A stretch of DNA of 64,000 nt from Conus ventricosus. Lineage: Eukaryota > Mollusca > Gastropoda > Neogastropoda > Conidae. A program made the translations under genes and the position numbers. The stretch spans positions 10,564,598 to 10,628,597 of the forward strand of contig CM031628.1 in assembly GCA_018398815.1 (NCBI GenBank), read 5' to 3'. This document shows positions 1 to 64,000 of the stretch, piece by piece. Position 1 is the first letter of the stretch, and every line of letters begins with the position of its first letter. The notes beneath the pieces are model-generated. The model was given only the letters and a program-made list of their open reading frames with translations. It searched no databases and was not told where the DNA came from.

Positions 1-873
1 CCTTCCTAAAAATCTCAAACGCCGCCAATGAGAGATGGCTAAATTCTGGGAAAAAAAGTAAACCTGAAAACGAAAGCAGCGTTTTCCCAGTTCCTGAACA
101 AAGGACCAAGAAGCTCTGGGGAAAAGCCACAGCACGAATGCCTTCAGCAACCCAGAATCAGCAAGCAGGAGAAAAGAGCAAAGGAAAACCCTAGTTTTCC
201 TTCAGAGACTCCTTTTCCATTCGCCAGGAAACTTCACAAAACCTAGCACCACTGACAGTAGAACAAATATATCTGCAGGATCCAAACATATTCCATCCTC
301 AGGGGATGCACCACTTTAAATCAGATGCAATACGTAGAGCCAGAGAAAAAACTAGCAGCCAACACCACTGAAACCCCCCCCCCCGAAGTGAGAGGAAGTA
401 GTTTAAAAAAAGCCGGGCGCCACCTATTCAACCAGACAAATGAAATAGCCTAACGGGGGTATAAATAGTGTCCCTATAGCGCTGTTGGCAGATTCACAGT
501 CTGAAAGACCAACAAAAGAAACATGATGAGCAACCACCAATGGTTGTAGCAGGAAGGTACGGTCCCCAAAAGACTGAAAACGGTGTGGTGACCATCATCC
601 CCCCCCCCCCCCTAAACTTTTCAGACCAAGATCAACGTTTAGCTTGAATATAAAGTCATCTGTCAGGGCAACGGTACTCACTAAATACCTGAGAGGAAAT
701 AACAAAAAGGGACAAAAAAAAAAAGTGTTTTTTATGTTTTTTTTTATGTTTTTTGTTTTTGTTTTGTTGTTTTTTTTTTTTTTTTTTTTTTTTTTGGTTT
801 TTTTTTTTTATTTTTATTTTTTTTTGTTATTTGTCCAGTCCAAGAAAGGCAATCCACGCGAGGGCGCGCGCCC
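1..873. other. No gene recognised; poly-C and poly-T tracts
   Basis: No exon or repeat family is recognised. The stretch contains short C runs near 377 and 600-613 and a T-rich tract at about 725-830. Apparent reading frames in the T-rich part are low-complexity Phe runs and are not credible genes. Confidence 0.6.
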
Positions 874-876
874 GTG

Positions 877-917
<41 letters not shown>

Positions 918-1117
918 TGTGGTGTTGTGTGTGTGTGTGTGGCGTGGGTGTGGTGGTGTGGTGTGTGTGGTGTGAGCGTCGTGTGTGTGTGTGGTGGGAA
1001 GGTGCGTGCGTGCGTGCGTGCGTGCGTGTGGTCGTGGTGCGTGTATGTGTGTGTGTGGTGTGGGGTGTGGTGTGTGTGTGTGTGTGTGGGGTGTGGTGTG
1101 TGAGTGTGTGTGTGTGC
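874..1117. repeat. Interrupted (TG)n microsatellite
   Basis: About 240 bp of TG dinucleotides interrupted by GG and by a TGCG-rich stretch near 1005-1030. It gives long Cys/Val or Thr/His frames on both strands, which are artefacts of the repeat. Similar (TG)n or (CA)n blocks lie at 16860-16965, 19887-20117, 41764-41982, 44670-44763 and 55239-55460. Confidence 0.9.
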
Positions 1118-1129
1118 TACCTTATGTTT

Positions 1130-4056
1130 ATGCAGTAATTGCCACAAGCGCCAACGACCGGGCTGTGGAGGACCATGTCTTATAAAGGAGTAATCGTATT
1201 GTCCCGTTACTGCGCACAACGAGAACCCCATATTCAACTGCCAAATTCTATTACCTTTACGTCACATATAAAAATCTAAATATCCATAACAACGCTGAAA
1301 CGTTCTCGGTGGGTGTAAGGGTCAAAGACACACACATATGACTTTGGCGCTGGAAGTTCAATGAGCTGACGCCTTCAGGGGTAATGACCTCATGAACTTG
1401 CATATGATTAAACAGTGTGGTCCTCCGTGTCAAGTGGCTGCTTATTACGGTGACGTCACCACAAACATTACAAAAGGCCGACAGTCTGGTGGAAAAAAAG
1501 TTAGTGAGTAATATTTCCTTCTGGATAGTGGTATTACATGTTGTAATAATCGTTGTCATGATAAAATAGAAATGAAAAAAACTAAAAGGACGAGAAAGAT
1601 GGAGATAATTCCACTCCACCTTGAAGTGAAACGTTTATGCAAATGCCTTAGTTTCATGATGGCATGCTCAGCGTCTCGATTTCGGACGTTGCATTTTCAT
1701 GTTGGAAAACGAGAATTTTTGTTTGGGCTTTCTTTGTGTCGAGACAAAACTGATTTTTAAATGATTAACAACCTGGGTGCACTTTAAATTTAGTTTTAAA
1801 AAAAGGGAAATGTCTGTTGCGTGCAAGGACTTGCCTTCTAGCTGTAGCCTACTTCAGGGACATTAATTGTTTTTAGTCAGCTGAAACGCAAAGATTAGAG
1901 AACGGGTGTCAGTGTATGTATGCTTCCGTGCGATGGAGTTGACCAGACCTGCCAACATCAGACATTAGTGAGCCATGTAAAGGAGGTACTCCAAGTAATA
2001 AGATGACTGATGTCTGTTTCGATTTAGTGTCGTAAACATTAAACAAAAAGGTGTAACTGTCAATAGGAAAGGAAGAAAAAAAGAGAGTGGATCGCGGTAG
2101 GACACAGCTCGGCATTTAAATTTTCAATGTCAAGCAAGTCCTCCCCCCCCCCCCCCCCCCCCCCCCCCGCATTCTCTGCTGACCACGTTAAAATAGACAA
2201 GTAAGGTGCACAGAGCCACCAACAGAAGGCAAGAGGAGAACGGGCCTAAAAGGCATAAAAATGGATTGGGGGGGGGGGGGGTATAGATCTTTTCTCCACC
2301 TCTCCGGACCTTGAGCAGAAACATTTAGCTTATGCATTTATAAATGAATGGTTTAGCGGGGGCAGGGGGAACGAGAGCATACCGAAACATTAAGTCTTTG
2401 CTTGTCAAAACAGAGTTACATTTTAATATTGGGTGATGGACCTTTACACTGTGAAATACATCACAATCAAGGGGAGGGCCCTAAGTGCTAACCTGGAAAT
2501 TTGTATATTTTTAAAAAAAAAAAAAAAAAAAAGAAATATTTTGCCCGGGAATCGGAAAGCAAAACTAGCAGCCAGTAGACGCGCTGGTCGTGCGATTGGG
2601 ATGATCAAAATAGATATTGAGGAAAAAAAAGTTGATAGAAATTGGAAAGGCAGAGTGAGAAAAATATATGAGTTGAACTGTTTGACCTCATTCTTATGTG
2701 AAAACCAAGCCTTTGATCCAGAACGATGTTGCCATTTTGGCAACACTTCCTGCTAAAGACTCTTGAGACAAAAAGTGTTGAGAGAATGACAATACTAAAC
2801 AATTAGGATGTTAGAAGAGCATTTTAGAATGTATGTCCTTCTTTTGGCAGTCTTACAGATCAGTTTCATCCATTTTTACCAGCTTGGAGAAAGAAGAGAG
2901 CAGTGCTTCTTATGAAATCACGTAAGATTAACATTTTCGGGTTTGGTCCATTTCCCTTCCATCGTGTTACTGCATTTCAGCATTTCAGACTGGAACAAAG
3001 CATCCAGGAGTCAAGCTAAATTTCCTCAACTCAAGAGGTCAAGCTAATTAGGAGATTCAAACACAAATACAGAAATCTCACCCCATCAAGAAGTTGTGAA
3101 ATAGTATATTTCAACATCGTATAATTGAAGTGTGACCCCCCCAGCTTGAATCTGCGAGCTGTGCACCAACCTCCGTACTAGAATAGTAAGCAAATGTATT
3201 CACAAGGTAAATATCAATGTCAAAATTAAATTAAGCCGGAAGTTTGTTGGTGATTTGTTGTCACAACAGCTTCTATAGTCTATGAGGCCACTAACTTTAG
3301 ATGAGGACCTTTGTATGATTTAAATAAAAAAGTAAATGATTCTTGAACCGTCGCCAAGCTAATTTTTGCTGCCAACACTAGACTTTTGTTCTGACTGGTT
3401 CAGTACACATAGCACGCACAAAGAAAAACACACACAGGGGGGCCCTTGAAACAGTACTTCAGGGGCCCCAGAAAAAAAAGCCCCCCCCCCTTAAGAGACC
3501 GACCCAAATATTGAAGGGGCAAAGTTTCAAGAAACTGTCTTTCCTTGGGTCTGAACATGTCTTTTCCTGGCGTATAGATGCATTAACATGAAACAATGAA
3601 ATGCTGTTGCAATTTCAAAGTTGATGGAGGACGTTATTTTTTTTTGTTGTATTAATATTTGGGAAATAGTCACAGGCCACTAGAGTATTTCATTTGTTAT
3701 TAATTGCATTAGACTTTCAGTTTTTTTGTGTTGTATACACATCCAATGAAGGACGTAACCATGTCAGTTTTCAAATTTATGATCAAAAGTGGTTGTGGTC
3801 CATATTGTTTTTTGTACCGTTAGTAGTATCCGAAGAGCGCCTGGACTGATGATTTTCTACCGTGTCATTTTGATATGAGATAGGTTATCATGAAGGAAAA
3901 AAAGTAAACCCAATCAATATCATGTTTGTTGCTTAAAAATGTCAAAGATTGTGGGGACCATATGGTCCCCTGTGTGGCCAGGTGTATTACATGGCCAAGT
4001 CATCCCACATTACTGCCATGGGGTACTTGCATGTTACGCTGATCTCTCTCCCCCAG
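1130..4056. other. Intergenic or intronic sequence, nothing recognised
   Basis: Mixed-composition sequence with homopolymers (26 C at 2143-2168, a G run near 2270-2281, an A run near 2514-2532). I see no conserved protein motif, no RNA gene and no transposon end here. It could be intron of the gene suggested by the exon at 4057-4140. Confidence 0.5.
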
Positions 4057-4140
4057 GTGAATCCACTGCCTTGCTGAAAGTGAATACGCTCGCTGATAGT
4101 AATGATAGGCGAAAGCAGTCCTTGAAAGGGATAGCAGCCG
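4057..4140 (+). CDS. Putative internal exon 1 of an unidentified gene
   Basis: A textbook exon outline: a pyrimidine-rich tract ending in CCCCCAG just before 4057 and the donor GTGAGT at 4141. The 84-bp exon is open only in the frame that starts after two bases, and it reads ESTALLKVNTLADSNDRR followed by KQSLKGIAA. It ends with one leftover base. That phase fits the next candidate exon at 7136, which needs exactly two bases to complete the codon. I do not recognise the protein. The evidence is splice signals plus phase only, so a chance exon is possible. Confidence 0.42.
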
Positions 4141-4795
4141 GTGAGTTTAGCTTTTCTCCTTCCGCTTCTCTTGCTAGTCTTAATTTTTTTTTTCATGAAG
4201 TGTAAGCCTAAATAAAAACGTAAATGCCACTTGCCCCAAGCCCCCTGCAGATATTTAAATCAAGAAAGTCTTAATCAGTGTATGTAACCTGTGCTCACAA
4301 GCTCTAATGGTTAAAGAAAGGAACAATGAGAAGACACCAAAACCATTCTCATCACCTCCCTCCACCCCTAGTTTCCCCATGACATATACTGATGTAACAT
4401 TGGGGGTAATGAGGTGTAAATATATCTGTGTGCTGTCTGGTTGTCAAAAAAAAAAAAGCGAGGTAAAACAGATGTTATGTTACCTGCCAAATGATAGGCA
4501 ACATGCGGCGAGACTTGAACTAAGGCCCCTCATTGCAGGCGCTACTACGTTCCCTTCGTGTAGTATGTTTGCCATCTTAAAAGAATGCCAATTCCTGGTG
4601 TGGGGTGTTTTGTCTGTATAATAAGTCTGGAGGGCAATTATAAGAATAAACACCCCTAAAAGCTGAACAACCTTAGAAAAATTCCTCCATGATGCACAAT
4701 TTGTACGTCTTTAATTCTTATTATGAATATAGGGAGAACAGAGGGAAGAGACATGGAGGGTAGGAGGGGGGGCCTGCGAGATAATACTGTTCCAA

Positions 4796-4865
4796 CCCCC
4801 CCCCCCCCCCCCCCCTAATAAAAAAAAAAAAAAATCTTGGAAAAAAAAAAAAAAAAAAAAAATAG

Positions 4866-4900
<35 letters not shown>

Positions 4901-5127
4901 AACCATGTTTTCAGGTATATGGAACAGCTTGGATGAAGAAAAAAAAAATACAAAAAAAAAGGGTTTTTTTTTTTTAAGTATGGGGGAAAAAGGGGGAGGG
5001 GGGGGGGGTTTCCCCCCCCCCCCCCCCCCCCCCCCCTCCCCCCCCACCCCCCCCCCCCCCCCCCTCCACCCCCCCCCGCCCCCCCCCCCACCCCCCCCCC
5101 ACCCCCCCACCCCCCCCCCCCCCCCCC
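4796..5127. repeat. Homopolymer block (C, A, G runs)
   Basis: Runs of C, then A, then C interrupted by single A, T or G bases. The C-rich half is nearly uninterrupted for over 100 bp. It yields Pro/Gly frames on both strands that are not genes. The C strand's complement is G-rich and could form G-quadruplexes. Length accuracy is doubtful in any long-read assembly. Confidence 0.85.
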
Positions 5128-6209
5128 TATTTGTCCCGAGTTCAGTTTTCATTGTATATGGAACATGCATGATGAAACTGAGTAATATGTGTCCGTCATT
5201 GGTGTCACGCATACAAAAAGGAAATGCATATCGTAGAATTTACATTGGACGAAACCAAAAGCCGAGATTGATTGGTAAAGGGCCCAGGGGGAAAAAAGTA
5301 AAGCAAACAACAAAAGCAACGACATATTGCTGGTTTTGTAGGTTTCTGCTGCAGAAGTAAAGCCGTTTTCCCTGTGCTGTATTGGGATTTTTTTCTGATC
5401 CATTTTTCTGTCCGCCTTCAAGGTGGCGTTTTTACTCCCAGTGCTGTGGCTCCTTCTCCAGCCTCCCGAAGCCTGTCGAGCTCAGTCTGTCCCTCAGTTT
5501 GCAGCAACCAGGCATCCCATGGGCACTATGAGATGAAGTTTTAAATCGCGGTGGGACACACACCAGAAGACACCCTGCACTGCGGGCTTATCCAGTCGAT
5601 GGGTGTTCAGTAGTGCCTGTTCTGATTTAAACTACGCAGGACAACCACCGACTAATCCCCCTTTCTAATGGACAAATAATAGCTTAGTCCCAACAAACGC
5701 AGACTAAAAACTGTGTTTGGAGTCCTCCCGTAGCTAGCAAACCGTCACTGCTTTCATGGAACGACAGCCCCACGTCGGGGACCCTCCCAGCACACCGAAA
5801 GATTCTGAACACAAACTCACCACAGGAATAAAGTAGTGAAGGAAATCGAAACTCTGAGGTCACCGATGTGGGAGCATGGCATTAAAGGCTACACAAACCT
5901 GACTCATTCAAAAAAAAAATTTCTGATGAGAATGATAAAATGATGAAGCAACAGCAATGCGTACAGATTAGAGATTACATGACAGGACATACTGTTAACG
6001 CTTCCTTTCATCCCCCAGCGTCAACCTGGCCCCCGCTGTTGTCAGGAAATTTTTGGAACAACACTCTCTAATTAGCATAGTAACAATGGTTTGAACTTTT
6101 GGCTGTGTGTACCGAGTCTCCGCCCAACTAGAGGCCTAGAAGCATCAATCAACTGCTGCTAGGACCTTTCGGAGGCCAAAAAAGCCCACAAAGTATTTGT
6201 GTTTTTCCT

Positions 6210-6278
6210 TATGGGATTCAACCCCGTCTCCCTGACAGAAAGGTCCCTGTGGCGCTAACCTCAGCGCCACGGCTGGTG
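6210..6278 (-). repeat. tRNA-like head of a SINE (putative)
   Basis: On the minus strand there is an A-box-like element (GTGGCGCTGAGG) followed about 45 bp later by a B-box-like GGTTGAATCCC. This is the spacing and order of a tRNA-derived RNA polymerase III promoter. Arms consistent with a D-stem flank the A box. No complete cloverleaf is convincing, so a SINE head is preferred over a functional tRNA gene. Confidence 0.35.
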
Positions 6279-6478
6279 GTCCCTAGTGTTTGGGATTTCA
6301 ATTTTATTTTGGGGGGATTTCAGTGATTTATGGGATTTTAATGTATGAAGAAGAATCAAAACTGTATTGATATAGAAAATAAATCGTTTCATGCACTGAT
6401 GGCATTTGAGCCCACAACACTGAGCATGTGTCCATGGTCTCTATCACATGACTAACCGGCACTCTGAGTCATGGATTG

Positions 6479-6518
6479 AAAAAAAAAAAAAAAAAAAAAA
6501 AATGGAAAAAAAAAAAAG

Positions 6519-6570
<52 letters not shown>

Positions 6571-6640
6571 AAAAACAGTTTTTGTACTACTTTTTTTTTT
6601 TTGTTTTTATTTTTTTTTTGTTTTAAAACTGGTTCGTTTT
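6479..6640. repeat. Poly-A tract followed by T-rich tract
   Basis: About 90 bp of nearly pure A with a few G or T interruptions, then T-rich sequence at 6590-6620. Any Lys-rich or Phe-rich frame here is spurious. Confidence 0.9.
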
Positions 6641-7135
6641 TGTGGTTGGCAAAACGTCCCATTCCTGTTCGTTTTGCGTCCTTTCTGTTTACACAGAACT
6701 TTAACACATTTTGTCTGCTTCCATATGCCTATGATTTGATTAAAAACTCTATCACATACCAATGCTGGCAAAATGACATCAGTCATTACAACCCAAAGTT
6801 CTCGCTGAAACAGGTAGGTATTCCAACAACACTGCTGTTGAATTGACATTAAATTTTTCTTTTTCCAAAAGCGCATAGATTGCTGTAAGCCATGTTTAAG
6901 TTTACCTACACTACAAATGTATATAATAAAAACGTGTTCTTGTCTCACCCCCCTGGTTGATCATTTCAAGCATAACTAGCAAGAATTCAAAATCCATGAC
7001 CTTTGCCTCATAGCACAGTCACACCAGGAACACGTTCTGGGCAGGTACTTACAGATTTTGGCATGGGGCGGGGATGCCTACGCGGAAATAGAAGGACATT
7101 GTTTCAAAGCTATGTGTTTTTTTTGTTATGTTTAG

Positions 7136-7224
7136 GGTGTGCCTACCAGCCAAGAGACATCAGGCAAACGAGACTGCAGAGGCCCACCTTGAAACAGCAG
7201 GTCTCTTCGCTGATACATGTACAG
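7136..7224 (+). CDS. Putative internal exon 2 of the same unidentified gene
   Basis: The acceptor is a T-rich tract ending in TTTAG before 7136; the donor is GTGGGA after 7224. Read with the single base carried from the 4057-4140 exon, it is open throughout and ends at a codon boundary. Part of the product is CAYQPRDIRQTRLQRPTL. The third candidate exon at 9096 begins in exactly that phase. No domain is recognised. The phase agreement across three candidates is the main support. Confidence 0.35.
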
Positions 7225-9095
7225 GTGGGAGTTTTACTTAAATCATTTGGTGTAACAGATCGAAGGACGGGAGATCTGGCATATAGATAAGCCTAGGGGA
7301 GACCGTGAGGGATTCTTTGGTTTCAGTTTGGCCTTGGGGAGGGGATGGGTGCTGCTGTGCTGCTTGATAAACTGGTGATGGGGGATGACCAATACAACGA
7401 GTGGTTCTCTCAAAAATTTGTTGGCCAAGTGGCAAGTTAGTGATTTTCAAATCTTGACTGACTGAGTCCCTAGCGGAACGAAAGGTTATGTTGAATTAAC
7501 CTATCGCATTCGGAAAATGCATGAATTGATGACCCAAATACAATCTAGCCTAACTCAATTGGCTACTAGTTTTGTATAAGGCCTATCTCAAGTAATAAAC
7601 TTTAAAATGAGAACTTACAAACTGGTGTAGAGTGTCAGAAAATGGCACTTTTTGCTGTATTGCCCGGTATATCGGTAAAACTGCAGTACAATCTTCCTCA
7701 GTACGGTATTGCCAGTGGTGAGAATGAATGGACTGGTACACTCTGTTCGGGTCCATAGACACTGCTAGGACCAACCAAAGTGAAGGGATATCGAGAGTTT
7801 TTATAGGTGCGAACATCCCAGCCCAACCGCCAGATGGGGCTTCTCAAGACAACCCATGATGGGTCAGAAAACAACAACAGAAAAACTTTACGAATCTCCT
7901 GTCATCTATTCCAGTGATGGACCTCATTTTCCAGAGAATATAAAAGTAGAAAGCCGCTGGAGATGTTTACGGTGATAACTGGACTTGTTTTATGTTGCAC
8001 TTTTTTTCAAAATTTAGCAGTCAACCCAAGACGCATTTTTCAGAGTTTGCTAGCTGGAAGTCTATGAAATAAAACTACGCCAATGAGAACAAAAGGGAAA
8101 TGGATTTTATCTTATTCAAACAATGTCGAGTTTACTGAGGGCTTTTGAATGTTTACTCTAAGCTGATGCCTCTTGCGCAGTTGATCTATCTGGCTGCCGA
8201 TACACCAGTGTAAAAAATGGGCTGGTATGAACCTACAAATACTTGTGAATTTTTCACACGATACCCGTTTTTCTTAGTAATAGGTTAACGAAATAAATTA
8301 TAATGAGCTGACTTGCTTTTTTTGCTTCTAGCAAAAGGTTCTGTACTGAGGATGGAATTCTTTACGATTGCTAGCCATATAATAGCAGATACGTGCCTGT
8401 GGGTTAACCAGTTGGAGTTTAATTTTCAAAGTATTGGATCAAAAACAACAATGCTAAAAGAGTGTATTCAATTTTCTTGATATTGACAAAAATTCTTTTT
8501 TGGGGTCTGATGTTTAGTAGAATATATGCATCGTTCCAATTTCTCAGTTGTGGAACCTTATTTCATCCCATGGGAAATAAACCGTTTGTTAATTGTGAAA
8601 CCTTCATCTAGTTCTTAACCATCATGTGACTGTGTAATCACCTTACAATTACCTTGTCACACCATATCAGTGAGTAATTGTTTTGATTCTTGGCTGCTGG
8701 GCAAAAGTGCAGATAAGCATTTCTGTTCTACAGTGATCCTGTGTAATCCTGTTGGCATCGGTGGTTATCTCTCGATAGGAGCCGTATATTGAAATTAAAA
8801 GTAACCGGAGGTTAGAGCATGTGTGTCTTTATGGCGAGGCAATTGAAAACGACGGTGCACACAGTCTTTCCAGTCGGAATTAACAGAGGCCTCCTCTAGT
8901 ACCAAGTAGCCCTGCGAGTGTTGTGCACAGGAACGAAAACAATAACAAGCAACGAAGTTGGCAGGTGAGTAATTGAAAAAAGTGTGGATTGTTGTGCGGG
9001 GATTTTTGTCCCACCAGACTTGGTTTTCTAAAACAAACTCAGCGCATAATTTAAAGTGGCAATTTTCTAATGATCATGTCTGTTTCTGGTTGTAG
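7225..9095. other. Putative intron, nothing recognised
   Basis: Unique-looking AT-moderate sequence without a recognisable gene, repeat array or transposon end. Short open frames here have no familiar motif. Confidence 0.45.
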
Positions 9096-9197
9096 GTAAC
9101 GGCTGGCGAGAAACACTTCAAGGGGAAACAAGCATCTCCAGGGTGCTTCATCCATCGCAAGTGCCGGTCTCTTCTTTGGGGATCTCAGAGGTGGGAG
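9096..9197 (+). CDS. Putative internal exon 3; weak LIM-like cysteine pattern
   Basis: The acceptor is TTTCTGGTTGTAG and the donor is a consensus GTAAGT. The 102-bp exon (34 codons) is open in phase 0, matching the end of the 7136-7224 exon. The product begins VTAGEKHFKGK and contains CFIHRKC, which resembles the C-F-x-C-x-x-C core of a LIM domain with His in place of the middle Cys. A LIM assignment would need one missing base just upstream, so I do not make it. It may be an unrelated exon. Confidence 0.38.
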
Positions 9198-10434
9198 GTA
9201 AGTAAGCGGTTGGCGGGAAGCAACACCTTCAGAGTGAGCATGCAACTGGAAGTGCCTAACATCTACATTGGGAAGCTTCAAAGTGTACAGAACATGTTGC
9301 AAAAAACCAAAATGGAAAACTTGTCTTTGACAAAAAATCCGTATTGGAATGTTTACAAATTGATTGTAAATGATAATTAGTTCATTTTGGATGGCCCTCA
9401 CGCTCTCCCCCTGGGGACCCGGGTGGCTTTGTAACAAATTGTTCCCCCGCCCTGGACAGTCTGTGCTAGTATCATCCCCTTTTCCTTTCGCTCTCGGTAC
9501 CTCTGTCGGCCTCTACCTTTGCTTACGGTTTGTCTGGTGTCCGTTCTGTTCTTACCATATCTTGAGCTCTCTGTTTTCCACAACCGCTTCCCACAAATTT
9601 CTGCAACGCAACGAAGTCGAGGGAACTGGACATAATTTTGCGAGTACAAGTGTTAGTACCCAAACATGGTAAAAACAAGTTCACACACTACCAGATAATT
9701 GGCTGAAGAAGAATTGGTGGGACCGAAGCCATCACCCACTATTGAAAGGGCCCCTAGAATGAACACCATTTTCATGAATAATATAAAACATTACTGGTCT
9801 GTTTTGTAAACCGCAAACGTGTTTAAGATAGTGATTCTATATCATTTTAAACTGATTTATAGATGGGGCGCGGCTGATAAAACATTAGAGCCTTATGCTT
9901 CTGAAAATCTTGTGCTTGGAGGCCATTTGTGTTGACTTTCTATAGCAAAAAAATGGAAAATGACGCGCCAAATCAATTGGGTCCTAACGTTTCCAAGTCC
10001 CATTTACCTTTAAAAATCTGCATGAACACCACTAAAGAAGTCTAAGTGTTTTGTGACCTCTAGTTGGGTGCCCATGGGGGAGGTGAGCTAAGCTTGTGCT
10101 CAATGGACGTTGTGTTTGCTGTGAAACCACTCGCTACTAAAAGTCAATCTTGGGTGTTTTGGTTTTTCTGTTTTTTATGGGGTCTGTGAAGACCATGGTG
10201 GGAGAACATATGCACACCTTTCCTAGAGAATGGACCGTTGTTAAATATCACCTGAAGGTGGTGAGTGATGACTCAGGTGGGCCAGTTTGTCTGTTGTTCA
10301 GTTTTAGAAGATACAAAGTGCAGAACTATTACTTGCAAAACAGAGTTGACCGAGGGTGGAACATGAAGCAACTTGTTAGAGAAAGAAGGGGTTTGGCTGC
10401 CGCAAGGACATGGAACAAACAAAGTGCAGGAAAG
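9198..10434. other. No gene recognised
   Basis: Contains open frames on both strands around 9370-9670, but none shows a known motif or a coherent exon outline. Treated as intron or intergenic. Confidence 0.45.
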
Positions 10435-10556
10435 TCACAATGCATTTCGACTCTTAGGTCGTCTTCAGGCAAAAGGAAAGGACATTTAGGAACAGTGTCC
10501 TATTCGTTGTTTTGTGTTGCCTAGAAAGACCCTAGAGGTCGAAAGCATTGTGTCGT
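10435..10556. repeat. Pair of inverted hammerhead-like motifs (Penelope terminal relic)
   Basis: On the minus strand at 10435-10472 the order CTGAAGA, short hairpin, GAAA, TGCA palindrome resembles the CUGANGA/GAAA core of hammerhead-like motifs found in Penelope-like element ends. About 80 bp away on the plus strand (10518-10556) a more decayed copy lies in opposite orientation (hairpin arms GACC/GGTC, then GAAAG). The inverted pair suggests a degraded element terminus. Catalytic competence is doubtful, because the first stem II pair is mismatched. Confidence 0.4.
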
Positions 10557-10639
10557 GTCTGTTGCTTTGTTTATGTTCCGTGGCGATAACTAACACCTCC
10601 CACACCCCCCCCACGCTGTCAAAGTCTCTTGTTTGAATT

Positions 10640-11700
10640 GTCAGTTAGGGTTTGGGCACTGTCTCAAAGCTTGAGTATGTCAGTTGGATTTGGCATGACT
10701 CAGCGAGCTTGCCCATATGATAACACAAGCCCGCGAGTGTGGTCTTGCCAAGTTTTTGCAGGACTCATGGTAAAGGGCTTTGTCAATTTTGGGTTATTTG
10801 TTTTTGTGTTTTATTAGTTTGTGTTGGATTGGGGGGGAGGGTTTTTTTTTGTTTTTAACAATGCCCTAGTTTGGAGCTGTGTCTTACCTGTCTTTGTTTA
10901 TGTCCTTGCGGAACGACCCCGCCTACCCCCCCCCCCCCCTCTATTTCTGAATAGTTACGTCCATTTCCATGTAGTTTAGATGCAAGATCTCTTGTGTAGG
11001 CCCGTCTATGTCCTCCGGCAATATCAGTAAGCTGAGCCTGTCAGGAGTCTCCTTGTTGGTAGTGTAAGGTAGGTTTGGGCACTGTCTCAAGCTTGTAGTC
11101 ATTTTGATTTGGCAGGTGTCTCAGCGAGCTTGCCCATATGATTAAACAAAGCCCTCTTTGAGCATTGCCAATTTGTGTGGCAGGATCGGCTGCAGAGCTT
11201 GGCAAGTGGGTTAACCAAGGCCCTATTTTTGAGCTTGTTCCTTATCCTGTGCTGTGTTTATGTCCTTGGCGTAACTATCCCCCCCCCCCCCCCCCCCCCC
11301 CAGTTTCGAAATATACGGTTGCACTTTCCCGAATGTTTAGATGGCAATATCCATGTGAGAGCCCGTCTAATGTCCTCCGGCAATATCAGTTAGTTTGAAG
11401 CCTGTCAAGAGTCTCTTGTTGGAATTGTTCAGTTAGGTTTTTGCACTGTCTCAAGGTTGAGTAAGTCCAAGTTTGATTGTGGCAGTGACTCAGCAGAGCT
11501 TGCCCATAAGTATGGTTAACAAAGTCCCTCATTTGAGCTTGCTATTTGGTTGGCAGTATCTCTAGCGGAAGCGTTGTCATTTGATTTGGCATTGTAGGTC
11601 TCTTGTAGTTCGTTTTAGCCTGTTGATTTGTTTTGCAATGTCCCTAGTTGGGGCCGTTGTGCTGTGTAGTTTGGTATTAGTTTAAGAGTGTATTATTTGC
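10640..11700. repeat. ~360-420 bp tandem repeat, about three diverged copies
   Basis: The block starting GGGCACTGTCTCAA recurs near 10652, 11068 and (as TTTGCACTGTCTCAA) 11430. Each is followed by a CAGCGAGCTTGCCCATA-type segment. The first two copies also share TATGTCCT, a poly-C run and a TCCTCCGGCAATATCAG segment. Copies differ by many small indels. No coding potential is apparent. Confidence 0.75.
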
Positions 11701-13040
11701 CAAGGCCAGGTTTGCATGCGGAATTTTGTGCTTTGCTCTTCGAGGTAGGTTGAACAGTATCTGTCTGCATTCTTATGTATTTTAGGTTGTCTGAAGAAAC
11801 CCCTGAAACCGATGGCTTGGCCTTACCTAAGGCCAACTTCTGTACAACGAATTTTTAGCATTGCAATAGAATGAAAGAAAAGGCACTCACGGATCTTTCG
11901 AATTTGCGTCAAGTGCCAGAGAGTAACAAGACCAGCGTTAAATACAGGCCCCCCCCCCCCCTGTCGCAATGGTAACACATTTGCATTTTTTACAACAGTT
12001 TGTCTAATTCACTCCGAAAGGATTGAACGTGTGTACAGATTCCCCATAAAGAATGAACCGCCGTATTTTTGTCTGTGTGCAAAAATCACATAACGCACTG
12101 TTGTGCTACCGCATCTTTTTTGTTAAGTAAGAAGTTTGGTCACTATGAACTGTGTTAATTCTAAGTGAAAACCATGCTTATTTAAGTTCTGGAATTCTCT
12201 TGTGTTTTGAAAAACGTTGGACAGTTGAATTTGTTTGTCCCAAAACTCTTTCCCATTTTGCACCATGAAATGGGTATTTTCGTGCACCAATCAGCACATT
12301 ATAAATATTTGGTTGAGCCCTTGATTGTTGTCAATAATCGTTTCTATAACGTGTGTCATTCACTACAGCAGTTGCTCGGGACATGGTACGTTATTTTCCC
12401 CTCATGTATGTGGTTAATTGTGCTTATGGATCCCTTAAAACTAGCGAACGAGCTAATGAATCTTCGTACTTTTCCAAGTGGTATCGCATTATAAAAATGT
12501 GTGAAAAAGACCACTTCATTCCTTTAGAAGATCCCTTTTATGTAATGGACATTTTAATCTGCCCAGTCCCGAAAATACATTGTTTTGGTTAGCTTTTTAA
12601 TTTTGTCACTGAAAATATGGGCCTTCCATTACATAAATCTACGGAATGAATAGTTGCAGTCCTAGCGAAGAAAACATGAAATGGCATCAAAAACACTTTC
12701 CAAAAATATTAACGTTACCTTTTAAAAGCCATTCTCAGGCCAAACTTGCACCGAATGTATAGTGGGACCCCAAAAACAAAATAACGTTTTTTTTTGCCAT
12801 TGAAGTGATTGTTGGTTGTGTGTCAAGAACTCTCCTTAAAAAAATATATTTAGTGAAAATGTAAAGCAATTTGGATTGTTGCTAATGGCAATTGGTGCCA
12901 GCTTGGATCAAAACAAGGTTTTTTAGGAGGCGGCCTTATTTCACAGAGAAGAGTTGTTTAATTGCAGGATTTTTTAATTTTGATTGAACTGCCGACTGTT
13001 CTACAAAATTACAGAAGGTTTAATTGCTACTAGGAATTGC
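11700..13040. other. No gene recognised
   Basis: Ordinary-looking sequence with a short poly-C run near 11949. Two overlapping plus-strand frames at 12207-12592 show no familiar motif or splice outline. Confidence 0.45.
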
Positions 13041-13044
13041 ACGT

Positions 13045-13233
13045 CAATTTGATATGACGAAGGGGAAAAAAAATGGCATATTTCTGCTGGAGATAATACA
13101 TGTATGTAGATGTTGCAAAGGAATAACCCAAAAACTCTGTTTAGGATATAATCCTCTTCTGTATATTTTGTAGGGTATAGGTGTTACCAATATGGTTTTT
13201 TGGGGGGGGGGGGGGGGGGGGGGGGTGGGGTGT

Positions 13234-13271
<38 letters not shown>

Positions 13272-13545
13272 CAAATTTCATGTCATTCTGTGAATACTTT
13301 GTCCATTACAGAAAGAGTTTATTCAAATATGAATGCACATCGAACCTTATGGACGAAGGGAAAAACATGCATATTTCTGTTAAGAAAAAAAACGACATAT
13401 ATGAAGGGATACATTGGCAAGGAAATAACTCAAAAACTGTTTTAAATAAAATGTCGCTTCTGTAGTCATTTGTGGGCAAAGTGTGAACAATATGTGTCCA
13501 AAGTTCACGCCATTCTGGTTTGAATACTTTTGTCAAAAATACACC
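13045..13545. repeat. Diverged tandem duplication (~300 bp unit) with a poly-G insert
   Basis: The order GACGAAGGG, CATATTTCTG, CAAAGGAATAAC or CAAGGAAATAAC, CAAAAACT, then TCATGTCATTCTG or TCACGCCATTCTG, then GAATACTT occurs twice, starting near 13057 and near 13351. The first copy is split by an almost pure G tract at 13201-13270. This resembles an interspersed noncoding repeat rather than a gene. Confidence 0.6.
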
Positions 13546-15018
13546 ACCAAAACGGACGGAAATAAAGAATTGAAGAAGTCTAGCATTTTTCCCTCATTCA
13601 GGTATGGTGAAATGGTGCGGATACCACTGTCACTTGCAATGCACTTTAACATCCCTCCTGGAACATACTCCTTGGGCCTCCCTCAGCTTGTAACTGCTTC
13701 CCTCTTTCCCCTCTTTCCTTCTGCTTTGCCAGCTGATTTCTTTCTCTCGGTGTTGTTGGCTGTTGTACGTCTTTTCCTGCACTGCTATGTAACCCCCGAA
13801 CATTGTCCGTAGTCCTCCAATCTTGAAGTGTTTTGCCCCAAGATTAAGGCCTTGCGCACCCTAAAAAATCGGGAGGGCTTGAACGGGATCCCATGTTGAA
13901 GTGCCCCACGGATAATCAGGGTAGCCAGTTCTGCTTCTGGCATCTGGGAAACGAAAGTCCTCCTTAGGACAGCGACCCAGATTCAGGTCTTGGCTCTGTG
14001 TAATGCGTGATTGCCAAGTTATTAGCTTGAGTCTTCCTAACTTATCATGAACAACATGTATTATTGTTGGTGAGGCCCGTTCATTTCCTATCGGGTTAAA
14101 ACCAACTAAAAAAAATGAACGGGTCCTTTGTAATCCAAAATTCAGAGTAAATTCAATAAAGAGATGGCTTTCAATTTTCAATTTGGAAAACCAAAAACAA
14201 CTTTTCACAATGTTGGTTAATGTTACTGAAGTCAAGCAAGCACCAAGTGAGCAAGAAAGAAAATAGTTGTTGTTTTATTTAAGTCGGGAGTAACAAAAAC
14301 GTGGCACGGCAGGAAAAAAAATAAATATAGAACATGACAAGACAGAAGATTCCTTGAAAAAATTCCGATCAGTAAACTCGAACACTAATGTGAGGAGGAC
14401 AGCTAGGGTAGTGTCCTCGTTCCACAATTTTGCCAGGAGGTGGACGTTTTTTCATTGCTCAGGGGAAAATTTGGGGGGGGGGGTGAGTAATTTGTCGTTC
14501 TTGAATTATACTTTGTTGGCATATCAAATGTTTTGGGGATTTTTTTTTGGGTTTTTTTGGGGGTTGTAATTTTAAGGTGGGTCCAGGTTTTGCCCAAAAT
14601 TTCCGCAGCTTCAGGTGATTATTGCCCCCTGACCGTAGCCACTTAAAATTTGTTTGTGGGGTTTTTGGGGGGGTTTCGGGGGGGGGGGGGGGGGGGGAGG
14701 GGGGAGGGGGGCTGGTGTACGAGGAGGGTGTGGTTGTGTGTGAAGTCCCCGCCGGCCTGGTAATGGTTGGGGTTAGTATATATAAAAACCCATCCTTTTG
14801 ACATTATTTTGACTTCTTTGCTTGATTTCACACTTTTTAACTTGTAGGGCGGTGTATGGGTGTTGGTTTTTTTTTTTATGTACATGGTGGTTTTGACTTT
14901 TTGAATAGCAAGGAGGTGGGTGGAGTATTTTTTGTTATGAGTTGTATTTAGAAACAAATGTTTTGTGGTTCATTTTATGCTAAAATGATATACACATGAC
15001 TGGGTGTGTGTTGTGTTG
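13546..15018. other. No gene recognised; G-rich tracts
   Basis: Includes poly-G runs at about 14474-14482 and 14681-14697. A 124-codon minus-strand frame at 13861-14235 has no recognised domain. Nothing supports a gene. Confidence 0.4.
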
Positions 15019-15019
15019 T

Positions 15020-15051
<32 letters not shown>

Positions 15052-15296
15052 GGCGGGGTTGTTGAAGTTCCTTATCCGTCAGAGTTGTTGAAACAATCCC
15101 CTGTGTCACTTGACCCTTTATGGTGTGTGTTTGTGTTTTTGAAGTTGCTTTTGTCACGTCAGATTGTTTGAAACATTCCTGTGCCTCTGTTTCATGCCAC
15201 TTGTCAAAAGACTCTAAGAGGCGAAACGTTGTGTTATTGCCTTTGTTTGGTCATTGCTTTTGTGTCCTCTTTATCCCCCCCTGTTGGGGGATTCAA

Positions 15297-15334
<38 letters not shown>

Positions 15335-15432
15335 GGGGGGGGGGTGTGTGGTGGGGGGGGTGGGGGGGGGGGGGGGGGGGGGGGGTGGGGGGGGGTGAGG
15401 GGGGGGGGGGTGGGGGGGGGGGGGGGGGGTGG
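15019..15432. repeat. Long poly-G tracts flanking a hammerhead-like relic
   Basis: A ~30-bp G run at 15019-15048 and a ~135-bp G-rich tract at 15297-15432 interrupted by T. Between them, near 15197-15233 (+), lies a degraded CGAAACGTTGTG motif preceded by a weak hairpin. It resembles the Penelope terminal motifs elsewhere in the window but its core is not intact. Gly or Pro frames here are spurious. Confidence 0.6.
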
Positions 15433-16029
15433 GGCTGGACCACCTAGCTGCGTTGTTTACAGGGTCGTGTGTGCTAGGTTTATGGATAAGGGGAGATTTG
15501 GCTTGCATGCTGGGCACTTGGTCAGGATGTGTGTGAATGTCCAGAGAAGCACGGGCATTGTGGATAGTCTTTATTTCTCATCTATGATAAATGCGATACA
15601 TGTACCAGGTCCTTAGTATAAGAAAGTAATTGCGAGTCTGGACATGAGGCTTGCAGAGTTGGTCAATTTGCCAGTTTTGAGAATGATAAGGATCGTCCTT
15701 GTACAGGGGCTGGCAGAGATATTGTGACACGAACACTTGACAGATGAGTCTCACAGGCCTTCGGCAATCTTCATCCACGAACAGTAATATTGACAGCACA
15801 GCCAGACCCAGTTCTTTCATGCCGGAATGCTAAAGCAAGGCAGACACCCTAACCTGCCTATGATAGGAATGACCTCGGCTGAGGGTTGAAACCCTGAACC
15901 CTCAGGTGGGATGGATGCCATAACCATGGCATCATGGTGATGCAGGGTCCGTAGCCTGTGCACGAATGCAGGCTCACCACCAGTGCATTTTCATTAAGTG
16001 ACAGTTGGAACCCTTGAAGAATAGTATTT
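15433..16029. other. No gene recognised
   Basis: Short frames only. A GGGTTGAAACCC segment near 15882 looks B-box-like but lacks a convincing A box. Confidence 0.4.
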
Positions 16030-16440
16030 TACCTTTGAAACTCTGGAATGGGAACAGCTCTCCAACGGCAAGAACAACAAACGACATCACTGAACGTGCA
16101 AAACCAACAGGAACATAACAACCAGCTGACTTTGAAATATTTGCTTTCAAAAGAAAAAAATCATGACAGTTTTCTTCGCCAAGACGAGCCCGGAACAAGC
16201 TGTCCGTCATTTCGAAAACATACAAAATGAATTTAGTTCAAAATTGAAAATAAACACCAAAGTCCACAAAGAACAAATTAACACTGTTTCTTCTGGCAAA
16301 GAACCGGACTGGAACAGATGGTCGTCCATTTTCTCAAAACACATAACACGAGAAATTTAGATCAAAATTAAAAAAAAAAAAAAACCTACAAACAAAGAAA
16401 AAAAATTCAAACTGTTTTCTTCTGCAAAGACATGCTGGAA
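16030..16440. repeat. ~120-bp tandem repeat at the outer edge of the left inverted-repeat arm
   Basis: The order TTTTCTTC, GGAACA, GTCGTC or GTCCGTC, CATTT, ACACATAACAC or ACATACAAA, then GATCAAAATTG or TTCAAAATTG recurs at about 120-bp steps (roughly 16040, 16170, 16285 and 16410). The right arm ends in the same motif just before the gap at 45154, so that gap probably falls inside the corresponding array. Confidence 0.65.
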
Positions 16441-16767
16441 CAGCTGTCGTCATTTCCGGAAACACATAACACATGCATTAGATCAAAATTGAAAAAACTA
16501 AACAAAACAAACAAACAAAAAATAACTGAAAAAGAGACTGGCAGTTCACACTCCCACCCGTCACCTGTTTTTTTGTGGAGTACTTCCTGTCCAACATAAA
16601 TTATGCATCATGCATAAATTAGCATAGGTACACCACAATGCTTGTAGTGAGTTGTCCCATATGAAATGTTGAAAATAATTACATTTACAAGATACTAGCT
16701 TTCAACCGTCTTTAGTATTACTGAGATACGGAGGTTTTGATTGATATGAAAGAAATTTAGTCCCCAG

Positions 16768-16846
16768 TACTTTTACTTTTTGTGAGACCTCATAAAGGAT
16801 GGTAACAGATGACATCGGCCGAAAAAGTACTCACTCCAATTGTCCA
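16768..16846 (+). pseudogene. Damaged copy of lectin exon A (left arm)
   Basis: Counterpart of the exon at 44775-44846. The acceptor CCCCAG is kept, but extra bases shift the frame and the donor GTAAAC is changed to GGAAAC. Unless these are assembly errors, this copy cannot be spliced normally. Confidence 0.5.
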
Positions 16847-16859
16847 GGGAAACAAGTAT

Positions 16860-16897
<38 letters not shown>

Positions 16898-17149
16898 GTT
16901 GTGTGTTTGTGTGTGTGTGTGTGGGGTGGTGGTGTGTGAGTGTGTGGTGTTGTGTGTGTGTTTCACATACCAACACACTTTCCAGTTAAATTAGCCTTTC
17001 TTTCCAATTCATTAAAAACCTCCAGAAGTGTAAAGACCTTGATCAAATTTCATTGCCGACTTCGTCCGTCCCTCCAAACATGAGGAAGAAAAAGAGAGAA
17101 AAGCATCCCTACAATCAAACTGCGTGTACTGCCGACCCGTGGGGCTCCC

Positions 17150-19190
17150 TCCAGCAATAGTGGGCCGAGCCTTCCCTTCTGTCGCTGCTGAAGGGGAGGA
17201 ATGAGGGTTGTGTTGTGTTGGAACACGGCTGTTTGGCCGTGGTGAGTTTTGTTTTTATTTGGGGGTGGGGGGGGGGGGAAAAAGGGGGGGGGGACGACGC
17301 CTTCCCATTTGACGCTAGATGTTTGCCTTCCTCATCACTGCAGAACTGGGGCGTGAAAGCCTGGCTGTTTCCTCCTTCCAAGCGAAGAAACTCTCCAACT
17401 TGTGAAATATTCTTGACGAGTGTAGGCCCCGTACACTCATTGGCAAAAATAGCATCCTTACACATTTACCTTCACGTTTCACCACTCCCAATCCCGTCGT
17501 GCTTTGGTTGAAGAGAAGAACAGACACGTGCGATGTGGAAGGTTCCTCGTTCATTCACAAATACCATAGTCACGCTGTCATAAAGGGTGGACCAGTCCCC
17601 AGTTCAAGCAGACTCACACAAAAAAAACCCAGTAAGGGCAAAACCCTCTTTAACATCACCAGCATAACAACGGGGGCTGTCCCGTACTTCAGAGGTTCCG
17701 GTTGACGATGAAGAAGACTTCTATAACCAACACAGGAAGATCAAGTGTCCCGAAGGGAAGACATCGTAGTAGTACAATAGACTGGATCAAAGACAGGGAA
17801 AAGGCTTACAAGTTTCATGGAGGGGCACATGCGGGGAGAACTTTGCAATCCGCGAGATGGAAGGACAAGTCACCGACTACTAAGCGTTTCCATCGACCTT
17901 ATAATGGCAACCCATTTGGACACAACAAAGCATAAAAATTATGGACATGGTACAGCCCAATTACAACACCTCCACAACCAAATTAATTTTATCATGGCAA
18001 AGAGAAATTTTTTCAGTCATGCGTAAACATCGGAAGACAACGCAGCTGTCCCGCCGAGCTTACGGATGAAGTGACCATGACTTGCTTTATAGGGACTTTT
18101 CCAGTACGGCTGCAATCACAAACAGAACACTCGGCTCCAAATTATGACTCGAAAAGCTGAAGAACCCTGAGTATCGAGGCCCTTTCCCAGGCTCATGGTT
18201 AGCAAAACATTTACAGCAATCTCCCCCTTTGGATGTGGAAAGAAGATGCTTGAGCGTTGACATACTTGTAAACACCTCCAACACTACGGTGACTTGAAAC
18301 CTGCCAGTGAGACCTTTGTCGAGCAAACATCATCCTGTCAAATAAGCATAGGTCACTGCAGAATTCTTGATTTCTGCGAAAAGAGAAGAGGAACTGAAGA
18401 TACAAGAAAAATGAAAAAAAAAGCAGAAAAAAAAAAAAAAAAAAGATGGTTTTCAAAACGGGAATAGAGCAGGTAGTAAAGATAAAGGAAAATATAAAGA
18501 AAGCTAAAAGGACACATGGTAGAGGAATAGTGCTAAGACATGGAGGTCAGCCTAACAGAAGAACAATCAGTGGGAAAGGCATGACCCTGATGAAGATGAG
18601 TTTTCCTCCACACAGACAGTCTGGGGAGTGGCCTTCCACAGAACCACGCCCATTCTCAAACCGTTAGAACCAGAATACTGCTCCGAATTAACAACTTCAT
18701 CACAACACCGACAATAAATACCCACAAGTCCCGAAATGTCCCCCCAATAACATACCGTGAACAGCTTTTCCAGACTGCAAGAAGAAAGCAGAAAGCAGCT
18801 GTGAAGTCCTTGAAACCTGGGAAAACCAGGGGGTGGACAACATACTATCTGAGTCATGGAGGAAGGGAACAGGTAGGCCCTGAACCAACGCCTTCAGCAG
18901 CCTATTTGTAACAAACTGGTGAGTGACCAACACCATGGACCCAATCCCTGATCACCACTCTCCCCAAGAAAGGCAATTTACAACTTTTAAGCTTATCTTA
19001 CCGATACACCACTCTGACGTAGAAACAACCCTAGCACGGAGATGTTAAAGCGTCTTCCTTGTTAACAGACTTGAAGCCACAAGCGAGAATAACCTTACCA
19101 AATTGTGATTTCAAAAACGCCTTCAAGCAGCGTATGACATACAGCCTTTTTGGCGCCCGGACGAGACTGCATGCACAACATTAAAATATC
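17150..19190 (+). mobile_element. LINE-C fragment, left-arm copy (decayed EN/RT)
   Basis: The same LINE as at 42640-44420, in the opposite orientation. Relics of the endonuclease/linker region (for example MATHLDTTKH and the MAKRNF segment) and the start of the RT-domain region can be followed across several frameshifts. It stops just before the (TA)n(TG)n block that precedes lectin exon B, so it sits in the intron between exons A and B. Confidence 0.6.
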
Positions 19191-19204
19191 CCACAGCAGG
19201 TCCA

Positions 19205-19336
19205 TAAATAGAGTATTGTTGAGTTGGACGTTTTATATATATATAATATATATAAGGGGTATATATATATTATTATAATATAAGTATATATATATAGAAA
19301 TATTATATATTTCGATATATATATATATTGTGGTGG

Positions 19337-19367
<31 letters not shown>

Positions 19368-19405
19368 TGTGTGGTGTGGTGCGTGTGTGTGTGATGTGTG
19401 GGGTG
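19205..19405. repeat. (TA)n then (TG)n microsatellite
   Basis: An interrupted TA tract to about 19330 followed by TG repeats. The right-arm counterpart is 42439-42602. It lies immediately upstream of the lectin exon acceptor and forms most of its pyrimidine/TG tract. Confidence 0.85.
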
Positions 19406-19421
19406 ATCCTGACCACATCAG

Positions 19422-19807
19422 CAATCCTTCCATCCCCCGGAAAGTGTCCTATACGACGTGGAAACTGTTCCGCACCCAAGGCGGGACTGTCCGTTCAACC
19501 TCATCTCTCCGCAAGCGGATCGTTGAATGTAGACCGGCTCAAGATGAAACCAGTGTTCACCATGAACTGTGTGACCATGGTCAGATTTTCTCTGTGAGGG
19601 TCGCTGCTATCTATTGGCCCAGCCAGCGAAGCCACTGACCTACTACGAGGCAAAAACACGGTGTGCAAGGAAGGTGGCTTATCTGGCCAATTTTTTTCAT
19701 TCCCAACACCAGGAAATGGCAGCCGTGTAACACGTGGTATGGGCAGCAACCGAGCTCGTGATTGTGTATGTGGGTCTGGACCCAACTCTGGAAAAATTAG
19801 AGTTCAA
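19422..19807 (+). pseudogene. Frameshifted copy of LDLa/C-type lectin exon B
   Basis: Aligns with 42052-42422 from acceptor (CACATCAG) to donor (GTAAGT). Recognisable pieces include NVDRLKMKPVFTMNCV-type remnants and a DVYVGLD-like C-terminal piece, but several indels break the frame. It is 386 bp against 371 bp in the better copy. Either a pseudogene copy or the same locus with poor consensus. Confidence 0.65.
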
Positions 19808-19886
19808 GTAAGTCTTGGTTAATTGTTTTGTTGTTGTTGTTGTTACTGTTTTTATTTGTTATTGATTCCTGCTGTATGTGGCCATT

Positions 19887-20117
19887 GCGGCGTGCGTTGC
19901 GTGTGCGTGTTGTGTGGGTGTGTGTGTTGTGTGTGTGTGGTGTGTGTGTTTGTGTGGTGTGTGGTTGTGTGTGTGTGCGGTCGTGCGTGCGTCGTGCGGT
20001 GGCGTGGTGTGCGGGCGTGGCGTGCGTGCTGCGTGTGTGTGTGTGTTGGGTGTGTGTGTGTTGTGTTTTTTGTTTTTGGGTATGTGTGTGTGTTGTGTTG
20101 TCGTGTGTGGTGTGCAC
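19887..20117. repeat. Interrupted (TG)n tract with TGCG stretch
   Basis: Counterpart of the (CA)n tract at 41764-41982 in the right arm. It lies just inside the intron after lectin exon B. Confidence 0.9.
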
Positions 20118-20249
20118 TAAATTCAAACAAGTGATTGGTGAAAGACAAAATCAGTAACTGGTTTTTTTCTTAAAACAGTAGAATGGCAATTTGATGATGC
20201 CTTTGTTTGAAAACAATGCAGAAGGTTTGGTTTTCAAATCATGGAAAAA

Positions 20250-20830
20250 ATGTTATAGAAACAAATGCAAGGGCACATACAATCTCCCTTAGTCTGCTTT
20301 ACTCTTTAACAAACAAATCAATAAGCGAATTTTTAGAAAAAAAGGCCAAAGTATTTGCAGATACTTTGAATTAATGATAAAAAACTGCATTCAGCATTTA
20401 TCTCTGGCTGAACAAATCCGTAGAAAGGAGTGGAAAGATTAATACAAAACGTTTAGCAGCTCAGCGGGAGACAGTATCAACTTCATATATAAACACAAAC
20501 TTACGACTTAAGAACTTATGTAATGTACGGAACTAGGTAAGCGAACCACGAGTTTCCCTGATCCGGTATTGAATTAACATTGTCACGCCTTTTCCAGATG
20601 GGTCCTGTTTGTCCAAAGTTTATGGAGTTTCTTTCCAGCTAAGCCTGGAATGCTCGCGTATAGACAGGAAGAACAGCCAGACTGTTACTCCAATACTTAA
20701 ACTAGGAAAACTTAAATCTCATCCGGCTGGCAAAATTTACTTGAGCCCCTCACATTGGAAAACTTTTTGAAAAAGTATGAAAAAACAGAAAAAAAACACA
20801 ACAGATAGTTTTTTTTTTATTTTTATTTTT
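20250..20830 (+). mobile_element. LINE reverse-transcriptase relic (left arm)
   Basis: Decayed copy of the RT fragment better preserved at 41100-41640. It retains the context around GGAAAACTT and GAAAAAGTATG, corresponding to the HIGKLFE-like motif. No intact frame remains. Confidence 0.5.
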
Positions 20831-20839
20831 ATTTTTTTT

Positions 20840-21790
20840 TTTTGCGGAAAAATGGAAACATCAGGTTTCGAAATAACTGCCGTCTGACCAGGTAGTTATA
20901 TGTTAGTGAGTTTTCCTCCCCATTCGAGATGTCCTCCTCCCCCCCTTGAGACTAATGAAGCTTACTGAAGGCCCTCATTGTGAGATGCATTCATCTATTC
21001 CCCATTCACCCCCTAAAGCACCTACTGTTAGTTAGGCAGAATTTATCTACCACTGCAAGATATGTATGCTTTATCTCCACCTATTTCTCCCAATCTACGA
21101 CATACGAGCAAGCTTCGTTTTATTATTGAATTATTTCTTGCAGTCATTTGTAACACCAAGCTGCTCGGTAGAGTTGGCCTGGAATGGTGCGTGGTTTTAC
21201 CTTATCTTGGAATATATTAGTTGATAATTGGTAATTTAGTTCCCTTGCGGATTCATTCCCAGAACTGGCCCACAGCAACTGTGTATTAAGAGGTTATCTT
21301 TTTATATTTTCTACTTTTATCACAAGAAAATGTAGCTTGTTTAGCTTATTCCATGATTTTCTTTTGCTTTTAGGTGGCACCTTTGGTTGTTTTCTTGAAA
21401 AAAGTCAACAAACATAGACGACGGTAATTGGCACACCAGCCTTTCTGGATTGCCATTTTTCTTAAAACCGAAAAGGCAGAGGAGTCAAGTTACCGACTTT
21501 TTCGCGGTCACTGAGGAAGAAACAATCAGGTGTCGAAATACCGGTATCGAACCAGGAGTTAATTTACGTGAGGTTTTTCCCATTGGAGATTGTCTCCCCC
21601 TTGGAGACTATAAGCGTGCTGGAAGCTCATTTTGGAGAAGGCAGTTAATATTCCCCATGCCACCCACTCAAGCACATACTGTTAGTTTAGGAGAATTAGC
21701 CATCCTCTACAGATATGAATGCCTTATCTCCCCCTATTTCTTACAATCCTAAGACATAAGAGCAAGCTTTGTTTATAATTGAATATGTAT
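20840..21790 (+). repeat. R1 interspersed repeat, one partial and one full copy
   Basis: A family seen at least five times in the window. Its landmarks in order are: CTTGCGGATTCATTCC, TTATCTTTTTATATTTTCTAC, GAAAATGTAGCTTG, AAAAGGCAGAGGAGTCA, ACCAGGAGTTATATG-type, a TCTCCCCCTTGGAGACTATA stem, and TTTATAATTGAATA at the end. Full copies are about 640 bp. A tRNA-like B box (GGTTCGATACCC on the opposite strand) is present, so it may be a second SINE-like or MITE-like family. Confidence 0.65.
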
Positions 21791-21867
21791 ATAATATAGT
21801 ACCAGATAGACATCACACACACACACACGCGCGCGTTCATACTGGCACATGCACACACAGTTTCACG

Positions 21868-22281
21868 TTTTTTCTTTTCTTTTTTTTTCTTTCTGCGTAT
21901 GCAGGCTGATACTCCTGCGGACACTCCCTGTATAGCCAGGCAGTGGAGTTTTGTGTGTATGACCCTTTTCTATCCCGCCATTAAGGCAGCCATACTCCAT
22001 CTCGGGGAAGGTGCATGCTATGTGTCACGTGTCATCCATACCAACGGCCAAACTGGCCTTCTCTTCCGAAAGTTGGTGATGGGATTTTTACGTGTGTGCG
22101 AGATGTTGTGCGTGCGTTCACACACGGAACCTCGGTTTATAGTCTCATTCGAAGGACTGTGTGGGGAATGGAGTCAGAACCAATGTTAACTCCGAGGGAA
22201 AAATCCCCCTATACCGAAATTCGAACCCGCAACCCCAGGATCACGAGTCCGGCGCTCTACCAACTGAGCTATTCCGGCCCC
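21868..22281 (-). mobile_element. tRNA-derived SINE, left-arm copy
   Basis: Reverse-complement counterpart of 39712-40126, with the tRNA-like head near 22200-22281 and the A-rich/GAAA-type tail near 21868-21895. It was inserted before the inverted duplication, since both arms carry it at the same place next to R1. Confidence 0.8.
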
Positions 22282-23096
22282 AGTTTTCACGTTCATCAAG
22301 GAGGTGTTATTGCGTGCGAACTAGTCCATACACGCTACGCCTCATCCATTATGTTTTGAGACCACACTGCACACTATTTCAAGCTAATGCATAGATAAAT
22401 TAATGACTAAAATGAGCAAATTTAAGAAGAGGGTCTCATGTCTACAACCTAGCAGATGTCTGACCAACATATAAGTCCAACGCGCTGGTTAGACGTGATC
22501 ACACTCACAGACAGCCACATACGACCTTCCTGGCTTTAAAAAAAAATTATAAAAAAACAACAAAAAACGTGTATGATTACGAAATAAATATTTTTCACTA
22601 CAATCTGATGAAGAAATGGAGATTAAGTGGGATGTCTTTCCCCTGTTATTTTTTCATCATGATGGATAGAACAGTACTCCACTCAAACATCCGTGGACTG
22701 TTCAAATTTCCAGGAACTGCAGTTTCTGTGTCATAACCTTGAGCCAATTGTCAAAGCTCTGCAGGAAACAAACATTCAAAACCAGAAGACCTTCCTTTTT
22801 TCTGACCATGAGAAAAATTCTAAACAAGCAAACCCCATTGCTCTTAGAACGGCATGTAGGGATATTCTCATGTTCTGTTGTTCAGCCCTGTTGATCTAAA
22901 TACCTCTTTACAAGATTTACCTGACACAATAATCCCCAGGCTGAATAAGCGATCTGAAGGACAAACTAATGAATTTTCGTTGTTTTATTCGTTTATGTTC
23001 ACCTGAGAACCTCAAACGCTAGTTCCACTTTCCTTGTAACTTTATTAAGATATCAGCCTTTAATAGATTATTCTAATTGTTTTAAAAATCATTAAC

Positions 23097-24096
23097 NNNN
23101 NNNNNNNNNNNNNNNNNNNNNNNNNNNNNNNNNNNNNNNNNNNNNNNNNNNNNNNNNNNNNNNNNNNNNNNNNNNNNNNNNNNNNNNNNNNNNNNNNNNN
23201 NNNNNNNNNNNNNNNNNNNNNNNNNNNNNNNNNNNNNNNNNNNNNNNNNNNNNNNNNNNNNNNNNNNNNNNNNNNNNNNNNNNNNNNNNNNNNNNNNNNN
23301 NNNNNNNNNNNNNNNNNNNNNNNNNNNNNNNNNNNNNNNNNNNNNNNNNNNNNNNNNNNNNNNNNNNNNNNNNNNNNNNNNNNNNNNNNNNNNNNNNNNN
23401 NNNNNNNNNNNNNNNNNNNNNNNNNNNNNNNNNNNNNNNNNNNNNNNNNNNNNNNNNNNNNNNNNNNNNNNNNNNNNNNNNNNNNNNNNNNNNNNNNNNN
23501 NNNNNNNNNNNNNNNNNNNNNNNNNNNNNNNNNNNNNNNNNNNNNNNNNNNNNNNNNNNNNNNNNNNNNNNNNNNNNNNNNNNNNNNNNNNNNNNNNNNN
23601 NNNNNNNNNNNNNNNNNNNNNNNNNNNNNNNNNNNNNNNNNNNNNNNNNNNNNNNNNNNNNNNNNNNNNNNNNNNNNNNNNNNNNNNNNNNNNNNNNNNN
23701 NNNNNNNNNNNNNNNNNNNNNNNNNNNNNNNNNNNNNNNNNNNNNNNNNNNNNNNNNNNNNNNNNNNNNNNNNNNNNNNNNNNNNNNNNNNNNNNNNNNN
23801 NNNNNNNNNNNNNNNNNNNNNNNNNNNNNNNNNNNNNNNNNNNNNNNNNNNNNNNNNNNNNNNNNNNNNNNNNNNNNNNNNNNNNNNNNNNNNNNNNNNN
23901 NNNNNNNNNNNNNNNNNNNNNNNNNNNNNNNNNNNNNNNNNNNNNNNNNNNNNNNNNNNNNNNNNNNNNNNNNNNNNNNNNNNNNNNNNNNNNNNNNNNN
24001 NNNNNNNNNNNNNNNNNNNNNNNNNNNNNNNNNNNNNNNNNNNNNNNNNNNNNNNNNNNNNNNNNNNNNNNNNNNNNNNNNNNNNNNNNNNNNNNN
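23097..24096. other. Assembly gap, 1000 Ns
   Basis: Exactly 1000 Ns, about 70 bp beyond the inner end of the left inverted-repeat arm. Reading frames crossing it are meaningless. Confidence 1.
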
Positions 24097-24143
24097 ATGT
24101 CATCATCATGCACCATGTACTGTGGTATGAATGTATATGGTGA

Positions 24144-24507
24144 CAGCAGCAGCAGCAGCAGTGATGGATAGTAGTTTCAGCAGAAGTGGCAACTGCAGTA
24201 GCAATGGCAGCAGCAACAATTACAGTAGCAGCAATGTTTTGGCACTGACTGAGAGTAAGAAGCAGCAACAACAATAGCCGAAGCACCACCAGCAGTGGCA
24301 GATGAAGCAGTAGTAGTGATAGTTATATCAGCAGTAGCAGCAGCAGCAGGAGCAGCAGCAGCAGCAGTGGTAGATGTAGCAGTAGTAGTGATAGTTGTAG
24401 CAGCAGCAGCAGCAGCAGTAGTAGTATTAGCAGTAGTAGTAGTACCAGCACCAGCGTCAGTGGTAGAAGTTGCAGCAGCAGCAGCAGCAGCAGCCACAGC
24501 CACAGCC

Positions 24508-24560
<53 letters not shown>

Positions 24561-24613
24561 GGTAGTAGTGGTAGTAGCAGCAGCAGCAGCAGTAGAAGCA
24601 GAAGTCGGCAATT

Positions 24614-24659
<46 letters not shown>

Positions 24660-24708
24660 GTCGCGTCGTCGTCGTCGTGTAGTAGTAGTAGTAGTGGTGG
24701 TGGTAGTG
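24144..24708. repeat. Compound trinucleotide array (GCA/GTA/GTC)n
   Basis: About 565 bp of AGC and GTA triplets mixed, then a nearly pure GTC/TCG stretch at about 24610-24675, then GTA/GTG. Because the repeat period is three, frames on both strands stay open and encode Ala/Val or Thr/Ala runs. With no splice outline or non-repeat coding flank, I treat it as a microsatellite. Confidence 0.85.
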
Positions 24709-24719
24709 GGGGGGGGGGA

Positions 24720-25435
24720 CGAAATTCTGTTTAATATGCCATTACAGATACAAATAATTGTAGACATTTAATTAAGACTATTTTTGTATTACATCGTGAT
24801 GATTAACAGGAAAGAAATGAAACAAAGAAAAGGTGGGGAGAGGGAGGGGAGACAATTGGATAGTGTGTAGGAGTTAATAGGAAAAACTGCAGGGGTTAAT
24901 CACAATTGCACACCTGAAGCGATCTAATGTACAATTACATGATGTCACTCAATGCACTTTGTAGAAGATAAATCGTGAATTGACTAAGAGAAACAACAGA
25001 TAACGAGTTTAAAAATACAAAGCCATCAATACTCCTAGTGTCTGTGACTAGCACACTTTCATCAAGAAAGGCTCCATCAACTCATAATAAAAATGACTTA
25101 CTGAATAGTAACACCAGCATGATACACTTTTTCCCCCCTTGCAATGAAGGTTCTATTTCAATTTCAGACATGTTACATTATCACCACAACATATCAATGA
25201 GATTGACAAATGAAAAGGCAGTTACATCGAAGTCAGTGCCAATTATACAACTATACATAGGACATACCCTTCAGCATACTATCAAGTATATCTGTAGTGT
25301 AACAAAGACTGCAAAAAGTGTATTTGATAATGCATTGGGGGAAAAAACAAGCATCGAACTCAGCAAATATTTTTAGAAACAATCAAACAAGTAATGCAAA
25401 CAAACGAACAAGAACGCTAAATCAAGGGGAAGTAC
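24720..25435. other. Unassigned stretch with one 112-codon frame
   Basis: Between the trinucleotide array and the TA/CA repeats. A plus-strand frame at 25038-25376 contains no Cys cluster, signal peptide or familiar motif that I recognise. It could be chance or an orphan exon. Confidence 0.25.
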
Positions 25436-25591
25436 ACACATATTAATGTATATATACACATATACATGCACATACATACATACATATACATACATACACA
25501 CACATACATATATGTACATACATATATGTACACACATATAAATACACACATATATATATACACACATATATATATATATACATTATATAAC

Positions 25592-25663
<72 letters not shown>
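25436..25663. repeat. (CA/TA)n grading into (TA)n microsatellite
   Basis: ACATAT-type repeats turning into pure TA for about 60 bp, ending at the 3' terminus of Penelope element 1. A similar block (28250-28475) flanks its other end, so the element lies in or generated TA-rich flanks. Confidence 0.9.
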
Positions 25664-25668
<5 letters not shown>

Positions 25669-25692
25669 ACAAGTTAAAAGAGGAATCTTAAA

Positions 25693-25740
25693 ACTATCTA
25701 CAAATTTGTTTCAAGCGTGTTGCGCTGTCATCAGGATGGT
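25693..25740 (-). ncRNA. Hammerhead-like motif in Penelope 3' terminus
   Basis: The minus strand shows CTGATGA, a short AGCG/CGCT hairpin, GAAA, a loopless CAAATTTG palindrome as stem III, then TA. The flanks ATC and GAT can pair as stem I. This is the arrangement of the minimal hammerhead ribozymes described in Penelope termini. The first stem II pair (normally G-C) is mismatched, so activity is uncertain. Confidence 0.45.
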
Positions 25741-26052
25741 TTTTGGTTTGCCCACCGCCGATGTTATATAGCGTGTGGGCTCCCGTTTGGGGTTGTTTGC
25801 ACGTGCCGGTTGGCTGCACGTGTTTTTGGGGGCTTTCAGGTTTTTATTTTGGGTGTGTTCACTAACAACGATTTCCGTTTATGCCTGCAGTTGTTTACTA
25901 TTTCTGTTTTGGTGTTTAAAGTTGCTAAGTGCGGTTTGCATAGTATCAACCATTTTTCAGTTAAACATAGGTTGCACCTTTTTGAAACATTGCTGTATGG
26001 TGATGCTCTTTATATGATTTTCCAGGATATATTGTAGCTTGTTTTTGCGTCT

Positions 26053-26316
26053 TTAAGTTTCCAAAATATATTTTCTCAGTTCTGTTTGGTTTTTATATTT
26101 TTCTTTATTAAATGACTGTTTGTGGTTTGCATATCTGGTTTTGAAGTGGTTTTCAGTGATCCCTATGTATGTTTCTTTTTCATTTTCTGATGTCACAGTA
26201 GCCTGGTATACAATGTTGTTGTGAAGACATTTATTGTCTAGTGGGCACTGTTCCCTTCTTTGCTGTGTGATTTTCATTTTGTTGGATGCGTCAATTAGGT
26301 TTTTGAGATTGGGCAT
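26053..26316 (-). CDS. GIY-YIG endonuclease part of Penelope element 1
   Basis: Encodes the C-terminal endonuclease of the element. The frame begins in MPNLKNLIDASNKMK, passes the CPLDNKC linker and contains the YIG core (TYIGITENHF) followed by RYANHKQSFN. GIY-YIG domains nick target DNA during Penelope retrotransposition. A frame break near the end (ELRKYILET instead of the usual Trp-containing helix) truncates the domain's C terminus. Confidence 0.8.
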   Translation of the reverse strand: MPNLKNLIDASNKMKITQQRREQCPLDNKCLHNNIVYQATVTSENEKETYIGITENHFKTRYANHKQSFNKEKYKNQTELRKYILET

Positions 26317-27022
26317 ACATGAGTACGATAGTTTGACAGTGTTTTTTGTTAAATATTTTGGACAGTTTGTGTTCTTTTGGAAATGAAGTTGTTAGGATTT
26401 TGAAGAATTCTTTCCCTATGTTTGTTTTGAGTTTCCCGTCGTATGGGGGGTTATACCATATGATTTTTCTTTTCCTATTTTTCTTGCTTTTATTTGTGTT
26501 GTTGTCTGGGTTGTATTGTAATTTGTAGTTGTATCCACTTGTTTGTAGTGCCTCCTGGTATTCTACTGCTGCATTGTTGAACACTCTCTCATTGCTTGAC
26601 AGGTTTGATAGTCTCTTGTTTATGCCATGGGGTATGGTCTTTAATATAGATGGTGGATGGTTACTTTTGGTGTGTACATAAAGAAGTGTATCGTTGGGTT
26701 TCTTGTATGGTTTATATATGTGATTGTTGAGATCCATTGTTATGTCTAAGTAGTTCACTACCTTTTTGTTTGCTTCAATGGTAATCTTTAAGTTGTGGTT
26801 TTGGAAGATTTTGCATAGTTCTTTCTTCTTGTTTTCGATGGTTCTTGGATTGTGGTCAGTGCAGCAAGGCCATCGTCTCTGTATAGTCCGACTTTTTTTC
26901 CGAGTTTTTTTTGATGTTGGACAGCATGAATAGTCGACCAGTTCACATGTTTCTGCACCATCATATGATCCCATGGTTACGTCGAATGTTGAGTTTCTGT
27001 TGGTTTCCTGATCCGGTTTCAT
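26291..27022 (-). CDS. Reverse transcriptase part of Penelope element 1
   Basis: Includes FDVTMGSYDGAETCEL (motif B region); motif C (YRDDGLA) survives in a shifted frame near 26850-26880. [35 protein letters not shown] and [17 protein letters not shown] follow. This is the palm/thumb half of the Penelope RT, which is related to telomerase RT. At least one frameshift separates motifs B and C. The upstream motif A (DIVDFYPSI) lies near 27150 in another frame. Confidence 0.82.
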   Translation of the reverse strand: MKPDQETNRNSTFDVTMGSYDGAETCELVDYSCCPTSKKTRKKSRTIQRRWPCCTDHNPRTIENKKKELCKIFQNHNLKITIEANKKVVNYLDITMDLNNHIYKPYKKPNDTLLYVHTKSNHPPSILKTIPHGINKRLSNLSSNERVFNNAAVEYQEALQTSGYNYKLQYNPDNNTNKSKKNRKRKIIWYNPPYDGKLKTNIGKEFFKILTTSFPKEHKLSKIFNKKHCQTIVLMYAQSQKPN

Positions 27023-27416
27023 TTTTGCTGTGTAGTAATGTTTTCTTGGTGTGGAGAATGATTTCCATTTCTGACCCTGTTATGTCTGTGTGGTTACTGG
27101 CAAACTTCAGGGCTTTTGGCGAGTAGTTCCTCGTCTATAGATGGGTAAAAGTCTACTATGTCAATGTGATAAAATACTGTATTACTTTGTTTATTGAGTT
27201 TTTTTAACCATTGGATAACTTCGTATGTGTTCTTCCAGAGGTTCTATTCAGAGTTTGATTTTACGTTCTTTATTATTTTTCCAGAATTTTCTTGCTTATT
27301 TTGCCTAATTCAGATTTGGATGGGTTTATTAGTCTACATGTTGGATTGTTATGGAAATTGGGCTTGTGGTCTTTGAGTGTTATGAAAGCTTCTTTTGTTG
27401 CTGTCGCTTCTATCCT

Positions 27417-27972
27417 GTCACTTAGGTCTATGCGCTCTGCAAGTTCTTTTTCTTTAGTGCGGATGCTGTCATGTATATTTTTGTCGGCTTTTTTGTAGTT
27501 TTTCTGGATGTTTTTGTCAAGGAGTTGAGAGTATTCTTTTTGGGTTCCATTTTGTAGTAATTGCTAGTTTTATCAGCCTTCACAAATATTTTTTTGTCAT
27601 TTTGTACTTGTTTTATTTGTTTTTTTAGTGTTTGTTTGGAAACCGTTGTTAGATTTTTTGAATTCAATATTGGTTATCATTCTTTTCATTTGATCGTCAC
27701 TTAGGTCTATGCGCTCTGCAAGTTCTTTTTCTTTAGTGCGGATGCTGTCATGTATATTTTTGTCGGCTTTTTTGTAGTTTTTCTGGATGTTTTTGTCAAG
27801 GAGTTGAGAGTATTCTTTTGGTTCCATTTTGTAGTAATTGCTAGTTTTATCAGCCTTCACAAATATTTTTTTGTCATTTTGTACTTGTTTTATTTGTTTT
27901 TTTAGTGTTGTTTGGAAACCGTTGTTAGATTTTTTTAATTCAATATTGGTTATCATTCTTTTCATTTGATCT
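27417..27972 (-). repeat. 279-bp tandem duplication inside Penelope element 1
   Basis: The segment beginning GTCACTTAGGTCTATG (plus strand) occurs at 27417 and again at 27696, almost identical over about 277 bp. It covers the part encoding KADKTSNYYKMEPK and the leading MKRMITNIE segment. It duplicates the N-terminal region of the RT protein and disrupts its frame. Confidence 0.9.
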
Positions 27973-27977
27973 TCAAA

Positions 27978-28040
27978 GTTGTTTACTATTTCTGTTTTAG
28001 TGTTTAAAGTTTTAAACACTAAACAGAAATAGTAAACAAC
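27978..28040. repeat. Near-perfect 31-bp palindrome at the Penelope 5' junction
   Basis: Arms 27978-28008 and 28011-28040 are reverse complements apart from one extra T, separated by two bases. The palindrome marks where the element body meets an inverted copy of its own 3' terminus (28011-28237 mirrors 25693-25920). Such fold-back starts are known for Penelope-like elements. Confidence 0.9.
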
Positions 28041-28190
28041 TGCAGGCATAAATGGAAATCGTTGTTAATGAACACGCTCAAAACAAAAACCTGAAAGCCC
28101 CCAAAAAAACACGTGCAGCCAACCCGCACGTGCAAACAACCGCAAACGTGAGCCCACACGCTATATAACATCGGCGGTGGGCAAACCAAA

Positions 28191-28237
28191 AGCCATCCTG
28201 ATGACAGCGCAAGCCGCTCGAAACAAATTTGTAGAGA
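28191..28237 (+). ncRNA. Hammerhead-like motif in inverted terminus
   Basis: Plus-strand copy of the motif at 25693-25740: CTGATGA, an AGCG..CGCT hairpin, GAAA, the CAAATTTG palindrome and TA are retained, with a few loop differences. It lies in the inverted copy of the element terminus. Confidence 0.42.
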
Positions 28238-28249
28238 TTTCTTTTAACA

Positions 28250-28250
28250 A

Positions 28251-28331
<81 letters not shown>

Positions 28332-28475
28332 CATAACCACACAAATACACATATACATACATATACATACACATATACACATATACAAACATATACATAC
28401 ACATATACACATATACAAACATATACATACACATATACGAGCGCGCACGCGCTCACACCCACACATACTCAAACG
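28250..28475. repeat. (TA)n and (CATA)n microsatellite
   Basis: A TA tract of about 80 bp followed by ACATATACA-type repeats and a short GCGCACGCGC stretch. It flanks the 5' side of Penelope element 1. Confidence 0.9.
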
Positions 28476-28810
28476 AAAAAAGAAAAAAAAAATCACCGAT
28501 ATACAACTAAAGTTGATTATGTCAAACAGATGATAACAAGGACATAGTACTTCGATTTAATCTCTTCTTTCATAGGAACTTTCATTTCACGTTTCAGTTT
28601 GTAAATCGGCACGCTAGAAGACTCAAAGCGGTGGTTTATCCTCAGAGAAGATTTTTGTTGTTGTTGTTGTATCAGACGATATCACTGCTCACTTCGAGTC
28701 AGAATAAAAACAAAAGTAAAAATGTAAACATTTCTTAATCTTGGTTTTTATTTATTTTGTTGTTATTGTTGTTGTTGTTGTTGTTGTTTTGAGGGAATGC
28801 ACAGTAAAAG
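28476..28810. other. No gene recognised; (TTG)n tracts
   Basis: Contains TTGTTG runs near 28657-28670 and 28758-28790. Likely the 3' untranslated or flanking region of LINE-B, which is read on the minus strand from higher coordinates. Confidence 0.4.
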
Positions 28811-29932
28811 CTAAGGAAAAAAAAATATTTTGAGTAAACTGCTGTATGGATACCATTTTAGTTGGAACTCGTATTGCTTCATCTCTAATTCATGTGCATA
28901 TTTTTCTATCTTGTATTTGATACGCAATTCTTTCAAAAAGACATTTATGTTTGGCTTTGTTTTGTTTATTCTGCATTTGTATGCATGAAATTTTCCTAAC
29001 AAAATACTAAGGTCAAATACTTCATCAGTTTTACTGTTGTCTTCTGTGCCAAAGAGGACACGTTCAAAGTTTAAATGAAGACGTTTGCAGTTTCCACAGT
29101 TTTCTTTCATGACTTTCTCTAATTCCCGCCAAAAAAGACATGAATGTTGACAGGTAAATAAGTAGTGTTCTATTGTATCTTTCTCTTTTTGGCAGAAATT
29201 ACACAAACTACTGTCAGCAATGCCAATTTTGCTTAAGACATTATTTGTCACCAGAATTCTATAGCATATTCTGGTTTGAAACCATTTTAATTTAACTTCT
29301 TTTATTTTCATTATTTTTTTCAACACTACTTCCCATCAATCGGTGTATTATCGAATGTCTTTTCCCATCGCATGAAAGGCTTGATATTTAATATTTCAAT
29401 TTTTTTCTAGAAGCAATTCATAGTATACCTTTGATCCTCCTTGTACATTAACTATCGACTGTACAGCTTTACTCATTTTTTCGGTTGCATTATCTTGAAT
29501 ACGGATATTTCTACTCCTCTGATATTTTTTTTATATGATTGTATACAACTTGTGTATTCTAAAAAGTTTGTTTTTGTTCCGACTTTTTGGATATAAATGA
29601 TCTAAAAGGCAGGAAATTGCCGTTTTCATCAAGTAATCCTTCACTAGATATACTATTATTTTGTGTCCATTTCTTGTAATGAAAAGTCTTGTTGGCAATC
29701 TTGAATTTTTTCATTGTAGAATATGGGCTCTGATGCAAGTTCATGCCCTCATTTAATTCTATTTGATTACAAAATTGACTATATGCGCCGAAAATATATC
29801 TCCAGAAGTCGTTAGAACTAGTTTTACTAAAAAACTGCGGTCCACTTTTATGAATTGATTCTAATTCTGGACATTGTGATAGCAACATTACCACCCATTT
29901 TTGTTTTTTGGTTAATATCTTCCTTATCCACA
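28811..29932 (-). mobile_element. LINE-B pol C-terminal fragment (zinc-knuckle region)
   Basis: The minus strand encodes the end of a non-LTR retrotransposon polymerase. SGPQFFSKTSSNDFW-type sequence is followed by the post-RT zinc-binding motif CNFCQKEKDTIEHYLFTC (C-x2-C-x8-H-x4-C), then a Lys-rich tail. Two frames (29559-29894 and 28811-29326) are separated by decay. The upstream part continues at 32397-32500 after a 2.46-kb insertion. The layout resembles Tx1/L1-like LINEs, but clade placement is inference. Confidence 0.75.
29924..29932. repeat. Left 9-bp direct repeat TTATCCACA (target-site duplication)
   Basis: Matches 32397-32405 exactly. Removing one copy plus the intervening array joins the LINE-B frame (…ALKLMWIRKIL before and KKQKWVVMLLS after), which supports a true target-site duplication. 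Confidence 0.75.
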
Positions 29933-32396
29933 GTGGAAAGACTACAACTTTGGATTCTCTCTTGAGGGCACATAAGACCGTATGGCGAAGCTTGGCTGTG
30001 TCTGGAGTGGCACTGTCTTCGTCTGTCCGTGGGCAGGGGTGGTTGGGTCTGTGGGGTGTGCTCGGCAGCTGGAGGGTGGTGTTTTTCGCCGGTGGGCTCT
30101 GCAGTCATGAAATACGGGCTGGTACACCATGGGGATGCTACTTTAAGGCTGTTATGAGCTGCATCCTGTAGTCTAATTTACCTCTGTACAGGAGCAGTTA
30201 TGTCCCTTGATATCTTAATGGAGTGTCCTGTGCGTGCCTGTACCCATCGTCAACACAGCGCAGGCCTCCAAGGGTGGTACAGGACTGCTCTAAAGGCAGG
30301 CGAAGACAGTGCTTCTCTGGGTCCTCCCCAGCACCTTCGGGTGTTTCTTTTTCTTCTTTGCCTTAACTAGGCTGACCCTGGAGAAAGGTCCAGTGACGGT
30401 GAGGAAAGACCCACTGACCACAGGGAAAGTCCTGTTGACAGTGGGAAAGACTACAACTTTGGATTCTCTCTTGAGGGCACATAAGACCGTATGGCGAAAG
30501 CTTGGCTGTGTCTGGAGTGGCAACTGTCTTCGTCTGTCCGTGGGCAGGGGTGGTTGGGTCTGTGGGGTGTGCTTGGCAGCTGGAGGGTGGTTGTTTTTCG
30601 CCGGTGGGCTCTGCAGTCATGAAATACGGGCTGGTACACCCATGGGGATGCTACTTTAAGGCTGTTATGAGCTGCATCCTGTAGTCTAATTTACCTCTGT
30701 TCAGGAGCAGTTATGTCCCTTGATATCTTAATCGAGTGTCCTGTGCGTGCCTGTAACAATCGTCAACACAGCGCAGGCCTCCAAGGGTGGTACAGGACTG
30801 CTCTAAAGGCAGGCGAAGACAGTGCTTCTCTGGGTCTTCCCCAGCACTTCGGGTGTTTCTTTTTCTTCTTTGCCTTAACTAGGCTGACCTGGAGAAAGGT
30901 CCAGTGACGGTGAGGAAAGACCCACTGACCACAGGGAAAGTCCTGTTGACAGTGGGAAAGACTACAACTTTGGATTCTCTCTTGAGGGCACATAAGACCG
31001 TATGGCGAAAGCTTGGCTGTATCTGGAGTGGCACTGTCTTCGTCTGTCCGTGGGCAGGGGTGGTTGGGTCTGTGGGGTGTGCTCGGCAGCTGGAGGGTGG
31101 TGTTTTTCGCCGGTGGGCTCTGCAGTCATGAATACGGGCTGGTACACCCATGGGGATGCTACTTTAAGGCTGTTATGAGCTGCATCCTGTAGTCTAATTT
31201 ACCTCTGTTCAGGAGCAGTTATGTCCCTTGATATCTTAATGGAGTGTCCTGTGCGTGCCTGTACCCATCGTCAACACAGCGCAGGCCTCCAAGGGTGATA
31301 CAGGACTGCTCTAAAGGCAGGCGAAGACAGTGCTTCTCTGGGTCCTCCCCAGCACCTTCGGGTGTTTCTTTTTCTTCTTTGCCTTAACTAGGCTGACCCT
31401 GGAGAAAGGTCCAGTGACGGTGAGGAAAGACCCACTGACCCACAGGGAAAGTCCTGTTGACAGTGGGAAAGACTACAACTTTGGATTCTCTCTTGAGGGC
31501 ACATAAGACCGTATGGCGAAAGCTTGGCTGTGTCTGGAGTGGCACTGTCTTCGTCTGTCCGTGGGCAGGGGTGGTTGGGTCTGTGGGGTGTGCTCGGCAG
31601 CTGGAGGGTGGTGTTTTTCGCCGGTGGCCTCTGCAGTCATGAAATACGGGCTGGTACACCCATGGGGATGCAACTTTTAGGCTGTTATAAAGCTGCATCC
31701 TGTAGTCTAATTTACCTCTGTTCAGGAGCAGTTATGTCCCTTGATATCTTAATGGAGTGTCCTGTGCGTGCCTGTTCCCATCGTCAACACAGCGCAGGCC
31801 TCCAAGGGTGGTACAGGACTGCTCTAAAGGCAGGCGAAGGCAGTGCTTCTCTGGGTCCTCCCCAGCACCTTCGGGTGTTTCTTTTTCTTCTTTGCCTACT
31901 AGGCTGACCTGGAGAAAGGTCCATGACGGTGAGGAAAGACCCACTGACCACAGGGAAAGTCCTGTTGACAGTGGGGAAGACTACAACTTTGGATTCTCTC
32001 TTGAGGGCACATAAGACCGTATGGCGAAAGCTTGGCTGTGTCTGGAGTGGCACTGTCTTCGTCTGTCCGTGGGCAGGGGTGGTTGGGTCTGTGGGTGTGC
32101 TCGGCAGCTGGAGGGTGGTGTTTTTCGCCGGTGGGCTCTGCAGTCATGAAATACGGGCTGGTACACCCATGGGGATGCTACTTTAAGGTTGTTATAAGCT
32201 GCATCCTGTAGTCTAATTTACCTCTGTTCAGGAGCAGTTATGTCCCTTGATATCTTAATGGAGTGTCCTGTGCGTGCCTGTACCCATCGTCAACACAGCA
32301 CAGGCCTCCAAGGGTGGTACAGGACTGCTCTAAAGGCAGGCGAAGACAGTGCTTCTCTGGGTCCTCCCCAGCACCTTCAGGTGTTTCTTTTTCTTC
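29933..32396. repeat. ~510-bp tandem array (nearly five units) inserted in LINE-B
   Basis: The marker ACTACAACTTTGGATTCT occurs at 29941, 30450, 30961, 31472 and 31980, giving periods of 509, 511, 511 and 508 bp. Units are nearly identical apart from single-base indels. The first lacks its leading ~70 bp and the last is cut after about 420 bp. Frames that recur once per unit on both strands have no known domain and differ only by indels, so I do not call genes. Flanking 9-bp repeats show that the array arrived as one insertion. Confidence 0.92.
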
Positions 32397-32500
32397 TTAT
32401 CCACATTAGTTTCAATGCCTTTATATATTCGTCAATTCAGCATGATACACTTGATATTATGACAACTTTAAGTCCATATGTATGATGATTTGTATTTCAT
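32397..32500 (-). mobile_element. LINE-B upstream remainder after the array insertion
   Basis: Minus-strand codons read YGLKVV…, a stop, IDEYIKALKLMWIRKIL and then run straight into the 29932 side. The GLK…ALKL.WIR pattern is the usual sequence just after the RT domain of L1/Tx1-like LINEs. No RT palm motifs follow upstream, so the element is probably 5'-truncated near here. Confidence 0.6.
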
Positions 32501-33129
32501 TTCATTCGATGCCCAGCTGACTGCAAGATGCTATATTCAGGCTGTCAACCTAGTGAAACATATTTTCTTAAGCACGCTGAAAATGCTTTTAAATATTCGT
32601 TTACAAATCATTTATCAGACGAAAAATATCTATCTTTTAGGAATTTAAAGGTTAAACCTGGTGGAACATCTTAGAGCAGGGTTTTTCATGAAGTCTACTG
32701 TAATGTGTTTCGTGTCTTGTGTCATGGTAAGCCCAACACTTCAGAAGGACGTGTTTTTATAGTGGTGGTACGTCACAGGGAATGCACCACAGAGCGTCTT
32801 CATCTTACGTAAGATACGGGAAGGTTTAAAAAAGACTGGCCTGTGTGCAATCGACACAAAACTATTTCTTTTTTATGGCCACTAGAGGGAAATTGCAAAA
32901 TTTCTTGAAATTTAAATCAGATTTGAGCTTTTATTATCTTTTTTGGTGATCAAGTCCTCTTGTCAGCATTGGACATAAATCTGAGATTTGGATTTAAGAT
33001 TGGTGTGAGGAATAGAAAACTTACTCCAGTCAATATTTGTGGCATTCGTGGCAAGTTGATCAGCCACCTCATTGAATCAAATGCCTACAAGACTGGAAAC
33101 CCAAGAAAAAACTACGTTGTAACCATGTA
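32501..33129 (-). mobile_element. LINE-A RNase H C-terminal half and tail
   Basis: The minus strand near 33030-33127 reads GYNVVFSWVSS, then after a stop FNEVADQLATNATN. These match the end of the RNase H domain of I/jockey-type LINEs (FCWVPSHVGI…NE.AD.LA). Downstream (to about 32640) decayed frames fit the region after RNase H, including a Cys/His cluster. The first half of the same domain lies at 37325-37770, beyond the 4.19-kb insertion. Confidence 0.6.
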
Positions 33130-33182
33130 GTCCAGTCAAATTTTCAAAAAATAGCCTATAACCTTAAACAAATTGCAACAAA
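33130..33182. repeat. Left terminal inverted repeat of the 4.19-kb element
   Basis: About 53 bp; shares 13 outer and 17 inner bases with the reverse complement of 37280-37322, with a spacer differing in length by about six bases. Confidence 0.65.
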
Positions 33183-33955
33183 AGAAATTTCACCTGATTT
33201 GAACTTGTTGAACATCTGCCAGTACCACTTCAAAATCAAAAAGAAATATATGGTGCAATGAATTATGTACGTTTGTTTAAAGAACATACCCCCAAGCTGA
33301 TGTTACAAGAACCGGAAAACAGACAATCTGCTTCAGAGATCCCAGTAAATACAATGCAAATGGGGGGAAAATGATTGAAAATATTTACAAATGGTTGATG
33401 ATTTTAAAAAACATAAAAGTTAAACAGTACATAAAGATATACAGGTTTTCTTCATTTTTATCAACAAAAGTGGGCAAATATTCTTCGTGGATTTGAGGAA
33501 ATATTTCTCTTTTTACTGTTGCTACTATGTTGTACACACAATTCATGAAGAATAAATGCAATAGACAGATTTCTTAGCACGTTTTGTGCAAAGAAAAAAC
33601 ATAGGAGGAGTCAACCAAACAAACATTTATGAAACAGGCTTTCTTTTTCATCCATACCCCCTAACTTTCAGACTGCAGACCATCAGCCTCTGTATGTAGT
33701 TAAGTTTGGAACATATCTATGGCTGCTTGTCCTACCACAGTGTTGAGACAAAGTTGTTACCAATAAAATGTGGTAATGACAGGACATGTTTCATCAAAAA
33801 CACCAGTTTCTTTATGTTTCAATGGTGCCTGATTTCATGTAACAGTTTAATTAATTGTCCATGAAAAATCAAAATGACATAATTCAGACATGAACGTCAG
33901 GCTGACAGGCACGCACTTGCAACACATAAAAGTACTGACCTGGATGATTTCACTG

Positions 33956-36900
33956 TCAATGTTCATCTTCTGACTCGGAGTCTTCAACATCAGCCATAGT
34001 GATGATATTAGTACAGTCCTCACCTCTACAGTCACCACATCCCGTTGAGCACACCAGTCCATGTCTCCTACAGCTACACAAAGAACTTCCGCAGCCAGAT
34101 TTGCAGTTGCATCGCACAACATTCAACAGTTTTCTGGTGCCACTGGTCTGTCAGTATAGATAGGAAGAAACAGTCCTTGTTGATTCTCCCACCCCCATTG
34201 TTTTGAATCTTTCATTGTGTTCCCCAGATGGATCCATGTCTGCACTTGAAAGTATGTCCGGAAGGAATGAAACTTTGCTGCAGACGCAGTTGGTGGCAGA
34301 GCATTGGGTTTTGTAGACTTTGATGCAGTTGATATTTTCTGGACATACTTCACAAATCTCAGGTCATCCAAAGTGTCATCTTTTTTTCCACCATAGAGAC
34401 AAACAATAGCTTTTTGCCCAGCAGCAGCAATCTCATCGTGGTTTGCTTCTGTTGCAAAGACATCAGCCTGCTTTCTGAAGTGTTCTGATTTTATTTTTTT
34501 CACTGGAAGGCTCTTGCCGATGGAGAACAACCTGCTTGTGGTGTCACACCCACTTATGGCATGGGCAAACAACAATCTGGTGTACACGTCTGACTCAAGA
34601 ACCTGTTGTACCTCACTGATCTTCCAAATTCTAGACTTCTTCCCACCAGGACAGAAATACACGTCATGATGGTCATTTTTGACGTGGTACAGTAACATAA
34701 CAAGAAGGTCTGTGTCCTCTCCTACAACTGCAACTTTGTTTTCTTTGGCAGCCTGCAGGGATTGCTTGATTATGAGGCAATCAGCATCATCATGGGCATG
34801 GATCGTTTCAAATCCACTTTTGTACAGTGCATTGCTCAAAAGGTTGATGAAGCGTTGTTTGTTGTGCACGTTTGACAGAAAAGCTTCTTTTGAGTCAGAG
34901 AAGACCATATTCTCTGTGAAGCACACTTCAACTCCAATATGTCCAGTACTTCTGCGCAGATGTGCAGCATCTTTGATGGTAGAACTGGTTTCATAACCAT
35001 CAAAAACAATGATGGCCTTCCTGTGGCAGAGTTGTGGTCTGCATTGTCTCCCACAAACTGAAGGTCTTTTTCTTGGGTGATTTCCGGAAGGTCTAAACCT
35101 TGGGTGACAGCTGCATTGAGGTGGAATTTCTGTACTTCTGAATATGAAGAGCTGAACCCAAAATTTACTTAACGTATCCACCAAAAATTTTTGATGCAAA
35201 AGTTTTTGTGCATCTGCACTGCCAGGTGGATCTGAAGTGGAGCAATGCATGTGTTTGGCCCGGTTGCTTGAACGATGCATTGTCCAATGGATGCGATTTT
35301 CAGATCTGTGTTTTTACCCCTGATGATATCTTTAAGCAATGTCTGAAGAGTCACAGGCAGGAAATCAAGCTGTAAATCCTTGCACAACTGACCAGAATCT
35401 GGGTACACACTTCTGTCACAACAGATGGACATTATGTCACTTCTAATTAGAGCAGCTGCTGCTCTAATCAAGCGAGTACATTCACTGTCACTGTCATTCT
35501 TTTTGTGTTCTTCGTAGAACTTGTGAAGGATGTTGGACGCGGCTGTCTTTATGGTCACAACATCTGATTTTCCTTCTAACTCTGAGATAGATATACTGTC
35601 ACCAAAATGTTCAAGCAGCATTTTCTTCATGTAAGGCACACTGTACGCAGAACCCACATTTGACTCATTGCACTGGTCCAGGGCATCTCCCATCATCCTA
35701 ACAAGGTCACACACAGTGACCTGCTCTGTGTAATTGTTTTCTAGATAGGAAACAATATCCTGAAAGGCAGCATGATACGCCTCATCTTTTTGGTCTGCCT
35801 GCTTTCCCCAATTTGATTCTTTTTCTTGCTGGCATATCATCAGTTTCTAAAAACATTCGGGGAACATGTTTTCCTGTTCGAAAGTTGGTACTGCAGATAC
35901 TGTGGTTACCACATCCTGGGCAAAACAGTCCTGCAAAAATTCTAATCTAGCCTTAACTTTCCGTGACCCCTCGTCACCTCTGCTGCTGCAAACACCGGCC
36001 ACAGTCTGTTGGAATTGTGTTGTTGTCACTGATGTCAGACCTATACAGGTCTTGTGTCCGCCTCTACGTGACCATTTTTCTCCTTTCAGGCAGAACAGGC
36101 ATTGGGCTGCTGGACTGTATGCAGAATCTACAGTCCGAAGTCTTCGTTTTATGCTTTTTTGAGGAGACTGATCATTTTGCCTGCTACGCAGAAACTGTGT
36201 AATAGCGTTTATATTGGTGTATTCACACCGACATTTAGCATGAACAAAACTGCCAGTTGAAGCAACACTATCATCACCTCGCTGAGCGCTTGCCTTGTTG
36301 ATCCCAGCACACCCTTTGGTGTGTTAGAATTACTTTCCTGTCCTGGCTGCAAAATCCCAGCTTGCAAATGATGCAGCAATCCTTTTCTGGACTCTGAAAT
36401 TCAGAATTAAAATGGCTTTGAGAAAGCTTTCATTATTGTTAGCCTATTGTTACTGTCATTATCACGTTGTTGTTGTTGTTTGTTGTTATTACTAATTACG
36501 TAATCATTATACAAATATTATTTGGGTGATATTATTATTATTGTTATTATCATTATTTTTTTTAAAAATGTTATTATTCTTATTATTTTATTATTATTGT
36601 TATCAATCAGGTTTTGTTTCAATTTTCCGTTTGACTTTTGCCCAATTCACACATTCCATGAAAATTGGAGTTCATAAACGTTTCAAATAAGCCACAACAA
36701 TTACCACGCAACCACAAGTACAAGGCATGTGTGTGCAATAGAGTGTAGTTCGCAGATACAGTCATTATTCCCTTTATTCCACGACTTCTTGTTGTACCGA
36801 ATCTACTGCTGCGTGCTATCAGTTAAGCCACTTCACTTACTCGGGCAGGCGAACACGTGTTTACGTGTCAGCTTCGGCCGAATGCCAGTCTAGTTTGGCC

Positions 36901-37067
36901 TGTAGTGTCAAAAGTTATTGAGTAGTATCATAGTGGTATCTTAAAATCATACACAGACATACAAAGCAAAGTTAACTTATCAATAAGAAATTGGTACATT
37001 ACCGTGAATATGAACATGAGGGGCTCTGGTAATTGTTTGAATCAGCGCAGTCAGTCTCCGCCATCAT
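33956..37067 (-). CDS. FEN1/XPG-like nuclease with zinc modules and CXC tail (intron-containing, frameshifted)
   Basis: Exon 1 starts at ATG 37067 (MMAETDCADSNNYQSPSCSYS) and ends at donor GTAATG after 37003. Exon 2 starts at 36393 after acceptor TTCTGAATTTCAG and ends at TGA 33956. Modules in order: Cys pairs CCIICKLGF, HAKCRCEYTN, CLFCLKGEK…HKTC and CPGCGNHSICSTNF; a helical segment ending in MHKNFCIKNFWW-type sequence; FVGDNADHNSAT; a nuclease-like part (VFDGYETSSTIKDAAHLRR; DADCLII; VVGEDTDLLVMLLYH; FAHAISGCDTTSRLFSIGK), matching the acidic motifs and helix-2-turn of FEN1/XPG; and a CXC-like tail (CNCKSGCGSSLCSCRRHGL, Cys-rich to 33990). At least four one-base shifts interrupt it. From memory, this family is widespread and multicopy in invertebrates but functionally uncharacterised. 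A segment between FVGDNADHN and VFDGYE may be deleted. Confidence 0.7.
36394..37002 (-). other. Putative intron of the nuclease gene with (ATT)n microsatellite
   Basis: Bounded by GTAATG at 37002 (minus strand) and TTCTGAATTTCAG at 36394. It contains ATT/GTT repeats at about 36440-36605. Summing codon phase across the junction leaves a one-base mismatch, consistent with the other indels in this gene. Confidence 0.45.
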
Positions 37068-37279
37068 CGCGCGCCTGCGGGCAGCGTTGGAAATTTCCTG
37101 CCGTTTTCTGCTCAGCGCGTTCATTCAGCTTTCCGTCCACGGACATTAAAAAAATTCTCATTCTCACGGTTCGTCTTACACTTTCGGATTAATTACGTTA
37201 AAACGGAACCATCTTTTACTTTAGATTTTTCTGTGCACGAATAACATGATCGTTTCAGTTGATTAACGCTCTTGAATGA

Positions 37280-37322
37280 TTTGTTGCAATTTGTTTGACG
37301 TCATGTATTCATTTCACTGGAC
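37280..37322. repeat. Right terminal inverted repeat of the 4.19-kb element
   Basis: The reverse complement reads GTCCAGTGAAAT, a 22-bp spacer, then AAACAAATTGCAACAAA, mirroring 33130-33182. Confidence 0.65.
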
Positions 37323-37324
37323 TA

Positions 37325-38940
37325 ATGAGATTTTAGAGGTATTCATTTTTTTTAAATCCCCAGTTGATAATGCTTAAGATTATAGCCAGTACCAAAGCAA
37401 AACGGAAGTCATACAGAATGATACATTGTTTATGTTTTGATTTAGAGACTGCTTGAAATGTCAGAACCAAAGCCGTGAGCTCAGCAATGTAGATGGAGCA
37501 GACTGAGGGAAATTCGATTGAACATTTCTGAGATGAAGAGGTTGAACAAGAAGCAACAAAACCAGATTCTTTTCAGATCTGGGGCCATGAGTAAAATCCT
37601 CTGAAAGGATGGAATTCTAGAATAAGATTCAGCAAAAGTGCCTCGTTTGCCACAGAACTGATGGTGTCTTCCACAAGAGGCAAGAACAAAGCCGATCGCA
37701 GTTTGGAAAGTCCACAGTGAATGTCTAGAAATTTGGACTAGTCTCACGCCACTTCAATGTCGATATCTGCGTTGGAAAGTAAACAGATTACAAGGGGCAG
37801 AATTGCTCTGGGATTTTCCTCAAAATCGCTCCTGAATTTCGGTTGCAGTACACATTTGTAAGCAAGGATTGGGGGATTCCTAGAAGAGGTTTAGACACAA
37901 GTTCAGAGAATATTTAGACAACTATCGGAGGGAATGCTTCATAGCATCTACATGTGCACTGTACATATAAGCAGTGGAAAATGTTCACAGAGCCACATCC
38001 CTTTATTGTGTATAGGATTCACTGTTCTGTGGTAAGAGAATGTTACAGAACCACCGATGACACAGTAGTCACCTTGTTTAGAGAAATTAGAGCCATGTTA
38101 AGATGGAGAGGAGCTTCCTTATCAGTACTCCCATATTCATGTGTGTGCTGTATGTTCTTTCTGACAAAAAAAAATTGAAATGCTGAATGAAACCTTTGAA
38201 GCTGAGGTTTTGTCGACAAAAATTCCCAACGGCTAGAATGGGTGATTCATCCAGACGAATTTTGGAGTCATCAGAATTTTGTAAAGAGATGTGAAAGTGG
38301 ATACATTTAGTTTTTGTTGTTGTTGAACATGTTCGTGATAAAGAGGGAAACTGGCTCTGAAAACCTAGGATATATAATCAACAATATTACATTTTTCACA
38401 TGGTGTTTACGCTGTCGCTAGGCCAGAAAAGCTACAACATGTTGATTGTTCATAAAGGTGTTGCAGATAGTGATTTCAAAATGGACATCTATAGAATTGT
38501 CCTTGTGCTTATGGAAACAATATTGGTCTTTGCCAAAGGCCATCAGTTTCTAGCTTCCACAATCAAGAGTTGACCTTCTTTTCTGTTAATTTACAAGATT
38601 GAAGATTACTGGTCAGAGCATTTGGACGATGATACGCAGGACTGGTCGGGTGTTTCTAGATTTGGAAATCTGAATAATGAGAGCTTTCTACAAAGAGAGC
38701 AGGGAGTACTTTGTAAGCCCGATAAGACTGACTTTCAGACAAAAATACAAACAGTTTCTTGAGACGTTTCAACACTTAGAAATCAAAATCATGAAGGCAC
38801 CGTTCTTTTGTTTAGAGTTTTAAAACAATTAGAAAATAGATCTAGTTGCAAAGCGAGACGACTGCAGGCGGAAATCTAAACAAATCTTAAATAAATGTTA
38901 GCGAACCGCCCAGAGAACGTGGAAAAAAACGAGTCACAAG
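37325..38940 (-). mobile_element. LINE-A upstream part (RNase H N-terminal half and decayed RT)
   Basis: The minus strand near 37380-37510 encodes SIYIAELTALVLTFQAVS and SKHKQC, the conserved second segment of a LINE RNase H domain (AEL plus helix). Higher coordinates up to the inverted-repeat arm are too decayed for a firm frame; I assign them to the same LINE only tentatively. Confidence 0.45.
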
Positions 38941-38946
38941 ACAAAA

Positions 38947-38983
38947 CACAACGCGTTTCGACCTCTGAGGTCTTCCTCAGGTG
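38947..38983 (-). ncRNA. Hammerhead-like motif at the inner edge of the right arm
   Basis: The minus strand reads CAC, CTGAGGA, A, hairpin GACC…GGTC, GAAA, CGCG palindrome, TT, GTG; CAC and GTG can pair as stem I. It fits CUGANGA plus GAAA with one extra A before stem II. The left arm has a decayed version near 22995-23025. It is probably a remnant of another Penelope terminus. Confidence 0.42.
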
Positions 38984-39711
38984 AGACATAAACGAATAAA
39001 ACAACGAAAATTCACTTAGCTTTGATCGCTTCAGATCGCTTAGGGTTCAGCGCTGTGGGATTATTGTGTCAGGTAAATCTTGTAAAGAGGTATTTAGATC
39101 AACAGGGCTGAACAACAGAGACATTGAGAATATCCCTACATGCCGTTCTAAGAGCAATGGGGTTTGCTTGTTTAGAAGTTTCTCATGGTCAGAAAAAAAG
39201 GAAGGTCTTCTGGTTTTGAATGTTTGTTTCCTGCAGAGCTTTGACAATTGGCTCAAGGTTATGACACAGAAACTGCAGTTCCTGGAAATTTGAACAGTCC
39301 ACGGATGTTTGAGTGGAGTACTGTTCTATCCATCATGATGAAAAAATAACAGGGTAGACATCCCACTTAATCTCCATTTCTTCATCAGATTGTAGTGAAA
39401 AATATTTATTTCGTAATCATACACGTTTTTTGTTGTTTTTTTATAATTTTTTTTTAAAGCCAGGAAGGTCGTTGTGGCTGTCTGTGAGTGTGATCACGTC
39501 TAACCAGCGCGTTGGACTTATATGTTGGTCAGACATCTGCTAGGTTGTAGACATGAGACCCTCTTCTTAAATTTGCTCATTTTAGTCATTAATTTATCTA
39601 TGCATTAGCTTGAAATAGTGTGCAGTGTGGTCTCAAAACATATATGGATTGAGGCGTAGCGTGTATGGATAGTTCGCACGCAATAACACCTCCTTGATGA
39701 ACGTAAAAACT

Positions 39712-40126
39712 GGGGCCGGAATAGCTCAGTTGGTTTAGAGCGCCGGACTCGTGATCCTGGGGTTGCGGGTTCGAATTTCGGTATAGGGGGATTTTTCCCT
39801 CGGAGTTAACATTGGTTCTGACTCCATTCCCCACACAGTCCTTCGAATGAGACTATAAACCGAGGTTCCGTGTGTGAACGCACGCACAACATCTCGCACA
39901 CACGTAAAACCCCATCACCAACTTTCGGAAGAGAAGGCCAGTTGGCCGTTGGTATGGATGACACGTGACACATAGCATGCACCTTCCCCGAAGATGGAGT
40001 ATGGCTGCCTTAATGGCGGGATAGAAAAGGGTCATACACACAAAACTCCACTGCCTGGCTATACAGGGAGTGTCCGCAGGAGTATCAGCCTGCATACGCA
40101 GAAAGAAAAAAAAAGAAAAGAAAAAC
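39712..40126 (+). mobile_element. tRNA-derived SINE
   Basis: The head resembles a tRNA: A box TAGCTCAGTTGG at about 39723 and B box GGTTCGAAT at about 39768, with a seven-base anticodon-like loop CTCGTGA (CGT, Thr-like). The 3' half of the T stem and the acceptor pairing are missing, so it is not a functional tRNA gene. A ~330-bp body follows, ending in CATACGCAGAAAG and an A-rich (AAAAG)-type tail at 40100-40126. Transcription by RNA polymerase III is inferred from the boxes. Confidence 0.85.
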
Positions 40127-40204
40127 GTGAAACTGTGTGTGCATGTGCCAGTATGAACGCGCGCGTGTGTGTGTGTGTGTGTCTATGGTATATATATATA
40201 CATA

Positions 40205-41100
40205 TTCAATTATAAACAAAGCTTGCTCTTATGTCTTAGATTGAAGAAATAGGGGGAGATAAGCATTCATATCTGTAGCGGTGGATAATTCTCCTAACTA
40301 ACAGTATGTGCTTGAGTGGGTGAATGGGGAATAATAAATGCTTCTCAAAATGAGCCTTCAGCAAGCTTATAGTCTCCAAGGGGGAGACAATCTCCAATGG
40401 GGAAAAAACTCACTAACATATAACTCCTGGTTCGATACCCGGGATTTCGAAACCTGATTGTTTCTCCTCAGTGACCGCGAAAAGTGGTAACTTGACTCCT
40501 CTGCCTTTTCGGTTTTAAGAAAAATGCAAATCCCAGAAAAGGCTGGTGTGCAATACCGTAGTATGTTTGTTGAATTTTCAAGAAAACAACCAAAGGTGCC
40601 ACCTAAAAAGCAAAAGGAAAAAAACATGAATAAGCAAAACAAGCTACATTTTCTTGTGAAAAGTAGAAAATATAAAAGATAACCTCTTAATTTCACAAGT
40701 GCTGAGGGCCAGTTCTTGGAATGAATCCGCAAGGGACTAAATTACAATAAACTAATATATTCCAAGGATAAGTAACCAAGCACCATTCCCGCAACTTACA
40801 GAGCAGCTTGGTGTTACAATGACTGCAAGAAATATTCAATTATAAACGAAAACTTGCTCGTATGTCTTAGATTGAAGAAATAGGTGGAGATAAGCATTCA
40901 TATCTGCAGTGGTAGATAATTCTGCCTAACTAACAGTATGTGCTTTAGTGGGTGAATGGGGAATAATGAATGCATCTCAAAATGAGCCTTCAGTAAGCTT
41001 ATAGTCTCCAAGGGGGAGACATCTCGAATGGGGAGGAAACTCACTAACATATAAACTCCTGGTCAGACAGCAGTATTTCGAAACCTGACTGTTTCCATTT
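40205..41100 (-). repeat. R1 interspersed repeat, one full and one partial copy
   Basis: Reverse-complement counterpart of 20840-21790. A full copy (about 40205-40845) is joined to a partial copy (40845-41100) through the shared AATTATAAAC end, giving a head-to-tail pair. Confidence 0.65.
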
Positions 41101-41640
41101 TCGCAACTAAATGTTGTTTTTCTGTTTTTCATACTTCTTTCAAAAAGTTTTCCAATGTGAGGTGCTAAGTAAATTTTGCCAGACGGATGAGATTTAAGTT
41201 TTCCTTGTTTAAGTATTGGATTAACAGTAGCTGTCTTCCTGTCTATAGCGAGCATTCCAGCATATCTGGAAGAACTCCATAACTTTGACAACAGACCATA
41301 TGGAAAATGCGTGACAATGTTAATCAAAACAGGATCAGAACTCGTGGTTAGCTTACCTAGTTCCGTACAATTACATAAGTTCTTAAGTCGTTAAGTTTGT
41401 GTTTATATATGAAGTGATACTGTCTACGCTGAGCTGCTAAAAGTTTGGTATTAATCTTCAAACTCCTTTCTTCGGATTTGTTCAGCCAGAGATAAATGCT
41501 GAATTCAGTTTTTATCATTAAATCAAAGTATCTGCAAATACTTTGGCCTTTTTTTCTAAAAAATTCGCTATGATTTGTTGTTAAGATGTAAAGCAGACTA
41601 AGGGAGATTGTATGTGCCCTTGATTTGTTTTAACATTTCT
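41100..41640 (-). mobile_element. LINE reverse-transcriptase fragment (right arm)
   Basis: A minus-strand frame contains LLSKLWSSSRYAGMLAIDRK, TATVNPILKQGK and APHIGKLFERSMKNRK. These match the conserved opening of the RT domain in jockey/CR1-type LINEs (…W..A.V.PI.K.G…SHIGKLFE). The frame runs into the R1 copy after the RT start, so only a short piece is present. Confidence 0.7.
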
Positions 41641-41763
41641 TTCCATGATTTGAAAACAAAACCATCTGCATTGTTTTCAAACAAAGCATCATCAAATTGC
41701 CATTATACTGTTTTAAGAAACAGTTACTGATTTTGTCTTTACAATCAATTGTTTTGAATTTAG

Positions 41764-41764
41764 T

Positions 41765-41834
<70 letters not shown>

Positions 41835-41880
41835 GCACGCACGCACGCACGCACACACGCACGCACGCACGCACGCACGA

Positions 41881-41968
<88 letters not shown>

Positions 41969-41982
41969 ACGCACGCACATGC
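41764..41982. repeat. (CA)n with internal (CACG)n stretch
   Basis: About 220 bp of CA with CGCA repeats at 41830-41885 and at the end. It lies in the intron just downstream of lectin exon B (minus strand). Confidence 0.95.
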
Positions 41983-42051
41983 CACAACAGCAGAATCAAT
42001 AACAATAACAACAGTAACAACAACAACAACAACAATTAACCAAGACCTTAC

Positions 42052-42422
42052 TTGAAATCTTCATTTCCAGAGTTGGTCAGACCCACATACACATCACGAG
42101 CTCGGTTGCGTGCCCATACCACGTGTTTCACGGCTGCCATTTCCTTGTTGGAATTAAAACTGGCCAGATAGCCACCTTCCTTGCCACACCTTGTTTTAGC
42201 CTCGTAGTAGGTCAGTGGCTTCGCTGGCTGGGCCAATAGATAGCAGCGACCCTCCACAAGAAATCTGCCATGGTCACACAGTTCATGGTGACACTGGTTT
42301 TCATCTTGAGCCGAGTCACATTCAACGATCAGATTGCAGGAGAGATGAGGTTGAAAGTCAGTCCAGCATGGTGCGGAACAGTTCCACGTAGTATCAGACA
42401 CTTTCCGGGGGATGGAAGATTG
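42052..42422 (-). CDS. Exon B: LDLa-like repeat plus start of a C-type lectin domain
   Basis: Acceptor CCACACAG before 42422 and donor GTAAGG after 42052; the 371-bp exon is open in phase 0. The product contains an LDL-receptor class A-like segment (DFQPHLSCNLIVECDSAQDE, then NQC) followed by the start of a C-type lectin fold: CDHGRFLVEGRCYLL, YYEAKTRCGKEGGYLASF, then DVYVGLTNSGN. The remainder of the lectin domain (WIGL-distal part, last Cys) must lie in a later exon, which I do not find. Such LDLa-lectin receptors are common in molluscs. They are probably extracellular and may bind carbohydrate, but the ligand motif is not visible here. Confidence 0.85.
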
Positions 42423-42437
42423 CTGTGTGGTACAGGA

Positions 42438-42606
<169 letters not shown>

Positions 42607-42639
42607 TAAACACAAAATACTCTATTTATGACTGCTGTG

Positions 42640-44420
42640 AGGATATTTTAATGTTGTGCAGTCTCGTGGTCGCCCAAAAGGCTGTATGTCATACGCTGTT
42701 GAAGGCGTTTTTGAAATCACAATTTGGTACAGGTTATTCTGCTTGTGGCTTCAGTCTGTTAAAAAGGAAGTTTAACATCACCTTGCTCGGGTGTCTAGTC
42801 AGAGTGTTGTTTCGGTAAGATTAAAAGTTGTAAATTGCCTTTCTTGGGGAGAGTGGTGATCAGGGATTGGGTCCATGGTGTTGGTCACTCACCAGTTTGT
42901 TACAAATGGCTGTGAAGGCGTTGGTCATGGCATCTGTTCCTTCCTCCACTGACTCAGATAGTATGTTGTCCACCCCCTGGTTTTCCCAGTTTCAAGGACT
43001 TCACTGCTGCTTCTGCTTCTTCATGCAGTATGGAAAAGCTGTCACTGTCTGTTATTGGGGGGAACATTCAGGACTTGTGGGTGTGGTGTTGTGATGAAGT
43101 TGTATAATTCGGAGCAGTATTCTGTCTAACGGTTGAGAATGGCGTGGTCTTCTGTGAGGCACTCCCCTGACTTGTCCTGTGTGGAGGAAACTCATCTTCA
43201 ATCAGAGGTATGCTTTCCCACTGTTGTTCTTCTGTAGGCTGACCTCCATGTCTTAGCACTACTCCTCTACCCATGTGTCCTTTGCTTTCTTTATATTTTC
43301 CTTTATCTCTCTACTAACTGCTCTATACGTTTTGATCCATCTGCTTCATTTTTCTTGTTCTTCAGTTCTCTTCTCTTTCGCACAAATCAAGAACTTCTGC
43401 AGTGACCTAATGCTTTTTGACAGGATGATGTTTGCCAAAGGTCTCACTGGCAGTTTCAGTCACCGTAGTGTTGGAGGTGTTTACAAGTATGTCAACGTCA
43501 GCATCTTCTTCCACATCAAAGGTGGAGAATGCTGTAAATGTTTTGCCTACCATGGCCTGAAAGGCCTCTGATACCTCAGGGTTCTTCAGCTTTTCGAGGT
43601 CAAATTTGAGCCGAGTGCTTCTGTTTGCTGATTGCAGACGTACTTGGAAAGTCATCATCAGCAAGTCATGGTCACTTCTTACGTAAGCTCGCGGGAAGCT
43701 GCGTGTCTTCACGATGTTTACGCTTGACTGAAATTTCTCTTTGCCATGATATAATTAATCTGGTTGTGGTGTTGTCATTGGGCTGTACCATGTCCATAAT
43801 TTTTATGCTTTGTTGTGTCCAAATGGGTTTGCCATTATAAGGTTGTTGGAAACACTAGTAGTCGGAGACTTCTGTCCTTCATCTCGCTGTTGCAAATTTT
43901 CCCGCATGTGCCCCTCCAGAACTCTTGTAAGCCTTTTCCCTGTCTTTGCATCCAGTCCTATTGTACTACTACGATGTCTTCCTTGGGAACTTGATCTTCC
44001 TGTAGTTGGTTATAGAAGTCTTCTTCATCGTCACCGCTGTACTCTGAAGTAAGGGACTGCGCTTGTATGATGGTGATGTTAAAGAGGGTTGCCCTTAGTT
44101 GTGTGAGTCTGCTTGAAACTGACTGGTCCCTCATGACAGCGTTGACTATGTATTTGTGAACGAGGAACCTACACATCGCACGTGTCTGTTCTCTCTTCAA
44201 CCAAAGCACGACGGGATGGGTGAACGTGAAGGTAAATGTGTAAGGATGCTATTTTGCAATGAGTGTACGGGGCCTACACTCGTCCAAGAATACTCACAAG
44301 TTGGATAGTCTTCGCTTGAAGGAAACAGCCAGGCTTCACGCCCCAGTTCTGCAGTGATGAGGAAGGCAACATCTAGCGTCAATGGGAAGGGTCGTCAAAA
44401 CTCCCCACCGGCAACAGCCG
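42640..44420 (-). mobile_element. LINE-C fragment (endonuclease to early RT)
   Basis: Minus-strand pieces in order: an endonuclease-domain remnant ending DDEEDFYNQLQEDQVP; the linker LEKLKNPEVSEAFQAMVG, SNTTVTETASETFGKHH and GRGVVLRHGG-type sequence; then RT-domain sequence up to a DFKNAFNSV-like motif A near 42700. The fragment stops there, before the fingers/palm are complete. It lies in the intron between lectin exons A and B. It resembles the craniofacial-development-protein-2-like endonuclease LINEs; exact clade not determined. Confidence 0.72.
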
Positions 44421-44668
44421 TGTCAACACAACCCTCATTCCCCCTTCAGCAGCGACAGAAGGGAAGGCTCGGCACTGCTGGAGGGAGCACGGGTCTGCAG
44501 AACAAGCAGTTTGTTTGTAGGGATGCTTTTCTCTCTTTTCTCTTCATCATGTTTGGAGACGGAAGAAGTCGGCAACTGAAATCTTGTCAAGTCTTTACAC
44601 TTCTGGAGGATTTTAATGAATTTGGAAAGAAAGGCTAATTTAAAGGAAAGTGTGTTGGTAATGTGAAC

Positions 44669-44669
<1 letters not shown>

Positions 44670-44763
<94 letters not shown>
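44670..44763. repeat. (CA)n microsatellite
   Basis: About 94 bp of CA with one AA interruption, just after the donor of lectin exon A on the minus strand. Confidence 0.95.
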
Positions 44764-44766
<3 letters not shown>

Positions 44767-44774
44767 TTGTTTAC

Positions 44775-44846
44775 CTGACAATATGGAGTACTTTTTGCCG
44801 ATGTCATCTGTACCATCATTATGAGGTCTCCACAAAAAGTAAAGTA
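44775..44846 (-). CDS. Exon A: upstream exon of the lectin gene (putative)
   Basis: The acceptor (GTCCCCAG) precedes 44846 and the donor GTAAAC follows 44775. The 72-bp exon (24 codons) is open in phase 0 and reads YFTFCGDLIMMVQMTSAK then STPYCQ. Exon B begins in phase 0, so the two join in frame. The two Cys residues suit an extracellular Cys-rich repeat before the LDLa-like segment. Support is splice sites, phase and a second (damaged) copy in the left arm. Confidence 0.55.
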
Positions 44847-45153
44847 CTGGGGACAATTTCTTTCATATCAATCAAAACCTCAGTTCTCTGTAATACTAAA
44901 GACGGGTTGAAAGCTAAGAATATTGTAAATGTAATTATTTTCAACATTTATTATGACAACTCAATACCAGCATTGTGGAGTACATATGCTAATTTATGCA
45001 TGATGCATATTTATGTCTGGACAGGAAGTACTCCACAAAACTGTGAAGGGTGGAGTGTGTACTGCCAGCTCTTTTTCAGTTATTTTTTTTGTTTGTTTTT
45101 TTTGTTTGTTTTTTCAATTTTGATCTAAATTCATGTTATGTGTTTTCAGAAAT

Positions 45154-45253
45154 NNNNNNNNNNNNNNNNNNNNNNNNNNNNNNNNNNNNNNNNNNNNNNN
45201 NNNNNNNNNNNNNNNNNNNNNNNNNNNNNNNNNNNNNNNNNNNNNNNNNNNNN
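45154..45253. other. Assembly gap, 100 Ns
   Basis: Exactly 100 Ns, directly at the end of the right inverted-repeat arm; the other two gaps are 1000 Ns, so a different joining step is implied. Confidence 1.
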
Positions 45254-45362
45254 CTAAAAACAGGTTGTCTAATGCTTTTTTGACAACGGCCTATGTTCGT
45301 ATTTCTCACAAATGGATTCGACTACCACCAAAAGGTTTTTATAAACTTTATTATTTTGTCAT

Positions 45363-45410
45363 TATATATATATATAGTTTTAAGATTCCTCTTTTAACTT
45401 GTTTTAGCTA

Positions 45411-45490
<80 letters not shown>

Positions 45491-45530
45491 AACAAGTTAA
45501 AAGAGGAATCTTAAAACTATCTACAAATTT
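45363..45530. repeat. (TA)n core flanked by inverted arms
   Basis: GTTTTAAGATTCCTCTTTTA (from 45377) is mirrored by TAAAAGAGGAATCTTAAAAC (to 45517) with about 70 bp of TA between them. The whole is a large hairpin at the 3' terminus of Penelope copy 2, matching the fold-back ends of copy 1. Confidence 0.85.
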
Positions 45531-45563
45531 GTTTCAAGCGTGTTGCGCTGTCATCAGGATGGT
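45516..45563 (-). ncRNA. Hammerhead-like motif, Penelope copy 2
   Basis: Identical arrangement to 25693-25740, including CTGATGA, GAAA and the CAAATTTG palindrome. Confidence 0.45.
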
Positions 45564-46570
45564 TTTTGGTTTGCCCATCGCCGATGTTATATAGCGTGTG
45601 GGCTCCCTTTTGCGGTTGTTTGCACGTGCGGTTGGCTGCACGTGTTTTTTGGGGGCTTTCAGGTTTTTGTTTTGGGTGTGTTCACTAACAACGATTTCCA
45701 TTTATGCCTGCAGTTGTTTACTATTCTGTTTTGGTGTTTAAAGTTGCTAAGTGTGGTTTGCATAGTATTAACCATTTTTCAGTTAAACATAGGTTGCACC
45801 TTTTTGAAACATTGCTGTATGGTGATGCTCTTTTTATGATTTTCCAGGATATATTGTAGCTTGTTTTTGCGTCTTTAAGTTTCCAGATATATTTGCTCAG
45901 TTCTGTTTGTTTTTTTTATATTTTTCTTTATTAAATGACTGTTTGTGGTTTGCATATCTGGTTTTGAAGTGGTTTTCAGTGATCCCTATGTATGTTTCTT
46001 TTTCATTTTCTGATGTCACAGTAGCCTGGTATACAATGTTGTTGTGAAGACATTTATTGTTTAGTGGGCACTGCTCCTTTCTGGTGCAATTGCAAGATTT
46101 CCTTTCTTCACCCTTCTTTGCTGTGTTGATTTCATTTTGTTGGATCCGTCAATTAGGTTTGTGAGGTTGGGCATACATGAGTACGATAGTTTGACAGTGT
46201 TTTTGTTAAATATTTTGGACAGTTTGTGTTCTTTTGGAAATGAAGTTGTTAGGATTTTGAAGAATTCTTTCCCTATGTTTGTTTGAGTTTCCCGTCGTAT
46301 GGGGGTTATACCATATGATTTTTCTTTTCCTGTTTTTCTTGCTTTTATTTGTGTTGTTGTCTGGGTTGTATTGTAATTTGTAATTGTATCCACTTGTTTG
46401 TAGTGCCTCCTGGTATTCTACTGCTGCATTGTTGAACACGCTCTCACTGCATGACAGGTTTGATAGTCTCTTGTTTATGCCATGGGGTATGGTCTTTAAT
46501 ATAGATGGTGGATGGTTACTTTTGGTGTGTACATAAAGAGGTGTATCGTTGGGTTTCTTGTATGGTTTTC
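45516..46570 (-). mobile_element. Penelope-like element 2, 3' part only
   Basis: About 1 kb closely matching the 3' part of element 1. It encodes the RT thumb end ([12 protein letters not shown]), SYSCMPNLTNLI, a Cys-rich linker kept better than in copy 1 (CNCTRKEQCPLNNKC in one frame) and GIY-YIG sequence up to the terminus. It starts abruptly near 46570 beside another repeat, consistent with 5' truncation. The CNC…C linker before GIY-YIG resembles the Neptune-type Penelope elements; that placement is inference. Confidence 0.85.
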
Positions 46571-46659
46571 CTGAATTTACAAATCTTGCAAAGTCATTAT
46601 TATAATGACGGAAGAATTGTTAGCCTGCACTTGTTTTCCCCCACTACTTAATTGTTCAG

Positions 46660-46660
<1 letters not shown>
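46568..46660 (+). repeat. R2 short interspersed repeat (~90 bp)
   Basis: Carries CAAAGTCATTATTATAATGA, GGAAGAATTGTTA, CACTTG and TTTTCCCCC. Further copies lie at about 52655-52735 and, more diverged, 53425-53520, each next to TA-rich or C-rich tracts. Nature unknown. Confidence 0.6.
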
Positions 46661-46662
<2 letters not shown>

Positions 46663-46712
<50 letters not shown>

Positions 46713-46745
46713 GTAGTATAGATATAGATATATATATATTAGATA
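46663..46745. repeat. (TA)n microsatellite
   Basis: About 45 bp of pure TA plus imperfect TAGATA units. Confidence 0.9.
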
Positions 46746-46819
46746 TCAGTATATTAAAATGCCTAAAACAATTTTTTTAAGTGCTCAACCCCTTGGGGAG
46801 CAACATTAGTTAGAACAAG

Positions 46820-47008
46820 TTAAAAGAGGAATCTTAAAACTATCTACAAATTTGTTTCAAGCGTGTTGCGCTGTCATCAGGATGGTTTTTGGTTTGCCAC
46901 TGCCGATGTTATATAGCGTGTGGGCTCCCGTTTGCGGTTGTTTGCACGTGCGGGTTGGCTGCACGTGTTTTTGGGGGCTTCAGGTTTTTGTTTTGGGTGT
47001 GTTCACTA
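46820..47008 (-). mobile_element. Penelope terminal fragment (copy 3)
   Basis: About 190 bp equal to the terminal segment of elements 1 and 2, including the hammerhead-like motif at 46838-46886, then broken off inside an R1-type sequence. No coding part. Confidence 0.8.
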
Positions 47009-47009
47009 A

Positions 47010-47745
47010 AATATATAATTCAATTATAAACAAAGCTTGCTCTTAAGTATTAGATTGAAAAAGTAGGGGAAAGATATGTGCTCGGTTACTTTATCCTTGG
47101 AATTTATTAGTTTGTTGTAATTCAGTCCATTGCGGATTCATTCCAAGAACTGACTCTCAGCACTGTGTCTTAAGATGTTATCTTTTTATATTTTTTACTT
47201 TTCACAAGAAAATGTAGCTTGTTTTGCTCTTCATGATTTTCTTTTGCTTCTTAGGTAGCACCTTTGTTTTTTTTTATTTTTTAAACTCAACAACCATACC
47301 ACGGTATTTGCACACCAGCCTTTTTCTGGGATAGCATTCTCTTTAAAACTGAAAAGGCAGAGGAGTCAATTTACCACTTTCTGCGTCACTGAGGAGAAAC
47401 AATCAGTTTCGAAACACCGGTATCTGACCAGGAGTTATATGTTAGTGAGTTTCCTTCCCATTGGAGATTGTCTCTCCCTTGGAGGACTATAAGCTTGCTG
47501 AAGGCTCATTTTGAGAAGCATTTATTATTCTCCATTCACCCACTCAAGCACATACTGTTAGTTAGGCAGAATTATCTACCACTGCAGATATGAATGCTTA
47601 TCTTTCTCGTACTTTTTCAATCTAAGACATAAGAGCATGCTTTGTTTATAATTGAATATTTCTTGCAGTCATTGCAACACCGGGCTTCTCTGTAAGTTGC
47701 TGGAATGGTGCTCGGTTACGTTATCCTCGGAATTTGTTAGTTTGT
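47010..47745 (+). repeat. R1 interspersed repeat copies
   Basis: A short R1 end (47015-47065), a nearly full copy (47075-47665) and the beginning of another (47665-47745), joined head to tail through AATTATAAAC/GAATA ends as in the arms. Confidence 0.65.
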
Positions 47746-47754
47746 TTTATATAT

Positions 47755-47824
<70 letters not shown>
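47745..47824. repeat. (TA)n microsatellite at the left edge of the Ginger-like element
   Basis: Imperfect TA tract. With the TA tract starting at 51132 it suggests that the transposon inserted into a TA-rich site. Confidence 0.85.
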
Positions 47825-47825
<1 letters not shown>

Positions 47826-48120
47826 GTCGTGCCTAATTTGTAAATTTGCCTAACTTGTTGACTAGGCAACTGATTTGCTAGTCTGTAAATTAGGCAGTGG
47901 CGTTGCCTAACATGTAAACTGATTTTAAAACAGTGCCTGATTTACAGATTAGGCAGCCTAGTCTGTAGATTAGGCAGCCTACTCTGTAGATTAGGCAAAA
48001 AGTGCCTAGTCTACATATTAGGCAATGCTGGGATTTTCTTTTTCATTGTAGATAGGCAACTGAATTGCCTAGTCTGTAAGTTAGGCAGTGGCGTTGCCTA
48101 ACTTTTTTCATAGATTATCT
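47825..48120. repeat. Left terminal inverted repeat with tandem palindromes
   Basis: Contains at least five GCCTA-type/TAGGC-type near-palindromes (core GCCTAGTCTGTAGATTAGGC), some directly adjacent at 47940-48030. The outer ~50 bp match the reverse complement of 51080-51131. Confidence 0.85.
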
Positions 48121-48304
48121 TTTTGTAACACAAAAAACAAAAACATAAGCAAGAGCTCTGATTAATGATTCATTTTAATCTTTACACCAAACATTTTATC
48201 TTTACCACAAATGTCATACAATCCTTTCTATTTATCAGCGCCAAGAAATGTCATGGTGTTACTGAAGATTTGCTATTTGTACTAAGGACAGTTCATTGTT
48301 CAGT

Positions 48305-48778
48305 TCATTCTATCAAATAAGTTATTGTTTTTGCACGTTTTGTTTTGTGGGTGACAATGGGCGTGGGGCACATGGTTTGTTTTTTTCTGCACTGACATCT
48401 CTTCGTCATGCAAAGACCTTGGCAAGAGCATTTGGTAAAGCCTTGCCCACCATGCCTAGAATGAAGTGTTGTGATGCGTCTGAACGGCAGTACATTGATT
48501 TCATCAACCATGTCCCGTGACATTATCTCGTAGTCTGCGTTAATGACCTGATTTCTTGAAAACCAACCCTTCACGATGCCATGCTTTGTACCAATTTGGT
48601 AGTTGTCATTTCGAACTGCCATGACAACACCGGGTACATTCCGACAATCTAATCTACCCCTGTCAAACTCACTAACAGGGACAAGAACTACATCATTTTC
48701 CTGCAAAGGTTCAAGCTTTTCCTGAGTTGTGTGCAGCATTTCAGCTCTGCTTTTTTTCCTGACCCTTAGTTGCATCAC
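48305..48778 (-). CDS. C-terminal domain of the Ginger-like integrase with Cys-rich tail
   Basis: A 157-codon minus-strand frame. NDVVLVPVSEFDRGRLDCRN, VPGVVMAVRNDNYQIGTKHG and VKGWFSRNQVI match the post-integrase domain of KRBA2/SCAND3-type proteins (…P.PD.DRGR.D.RN…Y.IGTK.G…YSR.Q). It ends in a compact Cys cluster KCSCQGLCMTKRCQCRK…C, probably zinc-binding. This is the least damaged part of the element; the upstream coding region continues, frameshifted, to about 49990. Confidence 0.8.
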   Translation of the reverse strand: MMQLRVRKKSRAEMLHTTQEKLEPLQENDVVLVPVSEFDRGRLDCRNVPGVVMAVRNDNYQIGTKHGIVKGWFSRNQVINADYEIMSRDMVDEINVLPFRRITTLHSRHGGQGFTKCSCQGLCMTKRCQCRKKQTMCPTPIVTHKTKRAKTITYLIE

Positions 48779-48839
48779 GTCTGCAAGTATCTAAAGAGAT
48801 TGCTATGTTCCCAAAACCTGTGCATCGGTTTCTGGAACC

Positions 48840-49210
48840 CTACTTGCACCCTCTTCCCACACAACCTCAAATCCAGTTGCAACCCTCTTCCACTACAACT
48901 TCAAATCCTTTGCCACCCATCTTCTGCTACCATTTTCAAATCCTGTTGCACCTTCTTCTGCCACAACTTCAACACCATTTGCACCTTCTTCTGCCACAAC
49001 TTCAACCACTAGTTGTCACCTTCTTCTGCTCCAACGTCTACACCAGTTTGCACCTTCTTCTGCCACAACTTCAACACCAGTTGCACCTTCTTTGCCATAC
49101 TTCAATACCAGTTGCACGTTCTTCTGACACAACTTCAACACCAGAAATTGGCACGTTTTCTGCCACAACGTCAACACCAGTTGCACCTCTTCTGTTCTGA
49201 CTTCAACTTC
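48840..49210 (-). repeat. ~33-36 bp minisatellite in the integrase linker
   Basis: Repeats of CACCTTCTTCTGCCACAACT-type units followed by TCAACACCA. In the minus-strand coding direction one frame gives TGVEVVAEEGA, an acidic 11-residue repeat. It lies between the RVE core and the C-terminal domain and would form a disordered linker. Indels between units shift the frame. Confidence 0.7.
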
Positions 49211-49229
49211 AGCTTCGTTGCTTCATCTG

Positions 49230-49990
49230 AAACCTGTCAATTCTGCGAGGAAACTGGTCACAGCTCTCTTTCTTTTCCAACTTCTCATATGACCTCTTTA
49301 GGCAGGGACATGTTCTTTCAGACCAGATTGCCGTGACCACAAAAAGACTCCAAGGTTTCTTTGGCATAGATTCCTGTGGGGGGAGGAGTTCTTCTGCAGC
49401 ATTACTAACGCAGACCTTCAGCCCTATTGACTGGGAGTTGTTGTCTATGTCCAGGCAATAAACATCTGTCCAAGTCGGCGTGCGACTCCATCTCCATCAA
49501 TCCCCATGGGACTGTGGATGTCTTGGGGATCCGCTAGACGATGTTCATTGTGGCCCAAATCAGTTTCTATTTCATTGATGACAGATGCGGTGATTCTCGA
49601 CCGTTATCTGATTGCTGTACTGCTTGGGGGGGGGGGGGGGGGGGGTAATCAAACATAAATATGTCCAATCAGATTGTGTGCGTTTCAGCTGCGGTTTGTG
49701 GACTTCATTGGCCTCAACACTAACAAACTTTGTGAAAATGATCCTGGTAATTTAAGATGTTTTAAATCACGGTCAGGGTTTGATTCCATTACAATGAGAT
49801 CTACTGTCCTCTTTCGGCAAAGGTCTTAACTTTTTAAGGCGGCCGCACGACAAGTCCCTTGTTTGGTTTTGTCTTTTTCTTTTTGCATGTTTCGCATTTG
49901 TCAAATAGGAGGGAAATATCTTTTGACTGATATAGCAAATATTTATCGCATAGAAATGTGTCGCAGCTTCTTTTCTCCGCCATGCCCAGT
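49230..49990 (-). pseudogene. Decayed integrase core of the Ginger-like element
   Basis: Minus-strand motifs in three frames: MAEKRSCDTFLCDKYLLYQS at 49983, KCETCKKKK, GLVVRPP, then VDLIVMESNPD with the first catalytic Asp, QSDNGREF with the second Asp, and HSPMGIDGDG where the SQGSVER-type glutamate region should be. The third catalytic residue appears lost, and a 22-bp G run (near 49623-49645) interrupts the core. Confidence 0.7.
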
Positions 49991-50184
49991 CGAAAGGTGA
50001 GCTTCAGTAAAGATGTCGAACATCTCCGATTTCGTTAACAGGTATTTGATGCTTCGTCTGCATTTTCCTCTCGTAAACACTCACAAAATAGTGCGAGGTG
50101 TGTGAGGCGTGAGCAAAAAGACAGTGAAGATAGCAGAACGACAGACAGTGAAATTCGACTTTGTGCTAAACAAACAGAGAAAAG

Positions 50185-50194
50185 AAAGGGAAGA

Positions 50195-50227
<33 letters not shown>

Positions 50228-50295
50228 GAAGAGACGGTAGAGAGAGAGAGGAGAGAGAGGAGAGAGAAGCTTAGAGAGAGAGAGAGAGAGATTGT
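50185..50295. repeat. (AG)n microsatellite
   Basis: GAGAGA tract with short interruptions inside the transposon; open frames of Arg/Glu or Ser/Leu here are spurious. Confidence 0.9.
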
Positions 50296-50924
50296 AATAC
50301 AAAACGGAAATGTTTACCTTGATTATTTTCTTTGCATCCTGCAATTTGATCATTCTGAAACTTTTGCTTGAGATAGCAGGCTTTCTGGATGATTGTGCCA
50401 GTTCATCACCTACTTTGATACCATCTCCAACATCAGGCAACATGTAAACTGTTTCGATGTGGGGCCATCCAATCCTTCTTCGAATCGTGCGAAAAGCCTC
50501 TTTCCTTCAGCATGGCTTCAGTTTGAATACCAAGTCAGACTCTCAAATGGAAGCACTCAATGCTTGGCTGATTAAGAAAATAAGCCTTTCTGAGTGTTTA
50601 TCACTTTTTATTTTTAGTTGACAGCTCATTCCTTGCGCCTCAAGTTCAGTGTCTGCAATACAAGTGTGCTGGTGTTTGTAGTCTTATAGTGACAGCTCAT
50701 TCTGTGCCTCAGTTCAATTAAAGGCCGTGTGAAAGGCACGTTTACCCGAAATTACAAATTACAGTGTCGCAATACAAGTGAGCCGGTTGTTGTTGTCCTA
50801 AAAGACCAAGGTTGTTAAAGGAAGAGTGAGGTCGGAAAGGGGTAGTATATTAGAAAACAAATGAAAAGGATAATCTAATAGGCCTTTGAAAAAAGGAAAA
50901 AAAAAGCATATGCTTAAAACTGCG

Positions 50925-51131
50925 ACTAATTGCCTAATATGTAGCTAGGTAATTTTCGCCTAATCTACAGAGTAGGATGCATAGTCTGTAGATAGTAGCT
51001 AGTCTGTAGATTAGGTGCATGGCTTTAAAATCAGTTTACCATGTTCGGCAAAGCACTGCTAATTTACAGACTAGGCAAACCAGTTGCTTAGTCAACAAGT
51101 TGTTAGGCAAATTTACAAATTAGGCAAGACA
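50925..51131. repeat. Right terminal inverted repeat of the Ginger-like element
   Basis: Mirrors the left end, including AACAAGTTGTTAGGCAAATT and the terminal CAAATTAGGCAAGACA. Several of the palindromes are damaged by single-base changes. Confidence 0.8.
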
Positions 51132-51161
51132 TATATATATTATAATATATATAATTATATT

Positions 51162-51214
<53 letters not shown>

Positions 51215-51234
51215 AAACCATAATAATAAAATAA

Positions 51235-52090
51235 GGTAGTACGAGCACGTTCCAGCAACTACAGAGCAGCTTGGTGTTGCAATGACTGCAAAGAATATTG
51301 AATTATAAAACAAGCTTGTCTTATGTCTTTGATTGAAGAAATAGGGGGAGATACGAATCATACCTGAGTGCAGATGATTTCGCCTAAATAACAGTTGTGC
51401 TACTAGAGTGGGTGGATGGGGGAAAAATAAAATAAATGCTTCTCAAAAGAGCTTCAGCAAGCTATATTCTCCAAGGGGGAGAGGAAATCTCCATAGGGAG
51501 GGCAAACTACTAACATATAACTCCTGGTATATACCGATATCTTCGAAACTTGGTGGTTTCTCCTCAGTGATCCGCGGAAAGTGGTAATTGACTCTCTGCC
51601 TTTTCAGTTTTAAGAAGAATGCAATCTGGTCATTGCAACACCAAGCTGCTCTGTCGTTGCTGGAACGGTTGCTCGGTTACTTATCCTTGTATTTATTAGT
51701 TTGTTTGGTATTTTAGTCCCTTGCGGATTCATTCCAAGAAACTGGCCCTCAGCACTTGTGTCTAAAGAGGATATCTTTTGATATTTTCTACTTTTCACAA
51801 GAAAATGTAGCTTGTTTTGCTCTTTCATGATTTTCTTTTGCTTCTAAGATGGACCTTTGGTTGGTGTTTGGAAAATCAACAAACATTCTCGGGTTATTGC
51901 CACCTGCTTTTCTGGGATAGCATTTCTTCTTTAAAAATGAAAAGGCAGCGGAGTCAAAATACCACTTCGCGCGTCACTGAGAGAACACCCAAGTTTCGAT
52001 ATCGGTATATGACCGGAGTTATATGTTCGTGAGGTTTCCCTCCCCATATGGAGGATTGTTCTCCCCCTTGGGAGAATATAAGTTGTAACG
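51235..52090. repeat. Two R1 copies in inverted orientation
   Basis: 51235-51630 is a minus-oriented partial R1, directly followed by a plus-oriented partial R1 (51630-52090). They form an imperfect fold-back pair of about 400 bp per arm. Both are rich in small indels. Confidence 0.6.
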
Positions 52091-52139
52091 GTATCAATAC
52101 ACTTTGATCACCTGCCCACACTAACGCCCATAACCTCAT

Positions 52140-53640
52140 AAATCCCCCCCCCCCCCCCCCCACCCCACCCCCTTCCCCCCCACCCCCCCCCCCCCCCCAC
52201 CACCCCCACCACCATATCTCTCGCACAGCACTCATAACTGTTCCACTGCCAGAGACGACGATCAGAATCATCTGCCATTGAGGATCCAAACGCAGAATAG
52301 TACAGCGCTAATACCATCCCCTATTTCTTCAATCTAGATATAAGAGCAGCTTTGATTACTTACACACCTCAATTCATTATTTGTTTTAAACTACTACCTA
52401 CTATATATATATATTTAACTGATCCTCTCACTATACTACTGTCCTCATATAAATATATATATATATATATAATGGAATATGGCTAAAAAAGCAAATATGA
52501 ATTTAAAAGTGCTTATATATGGTGAGGCAATATTATAGATCTGCTTCGAGGGGGATTGCAATGGTTTCCTCATGCAGCAGTGAAGGTGTTTTCTATTTAT
52601 GATATATATTTTTTAACCATTTTCTTTTCTTCAATTTTTTCCTCCCTTCACAACTTTCAATTCTTTGCCAAGTCATTATTATAATGATGGAAGAATTGTT
52701 AACTGCACTTGTTTTTCCCCCATACTTAAACACATACCCGCATCCCCACCCGTCCCCCCCCCTGCCCCCACCCCCCCCCCCCACCCCCCCCCCCCCCCCC
52801 CCCCCCCCCCCCATTATATATATTAATCCATTATAGATATATCTACCTACCTCCCTCCCCCCCTCCCCCCCACCCCCCCCCATATATATTTATATATATA
52901 TATATATATATATTTTATATCTGCTCAAGATTGTCCCTAATTTTTATACTGTTTAAACTAATTGTTTTGGTTTTTCAGCAACTTTTTCCTCTCACACCTT
53001 TGTGTTGTTCATTTTACTACCTTCGCGGGTGCTTTAAGGGTACTAGTTGGATTCTTTTTTGAACCCTGGTGATGAGAACACCACAGAATTATGGACTGTA
53101 GTGTGTGCCTTATTTGAACACAAAAGTAGCACAGACCCCCACCCAATCCAGCGTGTTCCCTGAGAGTCGATCACCAGCGCGACGAAACGCCTAGGAGCAG
53201 GCAATAAAAATAATGTGCCACTCCTCTTCGTACTGTGAGAGGATTACCCACCGTCGGGTTCCCACCAGATAGGCAGAATATTTGTGCCCCCCCACCCCCC
53301 CACCCCCCATCCCCCACACCCCCCCCCCCCCCCCCCCCCCCCACCCCCTGTTTTTCACTCATATTTATAATATATCCCCCCCCACCCCCCCCTTTTGTTC
53401 AATATTTTTTTTTAAGTTCCAAATCTTTGCCAAGTCAATTTACCTATAACGACGGGCAAGGAAGAAGTGTTAACTGCCTTGTTTTCCCCCTCTACTTGCC
53501 TCCCCTCTCGTTCAGCAATATATTATATATATATATATTAATATTATATATTATTATTATATTATATATATATATATTGATTATATTATCTATCTATAAT
53601 ATATATATATATATATATATTTTTTTTTTTTTTAATCATC
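52140..53640. repeat. Low-complexity region: poly-C, (TA)n and R2 copies
   Basis: Alternating C-rich blocks (52146-52205, 52755-52812, 52855-52880, 53287-53345), TA tracts (52460-52472, 52882-52915, 53519-53625) and two R2 copies (about 52655 and 53425). No gene is recognised; Gly- or Pro-rich frames are artefacts. Confidence 0.8.
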
Positions 53641-54694
53641 TGTGTAACTCTTGTTACAAATTCATATCTATTAGAAATGTACATGTACTGTCACTAAGAT
53701 ATCATTATCTTTGCAATATTTCGGACATTCCCAGGCTTAAAACTTTTTTTAGCCTCCTATTGGCCTCAAAAGAATCAAACGCATCCTTCTCTATGGCCCC
53801 CCCCCCCCCCCCCACACTTTATGATTATAATTCAAACATCAATATTACATACCTTCATTATCAAAATTACCTTATTAGATTCCATCCTTCCCATAATGTG
53901 TAACTTCCTCTCCCCTCCCTTTGCTTTCTTCCAGTCCTTCCTTTCTTCCTTTATCTCCCTCCCCACCACCTTAGTATGAAGTATAAGTACTATTACAGAC
54001 TTTCCTATTATCAATATTATTGTTATAGATTGGTTGTCCCTTTTTCTTTCTTTTTTTCTTTTAAATTATATTTCTGTATGATTGCTTTTATTACAGTGAT
54101 ATTATTTCCGTTACCGTTGCTACAGTTGTTTGCATTATATCTTTATTAGCTATACTATTGTTATTATTGATATTTACCATCACTACCCATTAACATTCAC
54201 CAATCACACTACGGACCGTTTTGCACGACAAACTTGCTGATTAAAACTCCTCTAACTACTTTCCTTTCCTCCGATACTACAACTGCTATTGCCAGATTAC
54301 ACCAAAAGTGGTAGTAATCCTGTCTCTATTTATTTTTCGATATTATTGATCATATTACTATTATCAGTATTCTATCGTAACATAACTTCATTATTACTAC
54401 TCGAATACACATTGTGTCCTTCTTGGACAGCCTCGTTATCATTCAACGCCCATCTTGCACTTGAAGTGAATGAAGATAAGGTATTGCATCGTTCATTTTC
54501 GTTGTCTGACTGTATTGTATCTTGTTTGAAGCCCCCCCTCAGGGGTCGAAACGAAAACGTGTTTGTCTCGTTGGATCGTTTGTCTGCATTTTCTTGGCGG
54601 TTTGCGATTATATCACATTTAATTGTGAATGCCACAGGTTTTTGTTATGGCTCTCCCCCCCCCCCCCCCCCCCCCCCTATTCCTCAGATACTCG
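53641..54694. other. AT-rich stretch with trinucleotide-like ATT repeats; no firm gene
   Basis: Contains TTATTA/TATTAT-type sequence and a poly-C run at 54655-54677. Near 54525-54560 (+) the order TTGAAG, CCCC…GGGG hairpin, CGAAACG resembles a decayed Penelope terminal motif. Confidence 0.4.
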
Positions 54695-54829
54695 GGATCA
54701 CCGTACGCACGGCGGACATACTGAAGTGCATGGCATCCGACAGAAACAGCTCAAAAGTCACGGCACCTAGTGTCATCATGTCGTACGTCTCCAGGGGAGA
54801 ATCACACTGGAAACGTGGTGCTCCTCTTT
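54695..54829 (-). CDS. Putative exon, unidentified protein
   Basis: A minus-strand frame of about 45 codons reads FQCDSPLETYDMMTLGAV then TFELFLSDAMHFSMSAV and RTVIPSI. The composition is balanced, unlike the surrounding low-complexity frames, and CpG-containing codons suggest a real protein. The frame is closed just upstream by a stop and has an AG-ending acceptor candidate. I see no strong donor. The opposite strand is also open here, so the strand is uncertain. Confidence 0.25.
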
Positions 54830-55238
54830 AACGTGTGAAGTTATCTTACACTCGTGCCTAACAAGTATTATCATGTGAGCTTCCTGGAACAGACATGATG
54901 TACAAGCCGAAAATTAATCGTTTATTTTCAGATTTATTCAGAGAAGTTAGCGGCTGGAGTTTAGTGAGAAACCAGAACCCCCTATGACGAGAGCCTTCTT
55001 TTATGACTGTATCGTATGGACAGGGCTGTGAACCAGACTTTGACCCTATGTCCACTGTTTGCGATCTACTTTGCCATACGTTTTCAGTCGTCATCAATTG
55101 TGAATGACGTCAGCAGAGACTACGCAGTGGAGATGAGAATCGCCCCATGGGTCAGTTCTCGAAGGGGCACTGAACTGGAAGTGGTGAATGTTTCACAAAC
55201 AACTTGGTGTGTTTTTGAAGGGATTAGGAATTCTTCAC

Positions 55239-55502
55239 TCAACACACACACACACACACACCATCACACACTACACACACACACACACAAACCCCCCCAC
55301 ACGCATGTCACACACAGCGCCCCCCCCCCCACCCCCACACACACACACCACAACACGCGCGCGCACGCTCGCAACGCATGCACGCTCGCACGCACGCACG
55401 CACCGCACGCACGCACGGCAGCACACACACACACAACACACCACACCACACACACTTATATTATATATATTACACACTCACGCGCGCACGCGCCACTAAT
55501 AT

Positions 55503-55567
<65 letters not shown>

Positions 55568-55585
55568 CTTCTCTTCTCTCTCGAA
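55239..55585. repeat. (CA)n/(CACG)n then (CT)n microsatellite
   Basis: CA repeats with GCAC/CGCG variants to about 55495, then CT repeats to 55585. A long plus-strand frame spanning them (55016-55864) is mostly microsatellite and is not accepted as a gene. Confidence 0.9.
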
Positions 55586-55754
55586 TCTTCTCTCTCATTA
55601 AACAGGGCGATGTGTGCACCCTCTTGTTTATTAAATAAATATGTTTTTTTTGTTGTAATCCTCGAGAATGGAAAAACTTATTTTTTCATTCGATTTGCAG
55701 AAAATATTCATATAACGTTTTGGGAAATGATATCGTTTTTACTACCTGAATCTG

Positions 55755-56590
55755 TGTGTGGTCTTACTGTAAGTTGTTACTATGTTACATACTTTGAACC
55801 CATTTGTCTGACTGCATGTGCTACTATGTTACAAATACTTAGAATCCATAATTGTTTACTATAAGTGTTACTATGATTCAACACTTATAAATCCTTCTTG
55901 TTTATTGTTGTAAAGTGGTACGATGTTACAATACTTAGAATCCACCTTTCTTACTCTAAGTATGACTATGCTAAATATAAAACCCTCCTTCCCCCCGTGT
56001 TCTCACGTTAAAGTATGACTACGTTACAAACTTAAAAACCCCTTTGTTTCACTTAATTAGTACAATGTTTGCAATTCTTAGAATCCCATTTTTTCTAGCC
56101 TGTAAAGTATTACCATGTTACAATACTTAGAACGCTAAGTAAGTAGTACTTTGTTACAATACTTAACCATCTTGTCGGACTGTAAATATTACTAGTTACA
56201 ATATATGAACCCATCCTGTCACACTGTAAGTATTACTATGGTTACCGCGACTTTGAACCCATCCTTGTCTTACTGTAAGTATACTTATGTTACAATAGCT
56301 TAGAACCTATCTTGTCTCATGTAAAACTATTACTACTTTACAATACTTGAACCATCTTGTCTTACTATAAGTATTACCCAGGTTACAAATACTTAGAACC
56401 CGTCTTGTTCACTTGTAGTGTTACAATGTTCACTACCTTGAATCCATCTTGTCTCATTGTAACGTAGTACTATGTTCCAATACTTAGGGACTGATCCTGC
56501 CTCATTGTAAGTTTGTACTATGTTTCACTACTTAGAACCCATGTTGTCTCTCTGTAAGTATTACCATGTCACAACGCTTAGAATAAAATA
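55755..56590. repeat. ~46-bp minisatellite, roughly 17 units
   Basis: The unit consists of ACTGTAAGTATTACTATG, TTACAATACTTAGAACCCA and TCTTGTCT. Each unit contains AAGTATT and its reverse complement AATACTT about ten bases apart, so every unit can form a small hairpin. Units vary by single-base indels. No coding potential. Confidence 0.85.
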
Positions 56591-57539
56591 CAACTCGTTA
56601 ATCAGTTCAGCTTAGGCCAAGAAAAAAAAAACACAGAAGCAGAATGTGTGTTAACGCGTTACACATCAGTGTATATGTAAAATGGCAAGTAATATACCAA
56701 TGAACACAATTTTCTCACGTCATTGAGCAGACAAATAAAGCTATCCTGTGCAGATAAGTTATTGAGCTGGTTTGTTTGTACGCAGTTTAAAACACAATCT
56801 AAACACTTAAGGAAAAAAAAAAGTCAAAAAACGTATGCCACGCGGAAGGTCATCACCAAAATCAGAAAGAAGAAGCAAAGAAGAAGAGGGACTTGACCGC
56901 CTGTTCACTGTCGGAGACGGGACGTGTCTTGTCAGCGCTCCGCACGCATGACTGAGGTTCCTTGTCCGGGTTCATTACTGACAGATGAGAAAATATGCCC
57001 AGTTAATTCTGTTTGACGGGACGGCGGTGTTGCCTCGCTATTGTTGCCCATATTCTTTCAACTGAGCTTGTTAGTTTATGAAATGAAGTTTTTTCAGATG
57101 ATTGTGACTTGATGAAAAAGACGGTTTGTATCAGTGTGTTTAGGTCAACATTGCGAGTACAGTTTTGCTGCTGTTTGTCTTTCTCCTCGGATCATTTCGC
57201 TGCATTCTTTCAAGACAATATTATTTTTTTCCCCTTGTCTACATTTAGAATAACATGGGTCCTAAAAAAAAAACACGATCGCCAGGTTGAAAGCAATAAA
57301 AGAACATAACCGTGGTCCCGGCGCAAGGGAATAGGAAAGCCCCTACTACAAAGTGATCACAGTGATCTCGTTTTGTTGGTGAAGGAAGACAAGTGCAGAG
57401 AACGCTGTTGAGTAAAAGAAGGCGGACTTTAGATCAGCAAACCAAAAATAAACGACTTCGCAAGCAATAGCGGACAAAAAGTGGGATGGGGATGAACGGA
57501 AATCTTGACAGAGAACACAGTGACTTAATACAGTGATTC
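56591..57539. other. No gene recognised
   Basis: Unique-looking sequence. A 66-codon frame at 57109-57309 has no motif that I recognise. Confidence 0.4.
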
Positions 57540-58580
57540 ACCACATTAAAACAGGATGGAGAAGAGCCATGGAGGATTGAAGCGGGAGAGGGGAGGGTCT
57601 CGCACAATTAGAAATGGTTCTTGCGGAATCTTTGAGATTAGAAAAGAAAATTTCCTTCTTGAGAAAAAAGATAGAATCGGCTCGAGAAAAGATTGCTCTG
57701 GACTCAGCTGATACAATTGAGCCATTAGAAAAAGCAAATTAAAGCAAGGAAAAGGAGTTTCGGAACCATGGAATCCAATACACACGAAAATGACAACTGA
57801 AACGTATTAATTGCAGGGGACAACAAACAGGACTTAAGGAGCAGTGGAGCTGGATTCAGCGCGAAAACGCTTGGTGTGGCCTTCCTTTTCGAGCTGTCCA
57901 CATCAGTGTCGGCGCCGTGTGGGCAAATTAGTACAGGAGCAGAACAGACCGATCATCGTTCGACCCACTAATCAGGAAATCAAAAGGAAAAATATTCAAG
58001 TTCGAAAGAAAACTGAAACAGCTAAATTTCGCAAATTACATTAACGAAGATTGAGAAACTGAACTCGGCAGAGGTTAATGCAGATTAAACGACACCAGGC
58101 AGTATCTCTGCGTCGTTCTTTCCAGGGCAAACTAAACTGCCCCAAACTCCTCGACCTGCATAAGTACTGAACATTGAAGAAGGGGATGTCAGCGCAATCG
58201 ACAGGACGGCTAATTGAGTCCTCAACCCATCCCGGAGGGACCCGAGTCCACAGGCACAGACTTACCGACGGCCGCGGGCAACGGAGATGGGGAGGGATCG
58301 GGGAGGAGAGGAGGGTCAAGCAGAGGGGGGGACTGACCACACGCAAGTGGGGAGCTTCCTCTACCTCGGGCAGCCCTGGCCATCAATCTACACAGCCCCG
58401 TGAATTGGAAGTGGAAAAGGAGGGGAGTTGTGCTCAAAAGGACCCAAACCCCCCAAATAAACCAGACGGACCGGACGTACGCAGAGGAGAGGACTGTTCG
58501 CCTTGGTGATTCTCAGGCTGACAGTAGAAGGAGCAGGAGCTTCTCCCTCAAAGCAGTCACCAAATCTGGAAGATTTCCAT
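57540..58580 (+). other. Coding-like, frameshifted stretch rich in charged residues
   Basis: Plus-strand pieces such as MVLAESLRLEKKISFLRKK followed by a Glu/Lys-rich helix, then basic Pro/Gly/Arg-rich segments around 58174-58509, suggest a decayed coiled-coil protein, possibly a retroelement ORF1/gag-like sequence. No catalytic or zinc motif is present. It ends where the LINE-D copy begins near 58585. Confidence 0.3.
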
Positions 58581-58584
58581 TATG

Positions 58585-60650
58585 AGACTCGACAGATTTT
58601 TGGATAATTGAGATGGACTTGAACGGAGTGACGGGAACCATTCCTTCTCTGAAACGGTGGATGGAATCTTAATTACGTATGTACTAGTATGATTTTTGCT
58701 GTGTGACCCCCTCCCTTTCCGCCTCTCCTCCCCCCCCCTCCCACCACCCCCCCCCCCCCCCCGTTGGCCCTAAAATTCCCAACTCCCCGTGCTCCCCGCC
58801 CGTTCTTAGTCCGTTCTCCACCCTCATTCTACTTCGCACTATTAAAGGAAAAGTTAAATACTTTATACCCAGATAGAGAGCATTTCGTTTTTTTTCACCC
58901 TTCATACTATGGCCCTGTGTCTTCGCCCCTTAGATGCATGTTTTTAGAGCCTGTGACTAATGTCTTCCTTAGTGTCTTTTGCCTGGTGCCTGCGCATGAC
59001 CAGATGCGCGTTTTTTTCTGAGCTCCACATAAATTTCGATAGGAAAATTTTTGACGCCGTGACTAAGATTCCTTAATTTTGGGCTTTGTTATGCAACGTA
59101 TTGTTGCCCAAAGAGAACGGGCAATATTTTGTCTGTTGGATTTAGTGATGTCTAGAAGTTTCTTGAATTTCTCCGAGTGTTTATATTGGTATCGCTGACA
59201 TCTGTGTTGACAACTCGCCCACTGACGAACTTTCAGTTTCACTTTGAATTTTTCAGTTCCCTTCATTGTCACTATACTAACGTATCTACATAATCAAACT
59301 GCACGTTCTTGTAAGTATTATTTCTTCTTCTTATTTTTGATTCGTATTTTTCTGATATTTGTACATGACCATGCCAAACAAAGAAGGATCACATGCTAAA
59401 CCTTCGAGAGGATCGACTTCAAGTTCTGTTGATACAGGTCCAAACGGTGCAGTAAAGACGAGAAGAAATACCGACAAAACGTCAGTGCTAGCCGCATGGC
59501 AGTGCATTTATTGTGATGTGGCCTGTGATGAAGATGAAAATTGTATTGAATGCTTTGTGTGCAAAAATTGGGCACATCAGAAGTGTAGCGGATTGAACGC
59601 ATCAGCATTCGGGGCGTTATCCGATCCCCGTCAGCCTAATTTACAATGGGTATGTCAGCCGTGTCTTACTGATCAAGACCAAATAAAGTCCAGGCAGGAT
59701 AACAGACTGGATAAACTACTCGATCTCATCCCGCTGGTTCACTCTTTAAGTGCTCGGCTTGAAAGTCTGGAAAAGGGTTGATGGGTGAAAAGTTGAGGAA
59801 AAGATCGAGGAGGTTGTGGACAGGAAACTAGGTGAAATGTTGGAAGAAAAGTTGGAGGTGGAGAAGAGAAAAAAGAATGTTGTTATTGTGAACCTGAAGG
59901 AGAGCGCTAAAACAGTCAATTCAGAGAGAAAAGAGGAAGATCTCGAAGCTGCCAAATCCCTGCTTGCCAAACTTGTTGATGTTGAGGCAGATGATGTTAC
60001 AGAACCTGTCAGCTGGGAAGGGAAGGGGGAAATAAACCAGGGATGTTGAAGTTACACTCAAAACTGAAGAAAAAAAGAGAGAGATCGTTAGAAAAGCTCC
60101 AGATCTGAACAAGAACGTCCCAATCAGCAAAGACCGAATTTATGTGAATCCTGACTACAACACAAAAAACAAAGAGAAATCAATCAGGCTCTCAGAGTTG
60201 AGAAAAAAAAGAAGAAGTGAGGCAGGCGAACAAAACCTAGCAATAAGAAACGCAAGATTGTGGTTCTGACAAAGGGGGCTGGTAACGACCAACGAACAGG
60301 TGGAGGCCCAGAGTCTGCCACAGACCCCAAACCAAGACAGAACTGACTGAAGAATACAAACCATGTAAATAGTGTAAATAGTAGACAGAAAAAAGGAAGA
60401 TTTTTCAGGGAAAGGAAGAAGGGGTTACAGTTTTATACTCTAATGTTGATGGTTTACTGAATAAAAAAGATGAGTTCTTTACAAGAATAGAAGAGATCAA
60501 GCCCAGTGTTATAGCACTGACGGAAATAAAACCGAAGCACCCAAATGTTTTGAATGAATCGGAGTTTGCCATCCCTAATTATGACATGTTTGTAAACAAA
60601 AACCAGTTAAGAGGTATGTCGAGAAGTCAATGAAATGCGCGAGAGTGTGA
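58585..60650 (+). mobile_element. LINE-D copy A: 5' region, ORF1 (PHD) and start of ORF2 endonuclease
   Basis: A ~770-bp 5' region (with a poly-C run near 58744-58762) precedes ORF1. ORF1 is followed by the beginning of an APE-type endonuclease (YSNVDGLLNKKDEFFTRI, then IKPSVIALTEIKPK) at 60424-60620. The order PHD finger, coiled coil, RRM-like region, endonuclease is that of CR1/L2-group LINEs. The endonuclease is cut after about 65 residues where copy B begins, so RT is missing. Confidence 0.8.
59365..60360 (+). CDS. LINE-D ORF1: PHD-type zinc finger protein (frameshifted)
   Basis: Start at ATG 59365 (MTMPNKEGSH). A PHD-like Cys4-His-Cys3 finger spans about residues 48-98: CIYCDVACDEDENCIECFVC, NWAHQKC, WVCQPC. 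A coiled coil follows (EEVVDRKLGEMLEEKLEVEK). Then comes the RNA-binding-like region of CR1/L2 ORF1 proteins: KNVVIVNLKES, DLEAAKSLLAKLVDVEADDV, IVRKAPDLNKNV, RIYVNPDYN, LSELRKKRR, NLAIRNARI. One-base shifts near 59781 and 60045 and beyond break it. By family knowledge the protein binds the LINE RNA; the role of the PHD finger is unknown. Confidence 0.78.
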
Positions 60651-62131
60651 GACTGACAGATTTTGATAATGAGATGGACTTGAACGGAGTGGGGGAACAT
60701 TCCTTCTCTGAAACGGTGGAATCTTAATTAACGTATGTACAGTATGATTTTTGCTGCTGTGACCCCCCATCCCCTTTCCCCTCCTACCCCCCCCCCCCCC
60801 CCCCCCGTGGCCCCAAATCCCACTCCCTTTGCTCCCCGCCCCGTTCTTAGTCCGTTCTCCACCCTCATTCTACTTCGCACTACTTAAAGGAAAAGTAAAA
60901 TATTTTTATACCCAGATAGAGAGCATTTCGTTTTTTTCACCCTTTTTTCATACTGTGCCCCTGTTCCTCTCGCCCCTTAGATGCATGTTTAAGCCTGTGA
61001 CTAATGTCTCCTTAGTGTCTTTAATGCCTGGTGCCTGCGCATGAAACCAAGATGGCGGCGTTTTTCTGAGCCCCATAAATTCGATAGGAAAATTTTTGAC
61101 GGCCGTCGACTAAAGATTCCTTAATTTTGGCTTGAAATGCACGTATTGATGCCAAAGAAAAACGGGCAATATTTTTGTCTGTTGGATTTAGTGTTTGTCT
61201 AGAAGTTTCTTGAATTTCTCCGAGTGTTTATATTGGTATCGCTGACATCTGTGTTGACAACTCGCCCACTGACGAACTTTCAGTTTCACTTTGAATTTTT
61301 CAGTTCCCTTCATTGTCACTATACTAACGTATCTACATAATCAAATGCACTTTCTTGTAAGTATTATTTTTTTTTTCTTATTTTTTGATTCGTATTTTCG
61401 ATATTTGTACATGACCATGCCAAACAAAGAAGGATCACATGCAAAAACCCTTTGAGAGGATCGACTTCAAATTCTGTTGATACAGGTCCAAAACGGTGCA
61501 GTAAAGACGAGAAGAAATAACCGACAAAACGTCATGCTAGCCGCATGGCAGTGCTTATTGTGAGTGGGCCTGTGATGAAGATGAAAATTGTATTGAATGC
61601 TTTGTGTGCAAAAATTTTGGGGACATCAGAAGTGTAGCGGATTGAACGCATCAGCATTCGGGCGTTATCCGATCCCCGTCAGCCTAATTTACAATGGGTA
61701 TGTCAGCCGTGTCTTACTGATCAAGACCAAATAAAGTCCAGGGAGGATAACAACTGGATAAACTACTCGATTTTCATCCCGCTGGTTCACATTTTCTTTA
61801 AGTGCTCGGCTTGAAAGTCTGGAAAAGGGTTAAAGGGGTGAAAAAAAAGTTGGAGGAAAAGATCGAGGAGGTTGTGGACCGGGAAAATAGGTGAAATGTT
61901 GGAAGAAAAGTTGGAGGTGGAGAAGAGAAAAAAGAATGTTGTTATTGTGAACCTGAAGGAGGCGCTAAAACAGTCAATTCCAGGGAAAAAAAGAGGAAGA
62001 TCTCGAAGCTGCCAAATCCCTGCTTGCCAAACTTGTGATGTTGAGGCAGATGATGTTACAGAACCTGTCAGGCTGGGAAGGGGAAAGGGGGAAATAAACC
62101 GGGATGTGAGGTTACACCAAAACTGAAGTAA
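60651..62131 (+). mobile_element. LINE-D copy B, direct tandem repeat of copy A, cut by gap
   Basis: Starts with the same sequence as copy A (GACAGATTTT…GAGATGGACTTGAACGGAGT). It repeats the 5' region and ORF1 in order, with PHD codons near 61540-61720 and the coiled coil near 61880-61940. It has many more one-base indels than copy A and runs into the 1000-N gap. Offset from copy A is about 2.07 kb. Either a real head-to-tail insertion or a poorly corrected duplicate contig end. Confidence 0.75.
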
Positions 62132-63131
62132 NNNNNNNNNNNNNNNNNNNNNNNNNNNNNNNNNNNNNNNNNNNNNNNNNNNNNNNNNNNNNNNNNNNNN
62201 NNNNNNNNNNNNNNNNNNNNNNNNNNNNNNNNNNNNNNNNNNNNNNNNNNNNNNNNNNNNNNNNNNNNNNNNNNNNNNNNNNNNNNNNNNNNNNNNNNNN
62301 NNNNNNNNNNNNNNNNNNNNNNNNNNNNNNNNNNNNNNNNNNNNNNNNNNNNNNNNNNNNNNNNNNNNNNNNNNNNNNNNNNNNNNNNNNNNNNNNNNNN
62401 NNNNNNNNNNNNNNNNNNNNNNNNNNNNNNNNNNNNNNNNNNNNNNNNNNNNNNNNNNNNNNNNNNNNNNNNNNNNNNNNNNNNNNNNNNNNNNNNNNNN
62501 NNNNNNNNNNNNNNNNNNNNNNNNNNNNNNNNNNNNNNNNNNNNNNNNNNNNNNNNNNNNNNNNNNNNNNNNNNNNNNNNNNNNNNNNNNNNNNNNNNNN
62601 NNNNNNNNNNNNNNNNNNNNNNNNNNNNNNNNNNNNNNNNNNNNNNNNNNNNNNNNNNNNNNNNNNNNNNNNNNNNNNNNNNNNNNNNNNNNNNNNNNNN
62701 NNNNNNNNNNNNNNNNNNNNNNNNNNNNNNNNNNNNNNNNNNNNNNNNNNNNNNNNNNNNNNNNNNNNNNNNNNNNNNNNNNNNNNNNNNNNNNNNNNNN
62801 NNNNNNNNNNNNNNNNNNNNNNNNNNNNNNNNNNNNNNNNNNNNNNNNNNNNNNNNNNNNNNNNNNNNNNNNNNNNNNNNNNNNNNNNNNNNNNNNNNNN
62901 NNNNNNNNNNNNNNNNNNNNNNNNNNNNNNNNNNNNNNNNNNNNNNNNNNNNNNNNNNNNNNNNNNNNNNNNNNNNNNNNNNNNNNNNNNNNNNNNNNNN
63001 NNNNNNNNNNNNNNNNNNNNNNNNNNNNNNNNNNNNNNNNNNNNNNNNNNNNNNNNNNNNNNNNNNNNNNNNNNNNNNNNNNNNNNNNNNNNNNNNNNNN
63101 NNNNNNNNNNNNNNNNNNNNNNNNNNNNNNN
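62132..63131. other. Assembly gap, 1000 Ns
   Basis: Exactly 1000 Ns interrupting LINE-D copy B; the sequence after the gap is not LINE-D. Confidence 1.
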
Positions 63132-63190
63132 GTGTATAAAAATGCAAAAATGTTTAAAGTTTTTAAATAATATCGTTGTTCTAAAAATAA

Positions 63191-64000
63191 TGTCGCGTGG
63201 GCCAGAAGAACCAGGAGTTACATTAGCGCCTGTGAGGTGTATAACTTTAGAATTTAAAAGACCTTGCAGACGTTGTGGACTTTGAACAAAATGGTGAGAT
63301 AGGCGTTTTGTATGGTTTTGAGTACACTAAAGATGGTGATTATAAACGCAAAGAGGTTGGCGACAACAAAAAGTTTCCTAAACTAGAGCAACTGCGCAAT
63401 CTAGAAGCAAATAATGTTGGCCAGTATGAATATAAAATAGTTCGAAAACCTGACCTCAAATGGCATTTAGAACCATATTTAGAATGGGACATAAATTTGA
63501 ATTCATAAGCCCATTTACATTTTTTGGCCGTCAAAAAAGTTTCAAAAAAAGCATTCAACTCTGGCCCTTTACATGTAAGTCTTATGCCAGATGACAATAG
63601 TCGGAAAGAGATTGAAATAAAGCCGTATGGAATAAACAGTACATCCTCCACAGAAGAGAAACGGTTTTAAAGGATGCTTCTACAATAATTACAGTTCATT
63701 CCGCAAATGAAATTAGGAGACACGTTCACAATGATATTTGAAATTTCTGTCTTAAAAGATGTGGAGAGGGATGGGTTGTGGGCGTTAGTGACGTCCTTTT
63801 TAAAGGAATTCTAATTAGCTGGCAAAACTTAGACGTTGACAGTCTTAAAGTTACTGTCGTCATTCTTCACAATGGTGAGGATATTAAGGTCATAACAACA
63901 AGCAAAAAAATCAATATTAGTCTAAATAGAAACAATCTTACAGCACTGAATTGGATTAATCTTACACATTTAGACCTTATAGGATTTTATCATACTGAAC
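63191..64000 (+). CDS. Unidentified AT-rich coding-like region (frameshifted, runs off the window)
   Basis: ATG 63191 opens MSRGPEEPGVTLAPVRCI then TLEFK. A one-base shift leads to DVVDFEQNGEIGVLYGFEYT, a Lys-rich segment, NVGQYEYKIV and LEPYLEWDINLN. After further shifts, GEGWVVGVSDVLFKGILISW, NLDVDSLKVTVVILHNGED and LTHLDLIGFYHTE reach the window end. Codons are A/T-rich compared with the surroundings and hydrophobic/polar alternation suggests beta-strands. I recognise no family. It could be one gene with sequence errors, or part of a larger mobile or viral-type element beginning in the gap. Confidence 0.4.

Follow-up and report, generated by a model that had tools for sequence, protein, structure and literature searches.

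The element described here lies in a 64,000-nucleotide stretch of the Conus ventricosus genome, the whole of which is referred to as the window. It very probably inserted recently and is a non-autonomous copy, with an internal deletion, from a family of cut-and-paste DNA transposons of the nuclease-bearing (AcademX-type) Academ kind. The transposon is real and of an ordinary, published kind; the copy is incomplete, and what is odd about it comes from a private deletion.

The inverted ends recognised in the original prediction belong to a real element. Its limits, which had been placed at 33130 and 37322 with flanking TA, lie 2 bp outside these positions, because TA belongs to the terminal inverted repeat (TIR), as seen in other copies. 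TA is therefore ruled out as the target duplication: it starts the TIR, and the flanking duplication is the 3-bp ATG. The inner inverted sequence predicted at matching spacing was found as a 17-bp repeat. The features of the ends are the following:

33128..37324, no strand: whole transposon copy, 4,197 bp, with ends common to other copies
33125..33127, no strand: target duplication, left copy, ATG (3 bp)
37325..37327, no strand: target duplication, right copy, ATG (3 bp)
33128..33141, plus strand: left TIR, TAGTCCAGTCAAAT
37311..37324, minus strand: right TIR, one mismatch to the left one
33166..33182, plus strand: left inner inverted repeat, AAACAAATTGCAACAAA, a candidate binding site
37280..37296, minus strand: right inner inverted repeat

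The TIR of the window copy is 14 bp long, with 13 of 14 bases paired. In the assembly to which the window belongs (3.52 Gb, 12,740 contigs), at least 59 matching pieces were found, 40 of 362 first-look candidates having been scored. The search for copies with shared ends gave the outcome foreseen: copies reaching the ends terminate at 33128 and 37324 or no more than a few bases away, so that the pairing of the ends is not due to chance. Left ends begin with TAGTCC in 16 of 17 copies of the same genome, and right ends close with GGACTA in 16 of 17. The left-end 23-mer occurs, with up to two mismatches, at 28 places in the 3.52 Gb (23 of them exact), against one for the reversed control; several of these places are truncated copies (L032-L034, L039).

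Thirty-two distinct places were compared, i.e. the window copy (L001) and sets of 20 and 11 others, L002-L008 being duplicates of seven of them. Both ends are readable in 22 of the 32, and the 3-bp duplication is exact in 19 of these 22 (15 of 17, 3 of 4, and L037, which has an extra base in its left TIR). A 4-bp duplication was seen in none of the 17 two-ended places checked. Among the places without an exact duplication, L010 sits in poly-C (CCC/CCA), L014 would fit GAG if one TIR base were lost and L029 reads TTA/ATA. One end each of L014 and L026 was set by a 2-base extension of the blastn match, and ten places with one or no readable end were left out of the count (L023-L025, L027, L032-L034, L036, L038, L039). 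Mean divergence among copies is 1.1-1.3% (three segments; 18, 21 and 19 copies), from which it follows that the family moved recently.

A read-through of the window protein retrieved 18 relatives, and residues 420-1400 of P0004 (Mytilus edulis, 1,421 aa) used as query retrieved 420. The best 120 of these 420 include proteins from Mytilus, Mercenaria, Patella, Littorina, Porites, Holothuria and Dysidea, some annotated 'Tesmin/TSO1-like CXC domain-containing protein' and two '5'-3' exonuclease'. Length is 1,300-1,600 aa in 99 of the 133 proteins retrieved. In the longer relatives a single protein combines zinc modules at the N terminus, a DDD/E-type transposase region that has a large helical insert, a nuclease of Exo1/FEN1/XPG fold and a CXC-like tail; the N-terminal CxxC pairs and further cysteines are conserved among relatives. 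The transposase was recognised in the longer relatives by conserved motifs and predicted fold, and by tblastn in L010, the most complete copy (6,350 bp) and the only one of the 32 places spanning the whole length. L010 may itself lack some bases of the ancestor.

The FEN1/XPG-like nuclease of the original prediction was borne out on a structure model, in which the predicted Exo1/FEN1/XPG fold covers residues 653-967; the Asp of DGGSLL, VFDGY and DAD is present in 50 of 50 alignment rows. The nuclease resembles known members in this modelled fold and in its conserved acidic residues, and differs from them in its identity of 11-13% (Exo1 rows) and in being the C-terminal part of a transposase. 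Its sequence profile matched Exo1 at E 0.071 only. The fold matches used are those of VIA-align 2 run on Foldseek candidates; Foldseek gave no match below E 0.001 for either model, and phmmer with P0002 against the PDB nothing better than E 0.35. Among 34 relatives searched against Pfam at E 0.01, DUF6589 (PF20231) was the only family found, in 7 of 34 (best E 1.3e-6; under the Pfam cut-off in P0004), and no helicase family was among the matches. DUF6589 was absent from the papers searched. In IMG/VR, 24 stretches fitted a pattern and none was a relative; phage records gave no match.

The Academ superfamily and its AcademX lineage reportedly go back to Kapitonov and Jurka in 2010 and Kojima in 2020. 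The AcademX nuclease is of XPG type, and a Cys8 zinc finger occurs in Academ. A DDD/E transposase, a nuclease and 3-bp duplications together fit the published AcademX lineage, membership being by make-up and not by direct similarity; the distinct transposon of the original prediction very probably gives way to an AcademX-type Academ. Shared with AcademX are TIRs and a DDD/E-type transposase accompanied by a nuclease, not a helicase. The window copy differs from AcademX in being deleted and frame-broken. In one study, AcademX duplications are 3 or 4 bp, a range that includes the 3-bp ones here, and those of AcademH 9 or 10 bp, the lineages being linked to nuclease and helicase, respectively (PMC10045372). 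Other papers count Academ among the DDD/E superfamilies (PMC9587614), mention a RecQ helicase in Academ (PMC3627910) and treat fungal AcademH helicases (PMC10799480). L010 is in the Academ size range, 100 curated bivalve Academ elements having a mean of 5,565 bp (PMC10294476). The same paper has Academ, among molluscs, nearly confined to bivalves, whereas some relatives found here come from non-bivalve animals; two gastropod relatives, if they are Academ, are at odds with that restriction (PMC10294476). In the literature searched, no paper used the whole words 'Academ' and 'XPG' together, and none joined at least four of FEN1, transposon, tesmin, invertebrate and domesticated.

It is unlikely that the element belongs instead to another DDD/E superfamily (P-like, hAT-like, KDZ), or to an undescribed one with an acquired nuclease. 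The closest fold match of the transposase model is the P-element transposase (VIA-align 2), the tail is CXC-like, and the Academ assignment comes from make-up, not from alignment to a reference Academ. The modelled protein shares with P-element and Hermes (hAT) transposases a predicted DDD/E core in which a helical insert precedes the final Glu, and differs from them in its 6-9% identity (their alignment rows) and its fused nuclease. P and hAT elements make 8-bp target duplications, and those of KDZ are also longer than 3 bp. The core fold agrees with the P superfamily but the 3-bp duplications do not, and the published AcademX make-up matches.

Still less probable is a distinct transposon class whose mobility depends on a FEN1/XPG-like nuclease with no DDE enzyme; for this family, L010 and the relatives of full length refute it. 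The window copy does code for a nuclease and hardly any transposase, and the original prediction that no DDE domain is present holds for that copy insofar as most of the domain is missing. This absence, however, is due to a private deletion and is not a family property: the window copy seemed nuclease-only because most of the transposase part was lost. It lacks L010 positions 1898-4055, and the missing 2,158 bp, present in L010, code for most of the DDD/E-type transposase and for the beginning of the nuclease. A probe of 211 bases spanning the deletion joint matched end to end at the window alone, the other 39 matches being one-sided (40 scored of 43 candidates); this joint turned up nowhere else. 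Moreover, many other copies, such as L009, L011, L012 and L015, are without the nuclease region, yet have good ends and duplications. The GCDTTS family, proposed as cargo or mobility enzyme, would indeed be a transposon protein, but the nuclease alone is very unlikely to be the mobility enzyme, since fuller copies have a DDD/E part.

The window copy carries the remains of its gene in these pieces:

37003..37067, minus strand: possible first exon, predicted from an ATG and a GT donor by sequence reading only
35030..36393, minus strand: zinc modules at the N terminus, a helical region and the first motif of the transposase (DNADHN); the start presumes an AG acceptor
35023..35024, no strand: deletion joint, 2,158 bp of L010 absent, 2-bp overlap
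34123..35019, minus strand: nuclease part without its first strand and first Asp, with VFDGY, DAD, EDTDLL and GCDTTS retained
33956..34150, minus strand: cysteine-rich CXC-like tail

The motifs of the predicted minus-strand gene (CxxC pairs, VFDGY, GEDTDLL, GCDTTS and the cysteine-rich tail) are all present, but the gene is in pieces, broken by the deletion joint, an in-frame stop at 35847-35849 in the N-terminal piece and frame changes near 36320 and 35190 (N-terminal piece) and 34130 (nuclease piece). The predicted C-terminal CXC cluster is found as a CXC-like tail, which the Pfam TCR model hits at E 0.31, under its cut-off; Pfam gave nothing above cut-offs for the four window pieces searched. 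The window matches P0004 at residues 37-426 and 1089-1417, and L010 matches it across the gap in broken frames, MIDMSASD, VTFDQP and DLVIEQVLM included (tblastn), which means that about 660 residues were lost. The window copy is incapable of producing its own transposase. That a host gene or domesticated nuclease came by chance to lie between inverted repeats is hardly credible, for all its recognisable nuclease motifs, being contradicted by the in-frame stop and frame changes, the lost first nuclease Asp, the intact ends and duplication, and the close similarity to copies at other places.

Several deleted forms recur: about 717/3346 (L011, L014, L018, L019), 717/3746 (L009, L012, L015, L028, L031), 717/3727 (L016, L023, L029, L030, L037), 2620/3474 (L017, L020, L021) and 2288/4091 (L013, L025). 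Since the same forms stand at different places, with their own duplications where readable, mobilisation in trans is suggested. In 13 '717' copies measured, the gap is filled by 37-664 bp of other DNA that L010 does not have, so these forms are replacements and not clean deletions. The inserts replace the nuclease region (L009, L011, L012, L014-L016, L018, L019, L023, L028-L031), and the longer ones are alike among themselves in the part of the comparison that was covered.

Some copies hold tandem arrays of a 72-bp (24-codon) unit that takes in a portion of the first transposase hairpin (TLDGRGTF..GMGTIAVVTPGTKTA): L038:2379-5007, with about 36 units, and also L023, L026, L030, L031 and L037. 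The L038 array could be an assembly effect, as its contig is 15 kb long. The right breakpoint of the window deletion (L010 element position 4056) falls within this unit.

Transposition might proceed as follows. A complete protein, supplied in trans, would bind the ends, with the inner repeats and zinc modules serving this binding and the zinc and CXC modules contacting DNA; the DDD/E centre would cut and join the ends with a 3-bp stagger, and the flap-type nuclease could trim 5' ends or flaps at excision or insertion. A tentative extension, which we consider possible but doubtful, is two-nuclease transposition within one polypeptide, in which a P/hAT-like DDD/E core performs strand transfer and the flap nuclease fused to it generates or trims the non-transferred (5') strand, setting the 3-bp duplication. 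With copies about 1% apart, the family is a workable system for the role of the fused nuclease. The multicopy animal GCDTTS protein family, commonly annotated just as 'Tesmin/TSO1-like CXC domain-containing protein', would be explained as the transposase protein of nuclease-bearing Academ-type elements. The exact boundaries of the element, the length of its duplication and a map of its domains are now in hand. The window copy also teaches that a private deletion can disguise a transposon as a nuclease-only class.

On both sides of the element (32978-33127 and 37328-37570, minus strand) the flanks resemble a decayed retrotransposon RNase H region, inside which it was inserted; the motif is one that we take to be RNase H, and Pfam found nothing in one flank piece. 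Elsewhere in the window, an open reading frame at 48308-48790 (minus strand) encodes a cysteine-rich CXC-like tail (KCSCQGLCMTKRCQCRKKQTMC) with no Pfam match at E 0.01. Minus-strand matches were obtained to a C-type lectin domain at 42051-42437 (E 2.6e-07) and to retrotransposon zf-RVT at 28814-29335 (E 1.4e-07), and a weak one to a PHD finger at 59356-59778 (plus strand, E 0.00059, under its cut-off). Rfam tRNA matches at 22212-22278 (minus strand, 35.7 bits) and 39715-39783 (plus strand, 33.2 bits), neither of which is called by ARAGORN, are perhaps tRNA-derived SINEs.
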